From NCBI GenBank assembly GCA_035699745.1, contig DASSPH010000010.1, positions 62,001 to 126,000 of the forward strand: a stretch of DNA of 64,000 nt, read 5' to 3'. The notes below the pieces were generated by a model. It searched no databases. It was not told the DNA's origin and was given only the letters and a program-made list of their open reading frames with translations. Numbering within the stretch: position 1 is the first letter of the stretch; the number at the start of each line of letters is the position of its first letter. The DNA is from Vicinamibacterales bacterium (lineage in GTDB: Bacteria > Acidobacteriota > Vicinamibacteria > Vicinamibacterales > 2-12-FULL-66-21). The position numbers were made by a program, and so were the translations under genes. This document shows positions 1-64,000 of the stretch, one piece after another.

Positions 1-765
1 CCGGGCGGCGTCGACGACTTCCCAGACGTCGATGTGCATGCGGTCGCACATCAACGCCAGCTCGTTCACCAGGCCGATGTTGACCGCCCGGAACGTGTTC
101 TCCAGGAGCTTCACCATCTCGGCGACGCGCGTCGAGCTCACCGGGACGATGGTCTGAATCGCCGTGCCGTAGAGCTCGGCGGCGAGCGACGAGCAGGTGG
201 GGGAGAAGCCGCCGACCACCTTGGGCACGTTGTGGGTCTGGAACGTCGGGTTGCCGGGATCGACCCGTTCGGGCGAGAAGGCGAGGAAGAAGTCGACGCC
301 CGCCTTCAGGCCGGTCGCTTCCAGCATCGGCTGCACCACTTCGTCCGTCGTCCCCGGATAGGTCGTCGACTCGAGCACGATCAGCATGCCCGGGTGGAGG
401 TATCTGGCGATGCCCTCCACCGCCGAGACGATGTAGGACATGTCCGGGTCCTTCGTCTTGCGCAGCGGCGTCGGCACGCAGATGTTGATGGTGTCGAGCT
501 CCTTCACGACGGCGAAGTCGGTGGTGGCGTCGAGCAGCCCCTTCGCGTGAAGCGCCTGGACGTCCGCGGTGGCGACATCCGGGATGTAGGAACGGCCGTC
601 GTTGATCGACTGGACCTTGCGCGCGTCCAGATCGATACCGGTGGCGTGGAAGCCCGCCTTGGCGAGCTCGACCGCGAGCGGCAGTCCGACATAGCCCAGG
701 CCGACCACGCCGGTGCGGGCGCGGCGCGACCGAATCTTTTCACGAAGGGTATCCGCCACTGACAT
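1..765 (-). CDS. Nucleotide-sugar dehydrogenase (UDP-GlcNAc/ManNAc 6-dehydrogenase type), 3' end cut by window
   Basis: The enzyme would oxidise a UDP-sugar C6 alcohol to the uronic acid with NAD+, supplying an acidic sugar for the exopolysaccharide. The 255 visible residues carry the Rossmann motif VGLGYVGLP (21-29), STTYPGTT (133-140) and SPERVDPGNP (164-173), all typical of the WecC/WbpA branch of the UDP-glucose/GDP-mannose dehydrogenase family. The catalytic cysteine region lies beyond the left edge. The start at 765 is preceded by TAGGAG. It begins 12 bases after the ATPase gene stop and is the last visible gene of the EPS operon. Exact substrate is not resolvable from sequence alone. 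Confidence 0.9.
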   Translation of the reverse strand, partial: MSVADTLREKIRSRRARTGVVGLGYVGLPLAVELAKAGFHATGIDLDARKVQSINDGRSYIPDVATADVQALHAKGLLDATTDFAVVKELDTINICVPTPLRKTKDPDMSYIVSAVEGIARYLHPGMLIVLESTTYPGTTDEVVQPMLEATGLKAGVDFFLAFSPERVDPGNPTFQTHNVPKVVGGFSPTCSSLAAELYGTAIQTIVPVSSTRVAEMVKLLENTFRAVNIGLVNELALMCDRMHIDVWEVVDAAR

Positions 766-777
766 TGATCGAAGCTC

Positions 778-2028
778 CTATGAAGGTGAAACACCGAGCA
801 TAAACCGTTTGAGGCGCCTCCAGAACGTTCCTGTTTCGTAGGCCGCCGGCGCACCTCCGGCGACCTGGAACCGCAGGGAAGCGCTCTCGATGGCGGGAGC
901 CGGCGCGCTCCGCTGCGCGCGGAGCAGGCGGTACTCCTCGGCCAGCACGCGCCGCTGCTCGGCCAGCTCTGCCTCGCGCTGGCGCACGAGCGCCTCGCGC
1001 CGCTCCAGCTCGCGGCGCACCTGTTCGGCGCCCGCGTCAAGCGTCGCCGCCGCCGCGCCGCTCGTCGCGACCGCGACCGGCTGGCTGAGCGGCGCGGATC
1101 GTGCCGCCGGCGGCGGCATCGGCGGCGCCGCTATCGTGCGGGCCGGCGCCTCGACGGCCGCCGGGGCGTGCACCACGTCCCGCCGCGCCGGCGCGTGCGC
1201 GGTCGAGGCGGGCGGCAGGACGCCCGTGGTCTCGAGCTCGTCGAGCACCTCGAGAATCACGGGAGCGTCGAACGTGTGCCGCTCCTCGGCATAGCCGAAC
1301 ACGAGCGCCGCGTCGCAGATGACGTTGATGATGCGCGGCACCCCGCCGCTGCGTGCGTGAATCAGGTCGGTCGCCGGCCGCGGGAACACCATCGGCGTCC
1401 CGAGGGCGGCATGCCGCAGCCGGTGGTTGATGTAGTTGAACGTCTCGCCGGCGTCGAGCGGCGGCAGGTGATAGCTGACGGTGATGCGCTGACGCAGCTG
1501 CTCGAGCTCGGGGGCGGAGAGTTTGTCCCGCAGGTTCGGCTGCCCGACCAGCACGACCTGCAGCAGCTTGGACTTCTCGGTCTCGAGATTCGACAGCATG
1601 CGCAGCTCTTCGAGCGCGCCGAGGCCGAGGTTCTGCGCCTCGTCGATGACGAGCAGCACCAGGCGTCCCGCCAGCCGCTGATCGACCAGATACTGCGACA
1701 GCTCGCGCACCATCAGCGGCTTGCTGCGGCCCGACGGATCGAGGCCGAAGTCGATCATGATCGACTCGAGCAGCTCGCGCGGATCGAGCATGGTGTTGAC
1801 GATCCGGCCGACCGTGGTCTGGTTGTCGACGTTGCGCAGCAGCGCCTGCAGCAGCGTCGTCTTGCCGGAGCCGATTTCCCCGGTGATGACGATGAAGCCG
1901 GCCTGGCTCTCGAGGCCGTAGCGCAGGTAGTCGAGCGCTTCCTGGTGCACCCGGCTCGGATACAGGTATTCCGGATCCGGGCTGAGCGCGAACGGGCGCT
2001 CGCGCAGGTTGTAGAACCGTTCGTACAT
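778..2028 (-). CDS. ExeA/GspA-like AAA ATPase of the XrtA/PEP-CTERM EPS type
   Basis: Cytoplasmic AAA ATPase of 416 residues. Walker A GEIGSGKTT is at 50-58 and the Walker B stretch ending in IDEAQ at about 128-132. The opening (YNLRERPFALSPDPEYLY) is characteristic of the general-secretion ExeA-like ATPases that accompany EPS/exosortase loci. After about residue 270 come an Ala/Pro-rich linker, a Glu/Arg-rich predicted coiled coil (about 335-375) and a basic tail. The start codon directly abuts the stop of the upstream yvcK-like gene, so the two are surely co-transcribed. The role in EPS export or assembly is inferred from context; the family has no firmly established biochemical partner. 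Confidence 0.88.
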   Translation of the reverse strand: MYERFYNLRERPFALSPDPEYLYPSRVHQEALDYLRYGLESQAGFIVITGEIGSGKTTLLQALLRNVDNQTTVGRIVNTMLDPRELLESIMIDFGLDPSGRSKPLMVRELSQYLVDQRLAGRLVLLVIDEAQNLGLGALEELRMLSNLETEKSKLLQVVLVGQPNLRDKLSAPELEQLRQRITVSYHLPPLDAGETFNYINHRLRHAALGTPMVFPRPATDLIHARSGGVPRIINVICDAALVFGYAEERHTFDAPVILEVLDELETTGVLPPASTAHAPARRDVVHAPAAVEAPARTIAAPPMPPPAARSAPLSQPVAVATSGAAAATLDAGAEQVRRELERREALVRQREAELAEQRRVLAEEYRLLRAQRSAPAPAIESASLRFQVAGGAPAAYETGTFWRRLKRFMLGVSPS

Positions 2029-3117
2029 CTAAATACCTCCGACCTCGGCCCGCGCCGTGAAGGCGCCGAGCTTGCCGTGCGCGACCGCGGTAATCGCCGC
2101 CGCGAGGCGCTCCGGGTGATGCCGGATCTTGCCGGCGGGATGTTCCGAGACGAGCGGCACGCCGAGGGCGCGCACGCCGAATCGCTGCAGCGCGTTCAGC
2201 TCGAACGAACCGGTGACGATCGGGCTCGCGCCGCGCTCGCCATACGCGGCGGTCAGCGCTTCCGGTACGGGCATGGTATTGAAGATCACGCAGTCGAAGA
2301 GCTGGCGTCCGAGATGCCGCTCGATCGTCAGCAGGTGATCGAGCACGCTGAAATTGTCCGTCTCCCCGGCCTCGGTCATCAGGTTCGCCACCAGCACCCG
2401 GATCGCGCGCGACTCGAGCACCGCCGCGGTCACGTCCGGCACGAGCAGCGGCGGCAGGATGCTGGTGTAGAGGCTCCCCGGGCCCGCGACGATCACATCG
2501 GCGCGGCGGATCGCATCCACCACGCGCACCGAGCACGCCGGCCGCTCCGGCAGCAGGCTCAGGCGGCCGATGGTCCCGCCGGCCCGCGCGATCGCCGTCT
2601 CGCCGCTCAGCACGCGGCCGTCGGTAAATTCGGCGACCAGCGTCACCAGCTCGGACGTCGCCGGCAGCACGACGCCGCAGACGCCCAGCATGCGCGCCGC
2701 CGCGTCGACGGCCTGCGCGAAGTCCCGCGTTACGTCGGTCAGCGCCGCGATCAGCAGGTTGCCGATGGCGTGGCCGTTCAACCCCTCGCCGGTCTCGAAG
2801 CGGTACTGAAAGATGTCGGCGATGTCGGAGTTGCTCGCCGAGAGCGCCGCCAGGCAGTTGCGGATGTCGCCCGGCGGGATCATGTTGAACTCGGCGCGCA
2901 GCCGTCCCGAGCTGCCGCCGTCGTCCGAGGTCGCCACCACCGCGACGAGACGATCGCGAGACGCGTCGGTCGCGCCGTCCGGGAAGAGGAGCGGCCGCAG
3001 TCCGCGGAGCACGTTCGGCAGTCCGGTGCCGCCGCCGATCGCGACGATGCGCGGCGCACCGCCCGACCGCGGATCGGCCTGCGCCGGGATCGGACGCACG
3101 CGCGACTGCGGGATCAT
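2029..3117 (-). CDS. YvcK/CofD-like protein (gluconeogenesis factor family)
   Basis: This 362-residue protein belongs to the CofD-like superfamily, YvcK branch. In Bacillus, YvcK binds UDP-GlcNAc and affects cell-envelope metabolism. The family blocks are AIGGGTGLPN near residue 27, ATSDDGGSSGRLR, PPGDIRNCLAALS, GNLLIAAL and AGPGSLYTSILPP. I chose the ATG at 3117, which overlaps the upstream stop as ATGA; in-frame codons further upstream fall inside the neighbouring gene. YvcK genes usually sit beside rapZ/whiA, so a place in an EPS operon is unusual. It might couple nucleotide-sugar supply to EPS synthesis, but that is inference. Confidence 0.85.
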   Translation of the reverse strand: MIPQSRVRPIPAQADPRSGGAPRIVAIGGGTGLPNVLRGLRPLLFPDGATDASRDRLVAVVATSDDGGSSGRLRAEFNMIPPGDIRNCLAALSASNSDIADIFQYRFETGEGLNGHAIGNLLIAALTDVTRDFAQAVDAAARMLGVCGVVLPATSELVTLVAEFTDGRVLSGETAIARAGGTIGRLSLLPERPACSVRVVDAIRRADVIVAGPGSLYTSILPPLLVPDVTAAVLESRAIRVLVANLMTEAGETDNFSVLDHLLTIERHLGRQLFDCVIFNTMPVPEALTAAYGERGASPIVTGSFELNALQRFGVRALGVPLVSEHPAGKIRHHPERLAAAITAVAHGKLGAFTARAEVGGI

Positions 3118-3872
3118 CAGGACACCCGCCCCCCGGCTGTCGGGACGATCGCGCGATCGATTGCGGGCAGCACGTCGCGGATCGCGCGCTGGTAGTCCTC
3201 GGGGAAGTCGATCTCGATCCACGGCAGTCCGCGCGTGCCGAGCGCGTGGAGCGGCCGCGTCTGTGCGTATTCGGCGAACGCTTTCGGCGCCCAGTCGCGC
3301 AGACGGCCGGAGGCGACGATGCGGCTCAGGATACCGACCAGCTCCGGCGCGGCGCCGGGGCCGAACTTGACGATGCCGAGGTTTTCGCCGTCCGCCTCAG
3401 CCGGGTCCATCGCCTTGGACATGTCGAGGATCCGTCCGCCGCGGACCTTCACCTTCATTTCCTCGTCGCCGTAGGGCGGCTGTCCGGCTTGGCGATAGGC
3501 GATGAGTAGCGCGGCGTCGTGGTGGGTAGCCAGCAGGTCATCCAGCAGCTCTGGATGGAAAAGAACGTCACAGTTCAGCACCACGAACCCCTGATAGAGC
3601 AGAGCTCGTGCCGTCCACAGCGAATAGAGGCTGTTGGTTTCCGCAAACCGGGAATTCACTACGTACGTCACGTCGGGCCCGCAGACGTCGCGGACCCGCT
3701 CGGCCTGGCACCCGGTCACGACGACGATGTCGTTCAGTCCGGCATTGCGCAGCGTCTGGATCTGGCGTTCGATGAGCGTCGCGCCGCCTGCCTCGACCAG
3801 GCACTTGGGCTTGTCGCCGGCTGTGCCGTTGAGACGCGATCCTTTTCCCGCCGCCAGAATGACGCCCTTCAT
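3117..3872 (-). CDS. MobA-like NTP transferase, LicC-type (phosphocholine cytidylyltransferase-like)
   Basis: Nucleotidyltransferase of 251 residues. It opens with the GT-A-like signature LAAGKGSRL and KPKCLV and carries NSRFAETNSLYSLWTA, the pattern typical of LicC-like phosphocholine cytidylyltransferases rather than hexose-1-phosphate enzymes. It would activate a small phospho-alcohol or sugar phosphate with CTP or another NTP for decoration of the polysaccharide. It ends in ATGA overlap with the yvcK-like gene and starts 3 bases after the flippase stop. The substrate is inferred only from motif resemblance. Confidence 0.8.
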   Translation of the reverse strand: MKGVILAAGKGSRLNGTAGDKPKCLVEAGGATLIERQIQTLRNAGLNDIVVVTGCQAERVRDVCGPDVTYVVNSRFAETNSLYSLWTARALLYQGFVVLNCDVLFHPELLDDLLATHHDAALLIAYRQAGQPPYGDEEMKVKVRGGRILDMSKAMDPAEADGENLGIVKFGPGAAPELVGILSRIVASGRLRDWAPKAFAEYAQTRPLHALGTRGLPWIEIDFPEDYQRAIRDVLPAIDRAIVPTAGGRVS

Positions 3873-3875
3873 GAT

Positions 3876-5408
3876 TTACGTCGCGAGCTCCCAGATACGG
3901 GCGGTGTAGACCGCGCGGTCGCGCCGGCCCACCGCGAGAATGAACAGGCCGACATACAGCAATCCGGCGGCCGCCGCCTCGGCAAGCGCGACCGGCAGCG
4001 TCTCGGTCCCGCGATGAACCAGGGCCAGCGCCAGCGCGACCACGACCGCGGGCCAGACCGCCGGCCACACGGCGCGCCGCACCGCCTCCGCCACGGACAC
4101 GCGCACGCGGCGGCAGGCGACCGGGAAGGTGAGAAAGACCGCGGAGAACAGAATCGGCACCAGCGTGCCGATGGCGACGCCGACCAGGCCGAACCGGCGG
4201 ATCAGCGCCGCGCTCATCGCCACGTTCGCCACCGCCGTCCCCAGGTTGACGAACGCGAGATAGCGCACCTGCCCGGATCCCTTGAGCAGGGTCGTGCTGG
4301 TCGCGTTGCCGACGCGGAACGCCACCGCCAGCGCCAGCACCTGGACGACCGGCGCGGCCGCCAGCATCGCGGGACCGACCCAGCCGCGCACGATCGGCTC
4401 GGCGAGGACGATCAGCACGATCGCGATCGGGGTGACGGTCGCGAGCGACAGGCGGGTGCCTTCGATCAACACCGTCTGCAGCCGCCGGGTCTGCTGGCTC
4501 ACGTCGGAATCGACGATCAGCGGGAACAGCACGGTGTTGCTCTGATTGGTCAGGCGCTGGGTGGCCGAGATGATGCGATCGGCGACCGCCCAGATCGCGA
4601 CCGGCGCCGCGCCGAGGAACACGCCGATGACGACCTCGTCCAGCTTGTAATTGAGCTTGTTGGCCCAGTCGATCATCGAGGCGTAGATGCTGAACCCCGT
4701 CACCTCGCGAACCCGGGCGCGGCGGAAGAGCGACGGCCGGACGTGCAGCAGCGGAAACACCTTGTAGGCGTTGCGCCAGTAGATGAGATACGTGGCCAGG
4801 CGTACCGCGGTGGTCGCGGCGACGAGCGGGATCAATCCATAGCCCATCAGCACCACCGCGACGTTGACCGCGGCGACCACGGCGCTGCTCGCGATCGCGA
4901 CCACGTTGTTGATGTCGTAGCGCTGGAAGCCGGCGCAGATGCCGCCGAAGGTGGAGAACCCGAAATTCACCGCGGCGTTGAGGCCGACGATCAGCAGGAT
5001 CCACTTGCCGGTCTCGGCCTGCGCCGGCGTGATGTTGAAGAACTGATCGAGGTTGAACGCCAGGCCGACGACCAGCGCGTAGACGAGCAGGCCGAGGGCC
5101 GAGAAGAGCACGAAGATCGTGCTGGCGATCTCGTTCAGGCCGCGCGCGTCCCGCTGCGACCGGTACTGCGCGACGAACTTGACCATCGCGCCGCCGTAGC
5201 CCAGGTCGAGAATGGAGAAGTGGACGGTGATGCCGGCGGTCAGCATCCACAGCCCGTACGCCTCGGCGCCGAGATGATGCAGGTTGAAGGGCAGCGTGAG
5301 CAGCCCGATCGCCATCTCGACGACGACGAACAGGTACCGCGTGCCGACGTTGCGCGCCAGGGTCCGCAGCGGCTGATCCGCCTGGACCGGCCACGCGGCG
5401 TCCGTCAC
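3876..5408 (-). CDS. Polysaccharide flippase, Wzx/MATE-like
   Basis: Integral membrane protein of 510 residues with about 12-14 hydrophobic segments, of the polysaccharide biosynthesis/oligosaccharide flippase superfamily. It would flip undecaprenyl-linked repeat units across the inner membrane. The GTG start overlaps the stop of the sugar transferase (GTGA), indicating translational coupling with the enzyme that primes the same lipid carrier. No Wzy polymerase or ordinary glycosyltransferase is visible in the window; they presumably lie beyond the left edge. Confidence 0.88.
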   Translation of the reverse strand: MTDAAWPVQADQPLRTLARNVGTRYLFVVVEMAIGLLTLPFNLHHLGAEAYGLWMLTAGITVHFSILDLGYGGAMVKFVAQYRSQRDARGLNEIASTIFVLFSALGLLVYALVVGLAFNLDQFFNITPAQAETGKWILLIVGLNAAVNFGFSTFGGICAGFQRYDINNVVAIASSAVVAAVNVAVVLMGYGLIPLVAATTAVRLATYLIYWRNAYKVFPLLHVRPSLFRRARVREVTGFSIYASMIDWANKLNYKLDEVVIGVFLGAAPVAIWAVADRIISATQRLTNQSNTVLFPLIVDSDVSQQTRRLQTVLIEGTRLSLATVTPIAIVLIVLAEPIVRGWVGPAMLAAAPVVQVLALAVAFRVGNATSTTLLKGSGQVRYLAFVNLGTAVANVAMSAALIRRFGLVGVAIGTLVPILFSAVFLTFPVACRRVRVSVAEAVRRAVWPAVWPAVVVALALALVHRGTETLPVALAEAAAAGLLYVGLFILAVGRRDRAVYTARIWELAT

Positions 5409-6781
5409 GCCGCCCCCTTCCCGAAGAGCACCACCTTCACCGTGTCGAAGACGATCGTCAGGTCGAAGAACACCGACAGGTGCTTGATGTAATAGAGGTC
5501 GTAGCGCAGCTTCTCCATCGCATCCTCACGCGAGGAGCCGTAGCGGTACTTCACCTGCGCCCAGCCGGTCAGTCCCGGCTTCACCGCATGCCGCTGCTGG
5601 TAGAAGGGGATGTCCTGCGCCAGCTGCTCGACGAAGAACGGACGCTCGGGGCGCGGCCCGACGAAGCTCATGTCGCCGCGCACCACGTTCCACAGTTGCG
5701 GCAGTTCGTCGAGGCGGGTCTTGCGGATGAACCGGCCGACGCGGGTGACGCGGTCGTCGCCGTCCCGCGCCCAGACCGGGGTCCCCCCCTGTTCCGCGTC
5801 CTTCCGCATCGAGCGGAACTTCGACAGGACGAAGGTCCGGCCGTTCTCGCCGACACGCTCCTGGCGGTACAGCACCGGCCGGCCGTCCTCGAGCAGCACC
5901 AGCAGCGCCGTCAGCAGCATCAGCGGCAGCGTGACGATGGCCAGCGCCAGCGCCAGCGTCAGGTCGATCGCCCGCTTCATGAAGCGCGTCACGCCCGAGA
6001 CGCGGAAGCCGTCAGAGAAGATCAGCCACGACGGCCGCAGGTCGTCGATCAGGATCTTGCCGGTCACCCGTTCGTAGGTCGTGGTCGCGTCTTCGACGCG
6101 GATCCCCGCCATCTTGGCGCGCAGCAGCTCCTCGACCGGCAGCTTGCCGCGCCGATCGGACAGGCCGACGACGATGCGGTCGACGTGGTGCTGCGCGATC
6201 AGCCGATCGAGATCCGCCGGCGTGCCGACGATCGCCGGGTTGACGATGCGCTCGCCGATGCGGGACGGATCGTCGTCGATGAAGCCGATGACGCGATAGG
6301 CGAACTCGTGCTGATCGAGAATCTGCCGCGCGACCTTGCGCGCGGTCTCCCCGGTGCCGACGAAGAGCACGCGCTCTTCGTCCAGCTTCAGGGAGCCGGT
6401 CACGCTGTTGAAGGCGAGACGCCAGCCGAGGATGGCGACGAGGAAGACGAACAGCGCCGAGACGAAGATGCCGTTGCCGATCATCAGATCGGGCTGGACG
6501 AAGTAGAGCGCCGCGAGCACGATCGAGGCGGCGCCGGCGGCCTGGAGCAGCCGGACGACCAGCTCGCGGTTCGAGTGCACCAGGGTGAGATCGTAGAAAT
6601 CGTTGTAGTAGAGGCACAGCTGGCAGATCAGCGTCACCACCGCGATCTTCCACAGGTTCGCCGCGAGATCCGGCGTGTCCTGGAAGGCCGCCGCGAGCGC
6701 CACCGACCCGAAGATCAGCAGCAGTTCGCCGCCGAACACCGTCAGGCTGCGCATCGAGACGTACCGGTTGAAGAGCTGCAT
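5405..6781 (-). CDS. Undecaprenyl-phosphate sugar phosphotransferase (EpsB/WbaP-like)
   Basis: Initiating enzyme of EPS repeat-unit assembly: it transfers a sugar-1-phosphate from a nucleotide sugar to undecaprenyl phosphate. The 458 residues comprise N-terminal transmembrane helices (about 1-120), a Rossmann-like CoA-binding domain starting at VLFVGTGETARKV, another membrane helix near 275, and the bacterial sugar transferase domain. The latter shows SKFRSMRKDAE, RKTRLDELPQLWNVVRGDMS, VGPRPERP and KPGLTGWAQV. The architecture matches the exosortase-associated EpsB subfamily. It starts 19 bases after the tyrosine kinase gene. Confidence 0.93.
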   Translation of the reverse strand: MQLFNRYVSMRSLTVFGGELLLIFGSVALAAAFQDTPDLAANLWKIAVVTLICQLCLYYNDFYDLTLVHSNRELVVRLLQAAGAASIVLAALYFVQPDLMIGNGIFVSALFVFLVAILGWRLAFNSVTGSLKLDEERVLFVGTGETARKVARQILDQHEFAYRVIGFIDDDPSRIGERIVNPAIVGTPADLDRLIAQHHVDRIVVGLSDRRGKLPVEELLRAKMAGIRVEDATTTYERVTGKILIDDLRPSWLIFSDGFRVSGVTRFMKRAIDLTLALALAIVTLPLMLLTALLVLLEDGRPVLYRQERVGENGRTFVLSKFRSMRKDAEQGGTPVWARDGDDRVTRVGRFIRKTRLDELPQLWNVVRGDMSFVGPRPERPFFVEQLAQDIPFYQQRHAVKPGLTGWAQVKYRYGSSREDAMEKLRYDLYYIKHLSVFFDLTIVFDTVKVVLFGKGAA

Positions 6782-6800
6782 GACCGCCCCCTGACTCCCC

Positions 6801-7739
6801 CTAGCCCGCCGCGTACCGGTAGCCGGCGTACCGGTCCGGCACGCCGGGCCCGCCCGCGTCGTTCAGCACCAGCCCGAGCACCTTCGCCCCGTCGACGCTG
6901 ATCAGCGCGCGCTCGATGTCCGGTTTCGGCGTGACGCCGGCCCGGACGATCATCAGCACGCCGTCTGCCATGGTCGACGCGATCGGCACGTCGGCGAGCG
7001 GCGCCGCCGGCGGCATGTCGATGAGGATGCGATCGAAGCGCGTGCGCAGGGTCTCGAGCACCCGGCGCATGCCGGACGACCCGAGCAGCTCCGCGGGCTG
7101 CGTCGGCACCAGTCCCGCCGGCAGCACCGTCAGCCGGTGGTCGGGGATCATCACCAGCGCCTCCTCGAGCGCCGCGCCGCCCATGAGGACGTCGCTGAGG
7201 CCCGGCGTGTCGGCAAGGCCGAACAGCGTGTGCTGCGACGGCCGCCGGAGATCGGCGTCGAGCAGCAGCACGCGGTGCTGCGGATCGTGCGCCATCGTCA
7301 GCGCCAGGTTCGCCGCGGTGAGACTCTTGCCGTCCCCCTTGTTCGGGCTGGTGACGATGATGGTCCTGCACGGCCGTCCGTTCTCCGCGCGGGTGACGCG
7401 GGTGCGCAGCAGGCGGTACTGCTCCGCGGCGACCGACTGCGGCGCGATTGCGGCGACGAGCCGCGGATCGATGTGGCCGTGCGCGTGCCGCGGGGCGGCG
7501 ATCGGGGCGGCCGGCTCCGCCGCGGGGGCCACCGCCGGCGGCGGCGCGACCGGCGCGAAGCCGATGTGCGGCGGCGGCGGTTCCACCCGCGGCAGCGGCG
7601 CCGGGTCGACCAGGGGAGGCTCGGGCTCCACCAGCGCCTGCGCGACCGCCGTGTTGGCGCGATCGGGGACAATCGGCCGCGTGCGATGCACGCTGCCGTC
7701 GCGCTCGGCCTTCTTGAGGATCTCCTGGATGCGGCTCAT
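6801..7739 (-). CDS. CpsD/CapB-like bacterial tyrosine autokinase
   Basis: Cytoplasmic BY-kinase of 312 residues controlling EPS chain length through phosphorylation cycles with the Wzz-type partner encoded just upstream. A Pro/Ala-rich N-terminal half (about 30-95) precedes the P-loop domain: Walker A TSPNKGDGKS (130-139) and Walker A' LLLDADLRRP (158-167). The tail is a short tyrosine cluster (Y304, Y307, Y309), the usual autophosphorylation site. The N-terminal piece resembles the XrtA-associated subgroup. AGGAG lies 8 bases before the ATG. Confidence 0.9.
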   Translation of the reverse strand: MSRIQEILKKAERDGSVHRTRPIVPDRANTAVAQALVEPEPPLVDPAPLPRVEPPPPHIGFAPVAPPPAVAPAAEPAAPIAAPRHAHGHIDPRLVAAIAPQSVAAEQYRLLRTRVTRAENGRPCRTIIVTSPNKGDGKSLTAANLALTMAHDPQHRVLLLDADLRRPSQHTLFGLADTPGLSDVLMGGAALEEALVMIPDHRLTVLPAGLVPTQPAELLGSSGMRRVLETLRTRFDRILIDMPPAAPLADVPIASTMADGVLMIVRAGVTPKPDIERALISVDGAKVLGLVLNDAGGPGVPDRYAGYRYAAG

Positions 7740-7756
7740 CTGTCGTTTCTCCTGCT

Positions 7757-9214
7757 TCAGGCGGTGATCCGGGGAATCTCGCCGAGGACCGGGACTTCGA
7801 ACTCGCTCTGCAGCGCGCGCGAGTCATGGACCGATCGATCGAGGAATTCGCGGCCGAGCGCGGCGATCGCGCCGAGCACGAGTCCGGCGACCAGCGCCAC
7901 GCCCATGATCTTCAGCGGCTGCGGCTCGATCGGCGTGTCCGGCAGGAAGGCCGGATACAGAATGCTGAACCGCTCTCCCCCCTGCTTGCGCGCGACGTCT
8001 TCGGCGACGCGCGCGTTGTTCAGGCGGGTGGTCAGATCCGCGTAGCGGTCGCGCTCCGCGTTGTAGTCCCGCGTCAGCGAGGCGAGCTCCTGCTCGACGA
8101 CCGGAGCGGCCTCGACGCGGCTCTGGTACTCGCCGATCTGGCGCTGCGCCGACGCCGAGGCGTTCTGCAGCTCGCGGATGCGCAGCCGGGTCATGTCGCG
8201 CTCGGTGAGCTTCTGCCGGTACAGCGGGTCCGCCTTGAGCAGCTCCTCGCGGTTCGACGGCGCCTGCTCGCGCGAGGCGGACAGGTCGGCGCGGGCCTGC
8301 TTGATCTCGGCCTGGAGCCGCTCGATCTCCGGATGCTTGTCCTTGTAGCCGAGCGCGCGGGCGCTGGCGAGCTGCGATTCCAGATCGTCCACGCGCTTCT
8401 GCGACGCCTGCGACGCGGCGATCGCCGCCGTCGTCATCGACTCGGCGCCGACCCCCTGGCGCATCTGATCGAGCTGCCCTTCGATGAGCGACAGCCGGTC
8501 CTGCTCGGCGCGGATCTGCATCGAGATCGACTCGAACTGCGTGCGGGCGCCGTTCACCATCTGGACGTTGGCGCCGATCTGCTCGGGCAGCCGACCGATG
8601 TAGTTCTGCTTCTTGCCGCGCAGCTTGTTCTCCAGCTCGTTGAGGCGCGCCTGGGAGGCGTTCAACTGCTGCTCGAGCACGTCCGCGGAGTTCTCGGCGC
8701 GGATGGTCTGGAACTTCGAGTTCTCTTCGACGAACACCGTCGCCACGCGGTTGGTGATGCGCTGGGCGCGCGCCGGGTCGCGATCGGTATAGCCGATATA
8801 GAACAGATCGATGCCCCGCGTCGGATCGGGACGGCCGTTCAAGCCGATCGGCGGCGGCACTTCGATGTTGCGCGCCAGGTTGTCGCGCAGCCACAGCGCC
8901 ACGTCGGCGGCCGGCGACTTGGGATTGATCTGCTCTTCGCGGATCACCCGCTCGAGGACGGTCGGGCTGAGCAGCAGCTGCTGGACCGCGCGCTGCCGTT
9001 CCGACGGATCCATCGAGCTGACGCCGCGCAGCAGATCGGGGGACAGCGTCGGCGACTGCATGCCGATCGCCGCCTTCGACAGATACTTCTTCGGCCACAC
9101 CGCCACCACCGCGCCGCCGAGCGCGATGCACGTGATCAGCGGCACGATGAACCACCACTTGCGGCGGTTCGCGACCGACAGGTAATCGAGCGGGTGAAAC
9201 GACTGCTGATCCAT
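7757..9214 (-). CDS. Wzz/GumC polysaccharide chain-length determinant
   Basis: Inner-membrane co-polymerase of 485 residues. A first transmembrane helix lies at about 17-38 and a second near 440-460, with a long periplasmic coiled-coil-rich region between them. The C-terminal cytoplasmic end (EFLDRS...) would contact the separate tyrosine kinase encoded 17 bases downstream. The start overlaps the TAA of the outer-membrane barrel gene by one base, with GAGG 8 bases before the ATG. The XrtA-system chain-length family is the closest recognised type. Confidence 0.9.
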   Translation of the reverse strand: MDQQSFHPLDYLSVANRRKWWFIVPLITCIALGGAVVAVWPKKYLSKAAIGMQSPTLSPDLLRGVSSMDPSERQRAVQQLLLSPTVLERVIREEQINPKSPAADVALWLRDNLARNIEVPPPIGLNGRPDPTRGIDLFYIGYTDRDPARAQRITNRVATVFVEENSKFQTIRAENSADVLEQQLNASQARLNELENKLRGKKQNYIGRLPEQIGANVQMVNGARTQFESISMQIRAEQDRLSLIEGQLDQMRQGVGAESMTTAAIAASQASQKRVDDLESQLASARALGYKDKHPEIERLQAEIKQARADLSASREQAPSNREELLKADPLYRQKLTERDMTRLRIRELQNASASAQRQIGEYQSRVEAAPVVEQELASLTRDYNAERDRYADLTTRLNNARVAEDVARKQGGERFSILYPAFLPDTPIEPQPLKIMGVALVAGLVLGAIAALGREFLDRSVHDSRALQSEFEVPVLGEIPRITA

Positions 9215-10416
9215 TAGCGAATCCTCACGGGTTCAGAGACCACGAACTGCACGCCGACGATGTTGCGGCCGATGCGTCCGCCGGCCTGGCGGGTGTCCTG
9301 CCGGCTGAGCGCGTGGTAGCCCTCGATGCGGAACCAGCGCTGCACCGCGTAGCCGACGACGGTGTTGAGCCACGCCGACTGCAGCGGCAGGAATGCCGGG
9401 TCGAACGGGTCGCTGCGGTGCCACGATGCCGATTCCTGGATGTAGAGGCGGTTGCGCGCGAGCGGCATCTGGATGTAGCCGCGCAGCGTCTCGGTCTGAT
9501 TGGTGCCGCCGAACGCCACCGACGGCACGTAGCTGCGCCGGAACTCCGCCCCCACGGTGGCGCGCGGGGCGCGGTGAATCAGCTCGGCGCGCACGTACGG
9601 CCCGGTGCGGCTGTCGCCGCGGGTGCGATCGTTCAGGTGCGCGACGCCGCCGGCGGCCTCGAAGTTCGTCACTTCGCCGACGCGGTACCGCACCACCACG
9701 CCGGCATCCTGGAACGTCTGGTTGCGCAGTCCGTCGTTGAGGTCGGCCCACCGCAGCTCGTACTCGCCGCCCAGGGACACGCGCTCGGTGAGGCGGCGGC
9801 TGAGGCTGCTCCGCACGCCGTTGACGATGCCGCCGGTCAGCGGCGTGTCCTCGCGCATGAAGTCGACCCAGGTCACCTCGTAGCGCGCCGTGAAGTCGGT
9901 GCTCCGCGAGAGCCGCGCCTCGAGGCCGCCGGCGAGGTCGTTGTAGCGCGCGCCGCCGCGGAGGAACGGCACTCCGTTCAGCGGCAGCCGATCGGTCGTC
10001 GGCACCTGCGCGAAGTTCTCCGTCACGAACACCGTCAGCCGCCGCGTCACCCGCTCGCGCAGCGTGAAGAAGGCGCGGTGATCGAGGCTGTCGAGCGCCC
10101 CCAGGTCCACGTAGCGCCGCAGGAACCCGCGATAGCCGCCGCTCAGCGTCGTCCGCGGGCTGAAGTAGTCGATCTGCCCGAACGGCTCGATCTGGAACAG
10201 CGTGTCGGAGGGAATCTCCTGGCCGACGCCCGGCGACGTCAGCGTCACGTTGCTGTCGTACAGCGCGCCGAAGACGACTCCGGGCGTGAACGTCCAGCCG
10301 GGGATGTTCCAGGACGGAAACTCGGTCGTCTGGTCCTGCGCCGCGGCCGGTGCGGCCCAGAGCGCGGTCCCGAGGACGGCGGCGGCGACGCCGCGGAATG
10401 AACGGGATAGCATCAT
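9214..10416 (-). CDS. Outer-membrane beta-barrel protein of the EPS operon
   Basis: Exported protein of 400 residues with a signal peptide ending ...AAPAAAQD (about 1-27). The rest is alternating amphipathic strands rich in aromatic girdle residues and Arg, with repeated short turns, and the chain ends in a strand (FVVSEPVRIR). It resembles the outer-membrane proteins found in exosortase-type EPS loci. It may complete the export path alongside the short Wza-like protein, which lacks an obvious outer-membrane helix. The start could also be the second ATG (10413), which has better ribosome-site spacing. Confidence 0.75.
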   Translation of the reverse strand: MMLSRSFRGVAAAVLGTALWAAPAAAQDQTTEFPSWNIPGWTFTPGVVFGALYDSNVTLTSPGVGQEIPSDTLFQIEPFGQIDYFSPRTTLSGGYRGFLRRYVDLGALDSLDHRAFFTLRERVTRRLTVFVTENFAQVPTTDRLPLNGVPFLRGGARYNDLAGGLEARLSRSTDFTARYEVTWVDFMREDTPLTGGIVNGVRSSLSRRLTERVSLGGEYELRWADLNDGLRNQTFQDAGVVVRYRVGEVTNFEAAGGVAHLNDRTRGDSRTGPYVRAELIHRAPRATVGAEFRRSYVPSVAFGGTNQTETLRGYIQMPLARNRLYIQESASWHRSDPFDPAFLPLQSAWLNTVVGYAVQRWFRIEGYHALSRQDTRQAGGRIGRNIVGVQFVVSEPVRIR

Positions 10417-10421
10417 CGCCT

Positions 10422-11045
10422 CTACTTGACGATCACCGTGTCGCCGGCCACCAGCGCCAGCGGCTCGCGGCGGCTCTCGTCGTCAATCGCTTCCTTGTAG
10501 TTGAAGCGGAGCGTCTGCATGCCGCCGGCGCCCTTGCGCAGCACGCGGATGTCTTTCTTGTTGGCGAAGTCGGTGAAGCCGCCGGCCATGGCGATCGCCT
10601 GGATGATCGACATCTGTCCGGTGGTGATCGGCAGCGCGCCGGGCTTGTTCACCTCGCCGGTGACGTAGACGACCTGGGGCATCGTCTCGGTCACGATCAC
10701 GGTGACGACCGGCTTGGCGATGTATTCCTCGAGCTTGCCGGCGATGGCGTCGCGGAGCTCGACGGAGGTGCGGCCCGCCGCGGGAATGTCGCCGAGCAGC
10801 GGCAGCGTGATCTTTCCGTCCGGGCGGACCTGGAGCGACTGCGAGAGCTGCGTGTCCTTGTAGACCTCGATGCGCAGCTTGTCCCCCGCCGCCAGCCGGT
10901 AGTCGGGGGCGGTGCTGTAATTCGTCGCGGCCGGGGCCGGGCGCGACGGCGACGCTGAAGCGCCCGACGTCCCGACGGGACCCTGCGCCCGCGCGGCGGC
11001 GGGCAGGAGCGCGAAGGCGAGAGCGGCAACGATCAGTGTCTTCAT
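10422..11045 (-). CDS. Wza-type polysaccharide export protein (Poly_export + SLBB)
   Basis: Periplasmic/outer-membrane export protein of 207 residues. The signal peptide ends in ALLPAAARAQ. The polysaccharide export domain begins at DYRLAAGDKLRIEVYKD and the SLBB domain at VVYVTGEVNKPGALPI. It is much shorter than E. coli Wza and lacks the C-terminal outer-membrane helix, as in the PEP-CTERM-system export proteins. I chose the ATG at 11045 because GAGG lies 9 bases before it; the ATG at 11054 overlaps that site. A lipobox is not evident. Confidence 0.9.
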   Translation of the reverse strand: MKTLIVAALAFALLPAAARAQGPVGTSGASASPSRPAPAATNYSTAPDYRLAAGDKLRIEVYKDTQLSQSLQVRPDGKITLPLLGDIPAAGRTSVELRDAIAGKLEEYIAKPVVTVIVTETMPQVVYVTGEVNKPGALPITTGQMSIIQAIAMAGGFTDFANKKDIRVLRKGAGGMQTLRFNYKEAIDDESRREPLALVAGDTVIVK

Positions 11046-11057
11046 ATCGGGCATCCT

Positions 11058-11486
11058 CTATTGAGCTTGAGCGGTTCCATGAGCGTCCGGACGCCGCAGC
11101 GTCCGCCGCGCCTCCGTCGCGACGCGGCGCAGGGTGGCGACGTCGGATCCATGCGTGGGGCAGCAGGCCGCCCCGACCTCGAGATCCATCGGCGCGGTGA
11201 ACTGGTAGTGCTCGAGCCGCCCCATGAGGCGTTCGATCACGCGCGACGAGTTCGGCAGATCGGTGTCGAGCAGGACCATCCACAGTCCGGCCTCGTCGGT
11301 GGCGAGCAGATCGGTCTCGCGCAGCTCGGTGCTGACCAGCCCGGCGGTCTCGCGCACCGCCTCCTCGCGGGCCTCGGCGCGCGGCTGCATCAGCACCAGC
11401 GTCACGAAGTTCTGCGAGCGCGCCGCTCGCTTGAGCTCGTTGGTGAGCACGAAGTCGAAGGTTTCCGGGGTCAAGACGTCACTCAC
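11058..11486 (-). CDS. Degenerate GGDEF-like domain protein
   Basis: Soluble protein of 142 residues. Its pattern resembles the C-terminal half of a diguanylate cyclase domain (ETDLLATDEAGLWMVLLDTD; VIERLMGRL; VGAACCPTHGSD followed by a helix), but it has no GGDEF/GGEEF active-site loop and no recognisable I-site. It is therefore unlikely to make c-di-GMP and could be a binding or protein-interaction module. The GTG start at 11486 overlaps the upstream activator stop (GTGA). Position between the operon's activator and its first structural gene suggests a regulatory job; this is inference. Confidence 0.6.
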   Translation of the reverse strand: MSDVLTPETFDFVLTNELKRAARSQNFVTLVLMQPRAEAREEAVRETAGLVSTELRETDLLATDEAGLWMVLLDTDLPNSSRVIERLMGRLEHYQFTAPMDLEVGAACCPTHGSDVATLRRVATEARRTLRRPDAHGTAQAQ

Positions 11487-12676
11487 GATGCTTTGTCGAG
11501 CTCCGCTTCCTTGATCTTGTAAAGGAGGGCCTTGTAGCTGATGCCCAGGATCTCGGCCGCCTCGCGGCGGTTCCATCGCGTCTGCTGCAGCGTGCGGTAG
11601 ATCAACTCGCGTTCCGCTTCCCGCGCGGCGGTGCGGCCGATGTCCTTCAACGATCCGCACAGCGGGACGGGCGGCGGCGCCGCGGCGAGCGGTGCAGCGG
11701 GCCGAGCCGGTGGGGCGGCGGCCGCCGGCGGCGCGGCGGGCACCGCGGCCGACGAAGCGGCCGCCGCCGTGGCCTGCTCGAGGATCGGGATCGGACCGAC
11801 GCGGAGCGCCCGGCTGGCGATCGCGTCGGCCACCTCGCGGCGGATCTGCGTGTCGGTGCCGAGGATCACCATCCGCTTGATCAGGTTCTCCAGCTCGCGG
11901 ACGTTGCCGGGCCAGTCGTACTCGGCGAACAACCGCAGGGTGTCGGTCGCCATCGCCATCGGCGGCTTGTTGTAGTGCTGCGAGTAATGCGCGAGGAAGA
12001 ACTGGGTGAGTCTCGGAATCTCGTCGCGGCGCTGCCGCAACGGCGGGAGCGTGATGCAGACGACGTTGAGACGGAAGTAGAGATCTTCGCGGAACTGTCC
12101 CTCGGCGACCGCCCCCTCGAGGTCCCGGTTGGTCGCGGCGACGACACGGACGTCCACTTTTACATCCTGCCGTCCGCCGAGACGGGCGAACTCGCCGTCC
12201 TGCAGAACCTGCAGCAGCTTCGACTGGAGCCCGAGCCCCATCTCGCTGATTTCGTCCAGGAACATCGTTCCGTGGTTGGCGAACTCGAACTTGCCGGGCT
12301 TGTGCTGAATGGCGCCGGTGAACGCGCCGCGCTCGAAACCGAAGAGCTCGGACTCGAGCAGCTCCGAGGGAAGGGCGGCGCAGTTCACCTTCACGAACGT
12401 CCGCTCGCGCCGCGTCGACGCGTCGTGGACCGCGCGCGCGACCAGTTCCTTGCCAGTGCCGCTCTCGCCGCGCACGAGTACGGTGACGTCGGTGTCCGCC
12501 ACGCGATCGATCAGGTCGCGCACTTCGCGCATCTGGCTGCTGCCGCCGAGCAGTTCGGTGTAGAAGCGCCGCGACGCCGCATGTGCCTGCGACTCGCCGG
12601 TGAGATTCACCGGCGGCGAGGAGGGAACCTCACCTTCGCGGCGGCCGGAGAGCCGTGGCTGCGTGGGCGAATGCAC
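11483..12676 (-). CDS. Sigma-54-dependent activator without receiver domain
   Basis: Enhancer-binding protein of 397 residues. The AAA+ domain has Walker A GESGTGKE (70-77), the sigma-54 contact loop GAFTGA (117-122) and Walker B MFLDEIS. An Ala/Pro-rich linker follows, then a Fis-type helix-turn-helix (WNRREAAEILGISYKALLYKI). There is no receiver or GAF domain, so activity may be set by expression or by partner proteins. It heads the EPS operon behind a -24/-12 promoter. That promoter predicts a transcript start at about 12677, so either the GTG at 12676 is used without a leader or translation begins further in (for example GTG codon 23). Confidence 0.9.
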   Translation of the reverse strand: MHSPTQPRLSGRREGEVPSSPPVNLTGESQAHAASRRFYTELLGGSSQMREVRDLIDRVADTDVTVLVRGESGTGKELVARAVHDASTRRERTFVKVNCAALPSELLESELFGFERGAFTGAIQHKPGKFEFANHGTMFLDEISEMGLGLQSKLLQVLQDGEFARLGGRQDVKVDVRVVAATNRDLEGAVAEGQFREDLYFRLNVVCITLPPLRQRRDEIPRLTQFFLAHYSQHYNKPPMAMATDTLRLFAEYDWPGNVRELENLIKRMVILGTDTQIRREVADAIASRALRVGPIPILEQATAAAASSAAVPAAPPAAAAPPARPAAPLAAAPPPVPLCGSLKDIGRTAAREAERELIYRTLQQTRWNRREAAEILGISYKALLYKIKEAELDKAS

Positions 12677-12687
12677 ACGCCCAGTTC

Positions 12688-12703
12688 AGCAAGGCCAGTG
12701 CCA
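12688..12703 (-). promoter_or_regulatory. Sigma-54 (-24/-12) promoter of the EPS operon
   Basis: Read on the minus strand the site is TGGCACTGGCCTTGCT. It matches the consensus TGGCAC-N5-TTGCW, with the GG and GC pairs exactly 12 bases apart. The predicted start of transcription is about 12677. The gene it drives encodes a sigma-54 activator, implying autoregulation. Confidence 0.8.
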
Positions 12704-12769
12704 CGACAGTAAGAGTTTGGAATTATTGAGGAATCCGGCGGACGCTGCCGGACAAACGCAGAGGTGGGA

Positions 12770-12802
12770 ACCGCGCTACCGAGAGTGAAACGGTAGCGCG
12801 GT
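12770..12802. promoter_or_regulatory. Perfect 12-bp inverted repeat: activator binding site or terminator
   Basis: ACCGCGCTACCG, a 9-base centre, then CGGTAGCGCGGT. It lies 18 bases past the stop of the response-regulator gene (minus strand), where a terminator would sit, but no T-run follows. It is also about 93-125 bases upstream of the predicted sigma-54 transcript start, the usual distance for an enhancer-binding-protein site. I favour the second reading slightly. Confidence 0.55.
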
Positions 12803-12819
12803 ACTTACTGTGTGGCGGA

Positions 12820-14379
<1,560 letters not shown>

Positions 14380-14522
14380 CGTGTATCAGGAGACTGCGTT
14401 TCGAGACCGGGTGTCCATCCAGTTTCCCACATCATTCAAGACTCGTACCTCAACAGCCGACGAAGTGGCCAGCGGATGAAGAAAGTTGTGTAGCGGCTTG
14501 CCTCTTTTCCGCGGATTTCGCG

Positions 14523-14538
14523 TGGCACCGCGCTTGAT
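14523..14538 (+). promoter_or_regulatory. Sigma-54-like promoter of the small PEP-CTERM-like gene
   Basis: TGGCACCGCGCTTGAT: perfect -24 TGGCAC with correct spacing, but TTGA instead of TTGC at -12. Predicted transcript start is near 14549, giving a short leader with a G-rich ribosome site before the ATG at 14566. Confidence 0.45.
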
Positions 14539-14565
14539 ACTCCGGGAGGCGTGAGGAAAAGGGTT

Positions 14566-14784
14566 ATGCGTAAGTATCTGGCTTCCACTGCGCTGGTCGG
14601 GTGCGCACTCGCGGCATCGCCGCTGGGCGCCGCGCCCCAGCCGGCGGAAGCGGAGACCACGGCGACCGTCGCCGTGCAGCAGGTGCGGGTGCCGCCGCTC
14701 GGCGGCATGCGCGACGAAGCCACGATGGTTCTGGTCGGTACCGCCCTGATCGGTCTTGCCGCGGCGGTGCGCCGCGCCGCCTGA
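14566..14784 (+). CDS. Small secreted protein with PEP-CTERM-like C-terminal sorting signal
   Basis: 72 residues. An N-terminal signal peptide (MRKYLASTALVGCALAASP, cleavage around GAA/AEA) leads to a short Thr/Ala/Val stretch. The tail has VPPLGG, an acidic DEA, a hydrophobic segment (MVLVGTALIGLAAAV) and RRAA. This three-part tail copies the PEP-CTERM layout, although the Pro-Glu-Pro itself is replaced. Such proteins are processed by exosortases in EPS-producing bacteria. The gene lies next to the EPS regulators, behind a sigma-54-like site, as PEP-CTERM genes often do. A GTG at 14551 is an alternative start but precedes the ribosome site. Confidence 0.6.
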   Translation: MRKYLASTALVGCALAASPLGAAPQPAEAETTATVAVQQVRVPPLGGMRDEATMVLVGTALIGLAAAVRRAA

Positions 14785-14952
14785 GTCCATTCTTCCGCGG
14801 CTTTCACGTCGTCCGCGGCATTCCTGCGAGACCTCCGGCCCGTCTGCGGCGTATGTCCGCATCCGCGGCCGGGGCCTCGGGAATCTCAGCTCAGCCGTTA
14901 TCGGGCGCGCCGTGTGTACACCTCAGGCATCGCAATTGCCTCGGCGCTGGCC

Positions 14953-16809
14953 ATGACGCCCCGGATCCCGGTTTTCGCAGCGATAATTGTGTCGCTCTCT
15001 CCGAATTTGTGTTTTGCGGAGGTGCGATACGTACGCGCCGGCGACGATTTACAGGCGGCGCTGAACGCGGCGCGCCCCGGCGACGAGCTCCGTCTCGCGC
15101 CGCAGACGACCTTCACGGGAAATTTCGTACTGCCCGTGACGACGGGGAGCTCGACCATAACCGTCCGCACCGACCTCGCGGACAACGAACTCCCCGGCCC
15201 GCGTCAGCGGGTGTCACCCGCGACCGCCGCCCGCTTCGCCCGCATCGCGTCCCCGAACTCGGCCGCGGCGCTTCGAACCGCGCCGGGCGCGCACCACTGG
15301 CTGCTGAAGTTCCTCGAGTTCCCCGCTACTAAAGATGGATACGGCGACATCATCCAGCTGGGGGATGGATCCGACGCCCAGGTGGACCTCGCCCAGGTGC
15401 CCTACGAGATCGAGCTCGATCGCGTGTACGTCCACGGCGATCGGGTGCAGGGACAGAAGCGGGGCATCGCGCTCAACGCCCGTGCGGTGACGATTCGCAA
15501 CTCTCACGTCAGCGACATCAAGGGCGTCGGCATCGACACACAGGCGATCGGCGGATGGAACGGCCCCGGACCGTTCCTGATCGAGAACAACTATCTGGAA
15601 GCGACCGGGGAAGTCGTTCTGCTCGGGGGATCCGATCCGGCGATCCCGAACCTGGTCAGCAGCGACGTCATCGTCCGCAACAACCACATGACCCGGCCGA
15701 TGGCGTGGCGGAACGACATCGTCCCCGCGCCGGGAGGCGTCGCCGCCGTTGGCGCCGGAAGCGGATCGCTGCCGGCGGGCGTCTACGCGTATCGCGTCGT
15801 CGCGCGGCAGCCGTCCGGCGCCGGGACCGTGGCCACGTCGCTGCCGTCAGACGAAGTGACCGCCGTCGCGAGCAGCGGCGCGATCACCGTGACGTGGAAT
15901 GCCGTGCCGGATGCGACGGAGTACCAGGTGTACGTGCGCAACCCGGCGGGAGCGACACAGTACTGGAGCGTCAGCGCTCCGAGTTTCGTGCACAACACGA
16001 CGGCGGGGGGGCGATCCGGCACGCCGCCCGCCTCGGCGACGAAATGGCAGGTGAAGAACCTGTTCGAGCTGAAGAACGCGCGTCGCGTGAAGATCGAATA
16101 CAACCTGTTCGAGAACAACTGGCAGGCGGCGCAGCCCGGTTATGCGATTCTCTTCACGCCGCGGAACCAGGGCGGGCAGTGCACCTGGTGCATCATCGAA
16201 CAGGTCGACTTCAGCAACAACATGATCCGGAACGTCGCCGGCGGCTTCAACATCGCCGGCTACGACTCGAACGGCGTCACCGGTCAGACCAACACGATCA
16301 CGATCGCCAACAACGTCATCTACGACGTGACCACCGCGATGGGCGGCGCCGGCTGGCCGTTCCTCGTCGGCGACGCGGTCCGCGATCTCACCATCGAACG
16401 CAACACGATCGACTTCGACGGCACCACGCTGCTGTACGCCTACGGCGGCACCAAGTCCGCGCCGAGGCAGATGCCCGGCTTCCGCTTCTCGAGCAACGCG
16501 ACGCGCCACGGGCAGTACGGGATCAACGGCGCGGACGCCTCGACGGGAACGCTGACCATCCAGATGTATTTCCCCGCGTCGGTGATCACCGGCAACTGGA
16601 TCAGCGGCGGCAGCAGCTCGCGCTATCCGGAAGGAAACTCGTTTCAGGAGCCGTTCGAGATCAAGTGGCCGTCGGCGGGCGATCCCATCCTGTTCGCGCA
16701 GGGGCCGGGCGCGAACCTGCGGCTGCTCGTCAACATCATGGACAACGTGCAGAAGGGGCTGATGGTGACCGCGCCGGTTCGTCCCGACAGGGTCCGCGTC
16801 ATTTGGTGA
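14953..16809 (+). CDS. Secreted right-handed parallel beta-helix protein
   Basis: About 618 residues with a signal peptide ending NLCFAE. Recurrent Asn-rich turns (IENNYLEAT, IVRNNHM, FSNNMIRN, IANNVIYD, IERNTIDF) are typical of a right-handed parallel beta-helix, the fold of polysaccharide lyases and other surface proteins. A fibronectin-III-like insert (YAYRVVARQPSG to YQVYVRNPAG, roughly residues 260-340) interrupts the helix. No lyase active site is obvious. It could act on or bind polysaccharide, given the EPS locus next door; this is inference. An upstream GTG (14914) would lengthen the N-terminus. It ends 11 bases inside the convergent methyltransferase gene. Confidence 0.75.
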   Translation: MTPRIPVFAAIIVSLSPNLCFAEVRYVRAGDDLQAALNAARPGDELRLAPQTTFTGNFVLPVTTGSSTITVRTDLADNELPGPRQRVSPATAARFARIASPNSAAALRTAPGAHHWLLKFLEFPATKDGYGDIIQLGDGSDAQVDLAQVPYEIELDRVYVHGDRVQGQKRGIALNARAVTIRNSHVSDIKGVGIDTQAIGGWNGPGPFLIENNYLEATGEVVLLGGSDPAIPNLVSSDVIVRNNHMTRPMAWRNDIVPAPGGVAAVGAGSGSLPAGVYAYRVVARQPSGAGTVATSLPSDEVTAVASSGAITVTWNAVPDATEYQVYVRNPAGATQYWSVSAPSFVHNTTAGGRSGTPPASATKWQVKNLFELKNARRVKIEYNLFENNWQAAQPGYAILFTPRNQGGQCTWCIIEQVDFSNNMIRNVAGGFNIAGYDSNGVTGQTNTITIANNVIYDVTTAMGGAGWPFLVGDAVRDLTIERNTIDFDGTTLLYAYGGTKSAPRQMPGFRFSSNATRHGQYGINGADASTGTLTIQMYFPASVITGNWISGGSSSRYPEGNSFQEPFEIKWPSAGDPILFAQGPGANLRLLVNIMDNVQKGLMVTAPVRPDRVRVIW

Positions 16810-17611
16810 GCGCAATCACGCGAATCGACGCATAGCGCCCGAGCCCCGGCAGCCGATCGAGGAGCCACCGATCCCACGCGTACAGCGTGCGCCAGTATTT
16901 CTTCACGACCGGCAGCAGCGGACCCACCTGGACATGAGGCAGGCCGAAGGCCCGCACCGACACCGACGAGAACCCGTTCGCGAACCGCCGCAGCTCGGCG
17001 TCCGTCAGCGGCCGTTCGTACGGCGAGATGTCGGGCGCGCGATAGGGAATCAGCGATCGCACGAAGCGGAGCACCGCCGAGTTGCGCACCGGCTCCTGGA
17101 AGATCGCGCGGCCGCCGGGTTTGAGAACGCGGCGCACTTCCTTCGAGACCAGATCGAGATCCAGGTGGTGCAGGATGGCGATGCCGAACACCACGTCGAT
17201 GGAGTCGTCGGGGAACGGCATGTCGTGCGCGGATCCGGCGATGAACGTCGCGGCGTTGGCGCGGCCGCTGAGCGAGAGCCGCCGCTTGCCGAGCCGCAGC
17301 AGGTCCTCGGAGATGTCGATTCCCCAGACGTGAGCGCCCCGGCCGGCGAGCAGGGCCGTGTTCGCCCCCGAGCCGCACCCGAAATCCACCACCCGTCTGC
17401 CGTCGACGTCGCCCAGAAGGGCGTACGCGTACTCGAGTGGGTAAGCGGTGTGAACCGGCGGACTGGCGTAGCGCGCGAAGGTGCCGGCGCTGACCCGCAG
17501 CTCCTGATCGCTGGTGAGCGTGGCTTCGACGGAACTGCGCGTGATTTCGGCGCGTTCCCACTGCTGCATCGACTCGGCGCGGCTCGGCGACAGCACGTCG
17601 GCACGTGGCAT
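16799..17611 (-). CDS. Class I SAM-dependent methyltransferase
   Basis: Methyltransferase-11-like protein of 270 residues. Motif I VVDFGCGSGANTALL starts at 74; the acidic GIDIS and LHHLDLDLVSKEVRRVLKPGG complete the SAM fold. The C-terminal third (LPVVKKYWRTLYAWDRWLLD) is amphipathic and may sit at the membrane. The substrate is unknown. Upstream on the same strand is the secreted nuclease-fold gene, 49 bases away. The 3' end overlaps the beta-helix gene tail to tail. Confidence 0.85.
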   Translation of the reverse strand: MPRADVLSPSRAESMQQWERAEITRSSVEATLTSDQELRVSAGTFARYASPPVHTAYPLEYAYALLGDVDGRRVVDFGCGSGANTALLAGRGAHVWGIDISEDLLRLGKRRLSLSGRANAATFIAGSAHDMPFPDDSIDVVFGIAILHHLDLDLVSKEVRRVLKPGGRAIFQEPVRNSAVLRFVRSLIPYRAPDISPYERPLTDAELRRFANGFSSVSVRAFGLPHVQVGPLLPVVKKYWRTLYAWDRWLLDRLPGLGRYASIRVIALTK

Positions 17612-17660
17612 GGCCGGCGACGATGCAAGATTCGGGCTGAGCCGTTCGACCGAAGCTCAG

Positions 17661-19727
17661 CTACTTGACGATGGACGCGCTGGTCACGCCCGCGCCCAGC
17701 GACAACAGACTGGTGTCGGCGACGAGCGGCGAGGCCGCGGCGACGCCGCTCGTATACACGAGCGTGCCGTTGCGGTAGTACTTCACCACGCCGCCGAACA
17801 CCGAGATCCCGAACACGTCCGAGGCGGTGAACGTGCCTTCGCGCCGGTACGTCCCTCCTTCGCGGATCTCGAATCCGCCCCTGTCGCTGAAGCTGAAGGC
17901 GTAGTCGATCGCGTAGCCGGTGTTCGTGCCCGCATCGCGGCCGAGCCCGACGACGAGGCGGTAGCCGCTGCTGACGGTGAACCTGAACGTGGCGTCGGCG
18001 ACGGCCTGGGTGCTCACCGCGCCCGCGTCGGGACAATCGGCGCACCCGCGCACCTTCCACAGCTCCGCGCCGTTACTCGACGCGTTCACGAGTTGCGTCC
18101 AGGTCACGGCGCCCGTCGACGCCGGCGGGGGAGGCGCCGGCGCCGGTGCCGGCGCGCCGGCGTTCACTTCCGCGTAGATCGTCGCGTCGTTCTTGCCGGC
18201 GCCGGGCGCGGCCGTGAAGAACTGCACCGGCGACAGCACGATCTGATCGATCGACATGCCGTCCTCGCGGACCTGCACGCGCAGGCGCTGGGCCGGCGCG
18301 TCGAAATAGATCACCGGGCCGAGAACCGCGATGCCGTATCCGTTGTCCTGCCAGCCCCAGCCCGCCAGTCCGGCGCCGGATCCTTCTTCGACGCTGACGA
18401 CGGACGCCGAGGTCGTGCCGATGCGGAACGCCGGCAGCCCGTCGGCACCGAGGCTGCCGCTGAACTGCACGAAGGTGGAGTCATTGGTCCACGCATCGTT
18501 CTGCGCGCGTCCGCGGATCCACAGGCGATAGGCGCGGCCGGTCTGGGCGGTGAACGGCAGCTCGAAGTAGCTCGCGGGTGCGGCGGCCGCGGTGGTGAGC
18601 TTCGCCGCCCCGGCATCCGGGTTCGCGACGCGGGCGCCGCCGGCGGCGGAGGCATCCGCCACGATCGTCCACGCGCTGCCGACCACCGACGCGTTCTTGG
18701 CGTGCAGCACGATGTTGTCGGCGTTCGACACGATCGGCGTCGGCAAGGGAGAGGGCGCCGGCGGCGGCGCGGGCGTTCCGGGGTACGGCACCGTGACCAG
18801 GACGCCGAAGTGATCGGACGGGGCCGCATCGCCGGGAGGGACCTTGCCGAACCGCGTCATCGCGAGTGCCGGAAAGTACGCCGGCGTCCAGGCGTAGTCG
18901 ATGCGCTTGAACGGGTAGCCCTCGGGATTGCCGCACCCGGCACGGTTCACCATGCCGGTGTACCCCTCCACCGATCCGTTCACCGACGGCCAGGCGTCGA
19001 CGTAGCCGGCGCTGCGCAGCGCGCCCAGCGCGGTGTTGTTCGGCGTCTGGCTGCAGACCATCGCCGATCCTTCCCACACGTTCAGATCGCCGACGAACAC
19101 GTGCGGCTGCCCGGCGGAGGTCGAGGTGAGGAACTGCGCGGTCTGCTGGGCCTGTTTGTTGAAGACCGCGTCCGCCGACGTGCCGCTGCCGTACCAGTGC
19201 GCCGCGTAGACCTGCATGGACTGCGTGCACGCCGCGTCGAGGCAGACCGGCGCGCGCACCACCCACATGGTGTCGGTCGGCATCAGATTCTGCGTGGTAT
19301 CGAGCTGCAGCCATTGTTCGGCGCCGGCGAAGCCGTAGCGGGACACGATCGCGACGCCGTTCTGTTCGCGCGTCGCCGACGTCCAGCCGAGCGCCTTGCG
19401 GACGCTTTCGGGGGACGCGCAGACGGTGCCCCATGCTTCGTTGAGGGCGAGCGCGACGACCGACGGGTCGCCCAGCGCGCGCGTCAGCTCGGCCTGCACC
19501 GCGCCGGCGCCCCAGGCGTTCAAGGGCTGCGAGGGATCGGTGCAGTTGGTGGAGTCGGTGTACGGCGCCGCGTGGCCGGGCAGCGCGGCGATGCCCTTGC
19601 CGGCGCGCACGTTCCAGAGACCGACTTTGACGACCGCGTCCGCGCCGCTGGCAGAAACAGCGTGCGCGCTCGCGGCAAGGAACATCAGGGCGGACGCGTA
19701 CACGCGCCGCCGGTTCGAACGCTTCAT
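17661..19727 (-). CDS. Secreted endonuclease/exonuclease/phosphatase-fold protein with C-terminal binding domains
   Basis: 688 residues with a signal peptide (about 1-28). The EEP catalytic set is intact: N39, E97, H177 (AAHWYG), D214 and N216 (FVGDLN), D278 and the SDH at 304-306. It should therefore be a metal-dependent phosphodiesterase or nuclease acting outside the cytoplasm. After a Pro-rich linker (about 319-335) come two beta-rich modules. The first looks like a carbohydrate-binding domain (YFELPFTAQTGRAYRLWIRG); the last looks lectin-like (YAFSFSDRGGFEIREGG). Role could be extracellular DNA or phospho-polymer turnover in the matrix; substrate unproven. Confidence 0.8.
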   Translation of the reverse strand: MKRSNRRRVYASALMFLAASAHAVSASGADAVVKVGLWNVRAGKGIAALPGHAAPYTDSTNCTDPSQPLNAWGAGAVQAELTRALGDPSVVALALNEAWGTVCASPESVRKALGWTSATREQNGVAIVSRYGFAGAEQWLQLDTTQNLMPTDTMWVVRAPVCLDAACTQSMQVYAAHWYGSGTSADAVFNKQAQQTAQFLTSTSAGQPHVFVGDLNVWEGSAMVCSQTPNNTALGALRSAGYVDAWPSVNGSVEGYTGMVNRAGCGNPEGYPFKRIDYAWTPAYFPALAMTRFGKVPPGDAAPSDHFGVLVTVPYPGTPAPPPAPSPLPTPIVSNADNIVLHAKNASVVGSAWTIVADASAAGGARVANPDAGAAKLTTAAAAPASYFELPFTAQTGRAYRLWIRGRAQNDAWTNDSTFVQFSGSLGADGLPAFRIGTTSASVVSVEEGSGAGLAGWGWQDNGYGIAVLGPVIYFDAPAQRLRVQVREDGMSIDQIVLSPVQFFTAAPGAGKNDATIYAEVNAGAPAPAPAPPPPASTGAVTWTQLVNASSNGAELWKVRGCADCPDAGAVSTQAVADATFRFTVSSGYRLVVGLGRDAGTNTGYAIDYAFSFSDRGGFEIREGGTYRREGTFTASDVFGISVFGGVVKYYRNGTLVYTSGVAAASPLVADTSLLSLGAGVTSASIVK

Positions 19728-19902
19728 CAGCGTGTTCCCGGCCCGAAGGTTAGAAGTGTTGTGAGTGAGCGCGGTGGTGCGCGCGCCGGGAGTGTAGCAG
19801 ATCCGCTGCCGGACCGGCGATGGAAATTCGCGAGGAATTCTGCGCGAGCGCGATCAGGCGCGCACCGCGATGTTCAGGAAGAGAACGATCCGGTTACGGA
19901 AT

Positions 19903-20592
19903 TCAGGCGTGGCTCAACAGTATGCGCGCGCCGGATTTGCGTCCGTCCGGCGCGGCGGCGATCGTCGCGCCATGCGCGTTGAGGACCCGGCGCGCGACCG
20001 CGAGCGTGAGGCCGACGCCGCCCCGCCATTCGTCGAACACGCCGCGTGCGTCGGGCGCTTCGGCCCCGAGCGCGTCGATCGTGGCGGGATCGCCGACCAG
20101 CAGTTCGTATGCGCCGCCGGACCGGCGGCCGCGGACGACGAGCGGATCCTCGCCGATGAGCTCGCGGCGGAGCGCCGCGACGATCGAGGTGAAGGCCTGG
20201 GTCAGTCGAACCGCGTCACCTTCGAACTGAAACGGCTCGCCGGGCAGGTCGAGCGTCACGGGCACGTCGCGGTCGGGCAGCGGCGGCAGGCTCTTCACCG
20301 CATCGGCGAGCAGGGCGTTGATCTCCACCGGCCCCTTGTTGAGCGGCGCGGTTCCGGCTTCGAGATTCGACAGTTCGCTCACCTCGGCGAGCAGCGCGGA
20401 CAGCCGCGCGCACGACTTTTCAGCCTCTTCGAGCAGCTTCCGCTGCTGGTCGCTCAGCGGGCCGGCGCGCTCCTTCAACAGCATGCGGATGTAGCCGGCA
20501 ACCACCGTCATCGGCGTGCGGAACTCGTGCACGGAGAGGGAAAGCACCTTGGGCCAGCGCGGATCGGTCGCGGGGACGGACATCCTGTTCAT
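19903..20592 (-). CDS. Sensor histidine kinase-like protein, degenerate ATPase
   Basis: 229 residues with no transmembrane or sensor domain. The dimerisation/phospho-acceptor helix has [10 protein letters not shown] with H22. The ATP-binding part keeps a late glycine box ([18 protein letters not shown]) but lacks the usual Asn of the N box ([14 protein letters not shown]) and a DxGxG. It may be a weak or inactive kinase, a phosphatase or a scaffold. It is divergent from msrP with 71 bases between them; no response regulator is adjacent. GGAGAG lies 9 bases before the ATG at 20592. Confidence 0.75.
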
Positions 20593-20663
20593 TGTATCTG
20601 GCTCTCCGTGCCGCGCTGGAATGCCCGGCCGGGATCGGGTGTTTAATAGGGCAGAGGCCAGCG

Positions 20664-21653
20664 ATGTTGATCAAGAAGGCGGCAGATCTGAAGTATTCCG
20701 ACGTGACCGACGAGCGGATCTACCTCCGCCGCCGCGAGTTCCTGCAGCTTGGCGCCGGCCTGGCCGGGGCGGCGGCGGGCGCCGCCGTCGTGGCCTGCGG
20801 CAATAGTTCGCTCGATGCCGCCATCGGCGTGGTCGGCGCCGATCCCGCCGCCCAGACGCCCATCCCCAACATCGCCAAGCGGATGGTGACCACCACCGAG
20901 CCGCTCAACAAGTTCGAAGAGATCACCGGCTACAACAACTATTACGAGTTCGGCACCGGCAAGGGGGATCCGGCGAAGTACGCCGGTCAGTTGAAGACCT
21001 CCCCCTGGACGGTCTCGATCGAAGGCCTGTGCAACAAGCCGGGCACCTATGCGCTCGAGGACCTGATCAAGACCGCGGATCTCGAGGAGCGCATCTATCG
21101 CTTCCGCTGCGTCGAGGCCTGGTCGATGGTGATCCCCTGGGTCGGCATCCCGTTCGCCGCCGTCATCAAGCGCGCCGAGCCGCAGCCGAAGGCCACGTTC
21201 GTCGAGATGCAGACGGTGCTGCGCCGCAACGAGATGCCGGGGCTGCGCGAGGGCGGCCTCAACTGGCCGTATACCGAAGGCCTGCGTCTCGACGAGGCCA
21301 TGCACCCGCTGACGCTGCTCGCCGTCGGCCTCTATGGCCGGACGCTGATGAACCAGAACGGCGCGCCGATCCGCCTCGTGGTGCCGTGGAAGTACGGCTT
21401 CAAGAACGTCAAGTCGATCGTCAAGATCAAGTTCGTCGACAAGATGCCGCGGACGGCCTGGAACGACGCCAATCCGGGCGAGTACGGCTTCTACTCGAAC
21501 GTCAATCCGGCCGTCGATCATCCGCGATGGAGCCAGGCGACCGAACGCCGCATCCCGAGCTACTTCAAGACCACGAAGACGCTGATTTTCAACGGCTACG
21601 CCGATCAGGTCCAGTCGCTGTACGCCGGGATGGATCTTCGCAAGTTCTACTGA
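20664..21653 (+). CDS. msrP: Protein-methionine-sulfoxide reductase, molybdenum subunit MsrP
   Basis: Periplasmic molybdopterin enzyme of 329 residues that repairs methionine sulfoxide in envelope proteins, with electrons from MsrQ. A twin-arginine signal ([13 protein letters not shown], Arg22-24) begins the protein. The Moco-ligating cysteine is C149 in [11 protein letters not shown], and further family blocks are [20 protein letters not shown] and DATERRIP-like [10 protein letters not shown] equivalents near the end. The ATG at 20664 follows GCAGAGG. The signal peptide also holds VVAC (42-45), a lipobox-like site unusual for MsrP. msrQ starts directly at its stop. The cofactor gene moaA is present 17 kb away. 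Confidence 0.93.
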
Positions 21654-22241
21654 TTGATCAGGCTCGCGAAGGTCATCGTCTTCAGCGCCGCGCTCGTGCC
21701 GGCCGGACTGCTGATCCGCGGCATGCTCGCCGGCAATCTCGGCGTCAATCCCGCCGAGACCGTGCAGCTCGAAACCGGCCGCTGGGCGCTGAAGTTCCTG
21801 TTCCTCAGCCTCGCCGTCACGCCGGTGCGCCGGCTCACCGGCTGGAATCCGGCGATCAAGTTCCGGCGCATGCTCGGCCTGTTCGCGTTCTTCTACGCCA
21901 CCCTGCACCTGCTGGCGTACTGGTCGTTCGATCTGGGGTTCGCGCTGGCGGCGATGGCGGCGGACGTGGCCAAGCGGCCGTTCATCGCGTTCGGGTTCAC
22001 GGCGTTTCTGCTGATGCTGCCCCTGGCGGTGACATCGACCCGGGGGTGGATCCGGCGGCTGGGGAAGCGCTGGTCGCAGGTGCACCGGCTGGTCTATGCG
22101 GCGGCGATCTGCGTGGTCATCCACTTCGCGCTGAAGGTGAAAGTCTTCACCGGCGATCCCGTCGTCTATACGGCGCTGCTCGCGGTCCTACTTGGATTTC
22201 GCGTCCTCTGGTGGCTGCGAACCGCCCGGCGGCCCGCCTGA
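21654..22241 (+). CDS. msrQ: Haem-binding membrane subunit MsrQ
   Basis: Inner-membrane haem protein of 195 residues with about six hydrophobic helices, of the ferric-reductase-like/YedZ family. It passes electrons from the quinone pool or flavin reductase to MsrP. Conserved histidines lie in FYATLHLLAYW, QVHRLVYA and IHFALKVK. Translation begins at a TTG placed immediately after the msrP stop, so the pair is coupled. The last 54 bases overlap the convergent ribbon-helix-helix gene. Confidence 0.93.
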   Translation: MIRLAKVIVFSAALVPAGLLIRGMLAGNLGVNPAETVQLETGRWALKFLFLSLAVTPVRRLTGWNPAIKFRRMLGLFAFFYATLHLLAYWSFDLGFALAAMAADVAKRPFIAFGFTAFLLMLPLAVTSTRGWIRRLGKRWSQVHRLVYAAAICVVIHFALKVKVFTGDPVVYTALLAVLLGFRVLWWLRTARRPA

Positions 22242-22382
22242 CCGCTTGCCGTCCTTGAGCGCCTTGCGCAACAGGAACTCGATCTGGCCGTTCAGGCTGC
22301 GCAGATCGTCATCCGCCCAGCGCTGAACGGCGTCGAGGATGTCGCGATCGATCCGGAGGAGAAAGGGCTTGCGCTCGGCCAC
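22188..22382 (-). CDS. Arc-like ribbon-helix-helix DNA-binding protein
   Basis: 64 residues. The pattern KPFLLRIDRDILDAVQRWA then RSLNGQIEFLLRKAL is a ribbon-helix-helix fold (beta strand, helix, helix) as in Arc/MetJ or HicB-type antitoxins. The tail is Gly/Pro/Lys-rich. The GTG start is 6 bases after the SPFH gene stop, so the two form an operon. No toxin is adjacent. It may be the operon's repressor; a GTGATATCAC palindrome lies upstream of the SPFH gene. Confidence 0.75.
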   Translation of the reverse strand: MAERKPFLLRIDRDILDAVQRWADDDLRSLNGQIEFLLRKALKDGKRSGGPPGGSQPPEDAKSK

Positions 22383-22388
22383 CGGCGC

Positions 22389-23258
22389 TTATTGATAGAT
22401 CGTTCCGGCGTTGATGACCGGCTGGGTCGAGCGCTCGCCGCAGAGCACGACGAGCAGGTTGCTGACCATCGCCGCCTTCCGTTCGTTGTCCAGCGTGACG
22501 ATCTCGCGCTGCGAGAGCATGTCGAGCGCCATCTCCACCATGCCGACGGCCCCTTCGACGATGCGCTGCCGCGCGGCGATGATCGCGCCGGCCTGCTGCC
22601 GCTGCAGCATCGAGGCGGCGATTTCCGGCGCGTACGCGAGATGGCTGATCCGTGCTTCGATGACCTGCACGCCGGCGCGCGCCAGGCGGTCCTGGATCTC
22701 CTTCTTGAGGTGCTCGGCGACGCTGGCGGTGTGTCCGCGCAGCGAGATCCGCTCGTCGTCGTGCGAGTCGTAGGTGTAGCTGGTGGCGAGATTGCGCAGC
22801 GCCGCCTCGCTCTGCACCTTGACGTAGTTGTTGTAGTCGTCCACTTCGAACACCGCCTCGGCGCTGTCGACGACCTGCCAGACGACGACCGCCGCGATCT
22901 CGATCGGATTGCCCTCGTTGTCGTTGACCTTGAGCCGCGAGCTCTCGAAGTTGCGCACGCGCATGGAGACGCGCTTCTTGGTGAGGAACGGATTGGCCCA
23001 GCGCAGCCCGGGCCGCCGCGCCGTGCCGGCGTAGTCGCCGAACAGCTGCAGCACGCGCGCCTCGTTCGGATTGACCACGAACAGGCCGGCCATGAGCCCG
23101 GCGAGCACCACCAGGGCGGCGACGTCGCCGAGCACCAGCGTGCCGCTGTCCTCGCGGACGCCGGCGACCAGGCCGTAGATGGCGAGCGCGGACAAGACCA
23201 GCAGGATCAGCAGCACCGGGACGCCGGGCATCCCTTCGTATTGACGTTCGCGAATCAT
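22389..23258 (-). CDS. SPFH/stomatin-like membrane protein
   Basis: 289 residues. Two hydrophobic helices (about 10-30 and 45-63) are followed by the SPFH/band-7 domain ([20 protein letters not shown] to [22 protein letters not shown]) and a helical tail. Such slipins scaffold membrane microdomains and modulate proteases or transporters. The ATG at 23258 has GAGGAGG 9 bases upstream, which rules out the longer in-frame TTG start. It is transcribed with the ribbon-helix-helix gene. Confidence 0.88.
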
Positions 23259-23283
23259 GATCGCGGCCCTCCTCGATGTCAAA

Positions 23284-23313
23284 GTGATATCACGTTGAAA
23301 TCTACCCCGTCAA
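23284..23313 (-). promoter_or_regulatory. Candidate promoter/operator of the SPFH operon
   Basis: On the minus strand TTGACG (23313-23308) lies 15-17 bases before the palindrome GTGATATCAC (23293-23284), which occupies the -10 position. The perfect 10-bp palindrome overlapping the promoter suits a small dimeric repressor such as the downstream ribbon-helix-helix protein. The -10 match itself is weak. Confidence 0.35.
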
Positions 23314-23503
23314 TACGGCGGCGGCAGGGGCGCCGGTTCCGGCGGCGGGAAAAACCCTCAGACCGCAGGCCGCGTGGCGTCGCGGCTCGACAGTTTTGAG
23401 ATCGCGTGGCCCATCCGGGCCGGCGCGCGCCCGTTCACCCCCGGAAAGTGCCACTTCACTGGAATGTCCTTTTTACAGAAGTACTTAGCGCTAATCTACG
23501 GAC

Positions 23504-25600
23504 ATGCACAAGCCTATCAAGTACGTGGAGAAGGGTTTGACCGTGGCGGCGAAGGGCGCCTGGGCCGCGTTCGATGCCCTCAACAGCATCAAGCCGAATC
23601 CCGCGTTCACCCCCAAGTGGTCCGAGCTCCCGCTGCAGAAGTCGTGGCAGAAGGTGAAGCCGCCGCTCGGCTGGCCGCGTGAGACCGACTCGCTCTGTCC
23701 GAACTGCGTCCGCGAGGCGCGGCAGGCGATCGTCGACGGCAAGCAGGACTACAAGATCCTCCTCAACGAGAAGGTGGGCGAGATCAAGGCCGTCATCACC
23801 GAGAAGGACGGCAAGATCGTGATGATGAAGGACTGCCCGATCCACGGGCACTTCGAAGACGTCATGGCGATCGATCCGGCGTTCTTCAAGCATCTCGAAG
23901 AGTCGTTCCCGGGCAGCGACATCCGCTCGCACAACGACGAGAAGCTGCACAACCACGGCAGCTCGACGATCAAGTACGGCCGCGGCTCGGTCCTCACCAT
24001 CGACCTGACCAACCGCTGCAACATGATGTGCGACCCGTGCTTCATGGACGCCAACCAGGTCGGCTTCGTCCACGAGCTGTCGTGGGACGAGATCAAGACG
24101 ATGCTGGACAACGCCATCACGCTGAAGCCGAAGCGGCAGATGTCGGTCCAGTTCTCGGGCGGCGAGCCGACGATGTCGCCCTACTTCCTCGACGCGGTGC
24201 GCTACGCGAAGAAGGTCGGCTACAACTCGGTGCAGGCGGCGACCAACGGCATCGAGTTCGCCAAGAGCAAGGAGTTCGCGAGGGCGGCGTTCGAAGCCGG
24301 GCTGCGCTACGCCTACCTGCAGTTCGACGGCATCGGCAACGCCGCCAACTCGCATCGTCTCGTCGGCAACCTGTTCGACGTCAAGCTGCGCGCGATCGAG
24401 AACCTCTGGTCGGCCGGCGTCGACATCGTCCCGGTCATCACCATCGTCAACGGGATCAACAACGAGCAGGTCGGCCGCGTGATTCAGTTCGCGCTCGACA
24501 ACCCGAAGAAGATCAACTTCCTGTCGTTCCAGCCGGTGTCGTTCACCGGCCGCGACGAGGAAGTGACGCCGGAGCGCCGCGCGGCGCAGCGCTACACGCT
24601 GTCGCATCTGGCGCACGACGTGAAGAACCAGACCGGGCTCGGCGAGCCGGTGCGCGACTGGTTCCCGATCTCGTTCATGGGCACCTTCACCGACTGGGCG
24701 GACCTGGTGCACGGCCCGAGCGCCGAGTGGGGCAATCTCACGTGCGGCTGCCACCCGAACTGCGGCATCGGCATGGCGGTGATGATCGACAAGGAAACCA
24801 AGGAGGCCGTCCCGGTCACCAAGTTCCTGCATGCCGATCAGCTGGCCAGGGACCTGCAGCGGGTGAACGACGCGGCGCGCGGCCGCACGCTGTCGGTGCT
24901 CGGCATGGCGCTGGCCCTGGCGCGCAACTACGACCCGTTCCAGTCGCCGACGCACTTCAAGCTGACCGACCTGATGAAGAAGTTCGACAAGACGTTCGGC
25001 GCGACCAAGAAGGCGCACACCGGCGCCTACGGCCGCGTCGGCGGGGAGCGCACGATCGAGGACCAGGAGAAGCGGCGCGGCGATCGCTGGAACTTCCTGT
25101 TCATCGCCGGCATGTGGTTCCAGGATCTCTTCAACTACGACTTCCGGCGCACGGAGCGCTGCATCATTCCGTATGCGACGCAGGAAGGGGAGATCAGCTT
25201 CTGCGCGTACAACACCGGCATCGGCTGGCGGAACATCATCGAGAAGATGCACATGACCGCGACGCTGACCAAGTGGTACGAGGAGCACGGCCGGCACCAG
25301 ATCTATGCCGGCGGCAAGAAGGTCGAGCTGTCGAGCGCGGAGCACACGCTGGTGCTGGATCCGGAGGCGGTGGCGGCCGGCAAGCAGAAGGACCTCGACG
25401 AGCTGGGCATCGCCAAGAACGCGCGCGAGGAGAAGCTCCGCGCCAAGAAGCAGCAGCCGGGCGCCTTCGCGCCGGAAGACGAGAAGATGGCGGAGCTGTA
25501 CCGCCAGCACGTGCTGAAGGAGCAGCCGACGATCAAGATCGCCGGCCTCGGCGGCAGCAAGAAGCCGGTGCAGGACGTGGTGCACAAGAAGGCGGAATAG
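23504..25600 (+). CDS. Tes/MSS-like radical SAM protein (candidate membrane-spanning lipid synthase)
   Basis: Radical SAM enzyme of 698 residues. The core cluster motif CNMMCDPC (C172, C176, C179) and GGEP (219-222) are clear. Extra cysteine sites lie before and after: CPNC (65-68), C111 in DCPIHGHF, and CGCHPNC (414-420), so additional metal clusters are likely. This layout resembles archaeal tetraether synthase Tes and its bacterial membrane-spanning-lipid-synthase relatives, which join two acyl tails by a C-C bond. Acidobacteria are known for iso-diabolic acid lipids, which fits. A Lys-rich tail of about 100 residues follows the catalytic part. A strong terminator lies downstream. Function is inferred from motif layout. 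Confidence 0.75.
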   Translation: MHKPIKYVEKGLTVAAKGAWAAFDALNSIKPNPAFTPKWSELPLQKSWQKVKPPLGWPRETDSLCPNCVREARQAIVDGKQDYKILLNEKVGEIKAVITEKDGKIVMMKDCPIHGHFEDVMAIDPAFFKHLEESFPGSDIRSHNDEKLHNHGSSTIKYGRGSVLTIDLTNRCNMMCDPCFMDANQVGFVHELSWDEIKTMLDNAITLKPKRQMSVQFSGGEPTMSPYFLDAVRYAKKVGYNSVQAATNGIEFAKSKEFARAAFEAGLRYAYLQFDGIGNAANSHRLVGNLFDVKLRAIENLWSAGVDIVPVITIVNGINNEQVGRVIQFALDNPKKINFLSFQPVSFTGRDEEVTPERRAAQRYTLSHLAHDVKNQTGLGEPVRDWFPISFMGTFTDWADLVHGPSAEWGNLTCGCHPNCGIGMAVMIDKETKEAVPVTKFLHADQLARDLQRVNDAARGRTLSVLGMALALARNYDPFQSPTHFKLTDLMKKFDKTFGATKKAHTGAYGRVGGERTIEDQEKRRGDRWNFLFIAGMWFQDLFNYDFRRTERCIIPYATQEGEISFCAYNTGIGWRNIIEKMHMTATLTKWYEEHGRHQIYAGGKKVELSSAEHTLVLDPEAVAAGKQKDLDELGIAKNAREEKLRAKKQQPGAFAPEDEKMAELYRQHVLKEQPTIKIAGLGGSKKPVQDVVHKKAE

Positions 25601-25632
25601 AGCAGTTTCCAGCCTCCAGCTTTGCAGCTGCA

Positions 25633-25665
25633 GGGCCGCGCGGTTCACACCGCGCGGCCCTTTTT
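25633..25665 (+). terminator. Rho-independent terminator of the radical SAM gene
   Basis: A perfect 12-bp stem GGGCCGCGCGGT / ACCGCGCGGCCC with a TCAC loop is followed by five T residues. It lies 32 bases after the radical SAM stop codon. Confidence 0.93.
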
Positions 25666-25695
25666 ACTTTACGCGCAGCGGTCGCCAGGCAGACT

Positions 25696-25829
25696 CCGGC
25701 AGCCGGCAGCCGGCAGCCGGCAGCCGGCAGCCGTCAGCCGTCAGCCGGTAACCGGTAACCGGTAGCCGGTAGCCGGTAGCCGGTAGCCGGTAGCCGGTAA
25801 CCGGTAACCGGTAACCGGCAGCCGGCAGC
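25696..25829. repeat. Heptamer tandem array (CCGGCAG/CCGGTAG/CCGGTAA)
   Basis: About 19 head-to-tail 7-base units fill this gap, changing from CCGGCAG through CCGTCAG, CCGGTAA and CCGGTAG and back to CCGGCAG. Units vary only at two or three positions. It separates the terminator from the PadR promoter and encodes nothing evident. Confidence 0.9.
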
Positions 25830-25840
25830 ACCACCACACC

Positions 25841-25869
25841 TTGACAATCTACATATCTATATGTAGATT
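25841..25869 (+). promoter_or_regulatory. Promoter and palindromic operator of padR 1
   Basis: TTGACA (25841-25846), a 17-base spacer, then TAGATT (25864-25869). A perfect 10-bp inverted repeat AATCTACATA-TCTA-TATGTAGATT spans 25846-25869, covering the spacer and the -10. This is the expected place for PadR autorepression. The start codon follows 8 bases later, so the transcript would be leaderless or nearly so. Confidence 0.75.
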
Positions 25870-25877
25870 GCCATAGC

Positions 25878-26216
25878 ATGCCCGGTGACTCCCCGAAATC
25901 CGATCTCCTCCAGGGCACGCTCGACGTCCTGATCCTCAAGATCGTCGCCCTCGGGCCCGTGCATGGCTACGCGATCGCCCAGCGGCTGCAGCAGATCTCC
26001 CGGGACGTGCTGCAGGTGCAGCAGGGCTCGCTGTATCCGGCCCTGCATCGGCTCGAGAAACGCAGATGGGTGCGGGCCGAGTGGGCCGCCTCCGAGACCG
26101 GCCGCGAGGCGCGGTTCTACACCCTCACCAAGGAAGGCCGCCGGCAGCTCGAGGATCAGCGCGCCAACTGGATGCGGCTCTCCACGGCCGTCACGGCCGT
26201 GCTCGATACGGAGTAA
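25878..26216 (+). CDS. PadR-family transcriptional regulator (module 1)
   Basis: Winged-helix repressor of 112 residues. The N-terminal LLQGTLDVLILKIVALGPVH and the wing region QGSLYPALHRLEKRRWV are diagnostic of PadR; the C-terminal helix would dimerise. It is followed after 4 bases by an ADOP permease, a linkage very common in Acidobacteria. A perfect palindrome over its own promoter suggests autoregulation. Confidence 0.93.
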   Translation: MPGDSPKSDLLQGTLDVLILKIVALGPVHGYAIAQRLQQISRDVLQVQQGSLYPALHRLEKRRWVRAEWAASETGREARFYTLTKEGRRQLEDQRANWMRLSTAVTAVLDTE

Positions 26217-26220
26217 CACC

Positions 26221-28839
26221 ATGACCTGGTTCCGCCGGGAGAATCCGCGCGTCGAGGACGAGCTGCGCTACCACCGCGATCGCCTGGTCGAGGACTTCAT
26301 CGCCGCCGGAATGGATCGCGAGGCCGCCGAGCGGCGGGCCTTCCGCGAGTTCGGCAACGTCGCACATCTCGAGGAGCAGGTCCGCGACGTGCGTGGACGC
26401 TGGATCGCGGATTTCGCCCAGGACATCCGCTACGCGGTCCGCACACTCCGGCGGAGTCCGATGTTCGCCGCCGTCGCCGTGCTCTCCCTCGCCTTGGGCA
26501 TCGGCGCCAACGCGGCGATCTTCTCCCTGATCAACGCAGTCATGCTACGGGCGCTGCCCGTGGCGGACCCGGACCGTCTCGTGCTGATCTCGCGCATCGG
26601 CGATGATGGCCGGCCGCTTCTGGTGCCGTACCCGTTTTTCGAGATGCTGCGCGACAGGCTCGAGTCGGTATCGGCCATTACCGCTCTGGGGACACTTTCT
26701 GCGACGGCCATCATCGACGGCCAGGACGATCTCCTCGACGCTGACATGGTGTCCGGAACGTACTTCGACGTCCTCGGCGTCCAGCCGGCGGCGGGCCGCC
26801 TGCTCTCACCGGCCGACGATGTGATTGCGGCCGAACCGGCGGCGGCAGTCATCAGCGATCGCTTCTGGCGGCGCCGCTTCGGCCGCGGTCCAGACGCGAT
26901 CGGCACAGCGGTCACGATCCGCGACCGCGTCTTCACCATCGTCGGCGTGATGCCCCCGTCGTTCAGGAGCCTGCAGCCCGACCGGACGCCCGATCTGGTG
27001 CTGCCGCTGCAGCTGGCGCTGGCCGATGACCAGCGGCGGTTGATGGGCTACAACACCGTCACGGTCATGGCGCGCCCGCGGCCCGGAGCCACAGTCGCCC
27101 GAATCGACGCCGAGGTGCAGGCGCTGTTCGGCGCATTCGTCCAGTTGTCTGCGTCTCAGCAGCGGGAGAGGGATCGCCCGTCGATCCTGCGGCAGCGCGC
27201 CGGCGCGAGGGCCGCGCCGGACGGGTTCAACCCCTTTCGGTACGACCACGAGCGGTCGCTGCTCATTCTCATGGGCAGCGTCGGGCTCGTGCTGTTGCTC
27301 GCGTGTGTGAACCTCTCCGGGCTGCTGCTCGCGCGGGCGGCGGCCCGGCAGCGCGAAATTGCGATACGCCTGGCGATCGGGGCCGGACGCGGCCGCCTCG
27401 TACGGCAGTTCCTTGCCGAGAGTGTCGTGCTCGCGGCGCTCGGAGGGAGCGTCGGACTGCTGATGGCGGGGTGGCTCGCCGCGCAGCTGTTCGCGTTGTT
27501 CCTCAACGGCCGCGACGCCGTGACGTCGGTGGCGCCGGACTGGCGGGTCGTGGCCTTTACCGGCGCCGTCGCGGCGGTGTCCTGCGTCCTTGCCGGACTG
27601 GCCCCGGCGCTGCACGCCGTGCGCGGTCTCACGCCGGCACTCAAGCAGGTCCGCGCGGGCGGCACCGCGCGCCTGGGTCAGGCGCTGGTGGTCGCGCAAC
27701 TCGCCATCTCCATGGTGCTGCTGGTCGGAGCCGCGCTGTTCATCGGCACTCTCGTGAAGCTGCACGCCGTGGACCGCGGGTTCGACGCCGGCGGCGTGCT
27801 CGTCGTCGGGGTCAGGAGTCCGCAGCCGTATCCGCCGGACAGGATCCAGGCGGTCGCGAACGCTCTGATCGAGCGTCTCGCGGCGATGCCGGGCGTCAGC
27901 GCCGTCAGCGCGACGGCGGTTCTGCCGGTGACCGGCTCTCTCTGGGAGAGGACCGTGCAGGTCGAGGGGTATCGATTCCGGGACGATGAACCCGATGCCG
28001 CGAGTTTCAACGTCATCGCGCCGAATTACTTCAAGGCGATCGGTACGCCGCTGCTTGCCGGCCGCGACTTCGACACTCGGGACACCGCCGCCTCGCCCAG
28101 GGTCGCGATCGTCAACGAGAGCTTCGCGCGTTATTTCTTCGGCTCCCGCGAGGCGCTCGGCCGGCATGTCACGAATGCCGGCGTCACGTACGAGATCGTC
28201 GGCGTGGCCGGCAATACGAAGTACCGGAGCCTTCGCGACAGGACGATCAAGACGCTGTACGTTCCGCAGACGCAACGGCCCGGGACGGCGCAGCCGTCGG
28301 GCTACCACTATCTCGTGCGCGCGGCGTCGGGCGATCCGCAGGCGCTCGTCGCCGGTCTTGCGCGGGCCGTCCGCGAGGCTGATCCGGCGCTGCGGGTCCA
28401 GCGGGTGCGACCGTATGCCGTCTTGATCGAGCAGTCGATCGGCGCCGAGCGCACGATGGCGACCCTTGGCGGTGCGTTCGGCGCGCTGGCGATGCTCGTC
28501 GCCGCCCTGGGCATGTTCGGGCTGCTGGCCTTCCAGGTGGCGCGCCGGACGAACGAACTCGGCATCCGCGTGGCGCTCGGCGCCGGGCGTGGATCGCTGC
28601 TCGCACTGGTGCTGCGTGACGTCGCGATGATGGTGGCGGCGGGCGTGGCGCTCGGATCGGTCGCCGCCGCGATGACGGCTGGCGTCGCACGCTCGCTGCT
28701 GTACGATCTCACACCCACGCAACCGGAAGTCTTTGCCGCCGCGGCGGCCGCGCTGGCGCTCACCGCCATGGCTGCGGCCTGGCTGCCCGCGCGCCGGGCC
28801 GCGACCATCGATCCGCTGGCGGCCCTGAGGCACGAGTAG
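26221..28839 (+). CDS. ADOP-type ABC permease (MacB_PCD + FtsX), module 1
   Basis: Membrane protein of 872 residues. A soluble N-terminal segment (about 1-75, ELRYHRDRLVEDFIAAGM) typical of PadR-linked permeases leads to a first transmembrane helix and periplasmic MacB core (LALGIGANAAIFSLINAV; RPLP-like RALPVADPDRLV). FtsX-like helices, a second periplasmic domain and a second FtsX block ending RRAATIDPLAALRHE follow. No ATP-binding gene is adjacent, hence 'orphan permease'. Substrates are unknown; efflux of peptides, lipids or antibiotics is the usual proposal. Confidence 0.92.
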   Translation: MTWFRRENPRVEDELRYHRDRLVEDFIAAGMDREAAERRAFREFGNVAHLEEQVRDVRGRWIADFAQDIRYAVRTLRRSPMFAAVAVLSLALGIGANAAIFSLINAVMLRALPVADPDRLVLISRIGDDGRPLLVPYPFFEMLRDRLESVSAITALGTLSATAIIDGQDDLLDADMVSGTYFDVLGVQPAAGRLLSPADDVIAAEPAAAVISDRFWRRRFGRGPDAIGTAVTIRDRVFTIVGVMPPSFRSLQPDRTPDLVLPLQLALADDQRRLMGYNTVTVMARPRPGATVARIDAEVQALFGAFVQLSASQQRERDRPSILRQRAGARAAPDGFNPFRYDHERSLLILMGSVGLVLLLACVNLSGLLLARAAARQREIAIRLAIGAGRGRLVRQFLAESVVLAALGGSVGLLMAGWLAAQLFALFLNGRDAVTSVAPDWRVVAFTGAVAAVSCVLAGLAPALHAVRGLTPALKQVRAGGTARLGQALVVAQLAISMVLLVGAALFIGTLVKLHAVDRGFDAGGVLVVGVRSPQPYPPDRIQAVANALIERLAAMPGVSAVSATAVLPVTGSLWERTVQVEGYRFRDDEPDAASFNVIAPNYFKAIGTPLLAGRDFDTRDTAASPRVAIVNESFARYFFGSREALGRHVTNAGVTYEIVGVAGNTKYRSLRDRTIKTLYVPQTQRPGTAQPSGYHYLVRAASGDPQALVAGLARAVREADPALRVQRVRPYAVLIEQSIGAERTMATLGGAFGALAMLVAALGMFGLLAFQVARRTNELGIRVALGAGRGSLLALVLRDVAMMVAAGVALGSVAAAMTAGVARSLLYDLTPTQPEVFAAAAAALALTAMAAAWLPARRAATIDPLAALRHE

Positions 28840-28881
28840 GCGAGGGTCGAGGATCGAGGATCGGGCGGCTATGATGGACTG

Positions 28882-29586
28882 GTGACGTCAGTCGATCTGC
28901 TCGTCTTCGGTCCGCATCCCGACGACATCGAAATCGGCCTTGGCGGGTGCGTCGCCCGGCACGTCGATCTGGGATTCGGGGTCGGGCTCTGCGACCTCAC
29001 CGCGGGCGAGATGGGCAGCAACGGCACGATCGAGGAGCGTCTCGCCGAGGCGGACGCCGCCCGGTCGGTGCTCGGCGCGGCGTGGCGCGTCAATCTCCGC
29101 TGGCCCGACCGCGCCATCGGCGGGCCCGAACACGTCCGCTCCGCTGCCGCGCTCATCCGCCAGGCGCGGCCGCGGATCGTCGCGATTCCATACTGGTCGG
29201 ATCGGCACCCCGATCACGTCGCCGCCAGCGGCGTGCTGACCGAGGCGGCGTTCAACAGCGGCCTGCGGCGGTACGACGCCTCGACCGAAGCCTGGAAGCC
29301 TGGCCGCGTCTGCTACTACTTCATCAACGATGGCGCCGCGCCGTCATTCGTCATCGACGTGTCCGCCGCGTACGATCGCAAGCGGCGCGCGCTCGCCTGC
29401 TACGTCTCGCAGTTCCAGCCCGCGGCCGCGGACGCGGTGGGCACGCGCCTGACGTCGCCGCGCTTCCGGCAGCTCGTGGAGAGCCGCGACGCGCAGTTCG
29501 GCGCGCTCGCCGGCGTGGCCTTCGCCGAAGGCCTGGTGGTGCGCGACCCGATCGTCCTGAAGACACTGCTGGATGCGGACGCATGA
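28882..29586 (+). CDS. bshB1: Bacillithiol biosynthesis deacetylase BshB1
   Basis: PIG-L-type zinc deacetylase of 234 residues. HPDD (12-15), WSDRHPDHV and SQF near 173 form the metal and substrate site of BshB enzymes, which remove acetate from GlcNAc-malate to give GlcN-malate. The GTG start lies 6 bases after a TATGAT hexamer, suggesting a very short leader. It overlaps bshA by ATGA; the third enzyme, BshC, is not in the window. Confidence 0.92.
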   Translation: MTSVDLLVFGPHPDDIEIGLGGCVARHVDLGFGVGLCDLTAGEMGSNGTIEERLAEADAARSVLGAAWRVNLRWPDRAIGGPEHVRSAAALIRQARPRIVAIPYWSDRHPDHVAASGVLTEAAFNSGLRRYDASTEAWKPGRVCYYFINDGAAPSFVIDVSAAYDRKRRALACYVSQFQPAAADAVGTRLTSPRFRQLVESRDAQFGALAGVAFAEGLVVRDPIVLKTLLDADA

Positions 29587-30728
29587 ACGTCGGGATCGTC
29601 TGCTACGCCTCGATGGGCGGCAGCGGCATCGTCGCGACCGAGCTGGGCAAGGCGCTCGCGACGCGCGGGCACGAGGTGCACCTGATCAGCGCCGATCTGC
29701 CGTTTCGGCTCGGCACGTTCGATCCGGGGCTGTCGTTTCACCAGGTCAACACGCCGAGCTATCCGCTGTTTCGCGAGCCGCAGTACCTGCTGTCGCTGGC
29801 GAACGCCATCGTCCGCGTCTCGCGCGAACACGACCTCGAGATCGTCCACGCACACTATGCGGTGCCGCACGCGATCGCGGCGGTGCTGGCCCGTCAGGTC
29901 CTGGCCGCCTCCGGTGCGGGCGCGTCTCCGCGCGTGGTGACGACGCTGCACGGCACTGACATCACGGTCGTCGGCGCCGATCCGTCGTACTCGGAAATCG
30001 TGGCCTTCTCGATCGCGCAGTCGGACGGCGTGACGGCCGTCTCGCGGAGCCTGCGCGAGGCGACGACGCGCGAGCTGGCGATCGGCCGGCCGATCGACGT
30101 CATTCCGAACTTCCTGGACTGCGACGTCTATCGCCGCATCAGCGCCCCGGCGCTGCGCGCGCGCTACACGCACGGCGCGCCTGACGTGCGCGTCGTGATG
30201 CACGTCTCGAATTTCCGCCCGGTCAAGCGGATCGACTCCGTACTCGAGGTGTTCGCCCGCATTGCGGCACGGCTGCCCTCGGTGCTGCTGCTGGTGGGGG
30301 ACGGGCCCGAGATCGCGCTGGCGCGGCGGATGGCGGCTCACCTCGGCGTCGCCGATCGCGTTCAATACGTGGGCGCGCAGGAGAACGTGATTCCGCTGCT
30401 CTCGATCGCGGATCTCTTTCTGCTGCCGTCCGAGCAGGAGAGCTTCGGGCTGGCCGCGCTGGAAGCGATGGCCTGTGAAGTGCCGGTCGTGACGTCCGAC
30501 GCCGGAGGACTCCCCGAGGTGATCGAGCACGATCGCACCGGATTCGTCCATCCCGTGGGAGACGTGCACGGCATGGCGGAGAGCGGCTGGCGCCTGCTGA
30601 CCGATGCACCGCTTCGCGCGCGCATCACCGCCGAAGCGGTCCGCACGGTCCGGCAGCGGTTCTGCGTCGATCTGATCGTGCCGATGTACGAGGATCACTA
30701 CCGCCGCGCGCGGTCCGGTGCGGCGTGA
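29583..30728 (+). CDS. bshA: N-acetyl-alpha-D-glucosaminyl L-malate synthase BshA
   Basis: GT4 glycosyltransferase of 381 residues making the first bacillithiol intermediate from UDP-GlcNAc and malate. The N-terminal YASMGGSGIVATELGKAL and HAHYAVPHA, TTLHGTDITVVG, and the C-terminal EQESFGLAALEAMACEVPVV with SDAGGLPEV are family hallmarks. The ATG overlaps the bshB1 stop. Together the pair indicates a bacillithiol-based thiol pool. Confidence 0.93.
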   Translation: MNVGIVCYASMGGSGIVATELGKALATRGHEVHLISADLPFRLGTFDPGLSFHQVNTPSYPLFREPQYLLSLANAIVRVSREHDLEIVHAHYAVPHAIAAVLARQVLAASGAGASPRVVTTLHGTDITVVGADPSYSEIVAFSIAQSDGVTAVSRSLREATTRELAIGRPIDVIPNFLDCDVYRRISAPALRARYTHGAPDVRVVMHVSNFRPVKRIDSVLEVFARIAARLPSVLLLVGDGPEIALARRMAAHLGVADRVQYVGAQENVIPLLSIADLFLLPSEQESFGLAALEAMACEVPVVTSDAGGLPEVIEHDRTGFVHPVGDVHGMAESGWRLLTDAPLRARITAEAVRTVRQRFCVDLIVPMYEDHYRRARSGAA

Positions 30729-30756
30729 GCCCGGCGGCGGCGCGGGCGGCTGGTGT

Positions 30757-31650
30757 CTAGGCCGGTGAACTCCAGAACGGCTCTGCCGCCGCCATGAAAT
30801 CCACCGGCACCTCGGTGACGAAGCCTTTCAGCCACTCGGCGCAGTACTTCATGCCCGCCTGCTCGGAGGCCACGTGGCCGATGACGATCAGCGCCTTCTT
30901 CCTGCCGGACGCGATGAGGTCCTGGACGTACTCGACCGTCTCCCATTCGCGCGTCTCGCCGACGACGAAGACGTCGACGTCCGGACGGGCGATGACGAGA
31001 TTCGCCGGATTGAACGTGTAGTATCCCCAGCTCGCCGCCACGCGATTGACGCGCATCGCCCGGTCGCCGACCACGCGCATCGTCTTGGCGCCGAGACGCT
31101 CGCGGATCCGGTCCGCGATCTGCGCCAGGGGAATGCCGGAGAACGTGAACTCCCGCTGATTCTCCGCCACGCGGTTCTTCTCCCATCCCAGCTCGCGCGC
31201 CATGCCGAACGCGACGCCATCGGGCTGCATCGCGTGCCAGTGGTCGTGAAAGCGGAAGACGGCGATGTCGTGCTGACGCAGGAACGCGTCCTTGAACCGG
31301 TACGCCGCATCCTGCGCGAACGGCTCGGTCCCGTCCTGATGGGAGTAGAACGTCGGCTCGTGAGTGATGACCAGGTTTCGCCCGGCCGCCGCCGCCCGCT
31401 GAATCACCTCCAGCGTCGCCATCATCGTCGTCGCGACGCCGCGCACGCGCGTGTCGCCGCTGCCGGCAACGATGCGGTCGACGGTTTGGGCGCGCCATGG
31501 GATCCCGACGCGGTCCTTGATGCGCTGCACGACGTCGGCGGCGGTGAGGGGTGCCTGGGCGAGCGTCTCCCGCCGAGCGAGCGCGGCCCCGGCGACGCCC
31601 GCTCCGGCGCGGAGAAATGCACGGCGTGAGAGGCTCATGGCGCTCCGCAC
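30757..31650 (-). CDS. Tat-exported Nif3-like dinuclear-metal protein
   Basis: 297 residues of the NIF3/GTP-cyclohydrolase-I-type-2-like family. The metal-site regions are ITHEPTFYS and IGHVASEQAGM. The N-terminus has SRRAFLRAGAGVAGAAL, a twin-arginine signal, which is unusual because most Nif3 proteins are cytoplasmic. The function of the family is unsettled. It lies convergent to bshA with a 28-base gap and divergent from the flavoprotein gene. The start could be the ATG at 31650 or 31638. Confidence 0.82.
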   Translation of the reverse strand: MRSAMSLSRRAFLRAGAGVAGAALARRETLAQAPLTAADVVQRIKDRVGIPWRAQTVDRIVAGSGDTRVRGVATTMMATLEVIQRAAAAGRNLVITHEPTFYSHQDGTEPFAQDAAYRFKDAFLRQHDIAVFRFHDHWHAMQPDGVAFGMARELGWEKNRVAENQREFTFSGIPLAQIADRIRERLGAKTMRVVGDRAMRVNRVAASWGYYTFNPANLVIARPDVDVFVVGETREWETVEYVQDLIASGRKKALIVIGHVASEQAGMKYCAEWLKGFVTEVPVDFMAAAEPFWSSPA

Positions 31651-31715
31651 GGTACTACAAACGCGGCGGTCCTGCCTCGCACTTTCGGGGGTACGCTGGG
31701 GCCGGAGGTGTTGCC

Positions 31716-32789
31716 GTGAATACGCCGGCGATCAGAAAGGGCCAGGGCAGCACGACGCTCTCCCGGGAGGAGTTCGAGCGCCGGCTGCGCGAGCGCTTCC
31801 ACGACCCGGCGTTCGAGCCCGAGTCGGACGCGCTCGCGCGGGTCATCGACGTCGCGTGGCGCAGCTACCACGAGTATCGCAAGAGTCCACGCACCCGGAA
31901 GGCCGGACCGGGGTTCGCGGACCCCGAGTTCGAGCTGCCGGTGGAGTGGCTCGACGCCCGCGAGCGGATTCTCGAGGCGCAGCGCGAGCACGACGATCGA
32001 TCGCGGAGCCCCAGGATTCTGCTGGTATGCGGCGCCGCCCGCCACGACCAGACCTGCCCGGGTGAAATGTCGAAGACCTTCCGCCTGGTGCAGCTCGCGC
32101 GGGAGCAGATCGACGAGGCAGGCTGCCGCGGCGACGTGCTCGATCTCAGCGCGCTCACCGCGGAGTACGGACGGCAGATCCTGCCGTGCAAGGCCTGCGT
32201 CTCGACCGCGATGCCGCTCTGTCACTGGCCCTGCTCCTGCTATCCGAACCACGCGATGGGCCAGGTGAACGACTGGATGAACGACATCTACCCGCGGTGG
32301 GTCGCGGCGCACGGCGTCATGATCGTCAGCCCCGTGTACTGGTACCAGGCGCCGTCCGTGCTCAAGCTGATGATCGATCGCCTCGTCTGTGCGGACGGCG
32401 GCAACCCCGATCCGACCAGGACGCACGGGAAGAAGCCGGATCTGGCGAAGGCGCTGGAGCTCGCCGGCTGGCACTATCCGCGGCACCTCGCGGACCGTCT
32501 GTTCGGCGTGGTCGTCCACGGCGATGCCGTAGGGGCGGAAACGCTGCGGCGGTCGTTGACCGATTGGCTCACCGACATGGATCTGGTGCCGGCCACCGGT
32601 GCGACGCTCGACCGCTACATCGGCTACTACGAGCCGTACGCAACCAGCCATGACGCGCTCGATCGCGACACGGCGGTTCAGGAGGAAGTGCGCAACGTCG
32701 CGCGGTCGCTGGCGGCCGCCGTCCATCTGGCGCGCGAGGGGGCGTTCGCGCGCTCGGATCGGCGCACGACGGACCCCCGCCCGAAGTGA
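31716..32789 (+). CDS. Flavodoxin-fold NAD(P)H/FMN reductase with cysteine cluster
   Basis: 357 residues. An N-terminal helical domain of about 100 residues precedes a flavodoxin-like fold (ILLVCGAARHDQTCPGEMSK; IVSPVYWYQAPSVLKLMIDR). Between them lies CKACVSTAMPLCHWPCSC, five cysteines within 18 residues. This resembles the compact motif of iron-sulfur flavoproteins, though the spacing is not the classic one. A redox role is likely; the partner is unknown. The GTG start has GGAGG upstream at 31704-31708. Confidence 0.75.
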   Translation: MNTPAIRKGQGSTTLSREEFERRLRERFHDPAFEPESDALARVIDVAWRSYHEYRKSPRTRKAGPGFADPEFELPVEWLDARERILEAQREHDDRSRSPRILLVCGAARHDQTCPGEMSKTFRLVQLAREQIDEAGCRGDVLDLSALTAEYGRQILPCKACVSTAMPLCHWPCSCYPNHAMGQVNDWMNDIYPRWVAAHGVMIVSPVYWYQAPSVLKLMIDRLVCADGGNPDPTRTHGKKPDLAKALELAGWHYPRHLADRLFGVVVHGDAVGAETLRRSLTDWLTDMDLVPATGATLDRYIGYYEPYATSHDALDRDTAVQEEVRNVARSLAAAVHLAREGAFARSDRRTTDPRPK

Positions 32790-32836
32790 CCGTTCAGCGT
32801 CCGTGAGACCGTCACGGCCGGTGTAGGCTTACGCAC

Positions 32837-33922
32837 ATGCGACGCACCTGTGCCGTGCTCATCCTCGCGCTCACCGTCCTCTCGTTCCCGGCAGGCCGCG
32901 CCCAGGCCCCTCCGGCGCGCAGCGTCGTCGTGATCACGCTCGACGGCCTGCGGTGGCAGGAGATGTTCGGCGGCGCCGATCGCGATTACTTCAAGCGCAG
33001 CAAGCCCGAGGAGGTGCCCGCCGCCGAGACGCGCTTCTGGCGGCCAACGGCAGAGGAGCGGCGGGTCGCACTGATGCCATTCGTCTGGACGACGATCGCG
33101 GCGCGGGGGCAGATCCTCGGCGATCCCGCCAGAAAGAGCCGCGTGCACGTGACCAACGGGCTGTGGTTCTCGTACCCCGGCTACAACGAGATGTTCGCCG
33201 GCACCGCCGATTCGCGGATCGACAGCAACGACAAGATTCCCAATCCCAATGTCACCGTGCTCGAATGGCTGAACGGTCGGCCCGCGTTCAAGGGACGGGT
33301 CGCGGCCTTTGGTGCGTGGGACGTGCTGCCGTCGATCCTCAACACGGGGCGCAGCGGCATTCCGGTGGGCTCGGGCTTTACTCCCGTACCATCGCCGCGT
33401 ACCGAACGCGAGCGTGCGATCAACCAGCTCGCGACGGATCTGCCGTCCTACTGGAGCTACGGCCCGTTCGATGCGCCGATCGTCTACGCCGCGCTCGAGG
33501 CGATCCGCACCTCGAAGCCGCGCGTCCTCTACATCATGCTGGGGGAGGGAGACGAGTGGGCGCACGCCGGCCGCTACGACCTGTATCTCGACGCCACGTT
33601 CCGCGCCGATCGTTTCGTGCAGCGCGTGTGGGACACGCTGCAGTCGTTGCCCGAGTACAGAGACCGCACCACGCTGTTGCTGACCACGGACCACGGCCGC
33701 GGCGCCACACCCGCCGACTGGACCGATCACGGGCGCAAGGTGCCGGCCGCCGAGACCACCTGGATGGCGGCGATCGGCGCACCCGTGGCCCCGCTCGGCG
33801 TCCGCGAGGCCCTCACCGTCACGACCTCACAATTCGCCGCAACCATCGCCGCCGCCGTGGGCGAAGACTTCCGCTCCGCCGTCCCGGCAGCGGCCCCGGC
33901 CGTGCCCGAGATCATCAGGTGA
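32837..33922 (+). CDS. Secreted alkaline-phosphatase-superfamily hydrolase
   Basis: 361 residues with a signal peptide ending AGRAQA. Metal and active-site regions of the alkaline phosphatase/phosphodiesterase superfamily are visible: VITLDGLRWQEMFGG (Asp), NGLWFSYPGYNEM (candidate nucleophile), MLGEGDEWAHAGRYD, LTTDHGRG and WTDHG. The substrate could be a phosphate mono- or diester or sulfate. A TAGGCT hexamer lies 8 bases before the ATG. It converges with the next gene with only 2 bases between stops. Confidence 0.8.
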   Translation: MRRTCAVLILALTVLSFPAGRAQAPPARSVVVITLDGLRWQEMFGGADRDYFKRSKPEEVPAAETRFWRPTAEERRVALMPFVWTTIAARGQILGDPARKSRVHVTNGLWFSYPGYNEMFAGTADSRIDSNDKIPNPNVTVLEWLNGRPAFKGRVAAFGAWDVLPSILNTGRSGIPVGSGFTPVPSPRTERERAINQLATDLPSYWSYGPFDAPIVYAALEAIRTSKPRVLYIMLGEGDEWAHAGRYDLYLDATFRADRFVQRVWDTLQSLPEYRDRTTLLLTTDHGRGATPADWTDHGRKVPAAETTWMAAIGAPVAPLGVREALTVTTSQFAATIAAAVGEDFRSAVPAAAPAVPEIIR

Positions 33923-33924
33923 GG

Positions 33925-34461
33925 TCAAACCGCGAGGCGAATGGCGTGCAGCCGGCAGAACAGCTCCTCGTCGAACGTCCCGTCGAGTACTCGCCGGAGC
34001 AGCGCCTCGGAGGTAGACGCCATGACCCGCTGCCGCAGCCGCTCGCTGCGCGGCTGCGCCTCAGAGGTCTCGAGCACCTGGCGTAGCCGGATCTGTGCGG
34101 ACAGGCCCAGCTTCCCGACCTCGTAGAGGAAGACGGTGCCGGCCTGGGTCAACCGCGGACGTGGCTGGGACGGCGTACCGGATCGGTGCCCGGCGCGCAG
34201 CAGGTCGAACAACTGCCGCTCGATCACGGCCTCGGTGCTCCCGCAGTCCACCGCCACGAACGCCCCCCAGCGCCAGCCGCTCAGATTGTGGATGCGCAGC
34301 GCGACGGCGCTGGCCTGCGCAGGCGCCCCGGTCAGCAGCACACAGCGATCGCTCCGCGCCGCGTCGATCACCGCCTGGTCGGGCTGTGGGTCCGCCGTCG
34401 CGCCAAAAGGAGGGTGCGGAAAGGATCTGATGTCGGCGCAGCGCATCTGGGCAAGGGTCAT
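33925..34461 (-). CDS. Degenerate sigma-54 activator ATPase domain
   Basis: 178 residues aligned by eye to the AAA+ domain of sigma-54 activators: FVAVDCGSTEAVIERQLFDL, GTVFLYEVGKLGLSAQIRLRQVLE, MASTSEALLRRVLDGTFDEELFCRLHAIRL. It has lost the Walker A lysine (GAPAQASA), the GAFTGA loop and any DNA-binding domain. It cannot be a normal activator and may be a decoy, an adaptor or a decaying gene. The ATG at 34461 has GGAGG five bases upstream, so longer starts are unlikely. Confidence 0.7.
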   Translation of the reverse strand: MTLAQMRCADIRSFPHPPFGATADPQPDQAVIDAARSDRCVLLTGAPAQASAVALRIHNLSGWRWGAFVAVDCGSTEAVIERQLFDLLRAGHRSGTPSQPRPRLTQAGTVFLYEVGKLGLSAQIRLRQVLETSEAQPRSERLRQRVMASTSEALLRRVLDGTFDEELFCRLHAIRLAV

Positions 34462-34648
34462 GGGCTCCTCCATTACGAACGTTGCGCGAACATACGGCGG
34501 GCATGCGGCGAAAGCCATGCGCGGACGCCGAGCAAGCGCCCAGCCCGGCGTGAGGGCTTAACCTCCTTCGTTTCAATGGGTAGCGGCCCCGTATGGGCGC
34601 CGCCTGAGGCCGTGATACCGTGTGGAGGACCGCCGGCGGCCACACGAG

Positions 34649-35191
34649 ATGCCCTCGCTTCGTCAGGAAACCTACCGCTTCGGACAATTCGAGCTGGATC
34701 TTTCCGCCGGGGAGTTACGCCGGAACGCCGCCCGCGTGCGGGTTCAGCCGCAGCCGTTCAAGCTGCTGGCGCTGCTGGTCCGGCGCGCCGGGGCGCTCGT
34801 CGGGCGGGAGGAAATCCGATCGGAGCTCTGGCCCGACGGCACCTTCGTCGACTTCGATCAGTCCGTCAATTTCGCCGTCCGGCAGATCCGCGACGTGTTG
34901 GGGGATTCGGCCGAACGCCCGCTCTATATCGAGACCGTGCCCCGGCGCGGCTACCGTTTCATCGCCCCGGTCGACGGGCCGGGCCTCGCCATGCCGGCCG
35001 GCGCCCCGCAGCAGCCGTCGCCGGCGGCGGGCAGCGCGACTACCGTCCGCCTGCAGAAGGCGCTGTGGGCGAACATCGCCGACCTGCGCCTCGCCGAGGA
35101 ACGGCGGCGGCGGACGACGAAGATCGCGCTCATCGTGCTGTCAGTGCTCCTCGCCGCGATCGTGACATACGTGCTGATCGTGCAACGCTGA
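34649..35191 (+). CDS. ToxR/CadC-like membrane-anchored winged-helix regulator
   Basis: 180 residues. An OmpR/PhoB-type winged helix occupies about 8-105 (YRFGQFELDLSAGELRRN; IETVPRRGYRFIAPV). A flexible stretch and one C-terminal transmembrane helix (IALIVLSVLLAAIVTYVLIV) with almost no periplasmic part follow. It probably binds DNA from the membrane. A GTG at 34622 would add nine residues. It is divergent from the degenerate sigma-54 gene, sharing a 187-base region. Confidence 0.85.
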   Translation: MPSLRQETYRFGQFELDLSAGELRRNAARVRVQPQPFKLLALLVRRAGALVGREEIRSELWPDGTFVDFDQSVNFAVRQIRDVLGDSAERPLYIETVPRRGYRFIAPVDGPGLAMPAGAPQQPSPAAGSATTVRLQKALWANIADLRLAEERRRRTTKIALIVLSVLLAAIVTYVLIVQR

Positions 35192-35224
35192 ACGGGGCGG
35201 CGTCATGACGCCGGCGGGGCTGCG

Positions 35225-36376
35225 TCAGTAGACGTCCAGCTTCAGCCTCCGCGCCTTCTTCATGTCGCTCAGGTACTCGGCGGCCTGCTCGGGCGTCCGA
35301 GCGCCTTGCGTTTCGATCACGTGGAGCAGTTCGCGCTGCACGTCGTTCGCCATCCGCGCCTTGTCGCCGCAGATGAACACGTGCGCCCCTTCCTCGAGCC
35401 AGGCGTAGAGATCGCGGGCCGCTTCCCGCATCCGATGCTGCACGTAAATCTTCTGCGGCTGATCGCGGGAGAACGCGAGATCGAGCCGGAGCAGGCCGTG
35501 CTCCTGCCAGGCGGTGAACTCCTCCTCGTAGTAGAAGCCCCAGCGGCGCGACTGCTCGCCGAAGAACAGCCAGTTCCGCCCCGGCGCCGCGATGGCGTCG
35601 CGTTCCTCCAGGAAGGCGCGAAACGGCGCCACGCCGGTGCCGGGCCCGATCATGATGATCGGCGTCGACGGATCCGCCGGCAGTGCGAAGTGCTTCTGCG
35701 CGTCCTGGATGTAGACCGGCGCCGCCGTGCCGAGCGGCCACCGCTCGTTCGCAAACGTGGAGCCGACGCCGAGGCGCAGGCGGCCGCGCACCTCATAGGT
35801 CAGCGTCAGCACGAGCAGGTGCGCTTCGCCGGGATGGCGCCGCTGGCTCGACGCGATCGAATAGAGGCGCGGCTGCATCGCACGGAGAAGGCCGAGGAAG
35901 TCCTGGGCCGCGAACCGTGACCCGGGCGCGTCGTTCAGCACGTCCAGCACGTCGTGGGAGTTGTCCACCGCCTGCAGGTACTCCTTGAGCTGTTCTTCGT
36001 TCCCCTTCTGCAGCAGCTGAGCGAACGCGTCCGCGCCCTGGACGACGCAGGCCTCGAGCAGCCGGCGGCTCGGGATCGACAGGTCGAACTTCGTGCTCAG
36101 CGCTTCGCGGAACGTCAGCGTGTCGCCGGCGGCCGCCACCGGCTCGGTGCCGGGCGACTCCAGCCGGTTCAGGACGGCGTCCACGAGCGAATCCGGGTTG
36201 CGCGCCCAGACGCCGAGCGCGTCCCCCGGACGGTAGGTGAGTCCCGCCTCGGCGAGCGAGATGACGTGGTGGTGCGTGTCCTTCGCCGACCCGGGCGGCG
36301 TCAGGCGATGGCTGCGCACCCGCGCGGCCGGCACGGGAAGTCGCTGGCTGTACCCGGGCAGGACTCCGGCGCTCAT
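35225..36376 (-). CDS. FAD/NADPH domain reductase (CysJ/cytochrome P450 reductase-like, no FMN domain)
   Basis: 383 residues corresponding to the C-terminal two-thirds of diflavin reductases: a connecting domain (YRPGDALGVWARN), FAD motif RLYSIASS, NADPH motifs GPGTGVAPFRAFLEER and FFGEQ, and the aromatic C-terminal residue (DVY). The flavodoxin domain of CysJ is missing, and no separate flavodoxin is adjacent. It may reduce a distant flavodoxin, ferredoxin or sulfite reductase. The ATG overlaps the stop of the oxidoreductase upstream (ATGA). The frame stays open upstream but only as an overlap with that gene. Confidence 0.88.
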   Translation of the reverse strand: MSAGVLPGYSQRLPVPAARVRSHRLTPPGSAKDTHHHVISLAEAGLTYRPGDALGVWARNPDSLVDAVLNRLESPGTEPVAAAGDTLTFREALSTKFDLSIPSRRLLEACVVQGADAFAQLLQKGNEEQLKEYLQAVDNSHDVLDVLNDAPGSRFAAQDFLGLLRAMQPRLYSIASSQRRHPGEAHLLVLTLTYEVRGRLRLGVGSTFANERWPLGTAAPVYIQDAQKHFALPADPSTPIIMIGPGTGVAPFRAFLEERDAIAAPGRNWLFFGEQSRRWGFYYEEEFTAWQEHGLLRLDLAFSRDQPQKIYVQHRMREAARDLYAWLEEGAHVFICGDKARMANDVQRELLHVIETQGARTPEQAAEYLSDMKKARRLKLDVY

Positions 36377-37359
36377 CGCGTCGCGCGCCCCAGGCAGCGA
36401 TCCATCACCCACGACGCGCGCGCGCCGCTTTCCGCGGTCGACTCGCAGCGCCCGCGGCCGCGCAATTCGTCGACGATGGTCTGAATCAGCGGCTGGTGCA
36501 CGTGCGCCGGGTTGCGGACCGGCAGCGTCTGCCGCTCGCCGTCGGCGCGAGTGACGACGAGATCCGTGTCGGCGAAGATCGGGGCTGCGATCGTCCCGTC
36601 CGTGCCCGTGATCGCCAGAACGTCGGTCTTCGCCGCGGCGTTGAAGTTCCACGTGCCCGTGCCGCTCAGGCGTGCGTCGAAGCGGTACGCCGCGTTCGTG
36701 ACGTCCTCGGCCGCGTAGGTGCCGCCGGTGTTGAGCGGAAACCCGCACGCGTCGGCGATCGGTCCGAAGAGGAAGTCGAGCAGGTCGACGCAGTGGGACG
36801 CGAGGTCGAAAAACAATCCGGCGCCGGCGCGCGCCGGATCGAACCGCCAGTTCGACGCCGCCTCGCCGCGCGCGAGGCGATCGGTCACCTGGACGTGCAC
36901 CGACGTCACCTGGCCGATTGCGCCGGATCGCAGCAGTTCGCGCAGCGTCAGGAACCGGGGAAGCGCGCGCCGGTAATACGCCACCCACAGGGGTACGCCG
37001 GCGCGGGCGAAGGCGTCGATCATCCGCCTGCACTCGGCGTGGCTGCGCGCCATCGGCTTTTCGACGAGACAGGGCTTGCCGGCGGCGGCGACGCGGACGG
37101 CAAGCGCTTCGTGCGTGTCGGGCGGCGTGGCGATGTAGACGGCATCGACGTCGCCGTCCGCGATCAGCATCCCGGCGTCGTCATACGCGCGCGCGACGCC
37201 GTGGCGGCGGGCGTAATCCTCGGCCTTCGCGCGGTCGCGGCGCATCACCGCGGTCAGCGCCGACCCTTCCGCCCGCTGGAAGCCGGGGCCGCTCTTCACC
37301 TCGGTGACGTCGCCGCAGCCGACGATGCCCCAGCGCACCGGTCCGGACAATCGGTTCAT
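36373..37359 (-). CDS. Gfo/Idh/MocA-family oxidoreductase
   Basis: 328 residues with an N-terminal Rossmann fold (WGIVGCGDVTEV), VYIATPPDTHEAL and the catalytic-region VEKPMARSHAE, then the beta-sheet dimer domain. These NAD(P)-dependent enzymes oxidise or isomerise sugars and inositols. No sugar-uptake genes are near. It forms a two-gene operon with the reductase. The start lies about 10 bases after a TACGAT hexamer. Confidence 0.9.
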   Translation of the reverse strand: MNRLSGPVRWGIVGCGDVTEVKSGPGFQRAEGSALTAVMRRDRAKAEDYARRHGVARAYDDAGMLIADGDVDAVYIATPPDTHEALAVRVAAAGKPCLVEKPMARSHAECRRMIDAFARAGVPLWVAYYRRALPRFLTLRELLRSGAIGQVTSVHVQVTDRLARGEAASNWRFDPARAGAGLFFDLASHCVDLLDFLFGPIADACGFPLNTGGTYAAEDVTNAAYRFDARLSGTGTWNFNAAAKTDVLAITGTDGTIAAPIFADTDLVVTRADGERQTLPVRNPAHVHQPLIQTIVDELRGRGRCESTAESGARASWVMDRCLGRATR

Positions 37360-37443
37360 GGAAGGACGAATCGTAGCATTTCGACGGTTCCGGCCCGCGG
37401 CGTGCGGCGGCAGGCGGTGGTCAGGCGGCTGCGCCCCAGGCGA

Positions 37444-38472
37444 TCAGCCGCCGCGGGTGTGCATCTCGAGGTGCGCGTCACGCCGGAGGGCGGCGACGGG
37501 GATGAGCACGTCCCGGGCGGGGAAGCCAAGCCGTTCTTCGGCGCCTCGATCGGCGCGCATCGACCAGACCGTGCGAATCAGGTGTGACAGCTCCGCCAGC
37601 GTCGCCCCTTCGCGGAGCGGATGCCGCAGATCGAGTCCGCCGCGGGCGTAGAGACACAGCAGCCACAAGCCGTCCGCCGTCAGCCGGCTGCGGTCGCACG
37701 CCGCGCAGAACGGCTCGGTCGTCGACGCGATGATGCCGAACGTGGTGCCGTCGCCCAGCCGGAAGCGTTCCGCCGGCGCCGAATCGCGGCCCGGCAGCGG
37801 TTCGGCGGGCCCGTACGTCTCGGCGAGCCGCGCCAGAATCTCGCGCCGCGACAGCACCGCGTCCATCGACCAGTGCGTCGCCCCGCCGACGTCCATGTAT
37901 TCGATGAAGCGGATCTCCGCGCCGATCGATCGCGCGAAGGCGAGCAGCTCGTGCAGCTCGTCGTCGTTACGGCCGCGTATGACGACGGTGTCGAGCTTGA
38001 TCGAATCGAAGCCGGCGCCGGCGGCGGCGTCGATGCCGGCGAGCACCGCCGGCAGCTCGTCGAAGCGCGCCAGCGATTGAAAGCGGTCGCGCCGCAGCGT
38101 GTCGAGGCTGATGGTGATCCGGTGCAGGCCCGCGGCGCGCAGCGCCCCGGCCTGGCTCGCGAGGAGCACGCCGTTGGTGGTGAGCGCGAGATCGCGGATC
38201 GCGGGCTTTGCCGCGATCAGCTCGACGAGGCGCGGCAGATCGCGGCGGAGGAGCGGCTCGCCGCCGGTGATGCGGACGCGATCGACCCCTTCGGCCGCGA
38301 ACGCGTCCACCAGCACGGCGATCTCCTCGAAGTCGAGGATGTTCTCGCGCGGCAGCCACGCGTAGTCCGTTTCGGGCATGCAGTACTGGCAGCGCAGGTT
38401 GCAGCGGTCGGTGACCGACACGCGGAGACTGCGCAGCGGACGGTCGAAACGGTCCAGCGCGGGGATGGTCAA
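37444..38472 (-). CDS. moaA: GTP 3',8-cyclase MoaA
   Basis: Radical SAM enzyme of 342 residues, first step of molybdenum cofactor synthesis. The N-terminal cluster motif is C24-X3-C28-X2-C31, the second cluster CAACDRSRLTADGLWLLC (CX2CX13C), and the conserved Gly-Gly C-terminus is present. The TTG at 38472 is chosen because it gives normal family length and lies just after a GATAAT hexamer; the frame is open far upstream, but that is a shadow of the permease gene. The product is needed by MsrP. Confidence 0.92.
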   Translation of the reverse strand: MTIPALDRFDRPLRSLRVSVTDRCNLRCQYCMPETDYAWLPRENILDFEEIAVLVDAFAAEGVDRVRITGGEPLLRRDLPRLVELIAAKPAIRDLALTTNGVLLASQAGALRAAGLHRITISLDTLRRDRFQSLARFDELPAVLAGIDAAAGAGFDSIKLDTVVIRGRNDDELHELLAFARSIGAEIRFIEYMDVGGATHWSMDAVLSRREILARLAETYGPAEPLPGRDSAPAERFRLGDGTTFGIIASTTEPFCAACDRSRLTADGLWLLCLYARGGLDLRHPLREGATLAELSHLIRTVWSMRADRGAEERLGFPARDVLIPVAALRRDAHLEMHTRGG

Positions 38473-38495
38473 GCTTCCATTATCGCAGGGACGCC

Positions 38496-41150
38496 TCAGG
38501 CCCGCAGCGCGCGGCTGGGATCGAGGCTGGCGGCGCGCCTGGCCGGGATGAAGGCGGCGATCAACGCCACCGCCGCGAGGACGGCCGCGACCCCGGCGAA
38601 CGTCAGCGGATCGTTCGGCCGGACGTTGACGAGCTGACTGGCGATCGCCTGGGCGGCGAGGCTGGCGCCCAGCGCACCGGCGACCACGCCGGCCGCCACG
38701 GGAAGCGCCGCCTGGCGCACGACCAGCTTCAGCACGCTGCCGCGGGACGCGCCCAGCGCCAGGCGGATGCCGATCTCCGAGGTCCGCTGAGCGGCGAAGT
38801 AATTGATGACGCCGTAGATCCCCACCCCGGCGAGCAGCAGGCCGACCGCGCCGAGCAGCGCGAGCAGCATCGTGTTGAACCGCGCGGTGTCGAGCGTCGC
38901 CGCCATCCGCTCTTCCATCGTGCGCTCGGCGAACAGCGGCACGCCGGGATCGACGCCGGCAATCGCGCGCCGCACCCCGGGCGCGAGCCCCGCCGCATCC
39001 CCGTCGGTCCGCGCCGCGACGAACAGCGACCGGCGCGTCCAGTTCCAGGCCGTTTCGTCGAGCTGCGCCAGCGGCTGATAGAACTCCAGGTCGACCGGTC
39101 CGGCTGGCCCGCGCCAGCGCACGTCGGCGACGACGCCGATGACGGTCTTCGGCCCCCGGGGTGAGGAACCGTTGACGCGGCGGCCGATCGGATCCTGGTT
39201 CGGCCACAACCGCTGCGCGAGCGTCTGGTTGACCACCAACACCAGCGGTGCGCCGGCACGATCGCCGTCGTCGAAGCCGCGGCCGCGGACGATCGGCAGG
39301 CCCATCACCTCGAAGTACGCCGGCGAGACGAACCGCGCCATGCTCTGGCGCACGTTGCGCGGCTCCGGAGCCTCCCCGTCGGGGACCAGTCCATTCGAGA
39401 ACGTGCCGACGCCGGGAACGTTGGACGCCACCATCGCGGCACGGACGCCGGGGACGCCCTTCACCCGCGCCTCGATCTCTCGCGCCGCCTGCAGGACCGC
39501 CGCGGCGGATTCGTACTTGGCCGCGGGCAGCGCGAACCGCCCGGAGAACACTCCCTTCGGATTGAAACCCGTGGGCACGCGCTGGGTTTCGATCGCGCTG
39601 CGGATCAGCAGGCCCGCGCCGACGAGCAGAATCAGCGCGAGCGCCACCTCGGTGGCGATCAACGCCGATCGGACGAGATCGCGCGCGCTGCGCCCGCCGG
39701 CGCCGCGCGCCGCCTCTTTCAGCGTGCTGTTGATGTCCGTGCGCGAGGCGCGCCAGGCGGGCAGCAGGCCGAACACCACGCCCGCCAGCACTGCGACGGC
39801 GCCGGCGAATCCGACGGCGGATCCGTCCAGCCGCGCCTGTTCGAGCCGCGGGACGCCGGCCGGGGCGTAGGCGACGAGGAGGCGGATCAGTCCGCGTGCG
39901 AGCGCGATGCCGACGGCGGCCGAGACGAGGCTCAGCACGACGCTCTCGGTGAAGAGCTGACGGACCAGGCGTCCCTGCCCGGCGCCGAGGGCGCTCCGCA
40001 CCGCCAGCTCCCGGGCGCGGGCGGCGCCGCGCGCCAGCAGCAGGTTCGACACGTTGCCGCAGGCAATCAGCAATACCGCCAGCACCGCGGCGAGCAGCAC
40101 CACGAGCCGCTGCGCGTAATCGCCGACGAAGCTGGCCATCAGCGGCGCGACCGTGAACGTGCGCTCGGCGTTGTCCTTGGGGAACCGCTGCGCCAGATTC
40201 GCGCCGACGGTGCTCAGGTGCTGTGCCGCCTGCTGGATCGTGACGCCGGGACGCAGCCGTCCGTACACGGTCAGGAAGTGCTCGTCGTGCATCCCTTTCC
40301 GCTCCGGCGTGAATGCGATCGGCACCCACAACGCCTCGGAATCGGCCGTGAAGTCGAACGATTCCGGCATCACCCCGACGACGGTGTACGGCCGGCTGTC
40401 GAGCGTGAGGGTGCGGCCGAGCACGCCCCGATCGGCGGCGAACTGGCGCGTCCAGAACCGGTGGCTGAGCACCACGACCTGGTCGCGTCCGGGCTCGTCT
40501 TCGGCCGGACCGAACACGCGCCCCAGCGCGGGCGGCACGCCCCACACGTCGAAGAAGCCGCCGGTCGCGCGCACGCCGATGACGCGCTCGGCCCCTTCGT
40601 CGCGCGCCAGCGTCATGCTGGCCCCGCTCGCGGCCGCGACCGCCTGAAACACCGTCTGCTCGGCCGCCATGTCGACGAAGTTGCCGGCCGACACGTTGCC
40701 GCGCCCGAGATCGCGCCAGGACGAATGCACCTCGACCAGGCGATCCGGCTCGGGCACCGGCAGCGGCCGGAGCACGACGGCGTTCAGCGTGCTGAAGATG
40801 GCGGTGGTGGCGCCGATCCCCAGCGCCAGCGTGGCCACCGAGACGGTGGTGAAGGCGCGGGCGGCGAGCATCTGGCGGACCGAAAAGGCGGCGTCCTGCC
40901 GCAGCTCGGAGACATATTGCGCGATTCGCATGCGTTGCTCCCGTCGATGACCGATGGCGCGGCACTCGCGCCGGGCCCGCCGCAGATCGCCGAAGCGATC
41001 GAGGGCGGCGCGGTGCGCGTCCGCCTCGCTCATCCCGTTGGCGATGAGGTCGCGGCGGCGCATCGCCAGATGGAACTCGAGCTCGGCGTCGACTTCCTCG
41101 TCGACGGCGGGGCGCCCGAGGCGAAGCGGAAAGCGGGTGCGGAAATCCAC
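38496..41150 (-). CDS. ADOP-type ABC permease, module 2
   Basis: 884 residues with the same plan as the module-1 permease. A soluble N-terminal region (ELEFHLAMRRRDLIANGMSEADA) leads to a first MacB/FtsX block (LALGIGATTAIFSTLNAVVLRPLPVP split over its helix) and a second block ending ARRAASLDPSRALRA. It is encoded 7 bases after its PadR regulator and 23 bases before moaA. Sequence identity with module 1 is moderate by eye, so this is not a recent duplication. Confidence 0.92.
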   Translation of the reverse strand: MDFRTRFPLRLGRPAVDEEVDAELEFHLAMRRRDLIANGMSEADAHRAALDRFGDLRRARRECRAIGHRREQRMRIAQYVSELRQDAAFSVRQMLAARAFTTVSVATLALGIGATTAIFSTLNAVVLRPLPVPEPDRLVEVHSSWRDLGRGNVSAGNFVDMAAEQTVFQAVAAASGASMTLARDEGAERVIGVRATGGFFDVWGVPPALGRVFGPAEDEPGRDQVVVLSHRFWTRQFAADRGVLGRTLTLDSRPYTVVGVMPESFDFTADSEALWVPIAFTPERKGMHDEHFLTVYGRLRPGVTIQQAAQHLSTVGANLAQRFPKDNAERTFTVAPLMASFVGDYAQRLVVLLAAVLAVLLIACGNVSNLLLARGAARARELAVRSALGAGQGRLVRQLFTESVVLSLVSAAVGIALARGLIRLLVAYAPAGVPRLEQARLDGSAVGFAGAVAVLAGVVFGLLPAWRASRTDINSTLKEAARGAGGRSARDLVRSALIATEVALALILLVGAGLLIRSAIETQRVPTGFNPKGVFSGRFALPAAKYESAAAVLQAAREIEARVKGVPGVRAAMVASNVPGVGTFSNGLVPDGEAPEPRNVRQSMARFVSPAYFEVMGLPIVRGRGFDDGDRAGAPLVLVVNQTLAQRLWPNQDPIGRRVNGSSPRGPKTVIGVVADVRWRGPAGPVDLEFYQPLAQLDETAWNWTRRSLFVAARTDGDAAGLAPGVRRAIAGVDPGVPLFAERTMEERMAATLDTARFNTMLLALLGAVGLLLAGVGIYGVINYFAAQRTSEIGIRLALGASRGSVLKLVVRQAALPVAAGVVAGALGASLAAQAIASQLVNVRPNDPLTFAGVAAVLAAVALIAAFIPARRAASLDPSRALRA

Positions 41151-41157
41151 CGACCGC

Positions 41158-41490
41158 TTAGACGGTCAGCAGCACCCGGGAGATGGCAGCGGAGAAGCGC
41201 GCCCACTCCGCCGTGCTCGCGGCGAGACGCTTCCGGCCCGCCGGCGTGATCCGGTAGAACTTGGCCTTCCGGCCGAGCTCGGAGGTGCCCCAGCTCGCCT
41301 GAATCAGTCCGCGCTGTTCCATTCGATACAGCGCCGGATAGAGCGATCCGTCCTCCACCTGCAGCACGTCGCCGGTGCTGTCTTCCAGCCATCGCGCGAT
41401 CGCGTACCCGTGGCGCGGACCGCCGGCGACCGCTTTGAGGATCAGGCTCTCGAGCGTGCCGTGGAGGAGTTCGCTGGACGGAGCCGCCAT
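41158..41490 (-). CDS. PadR-family transcriptional regulator (module 2)
   Basis: 110 residues; LLHGTLESLILKAVAGGPRH and EDGSLYPALYRMEQRGLI are PadR hallmarks. It starts at ATG 41490 or the GTG directly before it (41493). The promoter lies immediately upstream, so the message has essentially no leader. It probably represses itself and the permease. Confidence 0.92.
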   Translation of the reverse strand: MAAPSSELLHGTLESLILKAVAGGPRHGYAIARWLEDSTGDVLQVEDGSLYPALYRMEQRGLIQASWGTSELGRKAKFYRITPAGRKRLAASTAEWARFSAAISRVLLTV

Positions 41491-41496
41491 CACCAG

Positions 41497-41526
41497 ATTA
41501 TCTGGGTGTCATGGCTAGATTGTCAA
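41497..41526 (-). promoter_or_regulatory. Promoter of padR 2
   Basis: On the minus strand TTGACA (41526-41521), an 18-base spacer, and GATAAT (41502-41497). The start codon follows within 3-6 bases. A palindrome CCAGAT-T-ATCTGG (41493-41505) overlaps the -10. The first 11 bases, TTGACAATCTA, are identical to those of the padR 1 promoter. Confidence 0.75.
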
Positions 41527-41916
41527 GGTATCGGGGGACGACGGTGTTCTTCCATACGGCACTGCGATGAACGCGGCGACGAACAGCATGCCGAGCAGCA
41601 GATCCGGCGCCGCCGTCATCGCGGCGTCGGTCGCGATCGCGCCGCGCGAGTAGAGCGCCGCCACGGTGGTGACGTGGCCGAGCTTCTCGACGATGGCGGG
41701 AATCATCAGCCACCGGTAGCGCGGGGGGTCGGAGCCGATGACGAGGAACGCCAGCTGCCACGCGAGCGCGACCGAGATGAACCCGTAGAAGAAGTGCGGG
41801 TAGTCGAGCGGCGGCGGCCACGGCTTGCCGGTGATGTCGACGAGGAAATACAGCGGGACGAGGACGAGGATCCCCCACACCCCCGCGCCGATGAAGACAA
41901 ACTTCGCGAACTTCAT
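41515..41916 (-). CDS. Small integral membrane protein, unknown function
   Basis: 133 residues with four predicted transmembrane helices (starting near 6, 43, 70 and 106). I do not recognise a characterised family. The gene's end overlaps the padR 2 promoter region, so transcription of one may influence the other. It is divergent from the M20 gene with 77 bases between. Confidence 0.65.
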   Translation of the reverse strand: MKFAKFVFIGAGVWGILVLVPLYFLVDITGKPWPPPLDYPHFFYGFISVALAWQLAFLVIGSDPPRYRWLMIPAIVEKLGHVTTVAALYSRGAIATDAAMTAAPDLLLGMLFVAAFIAVPYGRTPSSPDTLTI

Positions 41917-41980
41917 GGTCCCCTACCATAACTCCGTCGGGCGGCCTTCCATTCCGCCCCTGGCGGCGCGCGCCGATGGA

Positions 41981-41986
41981 TATAAT
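41981..41986 (+). promoter_or_regulatory. TATAAT -10 box before the M20 gene
   Basis: A perfect TATAAT lies 7 bases before the ATG at 41994, so the transcript would start at or next to the start codon. No clear -35 is seen. Confidence 0.5.
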
Positions 41987-41993
41987 TCCGGCG

Positions 41994-43622
41994 ATGAAAC
42001 GAGCTGGCTTGTTCGCCCTGATGATGACGGTGGCGGCGTTGGCCGTCCCGATGGCCCAGAACCCGGCGCCGCGTGCGGCCACTCCGAAGCTGGACGCCCT
42101 GAAGCAGGAGGCCGCGGCCGACGTCGAGCAGCGGGCCAGATTCGCGCAGGAGATGGTCGACCAGATCTTCAGCTACGGCGAGCTGGGATTCCAGGAGGTC
42201 GAGACCAACCGCTACCTGATCGACATCCTGAAGAAGAACGGGTTCGCGGTGACCGAAGGGGTCGCCGGCGTGCCGACGGCGTTCTGGGCCACGTGGGGAT
42301 CCGGCAAGCCGGTGATCGCGCTGGGCTCCGACATCGACGGCATTCCGCAGGCGTCGCAGAAGCCGGGCGTGGCGTATCACGATCCGCTGATCGAAGGGGC
42401 GCCCGGCCATGGCGAGGGGCACAACTCGGGGCAGGCGGTGAACATCACCGCGGCGATCGCGGTGAAGAAGATCATGGAGCGCGAGAAGCTCCCGGGCACG
42501 ATCCGCATCTGGCCCGGCACCGCCGAGGAGCTGGTCGGGACGAAGGCGTACTTCGTCCGCGCCGGCCTGTTCAAGGACGTCGACGTCGCGCTGTTCACGC
42601 ACGTGGACGACTCGCTCGACGTGTCGTGGGGCGCGCGCTCGGGCACCGGCCTGGTGTCGGTCCAGTACTCGTTCCAGGGAGAGACGGCGCACGCGGCGGG
42701 CTCTCCCTGGCGCGGCCGCAGCGCGCTCGACGCGGTGGAGCTGATGGACATCGGCTGGAATTTCCGCCGCGAGCACCTGCGCCTCAGCCACCGCTCGCAC
42801 AGCGTGATCGTCGACGGCGGCGATCAGCCGAACGTCGTCCCGCGGACCGCGTCGGTCTGGTACTACTTCCGCGAGATCGATTATCCGAACATCAAGCAGC
42901 TGTGGGAGACCGGCGACACGATGGCCAAGGCGGCGGCGATGATGGCGGGGGTCGAGCTGCTGCCGTCGAAGGTGCTCGGCAGCGCCTGGCCGCAGCACTT
43001 CAACCGCACGGTTGCGGAAACCACCTGGGCCAACATCCAGAAGGTCGGGATGCCGAAGTGGAGCGAGAACGATCAGCAGCTCGCGCGCGCGCTGCAGAAG
43101 GAGCTGAAGAACGCGCGAACCCCCGGGCTCAACGAGCGGATCGGCAACAGCCTCACCGGTCCGGTCCAGAACAACACCGGCGGCGGATCCGACGACATCG
43201 GCGACGTGTCGTGGAACGTGCCGACGGTGACGCTGCGCTTCCCCGCGAACATCCCCGGCCTCCCCGGCCACAACTGGGCGAACGCGATCTCGATGGCGAC
43301 GCCGATCGCGCACAAGGGGGTCGTCGCCGGCGCCAAGGTCCAGGCGATGACGATGCTCGATCTGGTGTCGCGCCCCGAGCTGGTCGAGCAGGCGTGGAAG
43401 TACTTCCGCGAAGTGCAGACGAAGGAGACGAAGTACGAACCCCTGCTGCGCCCGCAGGACCAGCCCGCGATCTGGCTGAACAAGGCCACGATGGAGCGCT
43501 ATCGGCCGGAGATGAAGAAGTATTACTACGACCCCTCGCGCTTCCCGAGCTATCTCGATCAGCTCGGAATCAAGTACCCGACAGTGAAGAATCCCGGCGC
43601 CCAACTCCCGACGCCCGACTGA
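41994..43622 (+). CDS. Secreted M20-family amidohydrolase (AbgB-like)
   Basis: 542 residues with a signal peptide ending AVPMAQNP. The two-metal M20 core shows GSDIDGIP, GEGHNSG, GTAEELVG and the C-terminal PGHNWANA region. The dimerisation insert (YSFQGETAHAAGSPWRGRSALDAV) is that of the AbgB amidohydrolases, which cleave p-aminobenzoyl-glutamate and related amides. The TATAAT upstream favours ATG 41994 over the ATG at 41976, which would precede the transcript. Its last codons run into the repeat element before hisS. Confidence 0.88.
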   Translation: MKRAGLFALMMTVAALAVPMAQNPAPRAATPKLDALKQEAAADVEQRARFAQEMVDQIFSYGELGFQEVETNRYLIDILKKNGFAVTEGVAGVPTAFWATWGSGKPVIALGSDIDGIPQASQKPGVAYHDPLIEGAPGHGEGHNSGQAVNITAAIAVKKIMEREKLPGTIRIWPGTAEELVGTKAYFVRAGLFKDVDVALFTHVDDSLDVSWGARSGTGLVSVQYSFQGETAHAAGSPWRGRSALDAVELMDIGWNFRREHLRLSHRSHSVIVDGGDQPNVVPRTASVWYYFREIDYPNIKQLWETGDTMAKAAAMMAGVELLPSKVLGSAWPQHFNRTVAETTWANIQKVGMPKWSENDQQLARALQKELKNARTPGLNERIGNSLTGPVQNNTGGGSDDIGDVSWNVPTVTLRFPANIPGLPGHNWANAISMATPIAHKGVVAGAKVQAMTMLDLVSRPELVEQAWKYFREVQTKETKYEPLLRPQDQPAIWLNKATMERYRPEMKKYYYDPSRFPSYLDQLGIKYPTVKNPGAQLPTPD

Positions 43623-43746
43623 CGCCCGAGTCCCGACGCCCGGGCTTCCAGAAGCTCCAGCCATCCCCTTGGGAGTTTTGGGAGTTCCGGGACCCTTGGG
43701 AGTTTTGGGCGTTGGGCGTTCCCTGGGCGTTGGAAGTTGGGAGTCG
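43592..43746. repeat. Inverted word-array element between the M20 gene and hisS
   Basis: The left arm (43592-43643) repeats CGCCCAACTCCCGACGCCC-like words and covers the end of the M20 coding region. The right arm (43669-43746) repeats TTGGGAGTT and TTGGGCGTT words, the inverted forms. The whole can fold into a long imperfect hairpin. The hisS start follows 28 bases later. Confidence 0.75.
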
Positions 43747-43774
43747 GCCGTTGACGGGGCAGTAAACTGTAAGG

Positions 43775-45100
43775 ATGCACACCGGCCCAGCGCGCGGCAT
43801 GCGCGACTTCCTCCCGGAGGACGTCCGCCGCCGCCAGTACGTGATCGAGGTCGTGCGCCGCGTGTACGAGCGCTACGGGTTCGAGCCGCTCGAGACGCCA
43901 GCGCTCGAGAACATCGAGACGCTGACGGGCAAGTACGGCGAAGAGGGCAACCAGCTCATATTCAAGGTGCTGCGCCGCGGCGAAGGGGCGGCGAGCGGCG
44001 AGACCGATCTCGCGCTGCGCTACGACCTCACCGTCCCGCTCGCCCGCGTCGTCGCCGAGCACCGCGCCCGGCTGCCGCGCTTCTTCAAGCGCTACCAGAT
44101 CCAGCCGGTGTGGCGCGCCGACCGTCCGGCGCGCGGCCGGTTCCGCGAGTTCTACCAGTGCGACGTGGACGCGATCGGCTCCACCGCGCCGGTGGTCGAG
44201 GTCGAGATGATTGCCGCGGTGAGCGAGGTCCTGCACGCGCTGGGGTTCAAGGACTTCACCGTGCAGGTGAACCATCGCGCGCTGCTGACCGCCATGCTCG
44301 ACGCGGCGGGCGTTCCTGCCGCGAAGCACGCCGACGCGCTGATCGCCATCGACAAGCTGGACAAGATCGGCCGCGACAAGGTGGGGGACGATCTGGTCGC
44401 GCGCGGCCTCGAGCGTGCGGCGGCGGACGCATGTCTCGACGCCTTCGAGCACGTCGACGCGTTCACCGCCATGGTGGGGCGGACCGACGCCGGCGCGGCG
44501 GCGAAGCGCAACGTCGACGAGATCATCGCGCTCACCGACGCCACCGCGGCGCGCGGCCACATCCAGTTCACGCCGCGGCTGGCGCGCGGCCTGTCGTACT
44601 ACACCGGCGCGATCATGGAGGTCTCGGTGCCCGATCTCGCCGGCAGTCTCGGCGGCGGCGGACGCTACGACGGGCTCATCGGCATGTTCTCGGGGGAGCA
44701 GATCCCCGCCTGCGGCTTCTCGCTGGGCCTGGAGCGGATCCTCGTGGTGATGGCCGAGCGCCACATGTTCCCCCCCGAGGTGCAGTCGTCGGGGCCGGAT
44801 GTGCTCGTCACGATCTTCGACCAGCCGCTCGCGGCCGAATCGCTGCGGCTGGCGCGCGAGCTGCGCGGGGCGGATTTGCGCGTCGAGCTGTATCCCGAGG
44901 CGCTGCGCCGCGGCAAGGATCTCGGCAAGGCCTTCAAATACGCCGACGCGCGTCAGGCGGCGTTCGTCGCGGTGCTGGGGGAGGACGAGCTCGCCCGCGG
45001 CGAGGTTAAGATCAAGAATCTGCGCACCGGCGAGCAGCAGTCGGTGCCCAGGGATGTCGCCGCCTCGACCATCGGACCTCGGATATCGGACACTCAATGA
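43775..45100 (+). CDS. hisS: Histidyl-tRNA synthetase
   Basis: Class II synthetase of 441 residues. Motif 2 lies near FKRYQIQPVWRADRPARGRFREFYQCDVD, with the HisRS signatures RYDLTVPLAR, LARGLSYYTGAI and GGGGRYDGLIG, and a C-terminal anticodon-binding domain. TAAACT lies 6 bases before the ATG. It overlaps aspS by ATGA, forming a two-synthetase operon. Confidence 0.96.
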   Translation: MHTGPARGMRDFLPEDVRRRQYVIEVVRRVYERYGFEPLETPALENIETLTGKYGEEGNQLIFKVLRRGEGAASGETDLALRYDLTVPLARVVAEHRARLPRFFKRYQIQPVWRADRPARGRFREFYQCDVDAIGSTAPVVEVEMIAAVSEVLHALGFKDFTVQVNHRALLTAMLDAAGVPAAKHADALIAIDKLDKIGRDKVGDDLVARGLERAAADACLDAFEHVDAFTAMVGRTDAGAAAKRNVDEIIALTDATAARGHIQFTPRLARGLSYYTGAIMEVSVPDLAGSLGGGGRYDGLIGMFSGEQIPACGFSLGLERILVVMAERHMFPPEVQSSGPDVLVTIFDQPLAAESLRLARELRGADLRVELYPEALRRGKDLGKAFKYADARQAAFVAVLGEDELARGEVKIKNLRTGEQQSVPRDVAASTIGPRISDTQ

Positions 45101-46863
45101 GCGTAGAGCCTCTCGGCCAACTGGCCCGCACGCACACGTGCGGGGAACTGAATCTTTCGCACGTCGGTCAGGAGGTCGTCCTGCTCGGCTGGGTGCATCG
45201 CGTCCGCGATCTCGGCGGCGTCATGTTCTTCGACATCCGGGACCGCCACGGCCTGACCCAGGCCGTGGTGCGCGACGCGGCGCTGGAGGAGAAGGCCAAG
45301 CGGCTCCGTCCCGAGTTCGTCGTCGCCATCCTCGGGCGGGTCGACGCCCGCGCGCCCGAAGCGGTGAATCCCAAGCTGAAGACCGGCGAGGTCGAGGTCG
45401 CGGCGCGCGAGATCCGTCTGCTGAACGACGCCAGGACGCCGCCGTTCCCGATCAACGAAGAGACCGCGGTCTCGGAAGAGATGCGGCTGCGATACCGCTA
45501 CCTCGATCTGCGCCGGCCGAAGCTGCAGCAGAACATGATCCTGCGGCACAAGGCGGCGTTCGCGGTGCGCCAGTACTTCGACGAGCAGGGTTTCCTCGAG
45601 ATCGAAACGCCGATCCTGACCAAGTCGACCCCGGAAGGGGCGCGCGACTACCTGGTGCCGAGCCGGGTCCACCCCGGGGAGTTCTACGCGCTGCCGCAGT
45701 CGCCGCAGATCTTCAAGCAGATCCTCATGATCTCCGGGCTGGATCGCTACTTCCAGATCGCCAAGTGCTTCCGCGACGAGGACCTGCGCGCCGACCGCCA
45801 GCCCGAGTTCACGCAGGTCGACCTCGAGATCTCGTTCGCGACCGAGGACCTCGTCTTCTCGATTCTCGAGCCGCTCATGGGACGGTTGATGGCGCTGGTC
45901 GGCCGCGACGCGCCGCCGTTCTTCCGCCGCATGCCGTACGCGGACGCGATCGCGAAGTACGGGTCCGACAAGCCGGACCTGCGCGCCGGCATGGAGCTGC
46001 AGCTGCTCTCCGAGCCCTTTGCCGCGTCAGGGTTCGCGCTGTTCCGCGGCGCGATCGACGCGGGCGGGGAGGTGCGCGGCTTCGTGATTCCGGGCGCCGC
46101 CCGCTACTCGCGCAAGGATCTCGACAACCTGATCGACGAAGCGAAGGGGCTCGGCGCCGCCGCGCTGGTCTGGGCGCGCCACGCCGAGGGCGCGGTGCAG
46201 AGTCCCGCGCTCAAAGCGGCAGGCGAGGACACGATCCGCCGCGCCCTGACGATGGCGGGCGCCGAGGCGGGGGACCTGCTGGTCATGGCCGCGGGCCAGC
46301 ACGATCCGACGGCGCGCCTGCTCGGCCAGCTCCGGCTCAACGTCGCGAAGCGCGAGAACCGCCTCGACCCGAACCGCTACGAGTTCCTGTGGGTCGTCGA
46401 CTTTCCCATGTTCGACTGGCGGGAAGACGAGCAGCGCTGGGAATTCATGCACCATCCGTTCACCGCGCCGCTCGAGTCGGACGCCGCCCGGCTCGAGTCG
46501 GACCCCGGCAGCGTGCGCGCGCGCGCCTACGACATGGTGCTCAACGGCAGCGAGATCGGCGGCGGCAGCATCCGGATCCACGATCAGCGGATTCAGCGGC
46601 TCGTCTTCAAGATGCTCGGCATGTCGGACGAGGAAGCGAAGGCGCGATTCGGCTTCTTCGTGGATGCGCTCGAATACGGCACCCCGCCGCACGGCGGGAT
46701 CGCGCTGGGCCTCGATCGCATCTGCGCCATCCTCGCCGGCGAGGCGTCGATCCGGGAAGTGATCGCGTTCCCCAAGACGGCACAAGCCGTGGATCTGATG
46801 TCGGGCGCGCCGTCGACGGTCGATCCGCGCCAGCTGCGGGAGCTGCACATCCGCCCGCAGTGA
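45097..46863 (+). CDS. aspS: Aspartyl-tRNA synthetase
   Basis: Class II synthetase of 588 residues, the usual bacterial length. An N-terminal OB fold (VLLGWVHRVRDLGGVMF) is followed by motif 2 (CFRDEDLRADRQPEFTQ), a GAD insertion domain, and motif 3 near GIALGLDRI; MHHPFTAP is also typical. Whether it also charges tRNA-Asn cannot be told from this window. Start overlaps the hisS stop. Confidence 0.96.
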   Translation: MSVEPLGQLARTHTCGELNLSHVGQEVVLLGWVHRVRDLGGVMFFDIRDRHGLTQAVVRDAALEEKAKRLRPEFVVAILGRVDARAPEAVNPKLKTGEVEVAAREIRLLNDARTPPFPINEETAVSEEMRLRYRYLDLRRPKLQQNMILRHKAAFAVRQYFDEQGFLEIETPILTKSTPEGARDYLVPSRVHPGEFYALPQSPQIFKQILMISGLDRYFQIAKCFRDEDLRADRQPEFTQVDLEISFATEDLVFSILEPLMGRLMALVGRDAPPFFRRMPYADAIAKYGSDKPDLRAGMELQLLSEPFAASGFALFRGAIDAGGEVRGFVIPGAARYSRKDLDNLIDEAKGLGAAALVWARHAEGAVQSPALKAAGEDTIRRALTMAGAEAGDLLVMAAGQHDPTARLLGQLRLNVAKRENRLDPNRYEFLWVVDFPMFDWREDEQRWEFMHHPFTAPLESDAARLESDPGSVRARAYDMVLNGSEIGGGSIRIHDQRIQRLVFKMLGMSDEEAKARFGFFVDALEYGTPPHGGIALGLDRICAILAGEASIREVIAFPKTAQAVDLMSGAPSTVDPRQLRELHIRPQ

Positions 46864-46890
46864 CAGCCATGCTAGGATCGGCGCAGTAAC

Positions 46891-47859
46891 TTGCCCACTT
46901 CAGCGATACGCAAGATTCAGATTCCCGACGAGGGGGCTGAATCCCTGTTCGGCACCTACGACGAGAACCTCAAGCAGCTCGAAACGCAGTTCGGCGTCCG
47001 CATCCGCACCAGCGGGAACGAGCTGATCGTCGAGGGGGAGCCCGCCGACGTCGCCCGCGCGGAGAAGGTGCTCGACCAACTGTCCAGCTTGATGCGCGGG
47101 GGCTACCGCCTCGGGAAGGGCGACGTGCGTACCGCCGCGACGCTCGTGGCGCAGGACGAAAACGTCGAGCTCGCCGAGTATTTCCTGCGATCGACGACCA
47201 AGGCCGCGGGCGGCAAGCGCCAGGTCACGCCGAAGTCCGTCAACCAGAAGCGTTACCTCGACGCGATCGAAGCCCACGACATCGTGTTCGGCATCGGCCC
47301 TGCCGGCACGGGTAAGACTTACCTGGCGATGGCGCAGGCGGTCTCGTTCCTGCTCGCCAAGCGGGTCAGCCGGATCATCCTCGCCCGCCCTGCGGTGGAA
47401 GCCGGGGAGAAGCTCGGGTTCCTGCCCGGCGACCTGCAGGAGAAGGTGAACCCGTACCTGCGTCCGCTCTACGACGCGCTCTACGACATGATGGAGATGG
47501 AGCGCGCCGAGCGGCTGCTCGAGCGCGGCACCATCGAGGTCGCGCCCATCGCCTTCATGCGCGGCCGCACCCTCAACGACGCGTTCGTGATCCTCGACGA
47601 GGCGCAGAACACGACGTCCGAGCAGATGAAGATGTTCCTGACCCGTCTCGGCTTCGGCTCGAAGGCGGTGATCACGGGAGACGTGACGCAGATCGATCTG
47701 CCGACCGGTCGCACCTCCGGCCTCACCGAGGCGATGAAGGTGGTGGGCAACATCGAGGGGATCGCGTTCGTGCACTTCGACGACAAGGACGTGGTGCGTC
47801 ACGCGCTCGTCCAGCACATCGTGAAGGCGTACGAAGCTTACAGTGGACCCAGACAGTAG
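46891..47859 (+). CDS. PhoH-like ATPase (YbeZ type)
   Basis: 322 residues. A KH-like N-terminal domain (1-90) precedes the PhoH nucleotide-binding domain: Walker [12 protein letters not shown], Walker [12 protein letters not shown], and [15 protein letters not shown]. It works with YbeY in ribosome and RNA maintenance, and ybeY follows with a 17-base overlap. The start codon appears to be TTG at 46891; TAGGAT lies 12 bases earlier. Confidence 0.93.
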
Positions 47860-48376
47860 CCGCGCCTCCGCCGCGAAGCGGCGCCGGGGGGCCGCGGCGC
47901 ACGACGGCGGGCGGATTCGGATCTCCGTCACGGACGGCCGCGGATCGAGCGCCTCCGCTCCGGGGCTCGCCGCCTGGCTGCAGCGGGTCGCGCCGCGTCA
48001 CGCGCCGCCGGAGCTCACCATCGCGCTCGTCAGCGACGCCCGGATCCGCGCCCTGAACCGGAAGTTCCGGCGCCGGAACGCGGTCACCGACGTGCTCTCG
48101 TTCGAGCCGTCGGATCTCGCGATTGCGACCGGCCGCGCGCGCGCGCAGGCGCGGGACGCCGGCCACGCCTACGCGGACGAGCTCAAGGTCCTCGCCCTGC
48201 ACGGCCTGCTCCACCTGATCGGTTACGATCACGACGACCCGGCCGACCGGGGGCGGATGGACAGGCTCGAACGCCGGCTGCGCGCGAAGGGTGGACTGCG
48301 CGAGAGCCTGATTGAGCGAGCGGCGCGCGCGCGCCCGGGGCAGCGCGCGCGGCGGCGCCCCACGCCTGCACGATGA
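47843..48376 (+). CDS. ybeY: Endoribonuclease YbeY
   Basis: 177 residues. The zinc-site motif [17 protein letters not shown] is intact; [17 protein letters not shown] is the second family block. It matures 16S rRNA 3' ends and takes part in ribosome quality control. The GTG start inside phoH adds a basic N-terminal extension of about 35 residues that is not needed for the fold. It overlaps the next gene by four bases. Confidence 0.93.
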
Positions 48377-49626
48377 TCCCGCTGACGCTGTTCCTGCTCG
48401 CGGTCGCCGCCGTCTACGTCGGCACGATCGAGACGGCCTTCAGCTCGCTGATGAAGCTGTCGCTGCGCCTGATGGCGGAGCGCGGCCGCGACGACCGGCT
48501 CGGCTACTATCTCGACGACCCGATTCAGTTGTTCGTCCCCGCGCGGCTGATGCTCGGGTTGATCTTCTCGCTCGCGACCGTGCTGCTCGCCGTGGTGACC
48601 GGCCGCTCCGGCATCAGCCTGGCCTCGCTGTCCACGCTGCTCGCCTGCGTCGCCGTCTACATCATCCTGTGCGAGCACGTGCTCCCGTCCATCATCGTGC
48701 GCAAGAACCCGGAAGCGGTGCTCGCCGCGATCCTGCCGCCGTTCAGCTTCGTCGCGCAGCTGATGTCGCCGCTCTCGGGCGGTCTCGTGCGCCTGCTGTC
48801 GACCGCGAGGCCGGAGCGCGCCGCGACGCCACAGGAAGCCGCTGACGACGATCAGGGCGAAGTGGCGCACGCCTATCTCGAGGCCGGTGAAGAGCAGGGG
48901 CTGATCGAAGGGGACGAGCGGCGGCTCCTGCAGTCGATCGTCGATTTCGGCGGCACGCTGGCTCGCGAAGTCATGACGCCGCGGCCCGACATCGTCGCCA
49001 TTCAGGCCGACGCCACCGTCGCCGATCTGCGCGCGCTCTTCCGCGAGCAGGAGTACTCGCGGTTCCCGCTGTTCAAGGACAACCTCGACAACATTCTCGG
49101 CGTCATCCGCGTCAAGGACCTCCTGCAGCTGGACGACGCCGCGTCGGCGTCGCAGCCAATCATGCCGCTGGCGCGTCCGGCGACCTTCGTCCCCGAGACC
49201 AAGCGCGTGCCGGAGCTGCTCAAGGAATTCCAGCGGCGCCAGGTCCAGATGGCGATCGTGGTGGACGAATACGGCGGCACCGCCGGCCTGGTCACGATCG
49301 AGGATCTGCTCGAGGAGATCGTCGGCGAGATTCGCGACGAAGACGACGTCGAGTCGGATCCGATCGTCGACGAGGGCAACGGGTCGTACGTGTTCAGCGC
49401 GAAAGTCAGCTTCGACGAGCTTCGCGATCGCCTCGATCTGGAGACCGAGCCCGAAGGGTTCGAGACCGTCGGCGGCTACGTCCTGTCCCGCGTCGGCCGC
49501 GTCCCGGCGGTCGGCGAGACGCTCGAGGTCGACGGCCTGTCGGTCGAAGTGCTCGAGGCCGAGCGGCGCCGCATTCACAAGGTCCGCATCCGCAAAGCCA
49601 GCGAATCCCTCATCCCTCATCCCTGA
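48373..49626 (+). CDS. CNNM/CorC-like membrane protein (hemolysin family)
   Basis: 417 residues: a DUF21 membrane domain with about four helices (1-150), a CBS pair (about 205-330, VMTPRPDIVAI; QMAIVVDEYGGTAGLVT) and a CorC/HlyC domain at the end. Such proteins are linked to Mg2+/Co2+ export. The phoH-ybeY-corC-era order is conserved in many bacteria. The last residues (LIPHP) are encoded by the start of the repeat array that follows. Confidence 0.9.
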   Translation: MIPLTLFLLAVAAVYVGTIETAFSSLMKLSLRLMAERGRDDRLGYYLDDPIQLFVPARLMLGLIFSLATVLLAVVTGRSGISLASLSTLLACVAVYIILCEHVLPSIIVRKNPEAVLAAILPPFSFVAQLMSPLSGGLVRLLSTARPERAATPQEAADDDQGEVAHAYLEAGEEQGLIEGDERRLLQSIVDFGGTLAREVMTPRPDIVAIQADATVADLRALFREQEYSRFPLFKDNLDNILGVIRVKDLLQLDDAASASQPIMPLARPATFVPETKRVPELLKEFQRRQVQMAIVVDEYGGTAGLVTIEDLLEEIVGEIRDEDDVESDPIVDEGNGSYVFSAKVSFDELRDRLDLETEPEGFETVGGYVLSRVGRVPAVGETLEVDGLSVEVLEAERRRIHKVRIRKASESLIPHP

Positions 49627-49630
49627 TCCT

Positions 49631-49810
49631 GAATCCCGGATCGCGCATCCTCATCCCGGATCGGGCATGCTCATCCCGGATCGGGCATCCTCATCCCGGA
49701 TCGGGCATCCTCATCCCGGATCACGGACTGGGATTCGGGATTCGGTCCTGGGATTCGGGATTCGGGACTGGGATTCGGGATTCGGGACTGGGATTCGGGA
49801 TGAGCGATTC
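49631..49810. repeat. 20-bp word arrays in inverted arrangement before era
   Basis: Five exact-length 20-base units based on TCATCCCGGATCGGGCATCC (49631-49730) are followed by four 20-base units based on GGATTCGGGATTCGGGACTG (49731-49810). The inner words of the two halves are inverted versions of each other (ATCCCGGATC against GATTCGGGAT). They fill the whole gap between two coding regions. Confidence 0.88.
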
Positions 49811-49827
49811 AGGATGAGGGATCAGGG

Positions 49828-50742
49828 ATGAAGGATTCGAAGATGCGCGCCGGTTACGTTTCGATCATCGGCCGGCCCAACGCCGGAAAATCCACGCTGC
49901 TCAACCGCCTCGTCGGCGAGAAGATCGCCATCGTCTCGGACAAGCCGCAGACGACGCGGACGCGGATCCTCGGCACGAAGAATTACCCCGGCGGGCAGCT
50001 CGCCTTCGTCGACACCCCCGGCATCCATCGGCCGCTGCACCGCATGAACGTCAGGATGGTCGACGCCGCGATCGAGACCTTGCGCGAGGTGGATGCGGTG
50101 ATGCTGGTCCACGACGCCGCATCGCGTCCGGGCGCCGGCGACGAGTTCGTGTCGCGGCTGCTGCAGGGGGTGACCGTCCCGGTGGTGCTGGTGCTGAACA
50201 AGATCGATCTGATCGACAAGGCGGCGCTGCTGCCGCTGATCGATCAGCTGCGCACGTGGCACGATTTCGCCGACATCGTCCCTGTGTCTGCCGCGACCGG
50301 CGACGGCGTCGAGCAGCTCGAGCGCACCCTGCTGGCGAAGATGCCGGAAGGAGAGCCGCTGTTCGCCGAGGACTACCTCACCGACCAGCCGCAGCGGGTG
50401 ATCGTCTCTGAAACGGTCCGCGAGAAGGTCCTCCACCACACCCGCGACGAACTGCCGTTCTCGACCGCGGTGGTCGTCGACCAGTTCGACGAGCCCGACC
50501 GCCCCGGCGGGCTGCTGCGCGTCTACTGCACGATCCTCGTCGAGACGGAGTCGCAGAAGCCGATCGTGATCGGCCGGGCCGGTTCGATGATCAAGAAGAT
50601 CGGCACCGAGGCCCGCCAGGACCTGGAAGCGTTCTTCGGGTCGAAGGTGTATCTCGACCTCCGGGTGAAGGTGAAGCCTGACTGGCGCGACGACGAGCGG
50701 GTGCTGGACGATCTGGGACTGCCCAGGAGGGGGAGACGGTAG
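49828..50742 (+). CDS. era: GTPase Era
   Basis: 304 residues. G1 GRPNAGKST, G3 DTPGIH, G4 NKID and G5 SAATG are present, with a KH domain at the C-terminus (IGRAGSMIKKIGTEARQDLE). It checks 16S rRNA maturation. The first codons (MKDSKM) derive from the preceding repeat; the ATG at 49843 (MRAGYVS) is the more family-like start. Confidence 0.95.
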   Translation: MKDSKMRAGYVSIIGRPNAGKSTLLNRLVGEKIAIVSDKPQTTRTRILGTKNYPGGQLAFVDTPGIHRPLHRMNVRMVDAAIETLREVDAVMLVHDAASRPGAGDEFVSRLLQGVTVPVVLVLNKIDLIDKAALLPLIDQLRTWHDFADIVPVSAATGDGVEQLERTLLAKMPEGEPLFAEDYLTDQPQRVIVSETVREKVLHHTRDELPFSTAVVVDQFDEPDRPGGLLRVYCTILVETESQKPIVIGRAGSMIKKIGTEARQDLEAFFGSKVYLDLRVKVKPDWRDDERVLDDLGLPRRGRR

Positions 50743-50745
50743 TCA

Positions 50746-50793
50746 ATTCCCAACTGCCAAGGCCCAACTCCCAAAACTCCCAAAACTCCCAAC
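50746..50793. repeat. AACTCCCAA word array after era
   Basis: CCCAACTCCCAAAACTCCCA and flanking copies follow the era stop. The words are the reverse complement of those in the right arm of the element before hisS (43669-43746), so the two loci share a repeat family in opposite orientation. Confidence 0.8.
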
Positions 50794-50936
50794 GTCATCG
50801 TGTGGGCTTTGCGAAGTGAGAGCGATTCTTGTGCTCCACCGCATGCCTAGCGCGCACCACCCGATGGACCGCATCCCGTTGGAACCTTTCTCGTCCTCGA
50901 ACTGAATATCGACAACCGGCGTCAAACCCGGGGGCG

Positions 50937-51509
50937 ATGAGCGATTCGGACGAGGAACTGATGGCCGCCGTGGCGGCTGGGGACCGCGAGGCGTTCGGGG
51001 CGCTGTATCGGCGCCGGCGGGCGGACGTCTACCGGTTCGCGCTGCACATGACCGGGGCCGCGGCGGCGGCGGAAGACGTCGCGCAGGACGTCTTTCTCGC
51101 CGTCATTCGCGACGCGCACCGCTACGCGCCGGATCGCGCGGCGGTGTTGCCGTGGCTGCTCGGGATCGCCCGGAACGTCGCGCGGCGGCGGCTGACCGAG
51201 CGGCGCTACGAGCCGCTGCCCGACGGGACGGCGGAGCCGGCGGTGCACGCCGATCCGCTGGACGGCCTCGCGCGAACGCGGCAGACCCTGGCGCTGCGGC
51301 GCGCGCTCGGCGCGCTGCCGGTGGTCTACCGGGAAGCGGTGGTGCTGTGCGACCTGCAGGAACTGTCGTATCAGGACGCCGCCCATGTAGCGGATTGCGC
51401 GATCGGCACCGTGCGATCGCGCCTGCATCGCGGCCGCCAGATGCTGGCCGCGACATTGCGCCGCGAGCGGCACGCCTTCGGCGGCTGGCCCGCCCCCCAC
51501 TGGCTGTAA
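50937..51509 (+). CDS. ECF-type RNA polymerase sigma factor
   Basis: 190 residues. Region 2 (YRRRRADVYRFALHMTG; AEDVAQDVFLAVIRDAHRY) and region 4 (LPVVYREAVVLCDLQELSYQ; AIGTVRSRLHRGRQML) are complete. It starts a three-gene unit with a membrane protein and a secreted protein of unknown function. The ATG at 50937 is chosen because the domain begins right after it. Confidence 0.9.
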   Translation: MSDSDEELMAAVAAGDREAFGALYRRRRADVYRFALHMTGAAAAAEDVAQDVFLAVIRDAHRYAPDRAAVLPWLLGIARNVARRRLTERRYEPLPDGTAEPAVHADPLDGLARTRQTLALRRALGALPVVYREAVVLCDLQELSYQDAAHVADCAIGTVRSRLHRGRQMLAATLRRERHAFGGWPAPHWL

Positions 51510-51561
51510 CGGATGGCGGAAAGCGGCAAGCGGATAGCGGTAAGCGGATGGCGGAGAGCGG
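51510..51561. repeat. CGG-phased heptamer array
   Basis: Seven consecutive 7-base units (CGGATGG, CGGAAAG, CGGCAAG, CGGATAG, CGGTAAG, CGGATGG, CGGAGAG) plus CGG fill the gap between the sigma factor and the next ATG. Confidence 0.85.
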
Positions 51562-51565
51562 AACC

Positions 51566-52093
51566 ATGAACAAGTTCGGTGACATCGACGATCTCGATCT
51601 CGCGCTGGCGCTGCGGCGCCTGGCCGACGCGGTGGACGTGCCGCCGATCGATCTGCGGCGCGAGGCGGCGTTGATGGCGGCGTTCGACGCGGCGCAGGGA
51701 CGAGTGGAGCCGCAGCGCGGGCGCCGGCTCGCCTGCTGGGGAATGGCGGGGCTCGCGACGGCGGCGGCGCTGCTGATCGCGGTCGGTCTCGCCCCGGTTC
51801 GGGCGGGGCGCCACGGAACCCCACAAGGGGGAAGCCTGGCCATGCACGAGCCTCTTTCCTCCTCCCTCCGTGGCGCTCCGCTCGAGCCCGAGCCGCCCAG
51901 CGAGTTCGTCATCGTTCCCGGGGCCGCTGCGCTGCCCCCGATGGAAAGCGGCGAGCTGGTGCGGATGGACGTCCCGGTGTCGCTGCTGGCGGCGTTCGGC
52001 GTCGTCCCTCCCGCGAACCCCGTCGCGCGGGTGAGGGCGGATCTGATCGTCGGACAGGACGGCCTCCCGCGCGCCGTCCGTCTGGTGGATTGA
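51566..52093 (+). CDS. Putative anti-sigma/regulatory membrane protein
   Basis: 175 residues. An acidic N-terminal cytoplasmic region (1-50) is followed by one transmembrane helix (about 55-78) and a periplasmic part. It lacks the HxxxCxxC zinc motif of common anti-sigma factors. Position directly after an ECF sigma gene and single-pass topology suggest it restrains that sigma factor; no family was recognised. Confidence 0.6.
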   Translation: MNKFGDIDDLDLALALRRLADAVDVPPIDLRREAALMAAFDAAQGRVEPQRGRRLACWGMAGLATAAALLIAVGLAPVRAGRHGTPQGGSLAMHEPLSSSLRGAPLEPEPPSEFVIVPGAAALPPMESGELVRMDVPVSLLAAFGVVPPANPVARVRADLIVGQDGLPRAVRLVD

Positions 52094-52162
52094 GTACGAG
52101 CGGACGGACAGACGGACACCTGTGAGCCCGGCATTCAGTTCGGGCGTGTTGGAGAAACAGCG

Positions 52163-53005
52163 ATGCAGATGATCAGGATCACGAAGCTCACGTGCGCGGC
52201 GCTCCTGGCCGCGTCCCCAATCATGGCCCAGGACGAACCGGGGCGCAGGGCCGCCGCCGAGGTCGCGGCGCGCGTGCCGCTCGAGCGGGCGTTCAAAGGG
52301 GCGCCGTACTCGGCGGACACGCTGATCGAGGGCTCGCAGCAGCTCGCCGACGGCAACCGGATCACGCGCAAGACCACCGGCCGCGTCTACCGCGACAGCG
52401 AAGGCCGGACCCGGCGCGAAGAGGATCGGCCGAACGGCGTCGTCACGATCTCGATCACCGATCCGGTCGCGGGTTACACCTACTCGCTCGATCCGGCCAA
52501 CAAGATTGCGTGGCGGACCGCGATCGGCGCCGCGGGCGCCATCATGAACAAGATCGAAGGCGTGGAGACGACGCAGCCGGACGGCTCGCGGCGGGTCGCG
52601 CTCGAACGGCGCGAAGCCGAAACGGCCGCCGTGGCGGCGCGTGGCGGCGGCGGCGGGGGATTCGGCGGCGCGATGATGCCGGCGATGCGCGGCGGGACGG
52701 CGGCACCGCTCGAGCACAAGGTCATCGAAGGGGTCGCGGTGGAAGGGCGCAAGACGACGACCACGATCCCCGCGGGCCAGGTCGGCAACGAGCAGCCGAT
52801 CACCATCGTCTCCGAGCAGTGGCGCTCGCCCGAGTTGAACCTGCTGATCCTGACGCGCCATTCCGATCCGCGCAGCGGCGATTCGAGCTACCGCCTCCTG
52901 AACATCGTCCGCGCCGAACCGGATCGCTCGCTCTTCATGGTGCCCGCCGACTACACCGTGAGAGAGACCGGCGTCCGCAAGATGCTCGATCAGTCCCGCA
53001 AGTAG
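52163..53005 (+). CDS. Secreted protein of unknown function
   Basis: 280 residues with a signal peptide ending ASPIMAQD. The core (ADGNRITRKTTGRVYRDSEG; YTYSLDPANKIAWR) is beta-rich, with a Gly-rich break near 158-170. I recognise the pattern as common in acidobacterial secreted proteins but know no function. As third gene after the ECF sigma factor it may be part of its output or sensing. Confidence 0.65.
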   Translation: MQMIRITKLTCAALLAASPIMAQDEPGRRAAAEVAARVPLERAFKGAPYSADTLIEGSQQLADGNRITRKTTGRVYRDSEGRTRREEDRPNGVVTISITDPVAGYTYSLDPANKIAWRTAIGAAGAIMNKIEGVETTQPDGSRRVALERREAETAAVAARGGGGGGFGGAMMPAMRGGTAAPLEHKVIEGVAVEGRKTTTTIPAGQVGNEQPITIVSEQWRSPELNLLILTRHSDPRSGDSSYRLLNIVRAEPDRSLFMVPADYTVRETGVRKMLDQSRK

Positions 53006-53014
53006 CGCGCCGCC

Positions 53015-53128
53015 TACTGCTGCCCTGCGCACTGCTGCCCTGCGCGCTGCTGCCCTGCGCACTGCTGCACTGTTGCACTGCGCACTGTTGCACTGATGCA
53101 CCGCGCACCGCGCACTGCGCACTGATTG
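53015..53128. repeat. GCACTGCTGCC word array
   Basis: Repeats of CTGCTGCCCTGCGCA (three near-exact 15-base units), then degenerate GCACTGTTGCACTGC words, fill the gap before mgtE. All are in one orientation. Confidence 0.8.
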
Positions 53129-53170
53129 CTTCGGATCCGCTCAATCGCATGGTAAATTGAGCGGATCTCT

Positions 53171-54541
53171 ATGGCGCAGCGCAAGATTGACGTCGTCCTC
53201 GACTCGGTCCGAAGGCTCATACGCCTCGGCGCGACGGCGAATCTCGTCAACCTGCTCCACAAGCAGCACCCCGCGGACCTCGCCCAGGTCTTCGCCGAAC
53301 TGGGGGAGAAAGACCGCGCCACCTCGTTCGCGCTGCTGCTCGAGAGAAACAGCAAGCTGGCGATGGAAGCGCTCAGCGAGCTCGGCCCCGAGGGGGGCGC
53401 CGCGCTGCTCGCCGATCGGTCCGCCGAAGAGATCGCCCGGCTCCTGCACGACCTCCCGTCGGACGACGCCGCGGCGATCATCGACAACCTGCCGGAACCG
53501 CTCTCCGCCGCCGTCCTCGAGCTGATCGGCAAGCGTCCGGGCGACGAAGTCGGCGAGCTGCTCGAGTACGAAGAGCAGACCGCCGGCCGCATCATGAACC
53601 CGAAAGTCTTCGCGCTTTCGGAAGACATGACCGCCGGTGAAGCCATCACCACGCTGCAGGGCGCGCGCGACGTCGAGATGGTGTTCTACCTCTACGTCGT
53701 CGACGGCCGCCGCCACCTGGTCGGCGTGATCTCCCTGCGGCGGCTGCTCCTGGTGCCGCCGTCGACGCCGCTCAAGCGGATCATGACGACCGACCTGACG
53801 AGCGTCAGGACGGACACCGACCAGGAAGAAGTCGCGCGCCTCGTCGCCTCCTACAACCTGCTGGCGCTGCCGGTCGTCGACGAGGAGAACAAGCTGGTCG
53901 GGGTCGTCACGGTCGACGACGTCATCGACGTCATCAAGGACGAGGCGACCGAGGACGTCTACCGGCTGGCCGGTGTCGCGGGGGACGACCGTGTGTTCTC
54001 CACCGCGGCGGAGTCGCTGCGCAAGCGGGTGCCGTGGCTCGAGGTCAACCTCGTGACCGCGTTCATCGCCGCGTCGGTCGTGGCGCTGTTCGAAGGGGCG
54101 ATCGATTCGCTGCCGGTGCTGGCGGTGTTCATGCCGGTTGTCGCCGGCATGGGCGGCAACGCCGCGACGCAGACGCTGACGGTGATCGTCCGCGGCATCG
54201 CGCTCGGCGAGTTGACCTGGGCGAACTCCCGCAAGGCGCTGTTCAAGGAGGCGGCGGTCGGCATCGGCAACGGCGTGGCGTGCGGCGTGGTCGGGTGGCT
54301 GGTGGTCTGGGCGTGGAAAGGGGACTTCTGGCTCGGCGGCATCCTCTGCGCGGCGATGATCATCAACATGTTCGTCGCGTCGACTGCCGGCACGCTGATC
54401 CCGCTGGCGCTCCGCGCCATGAAAGTGGACCCCGCGCTCGCGTCGTCGGTGTTCATCACCACGTTGACCGACGTGTTCGGGTTCGCCTCGTGGCTCGGGC
54501 TGAGCACCGTGTTCCTCAAGTTCCTCCATCCCGCGGGATAG
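53171..54541 (+). CDS. mgtE: Magnesium transporter MgtE
   Basis: 456 residues: an N-terminal helical superhelix domain (1-130), a CBS pair (about 135-260, IMNPKVFALSEDMTAGEA; VVDEENKLVGVVTVDDVIDVI), a plug helix and five transmembrane helices with the conserved pore stretch PVVAGMGGNAATQTLT. It is a Mg2+ channel gated by intracellular Mg2+. TAAATT lies 12 bases before the ATG. Confidence 0.95.
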   Translation: MAQRKIDVVLDSVRRLIRLGATANLVNLLHKQHPADLAQVFAELGEKDRATSFALLLERNSKLAMEALSELGPEGGAALLADRSAEEIARLLHDLPSDDAAAIIDNLPEPLSAAVLELIGKRPGDEVGELLEYEEQTAGRIMNPKVFALSEDMTAGEAITTLQGARDVEMVFYLYVVDGRRHLVGVISLRRLLLVPPSTPLKRIMTTDLTSVRTDTDQEEVARLVASYNLLALPVVDEENKLVGVVTVDDVIDVIKDEATEDVYRLAGVAGDDRVFSTAAESLRKRVPWLEVNLVTAFIAASVVALFEGAIDSLPVLAVFMPVVAGMGGNAATQTLTVIVRGIALGELTWANSRKALFKEAAVGIGNGVACGVVGWLVVWAWKGDFWLGGILCAAMIINMFVASTAGTLIPLALRAMKVDPALASSVFITTLTDVFGFASWLGLSTVFLKFLHPAG

Positions 54542-54559
54542 AATCGTTCCCGGTCCCCG

Positions 54560-55312
54560 ATGCCGGTGTACACCGCCGACGCGCTGATTCTCCGCACCTA
54601 CAAGCTGGGCGAGGCGGATCGAATCGTCGTGTTCCTCACGCGCGATCGCGGCAAGAAGCGCGGCGTCGCGAAAGGGGCGCGCCGGGCGAGGTCGCGCTTC
54701 ACCGGCACGCTGGAATCGCTCACCCGCGCCGGTGTGGCCTACTACGAGCGCGAGCTGCGCGACCTCGTCCGCATCAACTACATCGAAACGCAGCGCAGTC
54801 CGTTGTCCGTCGTCGCGCGGAACCCGCAGGATGCCTCCGCGCTGGGGCACACGGAGTACTTCGCCGAGTTGATCGACGAATGGGCGCCCGAAGGGCACGC
54901 CGACGAACGGCTGTACCGCCTGGGCTCCTCCGTGATCGACGCGCTCGCCGACGGCGCGCCGACGGAACGGCTGGCGCGCTACTTCGAGTTCTGGCTGCTG
55001 CGGCTGCAGGGTGTGTATCCGCAGCTCTCGTCCTGCCCCGGCTGCGGCGGCCCCTTCGACGGCGGCGCGGTGATGCCGCCGCGCGAGCACCACTACCTGT
55101 GCGCACGGTGTGCGCCGGGCGGCGGCACGACGATCTCCCTCGATGCGCTCCGATTCCTCCGCAGCGCCGCCGCCGCGTCGCCGGAATCGGTCGGTGAGAT
55201 CCCGCTGGCCGCGGCCGCCGCCCGCGAACTCGAAACCGCCCACCGGCGGCTGATTCACGTCAATCTGGACAAAGAACTGAAGTCGGCCCGCGTCCTCCGC
55301 CAGCTTCGCTGA
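54560..55312 (+). CDS. recO: DNA repair protein RecO
   Basis: 250 residues. The N-terminal OB fold (TADALILRTYKLGEADRIVVF; KGARRARSRF) and helical C-terminal domain are typical. A four-cysteine zinc site is present (CPGCGG and CARC). It loads RecA onto SSB-coated DNA with RecR. TAGAAT lies 15 bases before the ATG. Confidence 0.93.
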   Translation: MPVYTADALILRTYKLGEADRIVVFLTRDRGKKRGVAKGARRARSRFTGTLESLTRAGVAYYERELRDLVRINYIETQRSPLSVVARNPQDASALGHTEYFAELIDEWAPEGHADERLYRLGSSVIDALADGAPTERLARYFEFWLLRLQGVYPQLSSCPGCGGPFDGGAVMPPREHHYLCARCAPGGGTTISLDALRFLRSAAAASPESVGEIPLAAAAARELETAHRRLIHVNLDKELKSARVLRQLR

Positions 55313-55320
55313 CGCGCCGC

Positions 55321-55358
55321 CGGCACCCCGCACCCGGCACCCGCACCCCGGCATCCCG
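55321..55358. repeat. Heptamer array CGGCACC/CCGCACC
   Basis: Five to six 7-base units between recO and glyQ, ending just before the TATAAT of glyQ. Confidence 0.7.
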
Positions 55359-55376
55359 CCGAAGGCGGCCAGACGC

Positions 55377-55382
55377 TATAAT
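55377..55382 (+). promoter_or_regulatory. TATAAT -10 box before glyQ
   Basis: A perfect TATAAT ends 11 bases before the GTG start at 55394, implying a leader of only a few bases. It overlaps the competing TTG at 55382, which therefore cannot be the start. Confidence 0.5.
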
Positions 55383-55393
55383 TGACGGATCGC

Positions 55394-56302
55394 GTGACGT
55401 TTCAGCAACTGATCTTCAAACTGTCCGAGTTCTGGGCCACCCGCGGCTGCCTTCTGCAGCAACCCCTCGACATCGAGATGGGCGCCGGGACGATGCATCC
55501 CGAGACGTTTCTGCGCGTGCTGGGCGGCGAACACTGGAACGTGGCCTACGTGCAGCCCTCGCGGCGGCCGGCGGACGGCCGCTTCGGCGAGAACCCCAAC
55601 CGGCTGTTCAAGCATCACCAGTTCCAGGTGATTCTGAAGCCCGCCCCTGACGAAGTGCAGCAGCTCTACCTGCAGAGCCTCGAGGCGTGCGGCATCGACC
55701 TGCGCGCGCACGACGTGCGGTTCGAGGAAGACAACTGGGAGTCCCCGACGCTCGGCGCCTGGGGGATCGGCTGGCAGGTGCTCTTCGACGGCCAGGAAAT
55801 CACCCAGTTCACCTATTTTCAGCAGGCCGGCGGCATCGACCTCGCGCCGATTTCCGTCGAGCTGACCTACGGCCTCGAGCGGTTCGCGATGGCGCTGCAG
55901 GACGTCGACAACGTGTTCGATCTCGACTGGGCGCCGGGCGTCAAGTATCGCGACGTCCGGCATCGCGACGAAGTGGAGCAGTCGAAGTATGCCTTCGGTC
56001 AGGTCGACATGCCGAAGGAGGAGTTCAATCGCATCCATCGCGAGCTGTTCGATCAGTACTATCTGCTGGCGCAGACCCTGCTGCGGTCCAGCCTGGTGCT
56101 GCCGGCGCTCGACTACTGCCTGAAGTGCTCGCACGCGTTCAACCTGATGGATGCGAGCGGCGGCATCGGCGTGACCGAGCGCATGGCCTACATTCTCAAG
56201 GTGCGCCAGATGGCGGTCGCGATCGCGAAACAGTGGGCGGGCGTCGAGGATGGGCAACGGCCTGACGCTCCGGCACAAAGCTCACAAAGCTCACGAAAAT
56301 GA
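55394..56302 (+). CDS. glyQ: Glycyl-tRNA synthetase alpha chain
   Basis: 302 residues, the catalytic subunit of the bacterial alpha2beta2 enzyme. The GTG start gives [19 protein letters not shown], matching the MTFQ start of the family; [32 protein letters not shown] and [20 protein letters not shown] follow. The last residues ([11 protein letters not shown]) and the stop codon lie in the left arm of a repeat hairpin. Confidence 0.96.
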
Positions 56303-56361
56303 ACCATAACGACAATTCCGTTGTGGACTTTGTGATCTTCGTGGTCTTTGTGCCGGAGCGT
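56265..56361. repeat. Hairpin-forming inverted array spanning the glyQ end and glyQ-glyS gap
   Basis: A perfect 16-base inverted repeat, ACGCTCCGGCACAAAG (56265-56280) and CTTTGTGCCGGAGCGT (56346-56361), encloses degenerate CTCACAAAG/CTCACGAAA words and their inverted copies. The left arm is coding (glyQ). Confidence 0.9.
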
Positions 56362-56383
56362 GAGCCGTCGACCGTGAACACCT

Positions 56384-58588
56384 ATGGATCGTGAGCTTCT
56401 TCTCGAGATCGGCGTCGAGGAGCTGCCCGCCGACTGGCTCCCGGGATTGACGACGCAGCTGCGGGAGAAGCTGCAGGCGCGGCTGAAGGAAATGCGGCTG
56501 GTGCCGGACGCGCCGGTCGAGAGCTTCAGCACCCCCCGGCGGCTGACCGCGCGGATCGACCGCATGCCGGAACGCCAGGAGGACCTCGACGAGACCGTCA
56601 CCGGTCCGCCGGTGTCAGCGGCGTTCACCCCCGCCGGCGACCCGACGCCGGCCGCCCTCGGCTTTGCCCGGAAGCAGGGGATGGCGTTCGAGGCGCTGGA
56701 GCGCGTGAAGACCGACAAAGGCGAGTACCTGGCCGCGAAGAAGCATTTCCGCGGGAAGAGTACCGTCGACGCGCTGCCGGATCTGCTCGGCGCGCTGCTC
56801 CGCGACCTGACGTTCCCCAAGCAGATGCACTGGGACGCGATGCTGGAGGACGGCAAGGGGGAGCTCGTGTTCGGCCGTCCGATCCGCTGGCTGCTGTATC
56901 TCTACGGCGGACGCGTCGTCCCGTTCACGATCGCGCGGATGCCGAACGCCGCCGGCGCGCAAGTGCAGGAGATCACCACGGGCGCGGTGACCTACGGCCA
57001 TCGCTTCCTTGCCACCAGCGGACGCGCCGGACGCTCCGTGAAAGTCCGCACCTTCGACGACTACCGGGCGCGGCTGCCCGAGCATTTCGTCATCCTCGAG
57101 CACGCCGATCGCCGCGACCGCATCGGGCGGGAGATCGAGGCGAAGGCGCGCAAGCTGGGCGGACGCGTCCATCTGCGCGAGCACGCGGCGTTGCTCGACA
57201 CGGTCGCGGATCTGGTGGAATACCCCGGTGTGGTTGCCGGGTTCTTCGGCCGCGAGTTCCTGGCGCTCCCGCAGGAGGTGCTCACCACGACGCTGGTGCA
57301 TCACCAGCACTACTTCCCGGTGGTGAGCGAGTCGGGGGCGCTGAAGGAGGCGTTTCTCGCCGTCGTCAACACGCAGCCGTCGGACGAACGGCTGATTGCG
57401 AGGAACGCCGAGCGCGTCGTCGCCGCGCGGCTGCGGGACGCGAAGTTCTTCTGGGACGAGGATCGCGGCACCAGGCTCGAGGATCGGCGCGAGCGGCTCG
57501 ACACGATCGTCTTCCACAAGAAGCTGGGCAGCTATCGCGACAAGGCCGATCGCCTCGAGACGCTGGCGCGGACGATCGCCGCGGATGTGTTCGGCGCCGC
57601 GGAGCACGCGGACCATGCGGCGAGGGCGGCCCGCCTCGCGAAGTCGGATCTCGCGACCGCGATGGTCTTCGAGTTTCCCGAGCTGCAGGGGATCATGGGC
57701 GGCGTCTACGCGCGCGAAGAAGGGCTGCCGGAGCCGGTCTGGAAGGCGATTTACTACCAGTACCTGCCCATCGGCGTGGAGCCGGATGCGCCGCCGCACG
57801 CCAAGGACCTCGGCGCCGGCGCGGTCGCGTGGGCGGCACTGGCGCTCGCCGACAAGCTCGATAGCTTCGCCGCGCTCACCAAGGCCGGCGAGCGCGCCAC
57901 CGGTTCGCGGGATCCGTTCGGACTCCGGCGGCAGATGCAGGGCGTGGTCAGAATCCTGATGGATCTGCCGGAGCTCACGGGCATCGACCGCGAAATCGCG
58001 ATTTCGTCGCTGGCGCCGGTGGCGGCGCCGCAGGTGCCTGTGGCGGACTCGTGGGATCCCGCCGGGGTGATCGGGGGTAACGCCCACGAGCGCATCCGGT
58101 TCGCGCTGCAGCAGCGTGGCTTCAGCGCTCCGGTGATCCGCAGTGCCGTCTCGACCAGCGGAACGGACAACCCGCTGAGGGCGCGGCGCATTGCCGAGGC
58201 TTTGAAGGCGCTCGAAGGATCGGCCGATCTGTCCGCTCTGGCGGTGCTCTTCAAACGCGTCAAGAACATCGCGCGTGAATTGAACGCCGACTCCCCGCTC
58301 GACCGCGGCGTGCTCGACGAGCCGGCCGAGAAGGCGCTGCTCGCAGGGCTGGACGCGGTGCGTCCGCGGGTCGAGGCGGCGGTGCAGGCGCGTGACTACC
58401 GGCGGGCGCTCGCCGAGATCGCGTCGCTGCGGCCTGCGGTCGACCGGTTCTTTACTGAAGTGTTCGTGATGGCAGATGATGCGCGGTTGCGTACGGCGCG
58501 TCTGAAACTGATGGCTGACCTCCGGGATCTCGCGCTGCAGCTGGCGGACATCTCGGAACTGGCAGCCGAGGAAGGGAAGCAGTCGTAG
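56384..58588 (+). CDS. glyS: Glycyl-tRNA synthetase beta chain
   Basis: 734 residues beginning LLLEIGVEELPADW, with TPRRL and GRPIRWL near the N-terminus and KLDSFAALTKAGERATGSRDPFGLRRQ in the HD-like domain. The C-terminal DALR-type anticodon-binding region is complete. It binds and positions tRNA-Gly for GlyQ. Confidence 0.95.
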   Translation: MDRELLLEIGVEELPADWLPGLTTQLREKLQARLKEMRLVPDAPVESFSTPRRLTARIDRMPERQEDLDETVTGPPVSAAFTPAGDPTPAALGFARKQGMAFEALERVKTDKGEYLAAKKHFRGKSTVDALPDLLGALLRDLTFPKQMHWDAMLEDGKGELVFGRPIRWLLYLYGGRVVPFTIARMPNAAGAQVQEITTGAVTYGHRFLATSGRAGRSVKVRTFDDYRARLPEHFVILEHADRRDRIGREIEAKARKLGGRVHLREHAALLDTVADLVEYPGVVAGFFGREFLALPQEVLTTTLVHHQHYFPVVSESGALKEAFLAVVNTQPSDERLIARNAERVVAARLRDAKFFWDEDRGTRLEDRRERLDTIVFHKKLGSYRDKADRLETLARTIAADVFGAAEHADHAARAARLAKSDLATAMVFEFPELQGIMGGVYAREEGLPEPVWKAIYYQYLPIGVEPDAPPHAKDLGAGAVAWAALALADKLDSFAALTKAGERATGSRDPFGLRRQMQGVVRILMDLPELTGIDREIAISSLAPVAAPQVPVADSWDPAGVIGGNAHERIRFALQQRGFSAPVIRSAVSTSGTDNPLRARRIAEALKALEGSADLSALAVLFKRVKNIARELNADSPLDRGVLDEPAEKALLAGLDAVRPRVEAAVQARDYRRALAEIASLRPAVDRFFTEVFVMADDARLRTARLKLMADLRDLALQLADISELAAEEGKQS

Positions 58589-58591
58589 AAC

Positions 58592-61408
58592 ATGGCCAAG
58601 AAACTCGCGCGGAAGGCGTCGGCATCGAAAGGCAAGGGCAGCAAGGCATCCGGCCGCACGGCGGGCGGCGGACGACGGACGGCGGACAGCGGGGCAGCGA
58701 AGGGCAAGTACGTGTACCTGTTCGGGCGCAGGACCGACGGCAACGGGACGATGAAGCCGCTGCTCGGCGGCAAGGGGGCGAACCTCGCCGAGATGTGCCG
58801 CATCGGCCTGCCGGTCCCGCCCGGGTTCACGATCACCACCGAGGTCTGCACCTATTACTACGACAACCGGCGCGCCTATCCGCCGTCGCTGCGCGGCCAG
58901 ATGGAGGCCGGCATCGCTTCGATCGAGCAGCAGACCGGCAAGAAGTTCGGCGACCTGAAGAACCCGCTGCTCGTGTCGGTGCGCTCGGGGGCGCGCGACT
59001 CGATGCCCGGGATGATGGACACCATCCTCAACCTCGGCCTGAACGACAAGACGGTCGAGGCGCTCTCGGCCAGGACCAGCAATCCGCGCTTCGCCTGGGA
59101 CTGCTACCGGCGGTTCGTGCAGATGTACGGCGACGTCGTGCTCGGCGTCCAGAAGCGCCCCGAGGAGGATCACGAGCCGTTCGAAACCGTGATCCACAGC
59201 CTCAAGCACGAGCGCTATCACACCGACGTCGAGGACACCAAGCTCTCGGTCGACGATCTCCGGGAGCTGGTGAAGCGCTTCAAGGGGCTGGTGAAGGAGC
59301 GCGCCGGCAAGGAGTTCCCCGATTCGCCGTGGGATCAGCTGCTGGGAGCCGTCGGCGCGGTGTTCGGGTCGTGGATGAACGACCGCGCCATCGTCTACCG
59401 GCGCAAGTACAACATCCCCACCGAGTGGGGCACCGCGGTGAACGTGCAGGCGATGGTCTACGGCAACACCGGCGACGAGTCCGGATCCGGGGTCGCGTTC
59501 ACGCGCAATCCCGCCAACGGCGTGAAGGAGTTCTACGGCGAGTTCCTCATCAACGCGCAGGGAGAGGACGTCGTCGCCGGCGTCCGCACGCCGGAGCCGG
59601 TCGCCGAGCTGAAGCGGCAGATGCCGAAGGCGTATGCCGAGCTGGAGCGCATCCGCCAGACGCTCGAGAAGCACTTCAAGGACGTGCAGGACTTCGAGTT
59701 CACGATCGAGGACGGCGTCGTCTACATGCTGCAGACGCGCAACGGCAAGCGCACCGCGATGGCGGCGCTCAAGTTCTCGATGGACATGTACAAGGAGAAG
59801 CTGATCGACTGGAAGACGGCGGTGATGCGCAACCCCGCCGATCAGCTCGACCAGCTGCTCGCGCCGGTGTTCGACGCGTCGGAAGTCGACAGCGCGAGGG
59901 CGATCGCGACCGGCCTGCCCGCCGGCCCGGGCGCCGCATCCGGGCAGATCTATCTCAACGCGGAGCGCGCCGTCGCCGCCGCCGACAAGGGCGAGAAGGT
60001 GCTGCTGGTGCGCATCGAGACCTCGCCCGAGGATCTGCGCGGCATGATCGCGGCCGAGGGGATCCTCACCGCGCGCGGCGGGGTGTCGTCGCACGCCGCG
60101 CTGGTCGCGCGGCAGATGGGCAAGGTCTGCGTCTGCGGCGCCGCGGCGGTCGAAGTCGATTACCAGGGGCGCACCGTCAAGGTCGACGGCAGGAACTACA
60201 AGGAAGGCGACTGGATGTCGATCGACGGCACGGCGGGGAAGGTCTACGCCGGCAAGGTGAAGACCGCGCCGTCCGAGATCGTCGCCGGCCTGATCTCCGG
60301 CGACGACGCGGCGAAGAAGACCGAGAAGTTCAAGCACTTCCAGCAGCTGATGAAGTGGTGCTCGGATGCCTCGCGGATGAGCGTGCGCACGAACGCCGAC
60401 ACGCCCGAGCAGACGGCGAACGCGGTCGCGTTCGGCGCCGTCGGCATCGGCCTCACGCGGACCGAGCACATGTTCTTCGAGGGGGATCGCATCGACGCGA
60501 TGCGCGAGATGATCCTCGCCGAGACGGTCGAGGCGCGCAAGGCGGCGCTCGCCAAGCTGCTGCCCTACCAGCGCGAGGACTTCGCCGGCATCTTCCGCGC
60601 CCTGAAGGGCTATCCGGCGACGATTCGCTTCCTCGATCCGCCGCTGCACGAGTTCCTGCCGCACACCAGGGAGCAGCAGGCGGAGCTGGCGAAGAAGATC
60701 GGCGTGCCGGCGGCGCGCATCCATCAGCGCGTCGAGCAGCTGCACGAGTTCAACCCGATGCTCGGATTCCGCGGCTGCCGCCTCGGCATCGGCTACCCCG
60801 AGATCTCGGAGATGCAGGCGCGCGCCGTCTTCGAGGCCGCGGCGGCGGTCCAGAAGGAAGGGATCAAGGTGCGCCCCGAGATCATGATCCCGCTGGTCGG
60901 GTTCAAGAAGGAACTCGATCTGCAGATCGAGGTCGTCCACAAGGCGGCGCGCGAGGTCCAGGCCGAGCGGAAGGTGAAGCTGAATTACATGGTCGGCACC
61001 ATGATCGAGATCCCGCGCGGCGCGCTGACCGCCGACGAGATCGCCCAGTCGGCCGAGTTCTTCAGCTTCGGCACCAACGACCTGACGCAGACCGGCCTGG
61101 GGATGTCGCGCGACGACTCGGGATCGTTCCTGCCGCAGTATCAGGAGCTCGAGATCGTCAAGAAGAACCCGTTCGCGACCATCGACGCCACCGGTGTCGG
61201 CCAGCTGGTCGAGATCGCGGTGAAGAAGGGACGCGCCGCGCGCCCCGACATCAAGCTCGGCATCTGCGGCGAGCACGGCGGCGATCCGGCGTCGATCCAC
61301 TTCTTCGAGAGAGTCGGGCTCGACTACGTGAGCTGCTCGCCCTACCGCGTCCCGGTGGCGCGGCTCGCCGCGGCACAGGCGGCGCTGCAGAGCAAGCCAC
61401 AAGGCTGA
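58592..61408 (+). CDS. ppdK: Pyruvate, phosphate dikinase
   Basis: 938 residues interconverting pyruvate + ATP + Pi and PEP + AMP + PPi. After an odd N-terminal extension of about 40 basic, Ser/Gly/Ala-rich residues comes KYVYLFG and the ATP-grasp domain ([12 protein letters not shown]). The swivelling domain carries the phospho-histidine H501 ([10 protein letters not shown]), and the C-terminal PEP/pyruvate barrel has FGTNDLTQT and the catalytic cysteine region [10 protein letters not shown]. The extension is partly encoded by a heptamer array. Gap from glyS is 3 bases. Confidence 0.95.
58666..58693. repeat. Heptamer array inside the ppdK N-terminal extension
   Basis: CGGCGGA, CGACGGA, CGGCGGA, CAGCGGG: four 7-base units in coding DNA. 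Because seven is not a multiple of three, the peptide is not periodic. Confidence 0.7.
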
Positions 61409-61412
61409 CGCA

Positions 61413-62381
61413 TTGATCCGGATCCTCGCGCACGCGAACGGGACCACGAGCCCGGCGGATCGGGTCGATCCGGCGTGGCTCGCCCCCGGGAGCGGCGTGA
61501 AGATCTGGGTCGATCTGCTGAATCCGACCCCCGAGGAGGGGCAGAGCATCCTCGTCGACCTGTTCCACTTCCACGAACTGGCGGTCGAGGATGCGCTGAG
61601 CGCGCTGCAGTATCCGAAGGTCGAGTCGTACGGCGAGTACCTGTATCTGATCCTGCACCGGATCGACTTCGAAGGCTCCGAGCACTGCTTCAAGACCCAC
61701 GACGTCGATTTCTTTCTCGGCCCCAATTACCTGGTCACCATCCACACCGGCGATTCGCGCTCGATTCAGCACGTCGCCGACGTCTGCGGCCGCAATCCCC
61801 GCGCCCTGGGGGAGGGGGTCGCGGCGCTGATGCACCGCATCATCGACGCCATGGTCGACAACTACCGGCCGGAGATCGACGAGCTGAACGAGCGGCTCGA
61901 CGACCTCGAGGCGCAGGTGTTCGAGCCCAGCACGCCGACCCTGACCCGCGACATCCTCGAGTTCAAGAAGGACGTCTCGTCGCTGCGCCGCGTCGTCCTG
62001 CCGCAGCGCGACGTGATCGGCCGTCTGGCCCGGCGCGAGTTCTCGCTGATCGACGAAGCGATCGCCTACCGCCTGCGCGACATCCACGACGCGCTGGTGC
62101 GGCTGGCCGACGAGTCGATCCAGTTCCAGGACCGCATCACCAGCCTGCTCGACGCCAATCTCGCCATCGTCTCGAACCAGTTGAACAGCGTGATGAAGGT
62201 GCTCACCATCATCGCGACGCTGTTCATGCCGCTCACGGTGATCACCGGCATGTGGGGCATGAACGTGCCGCTGCCGCATCTGCCCGGCGGCGAGCAGCTG
62301 CAGTTCTGGTGGGTCGCGGCCTTGATGATCGGGCTCTCGGTCGGGATGCTCGCGTACTTCCGCAGGCGCGGCTGGATCTAG
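61413..62381 (+). CDS. corA: Magnesium/cobalt transporter CorA
   Basis: 322 residues. A large cytoplasmic alpha/beta and helical domain leads to two C-terminal transmembrane helices, the first ending in the selectivity motif GMWGMN. A basic tail (RRRGWI) closes the protein. The TTG start lies 4 bases after the ppdK stop. It is the second Mg2+ transporter within 9 kb, after mgtE. Confidence 0.94.
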   Translation: MIRILAHANGTTSPADRVDPAWLAPGSGVKIWVDLLNPTPEEGQSILVDLFHFHELAVEDALSALQYPKVESYGEYLYLILHRIDFEGSEHCFKTHDVDFFLGPNYLVTIHTGDSRSIQHVADVCGRNPRALGEGVAALMHRIIDAMVDNYRPEIDELNERLDDLEAQVFEPSTPTLTRDILEFKKDVSSLRRVVLPQRDVIGRLARREFSLIDEAIAYRLRDIHDALVRLADESIQFQDRITSLLDANLAIVSNQLNSVMKVLTIIATLFMPLTVITGMWGMNVPLPHLPGGEQLQFWWVAALMIGLSVGMLAYFRRRGWI

Positions 62382-62383
62382 CA

Positions 62384-62466
62384 AAATGTGGAAATCTGGA
62401 AACGTGGAAATGTGGAAATCTTAGATTTCCAGACTTCCAGATTTCCACATTTCCAAATTTCCAAAT
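62384..62466. repeat. Octamer inverted array between corA and mutL
   Basis: Left half: 8-base units AATGTGGA, AATCTGGA, AACGTGGA, AATGTGGA. Right half: TTTCCAGA, CTTCCAGA, TTTCCACA, TTTCCAAA, TTTCCAAA. An 18-base perfect inverted repeat pairs 62384-62401 with 62435-62452, and GGAAATCT-T-AGATTTCC (62414-62430) forms the centre. Confidence 0.92.
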
Positions 62467-62472
62467 CCCGAT

Positions 62473-64000
62473 ATGCCGCGAATTTCCCGACTGCCTCCCG
62501 AGCTCGCCAACCAGATCGCCGCCGGCGAAGTGGTCGAACGGCCCGCGTCGGTGGTCAAGGAGCTGGTCGAGAACGCCCTCGATGCCGGGGCGCGGCGCAT
62601 CGCCGTCTCGGTCGATCTCGGCGGCAAGAAGCTGATTCGCGTCGAAGACGACGGCGAGGGGATGGAGCCGGAGGATGCGCGGCTCGCCATCGAGCGCCAC
62701 GCCACCAGCAAGATCCGCCACGCCGACGATCTCGGCGCGATTCAGACGCTCGGGTTTCGCGGCGAGGCGCTCCCCAGCATCGCATCGGTGTCGCACTTCA
62801 CGCTGCGCACGCGCGCGCGGGGGGCTCAGAGCGGAACCGAGATCAAGGTGAACGCCGGCGTCGTCGCCTCGATCCGCGAAGTCGGCTCGCCGGAGGGAAC
62901 GGCGATCGAGGTCGCGGATCTCTTCTACAACCTGCCGGCGCGGCGCAAGTTCCTCAAGTCCGACACCGCCGAGACGACGCAGATCTCCAGGCTGGTCACG
63001 CAGATGGCGCTGGGGTATCCCGAGGTCGGCTTCACGCTCGTCAGCGGCGGCGCGACGGGGCAGGGGCGGACGCTGCTGCAATGCCCGCCGGCCGCCGGGC
63101 TGCGGGAGCGGTTCTTCCAGCTGTACGGCGAGCGCGCGGATCTCGTCGACGTGCGAAAGGACGCCGCGGGGCTTCGCATCGAAGGGTTCGCCGCCGCGCT
63201 CGGCGACCATGGCCCGACCCGCGGCGCGCAGAACGTCTTCGTCAACCGCCGCATCGTCAAGGACCGGACCATCGCGCACGCGATCATCGAGGCCTACAGC
63301 GTCGCGACGATCAAGGAGCGCAGCCCCGAGGTGCATCTCTTCATCGAGATTGCGCCGGACCGCGTCGACGTCAACGTGCATCCCACCAAGGCGGAAGTGC
63401 GGTTCCTGGAGGGGTCGCTCGTCCACCAGGTCCTGCGCCGCGCGCTCGGCGAAGCGCTGGGCACGCCGCGGGCACCGGAGCTGACGCTGTCGGCGGCGCC
63501 GTGGCGAGCCGACGAGCCGCGCGCGGCGGCGCTCCCGGAACTCTGGGCGCGCACGGCGAATCCCTCATCGCTGGTCCCTGATCCTGGATCCTTCATCCCG
63601 GATCCTGAATCGCGGATCACGGATCCCGGGATCCAGGATTCAGGATCCGTGATTAGGGATTCAGGATCAGCGATCAGGGATGAGGGATTCACCGTCCGGC
63701 CAATGATCCCGTTAGGCCAGTTCCGCGAAACGTTCATCATCGCCGTGGACGACGAGGGGGTGGCGATCATCGACCAGCACGTTGCGCACGAGCGCGTGCT
63801 GTTCGAGCAGCTGATGGAGCGGCTCACGTCGGGCCGTCTGGAGAGCCAGCGGATGCTGGCGCCGATCGTGGTGGACCTGCCGCCGGCGCAGCGCGAAGCG
63901 CTCAAGGGGCACGCCGCGCGGCTCGAACGGCTCGGACTCGAGATCGAGGAGTTCGGCGGCGACAGCGTCAGGCTGTCGGCGGTTCCGGCGCTGCTCGCGC
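62473..64000 (+). CDS. mutL: DNA mismatch repair protein MutL, 3' end cut by window
   Basis: 509 residues visible. The GHKL ATPase has IAAGEVVERPASVVKELVENA, DDGEGM, ATSKI and GFRGEALPSI, then the transducer domain (FVNRRIVKD; VHPTKAEVRF). An Asp/Pro/Ser-rich linker (about 363-406) is encoded by a repeat array. The C-terminal domain starts with DQHVAHERVLFE, fitting the endonuclease motif DQHAX2EX4E except Val for Ala, so a nicking MutL is likely. Confidence 0.95.
   Translation, partial: MPRISRLPPELANQIAAGEVVERPASVVKELVENALDAGARRIAVSVDLGGKKLIRVEDDGEGMEPEDARLAIERHATSKIRHADDLGAIQTLGFRGEALPSIASVSHFTLRTRARGAQSGTEIKVNAGVVASIREVGSPEGTAIEVADLFYNLPARRKFLKSDTAETTQISRLVTQMALGYPEVGFTLVSGGATGQGRTLLQCPPAAGLRERFFQLYGERADLVDVRKDAAGLRIEGFAAALGDHGPTRGAQNVFVNRRIVKDRTIAHAIIEAYSVATIKERSPEVHLFIEIAPDRVDVNVHPTKAEVRFLEGSLVHQVLRRALGEALGTPRAPELTLSAAPWRADEPRAAALPELWARTANPSSLVPDPGSFIPDPESRITDPGIQDSGSVIRDSGSAIRDEGFTVRPMIPLGQFRETFIIAVDDEGVAIIDQHVAHERVLFEQLMERLTSGRLESQRMLAPIVVDLPPAQREALKGHAARLERLGLEIEEFGGDSVRLSAVPALLA
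63559..63690. repeat. Inverted word array translated within mutL
   Basis: GGATCCTGAATC/GGATCACGG words on the left and GGATTCAGGATCC/GTGATTAGGG words on the right surround the perfect palindrome GGATCCCGGGATCC (63621-63634). The same words (ATCAGGGATGA, CATCCCGGATC) occur in the array before era. The frame stays open through it. Confidence 0.85.

Follow-up and report, generated by a model that had tools for sequence, protein, structure and literature searches.

The window analysed here, a stretch of 64,000 nucleotides from a Vicinamibacterales bacterium (Acidobacteriota; assembly GCA_035699745.1, contig DASSPH010000010.1, positions 62,001 to 126,000), carries a series of AT-rich hexamers placed a few bases before start codons (Table 1). 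The preliminary description had listed 11 of them, and all 11 were found in the window sequence before the genes it had named; the position and gap it gave for TAGGCT (32823 and 8) were each off by one. Its gene names match the HMM results, except for the gene at 32837, where the match is a weak one to a metalloenzyme superfamily. The TIGR01891 gene at 41994 is an M20-type amidohydrolase gene; its divergent partner is the 133-aa gene that starts at ATG 41916. The hexamer TATAAT occurs only twice on the two strands of the window, each time before a listed start (the M20 gene and glyQ).

Table 1. Hexamers and a repeat next to start codons in the window (gap, number of bases between hexamer and start codon)
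Feature	Position	Strand	Gap	Start codon	Gene	Remarks
TAATCT	23492..23497	+	6	ATG 23504	radical SAM gene	not in the preliminary list
Inverted repeat	25842..25873				padR 1	15-nt arms, 93% complementary, 2-nt loop; spans -35 to -10 region
TAGATT	25864..25869	+	8	ATG 25878	padR 1 (padR_acidobact)	TTGACA-17-TAGATT-8-ATG
TATGAT	28870..28875	+	6	GTG 28882	bshB1 (TIGR04001)	
TAGGCT	32824..32829	+	7	ATG 32837	weak metalloenzyme-superfamily match	
TACGAT	37370..37375	-	10	ATG 37359	oxidoreductase gene	not in the preliminary list
GATAAT	38479..38484	-	6	TTG 38472	moaA-like gene	TTG start without other support
GATAAT	41497..41502	-	6 or 3	ATG 41490 or GTG 41493	padR 2 (padR_acidobact, TIGR03433)	
TATGGT	41925..41930	-	8	ATG 41916	133-aa gene without family match	not in the preliminary list
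TATAAT	41981..41986	+	7	ATG 41994	M20-type amidohydrolase gene (TIGR01891)	
TAAACT	43763..43768	+	6	ATG 43775	hisS (TIGR00442)	
TAGGAT	46873..46878	+	12	TTG 46891	phoH	weak case
TAAATT	53153..53158	+	12	ATG 53171	mgtE	weak case; overlaps perfect inverted repeat
TAGAAT	54539..54544	+	15	ATG 54560	recO	weak case
TATAAT	55377..55382	+	11	GTG 55394	glyQ	borderline; predicted leader ~5 bases

Both padR genes have a TTGACA upstream of the hexamer. In padR 2 it lies 18 bases upstream of GATAAT, and the two make up a predicted full -35/-10 promoter at leaderless spacing. The inverted repeat before padR 1 is a probable PadR operator. The inverted repeat at mgtE occurs once in the genome and is therefore not a dispersed element.

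Hexamer positions were scored in a genome sample of 1.25 Mb (20% of the genome, window included), which is not random: it consists of contig beginnings and some interior stretches. Gene starts were called without the upstream sequence, that is, blind to the signal, and were classed as divergent or at least 60 bases from the same-strand neighbor, intermediate (25–59 bases), or operon-internal (less than 25 bases). Of 1,055 called genes, 183 were left unclassified: they had no upstream neighbor in the piece, lay near a piece end, were shorter than 240 bases, or scored low. The caller is imperfect, with 77 of 114 starts correct in a test on Deinococcus radiodurans plasmid MP1. The main score counts TANNNT sites whose first T lies between -18 and -12 (-12 corresponds to gap 6) against per-gene dinucleotide shuffles (n=200). 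GATAAT, as found before padR 2 and moaA, is one mismatch from TATAAT and falls outside the TANNNT counts. In the control records, end-cut coding genes, one very short E. coli gene, three MP1 transposase genes, RNA genes, and pseudogenes were excluded.

TANNNT precedes 81 of the 459 divergent or far-spaced starts in the sample, compared with 18.2 ± 4.2 in the shuffles (maximum of 30 among 200), and 20 of the 90 intermediate starts, compared with 2.3. Operon-internal starts also show an excess (21 of 323 versus 5.7), which requires either internal promoters or wrong operon calls. The window taken alone gives 6 of 25, 2 of 4, and 0 of 22 in these three classes. With the window excluded, the motif was found at 93 of the 520 starts that make up the divergent or far-spaced and the intermediate classes together, whereas shuffling gave 19.0 (maximum of 31 among 200). 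Under the same exclusion, decoy ATGs inside genes showed no TANNNT excess (1 of 449 versus 4.5), and out-of-frame upstream decoy ATGs showed no marked one (4 of 135 versus 3.0). Among the 64 patterns of the form XYNNNZ, TANNNT alone is strongly enriched (82 of 549 starts versus 12.3, z 20; the next pattern reaches z 3.1). The excess of 95.8 over 872 starts puts the share of genes led by this motif (TA-led genes) at about 11%; start-call errors make this a lower bound. Thus, the proposal in the preliminary description that leaderless or short-leader transcription is widespread is supported for a sizeable fraction of genes, not for a majority.

The preliminary description had proposed to test whether TANNNT peaks sharply near the starts or has a flat positional distribution. 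A flat distribution was not seen: at the blind starts of the 20% sample, the motif peaks at gaps 6–9, with the mode at gap 6, gap 7 next, and a cliff at gap 5. Hexamers with no more than two mismatches from TATAAT behave similarly, with 32 at -12, 25 at -13, and 20 at -14, compared with 8 at -11 (549 starts). Farther out, TANNNT was counted 6 times at -16, 8 times at -17 (gap 11), and 4 times at -18 (gap 12), compared with approximately 2.8 per position farther upstream. The listed cases can be graded accordingly: those at gaps 6–8 are good, glyQ at gap 11 is a borderline one, and phoH, mgtE, and recO, taken singly, are weak, because the genome-wide excess has faded at gaps 12–15.

The same step can be seen when no genes are called at all. 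Across the 1.25 Mb, TANNNT was found before ATG 11 times at gap 5 and 47, 44, 37, 39, and 32 times at gaps 6, 7, 8, 9, and 10 (baseline, 18.5), and counts are near baseline from gap 11–12 on. Before GTG the corresponding numbers are 24 at gap 5 and 43, 32, 23, 37, and 38 (baseline, 29.4), with the step at gap 6 only; before CTG/ACG there is no step (69 and 63; baseline, 80.5). In the whole genome, 253 sites lie before ATG at gap 6, compared with 79 at gap 5. The reversed-pattern control was not lower (222 at gap 6 and 257 at gap 5); we judge it ill-matched, because the reversal turns TA into AT and ATG into GTA, but it still offers no help to the leaderless case. Of the samples compared, only the 1.25 Mb from the genome itself shows the ATG step clearly; in relatives and MP1 (smaller samples, 150–200 kb), the counts at gaps 5 and 6 are 7 and 7 in G014, 34 and 35 in G136, 9 and 7 in G050, 10 and 16 in MP1, and 3 and 9 in G108.

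A strict set of 81 TA-led genes (first T at -14 to -12) carries Shine-Dalgarno 5-mers at the level of the shuffles (7.4% versus 6.7%), whereas other genes carry them in 12.9–22.2% of cases, versus 7.1–8.6% in shuffles. A -35 box was not clearly enriched in this set (7 of 81 with no more than two mismatches; control, 18 of 324). Its start codons (55 ATG, 23 GTG, and 3 TTG) resemble those of other genes; the 39 genes at gap 6 use 25 ATG, 14 GTG, and no TTG, which is uninformative because TTG makes up only about 4% overall. In seven of the 26 padR_acidobact copies above the cut-off, TANNNT stands at a leaderless spacing from one or more possible ATG or GTG starts, and one copy has GATAAT; seven have a Shine-Dalgarno 4-mer, and a single copy (L146) has both the 4-mer and TANNNT. 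TTGAC is present in 15 of the 26; all of these are raw counts. It lies 36–38 bases before a start in 5 of the 10 TTGAC copies free of a Shine-Dalgarno 4-mer and in 0 of the 5 that bear one, too few copies for a firm claim.

Annotated starts were scored in the same way in two control organisms. In E. coli, for which annotated starts only were used, as our caller is tuned to GC-rich DNA, non-operon starts showed no TANNNT excess (5 of 80 versus 9.5). In D. radiodurans MP1, 18 of 72 starts have the motif, versus 3.8 expected, with the same peak as in the acidobacterium; the likeness to the Deinococcus motif noted in the preliminary description is thus borne out. Two acidobacterial relatives are clearly positive (18 of 90 versus 2.9 and 13 of 86 versus 2.8), G136 gives 12 of 100 versus 4.7, a count equal to its shuffle maximum of 12, and G050 gives 4 of 90 versus 1.7. 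We also compared individual sites. For hisS, whose product has its closest named relative, among 80 named loci, in a gp6 MAG, upstream regions were compared in 28 relatives and in the 32 of the 80 loci taken as acidobacterial (some loci duplicate relatives, with identical upstream letters: L024 and G004, L030 and G016, L033 and G039, L053 and G029). By eye, leaderless-looking hexamers at gaps 7–9 precede hisS in G006, L027, L028, L032, L034, L044, and L082; in many relatives of the same order, the upstream letters resemble the last part of a different gene, which makes the site not comparable there. For bshB1, no conserved hexamer site was found in seven relatives placed beside the window's own. 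We therefore make no claim of site-by-site conservation.

The hexamers at gaps 6–10 are very probably the -10 elements of sigma-70-type, housekeeping promoters. From such a box, RNA polymerase would begin transcription right on the start codon, with its first base, or a few bases ahead of it; with a gap of 5, transcription would miss the start codon. This would leave no space for a Shine-Dalgarno site in the mRNA, and a ribosome already carrying the initiator tRNA would recognize the start codon at the 5' end. What we observed directly is the motif, the sharpness of its position, the lack of a Shine-Dalgarno signal, and a matching profile at annotated Deinococcus plasmid starts; from these we infer both a transcription start at a position set by the hexamer and the mode of translation.

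The alternative that deserves most weight keeps the promoters and gives most transcripts a short leader, a few bases long, instead of beginning them at the start codon. On the one hand, counts before ATG stay raised through gap 10 (32 versus 18.5), and 6 and 8 hexamers lie at -16 and -17, compared with about 2.8 per position farther upstream; at such sites the leader would be at most about 5 bases long. On the other hand, hexamers are most frequent at gap 6, exactly the distance for a message with no leader, and by gap 11–12 the excess is fading; we consider this version unlikely, although a real possibility. That the motif is instead a translation signal, a variant ribosome-binding site, is highly improbable. 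It does occupy the usual Shine-Dalgarno position, but it is enriched chiefly at genes expected to head transcripts (101 of 549 versus about 20.5), and less so at operon-internal starts. Moreover, a D. radiodurans study reports that replacing the motif with a Shine-Dalgarno sequence abolished fluorescence and that other sequences at the motif site lowered RNA (PMC12340547).

Regions upstream of genes are usually AT-richer than the genes, and TANNNT could arise by chance from such a dip in GC-rich DNA. The shuffles, which keep the local composition of each gene, yield 19.0 where 93 were observed; other AT patterns are not comparably enriched (e.g., ATNNNA, 26 versus 19.2), and composition would not predict a one-base cliff at gap 5. 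Genome-wide, this explanation is largely refuted and has very little chance of being right, although it may still apply to single listed cases at gaps 11–15. Least plausible of all, to the point of near exclusion, is that the hexamers are remnants of upstream stop codons (TAA/TAG) or in-frame stops near the start. Two stop codons do begin with TA, and in-frame stops can lie near starts; however, a large excess occurs in divergent and far-spaced genes, where no same-strand gene lies close upstream, it is spread over -12, -13, -14, and -15 without a three-base rhythm, and the T at the sixth position matters: TANNNA, TANNNC, and TANNNG are outside the eight best of the 64 patterns.

Leaderless starts are a known kind from other bacteria, and those proposed here fit earlier predictions for Acidobacteria. 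In Zheng et al. 2011 (PMC3160421), TA-led genes have TANNNT about 12 bases before the start, exceed shuffles, and form a class separate from Shine-Dalgarno-led genes; all three acidobacterial genomes in that survey have them (mean, 13.3% of genes; range, 9.7–19.4%). Our TA-led genes agree in position, in their excess over shuffles, and in having no Shine-Dalgarno signal beyond chance, and their share, at least about 11%, is comparable. In Deinococcus-Thermus, the study cited above describes TANNNT 6–7 bases before the ORF as an alternative to a GGAG ribosome site (PMC12340547), and the modes at gaps 6 and 7 found here coincide with this spacing. According to the same study, in which promoter function was tested, nearly one third of D. 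radiodurans genes are adjacent to a -10 element (PMC12340547), a proportion that the roughly 11% here does not reach.

Divergent genes bring the boxes of two genes together. At least one side has TANNNT in 9 of 10 divergent pairs 15–40 bp apart, and in 4 of these 10 the -10 boxes overlap on both strands, compared with 0.2 expected. These compact pairs appear to share one symmetric -10 box. By arithmetic, the geometry of the four predicts start spacings of 18 bases (one pair) and 23 bases (three pairs). Bidirectional promoters with a shared symmetric -10, described by Warman, Grainger, and others, have three common start spacings (PMC12825309), and the four pairs match two of these, 18 and 23; as the spacings follow from the overlap of the -10 boxes, they are not independent evidence. 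The pairs here differ from those promoters (PMC12825309) in that their start codons coincide with the predicted start sites or lie only a few bases away, which would leave both mRNAs with little or no leader. A similar arrangement is the csoR-cueA divergon of Bradyrhizobium liaoningense, where the -10 boxes also partially overlap and csoR is leaderless by RACE; the cueA leader is 42 bases long (PMC5057107), whereas in our pairs both genes appear to have little or no leader. We see evenly balanced chances that, in some divergent pairs, the link of 20–27 bp is all promoter, with a single symmetric -10 box driving two mRNAs in opposite directions, both with little or no leader. Each mRNA would start at, or a few bases from, the start codon of its gene. 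A polymerase bound in one direction would exclude binding in the other, and the paired genes would thereby be coupled by a switch without a separate leader or ribosome site.

These findings suggest that a substantial minority of genes in this acidobacterium probably lack any leader. Start annotation is affected, since the hexamer indicates the likely true start: for the M20 gene and hisS, the codon-based caller picked a later start than the one that the hexamer indicates. For GC-rich genomes, the motif provides an easy way to test sequences for leaderless genes. For genes without a leader, leader-based regulation would be ruled out, and the compact divergent pairs would provide a clean setting for studying how polymerase at a single -10 box is divided between two genes.

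Genes were called from codon usage and start-codon type, upstream sequence never being used, in 64 pieces totalling 1.25 Mb of a genome of 6.30 Mb on 110 contigs, which gave 1,055 genes, 872 of them with a usable neighbour. In the 459 genes that are divergent or lie at least 60 bases from a same-strand neighbour, the first T of TANNNT falls at -12 in 23, -13 in 17, -14 in 16, -15 in 11, -16 in 6 and -17 in 8, with just one at -11, and the background farther upstream averages about 2.8 per position. A hexamer at -18 to -12 precedes 81/459 of these genes versus 18.2 in shuffles (window included), 20/90 genes at intermediate distances of 25-59 bases (2.3) and 21/323 operon-internal genes (5.7); with the window left out, the count is 93 of 520 starts (19.0 expected). 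By the same rule, decoy ATGs within genes gave 1/449 (4.5 expected) and upstream out-of-frame ATGs 4/135 (3.0), and when each ORF's first ATG was taken as the start, 65/388 had the hexamer (14.7). The preliminary description's claim of -10-like hexamers close before many starts is confirmed, with motif, position, specificity, controls and the lack of Shine-Dalgarno sequences all shown.

Among 64 XYNNNZ patterns at -15 to -12 of 549 starts (window included), TANNNT occurred 82 times versus 12.3 expected (z 20), and the runner-up reached z 3.1. In the 81 genes of all classes with the first T at -14 to -12 (strict TA-led genes), a G stands two bases before the hexamer in 54%, the middle of the hexamer is barely informative, and no -35 element is prominent. 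Shine-Dalgarno 5-mers are at shuffle level in these genes (7.4% vs 6.7%), whereas they exceed it in other genes, whether divergent or distant (18.5% vs 7.1%), intermediate (12.9% vs 8.2%) or operon-internal (22.2% vs 8.6%). Start-codon usage does not differ between TA-led (55 ATG, 23 GTG and 3 TTG) and other genes; the 39 genes with six bases between hexamer and start codon (gap 6) have 25 ATG, 14 GTG and no TTG.

At annotated non-operon starts, the D. radiodurans plasmid MP1 was positive (18/72 vs 3.8, peak at -12/-13) and E. coli MG1655 negative for a TANNNT excess (5/80 vs 9.5). Our caller reproduced 77 of 114 annotated MP1 starts and still recovered the peak (13/73 vs 2.9). In 200 kb sampled from each of four relatives, the excess was clear in G014 of the same order (18/90 vs 2.9) and G108 of the same phylum (13/86 vs 2.8), suggestive in G136 of the phylum (12/100 vs 4.7) and not significant in G050 of the order (4/90 vs 1.7).

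The motif was also tallied before every ATG of the 1.25 Mb, independently of gene calls. Counts for gaps 4 to 12 were 21, 11, 47, 44, 37, 39, 32, 23 and 22 over a baseline (mean of gaps 31-60) of 18.5. Because -10 boxes occupy -12 to -7 relative to the transcript start, a gap of 6 would let transcription begin at the A of ATG and a gap of 5 only past that base, so a one-base step between them is a prediction of leaderless starts. Across the whole genome the counts are 79 at gap 5 and 253 at gap 6; a reversed-pattern control gave 257 and 222 and is unmatched in composition (AT for TA, GTA for ATG), and the argument therefore rests on the step. Before GTG the count rises from 24 to 43 between these gaps (baseline 29.4), a weaker signal, since it is 23 at gap 8 and 37-38 at gaps 9-10; CTG and ACG show no step in the 1.25 Mb. 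In the smaller samples, no clear step was seen (gaps 5/6: G014 7/7, G108 3/9, G136 34/35, G050 9/7, MP1 10/16).

All 11 hexamers listed earlier are present in the window, although TAGGCT, placed at 32823 with gap 8, lies one base on with gap 7. Those before phoH, mgtE and recO (gaps 12-15) are the least supported, followed by glyQ (gap 11, borderline) and moaA, where GATAAT precedes a TTG start without other support. Three unlisted hexamers were added (see table). The 133-aa gene has no Pfam or NCBIfam match. The window's HisS shares 74% identity with its counterpart in a gp6 Acidobacteria MAG, the next-best matches being acidobacterial too, which identifies the genome as that of an acidobacterium, probably of the class Vicinamibacteria. 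The inverted repeat at mgtE, which overlies the putative -10 and occurs once in the genome, may be an operator of some regulator.

Features located in the window, or in a named locus of the genome
Feature	Location	Strand	Gap or distance	Details
TAATCT	23492		gap 6	before radical SAM gene
Radical SAM protein	23504-25600			carries HMPTM-type zinc ribbon
Inverted repeat	25842-25873			spans padR 1 promoter
TAGGCT	32824		gap 7	corrected position
Hexamer	37370	-	gap 10	
133-aa gene	41515-41916	-		divergent to M20 gene
TATGGT	41925	-	gap 8	before 133-aa gene
Inverted repeat	53134-53167			perfect 12 bp, 10-base loop, immediately before mgtE-like gene
Double pair	L004, 6626-6647		20 bp	overlapping hexamers, TAGTCTA
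Double pair	L010, 12426-12451		24 bp	opposite-strand hexamers, central TA in common
Double pair	L116, 14559-14585		25 bp	opposite-strand hexamers, central TA in common
Double pair	L118, 4304-4332		27 bp	opposite-strand hexamers, central TA in common

Both padR genes of the window are padR_acidobact (TIGR03433) and adjoin ADOP permeases (TIGR03434); 26 copies score above cut-off in the genome (L144-L169). Their promoters read TTGACA-17-TAGATT-8-ATG (padR 1) and TTGACA-18-GATAAT-6-ATG (padR 2). Many of the 26 loci have TTGAC boxes and promoter-spanning inverted repeats, putative operators through which PadR would repress its own gene. Some copies look TA-led and others Shine-Dalgarno-led; therefore, the start mode may switch between paralogues, and leaderless and Shine-Dalgarno starts may coexist within one family.

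Among the 132 divergent pairs of our sample, with distances measured between start codons, the compact ones are rich in the motif. At 15-40 bp it occurs on at least one side in 9/10 and on both in 4/10 (shuffles: 1.7 one side only, 0.2 both), at 41-100 bp in 19/36 and 3 (5.2 one side, 0.2 both), above 100 bp in 25/82 and 2, and below 15 bp in 2/4 and none. The overlapping hexamers of the four double pairs are possible promoters common to two leaderless genes, although such sharing is partly built in because TA is self-complementary. If transcription began 7 bases past each hexamer, leaders would be 0-4 bases long and the two starts would be separated by 18 bases in L004 and by 23 in each of L010, L116 and L118, spacings that are set by the hexamer overlap and that match two of the common start spacings of bidirectional promoters in the account of PMC12825309. 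A precedent is csoR-cueA (PMC5057107), in which the -10 boxes also overlap and one of the two genes is leaderless. The four relatives had two pairs in the 15-40 bp range, both in G014 and each with TANNNT on one side, and no double pair.

The excess amounts to 95.8 of 872 starts (11%), or 80.5 of 549 outside operons (15%), lower bounds because the caller's starts are partly wrong. Passages of Zheng et al. 2011 (PMC3160421) put TA-led genes at 9.7-19.4% in three acidobacterial genomes and at 39.4% on average in Deinococcus-Thermus. According to a 2025 paper (PMC12340547), nearly one third of D. radiodurans genes have this motif 6-7 bases ahead of them, and mutation showed it to act as a promoter. 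None of the literature matches listed is a transcript-start study of Acidobacteriota. The leaderless or short-leader interpretation put forward earlier is supported: transcripts would start at or near the start codon and be translated without a leader, a way of starting genes that is already known and had been predicted for the phylum.
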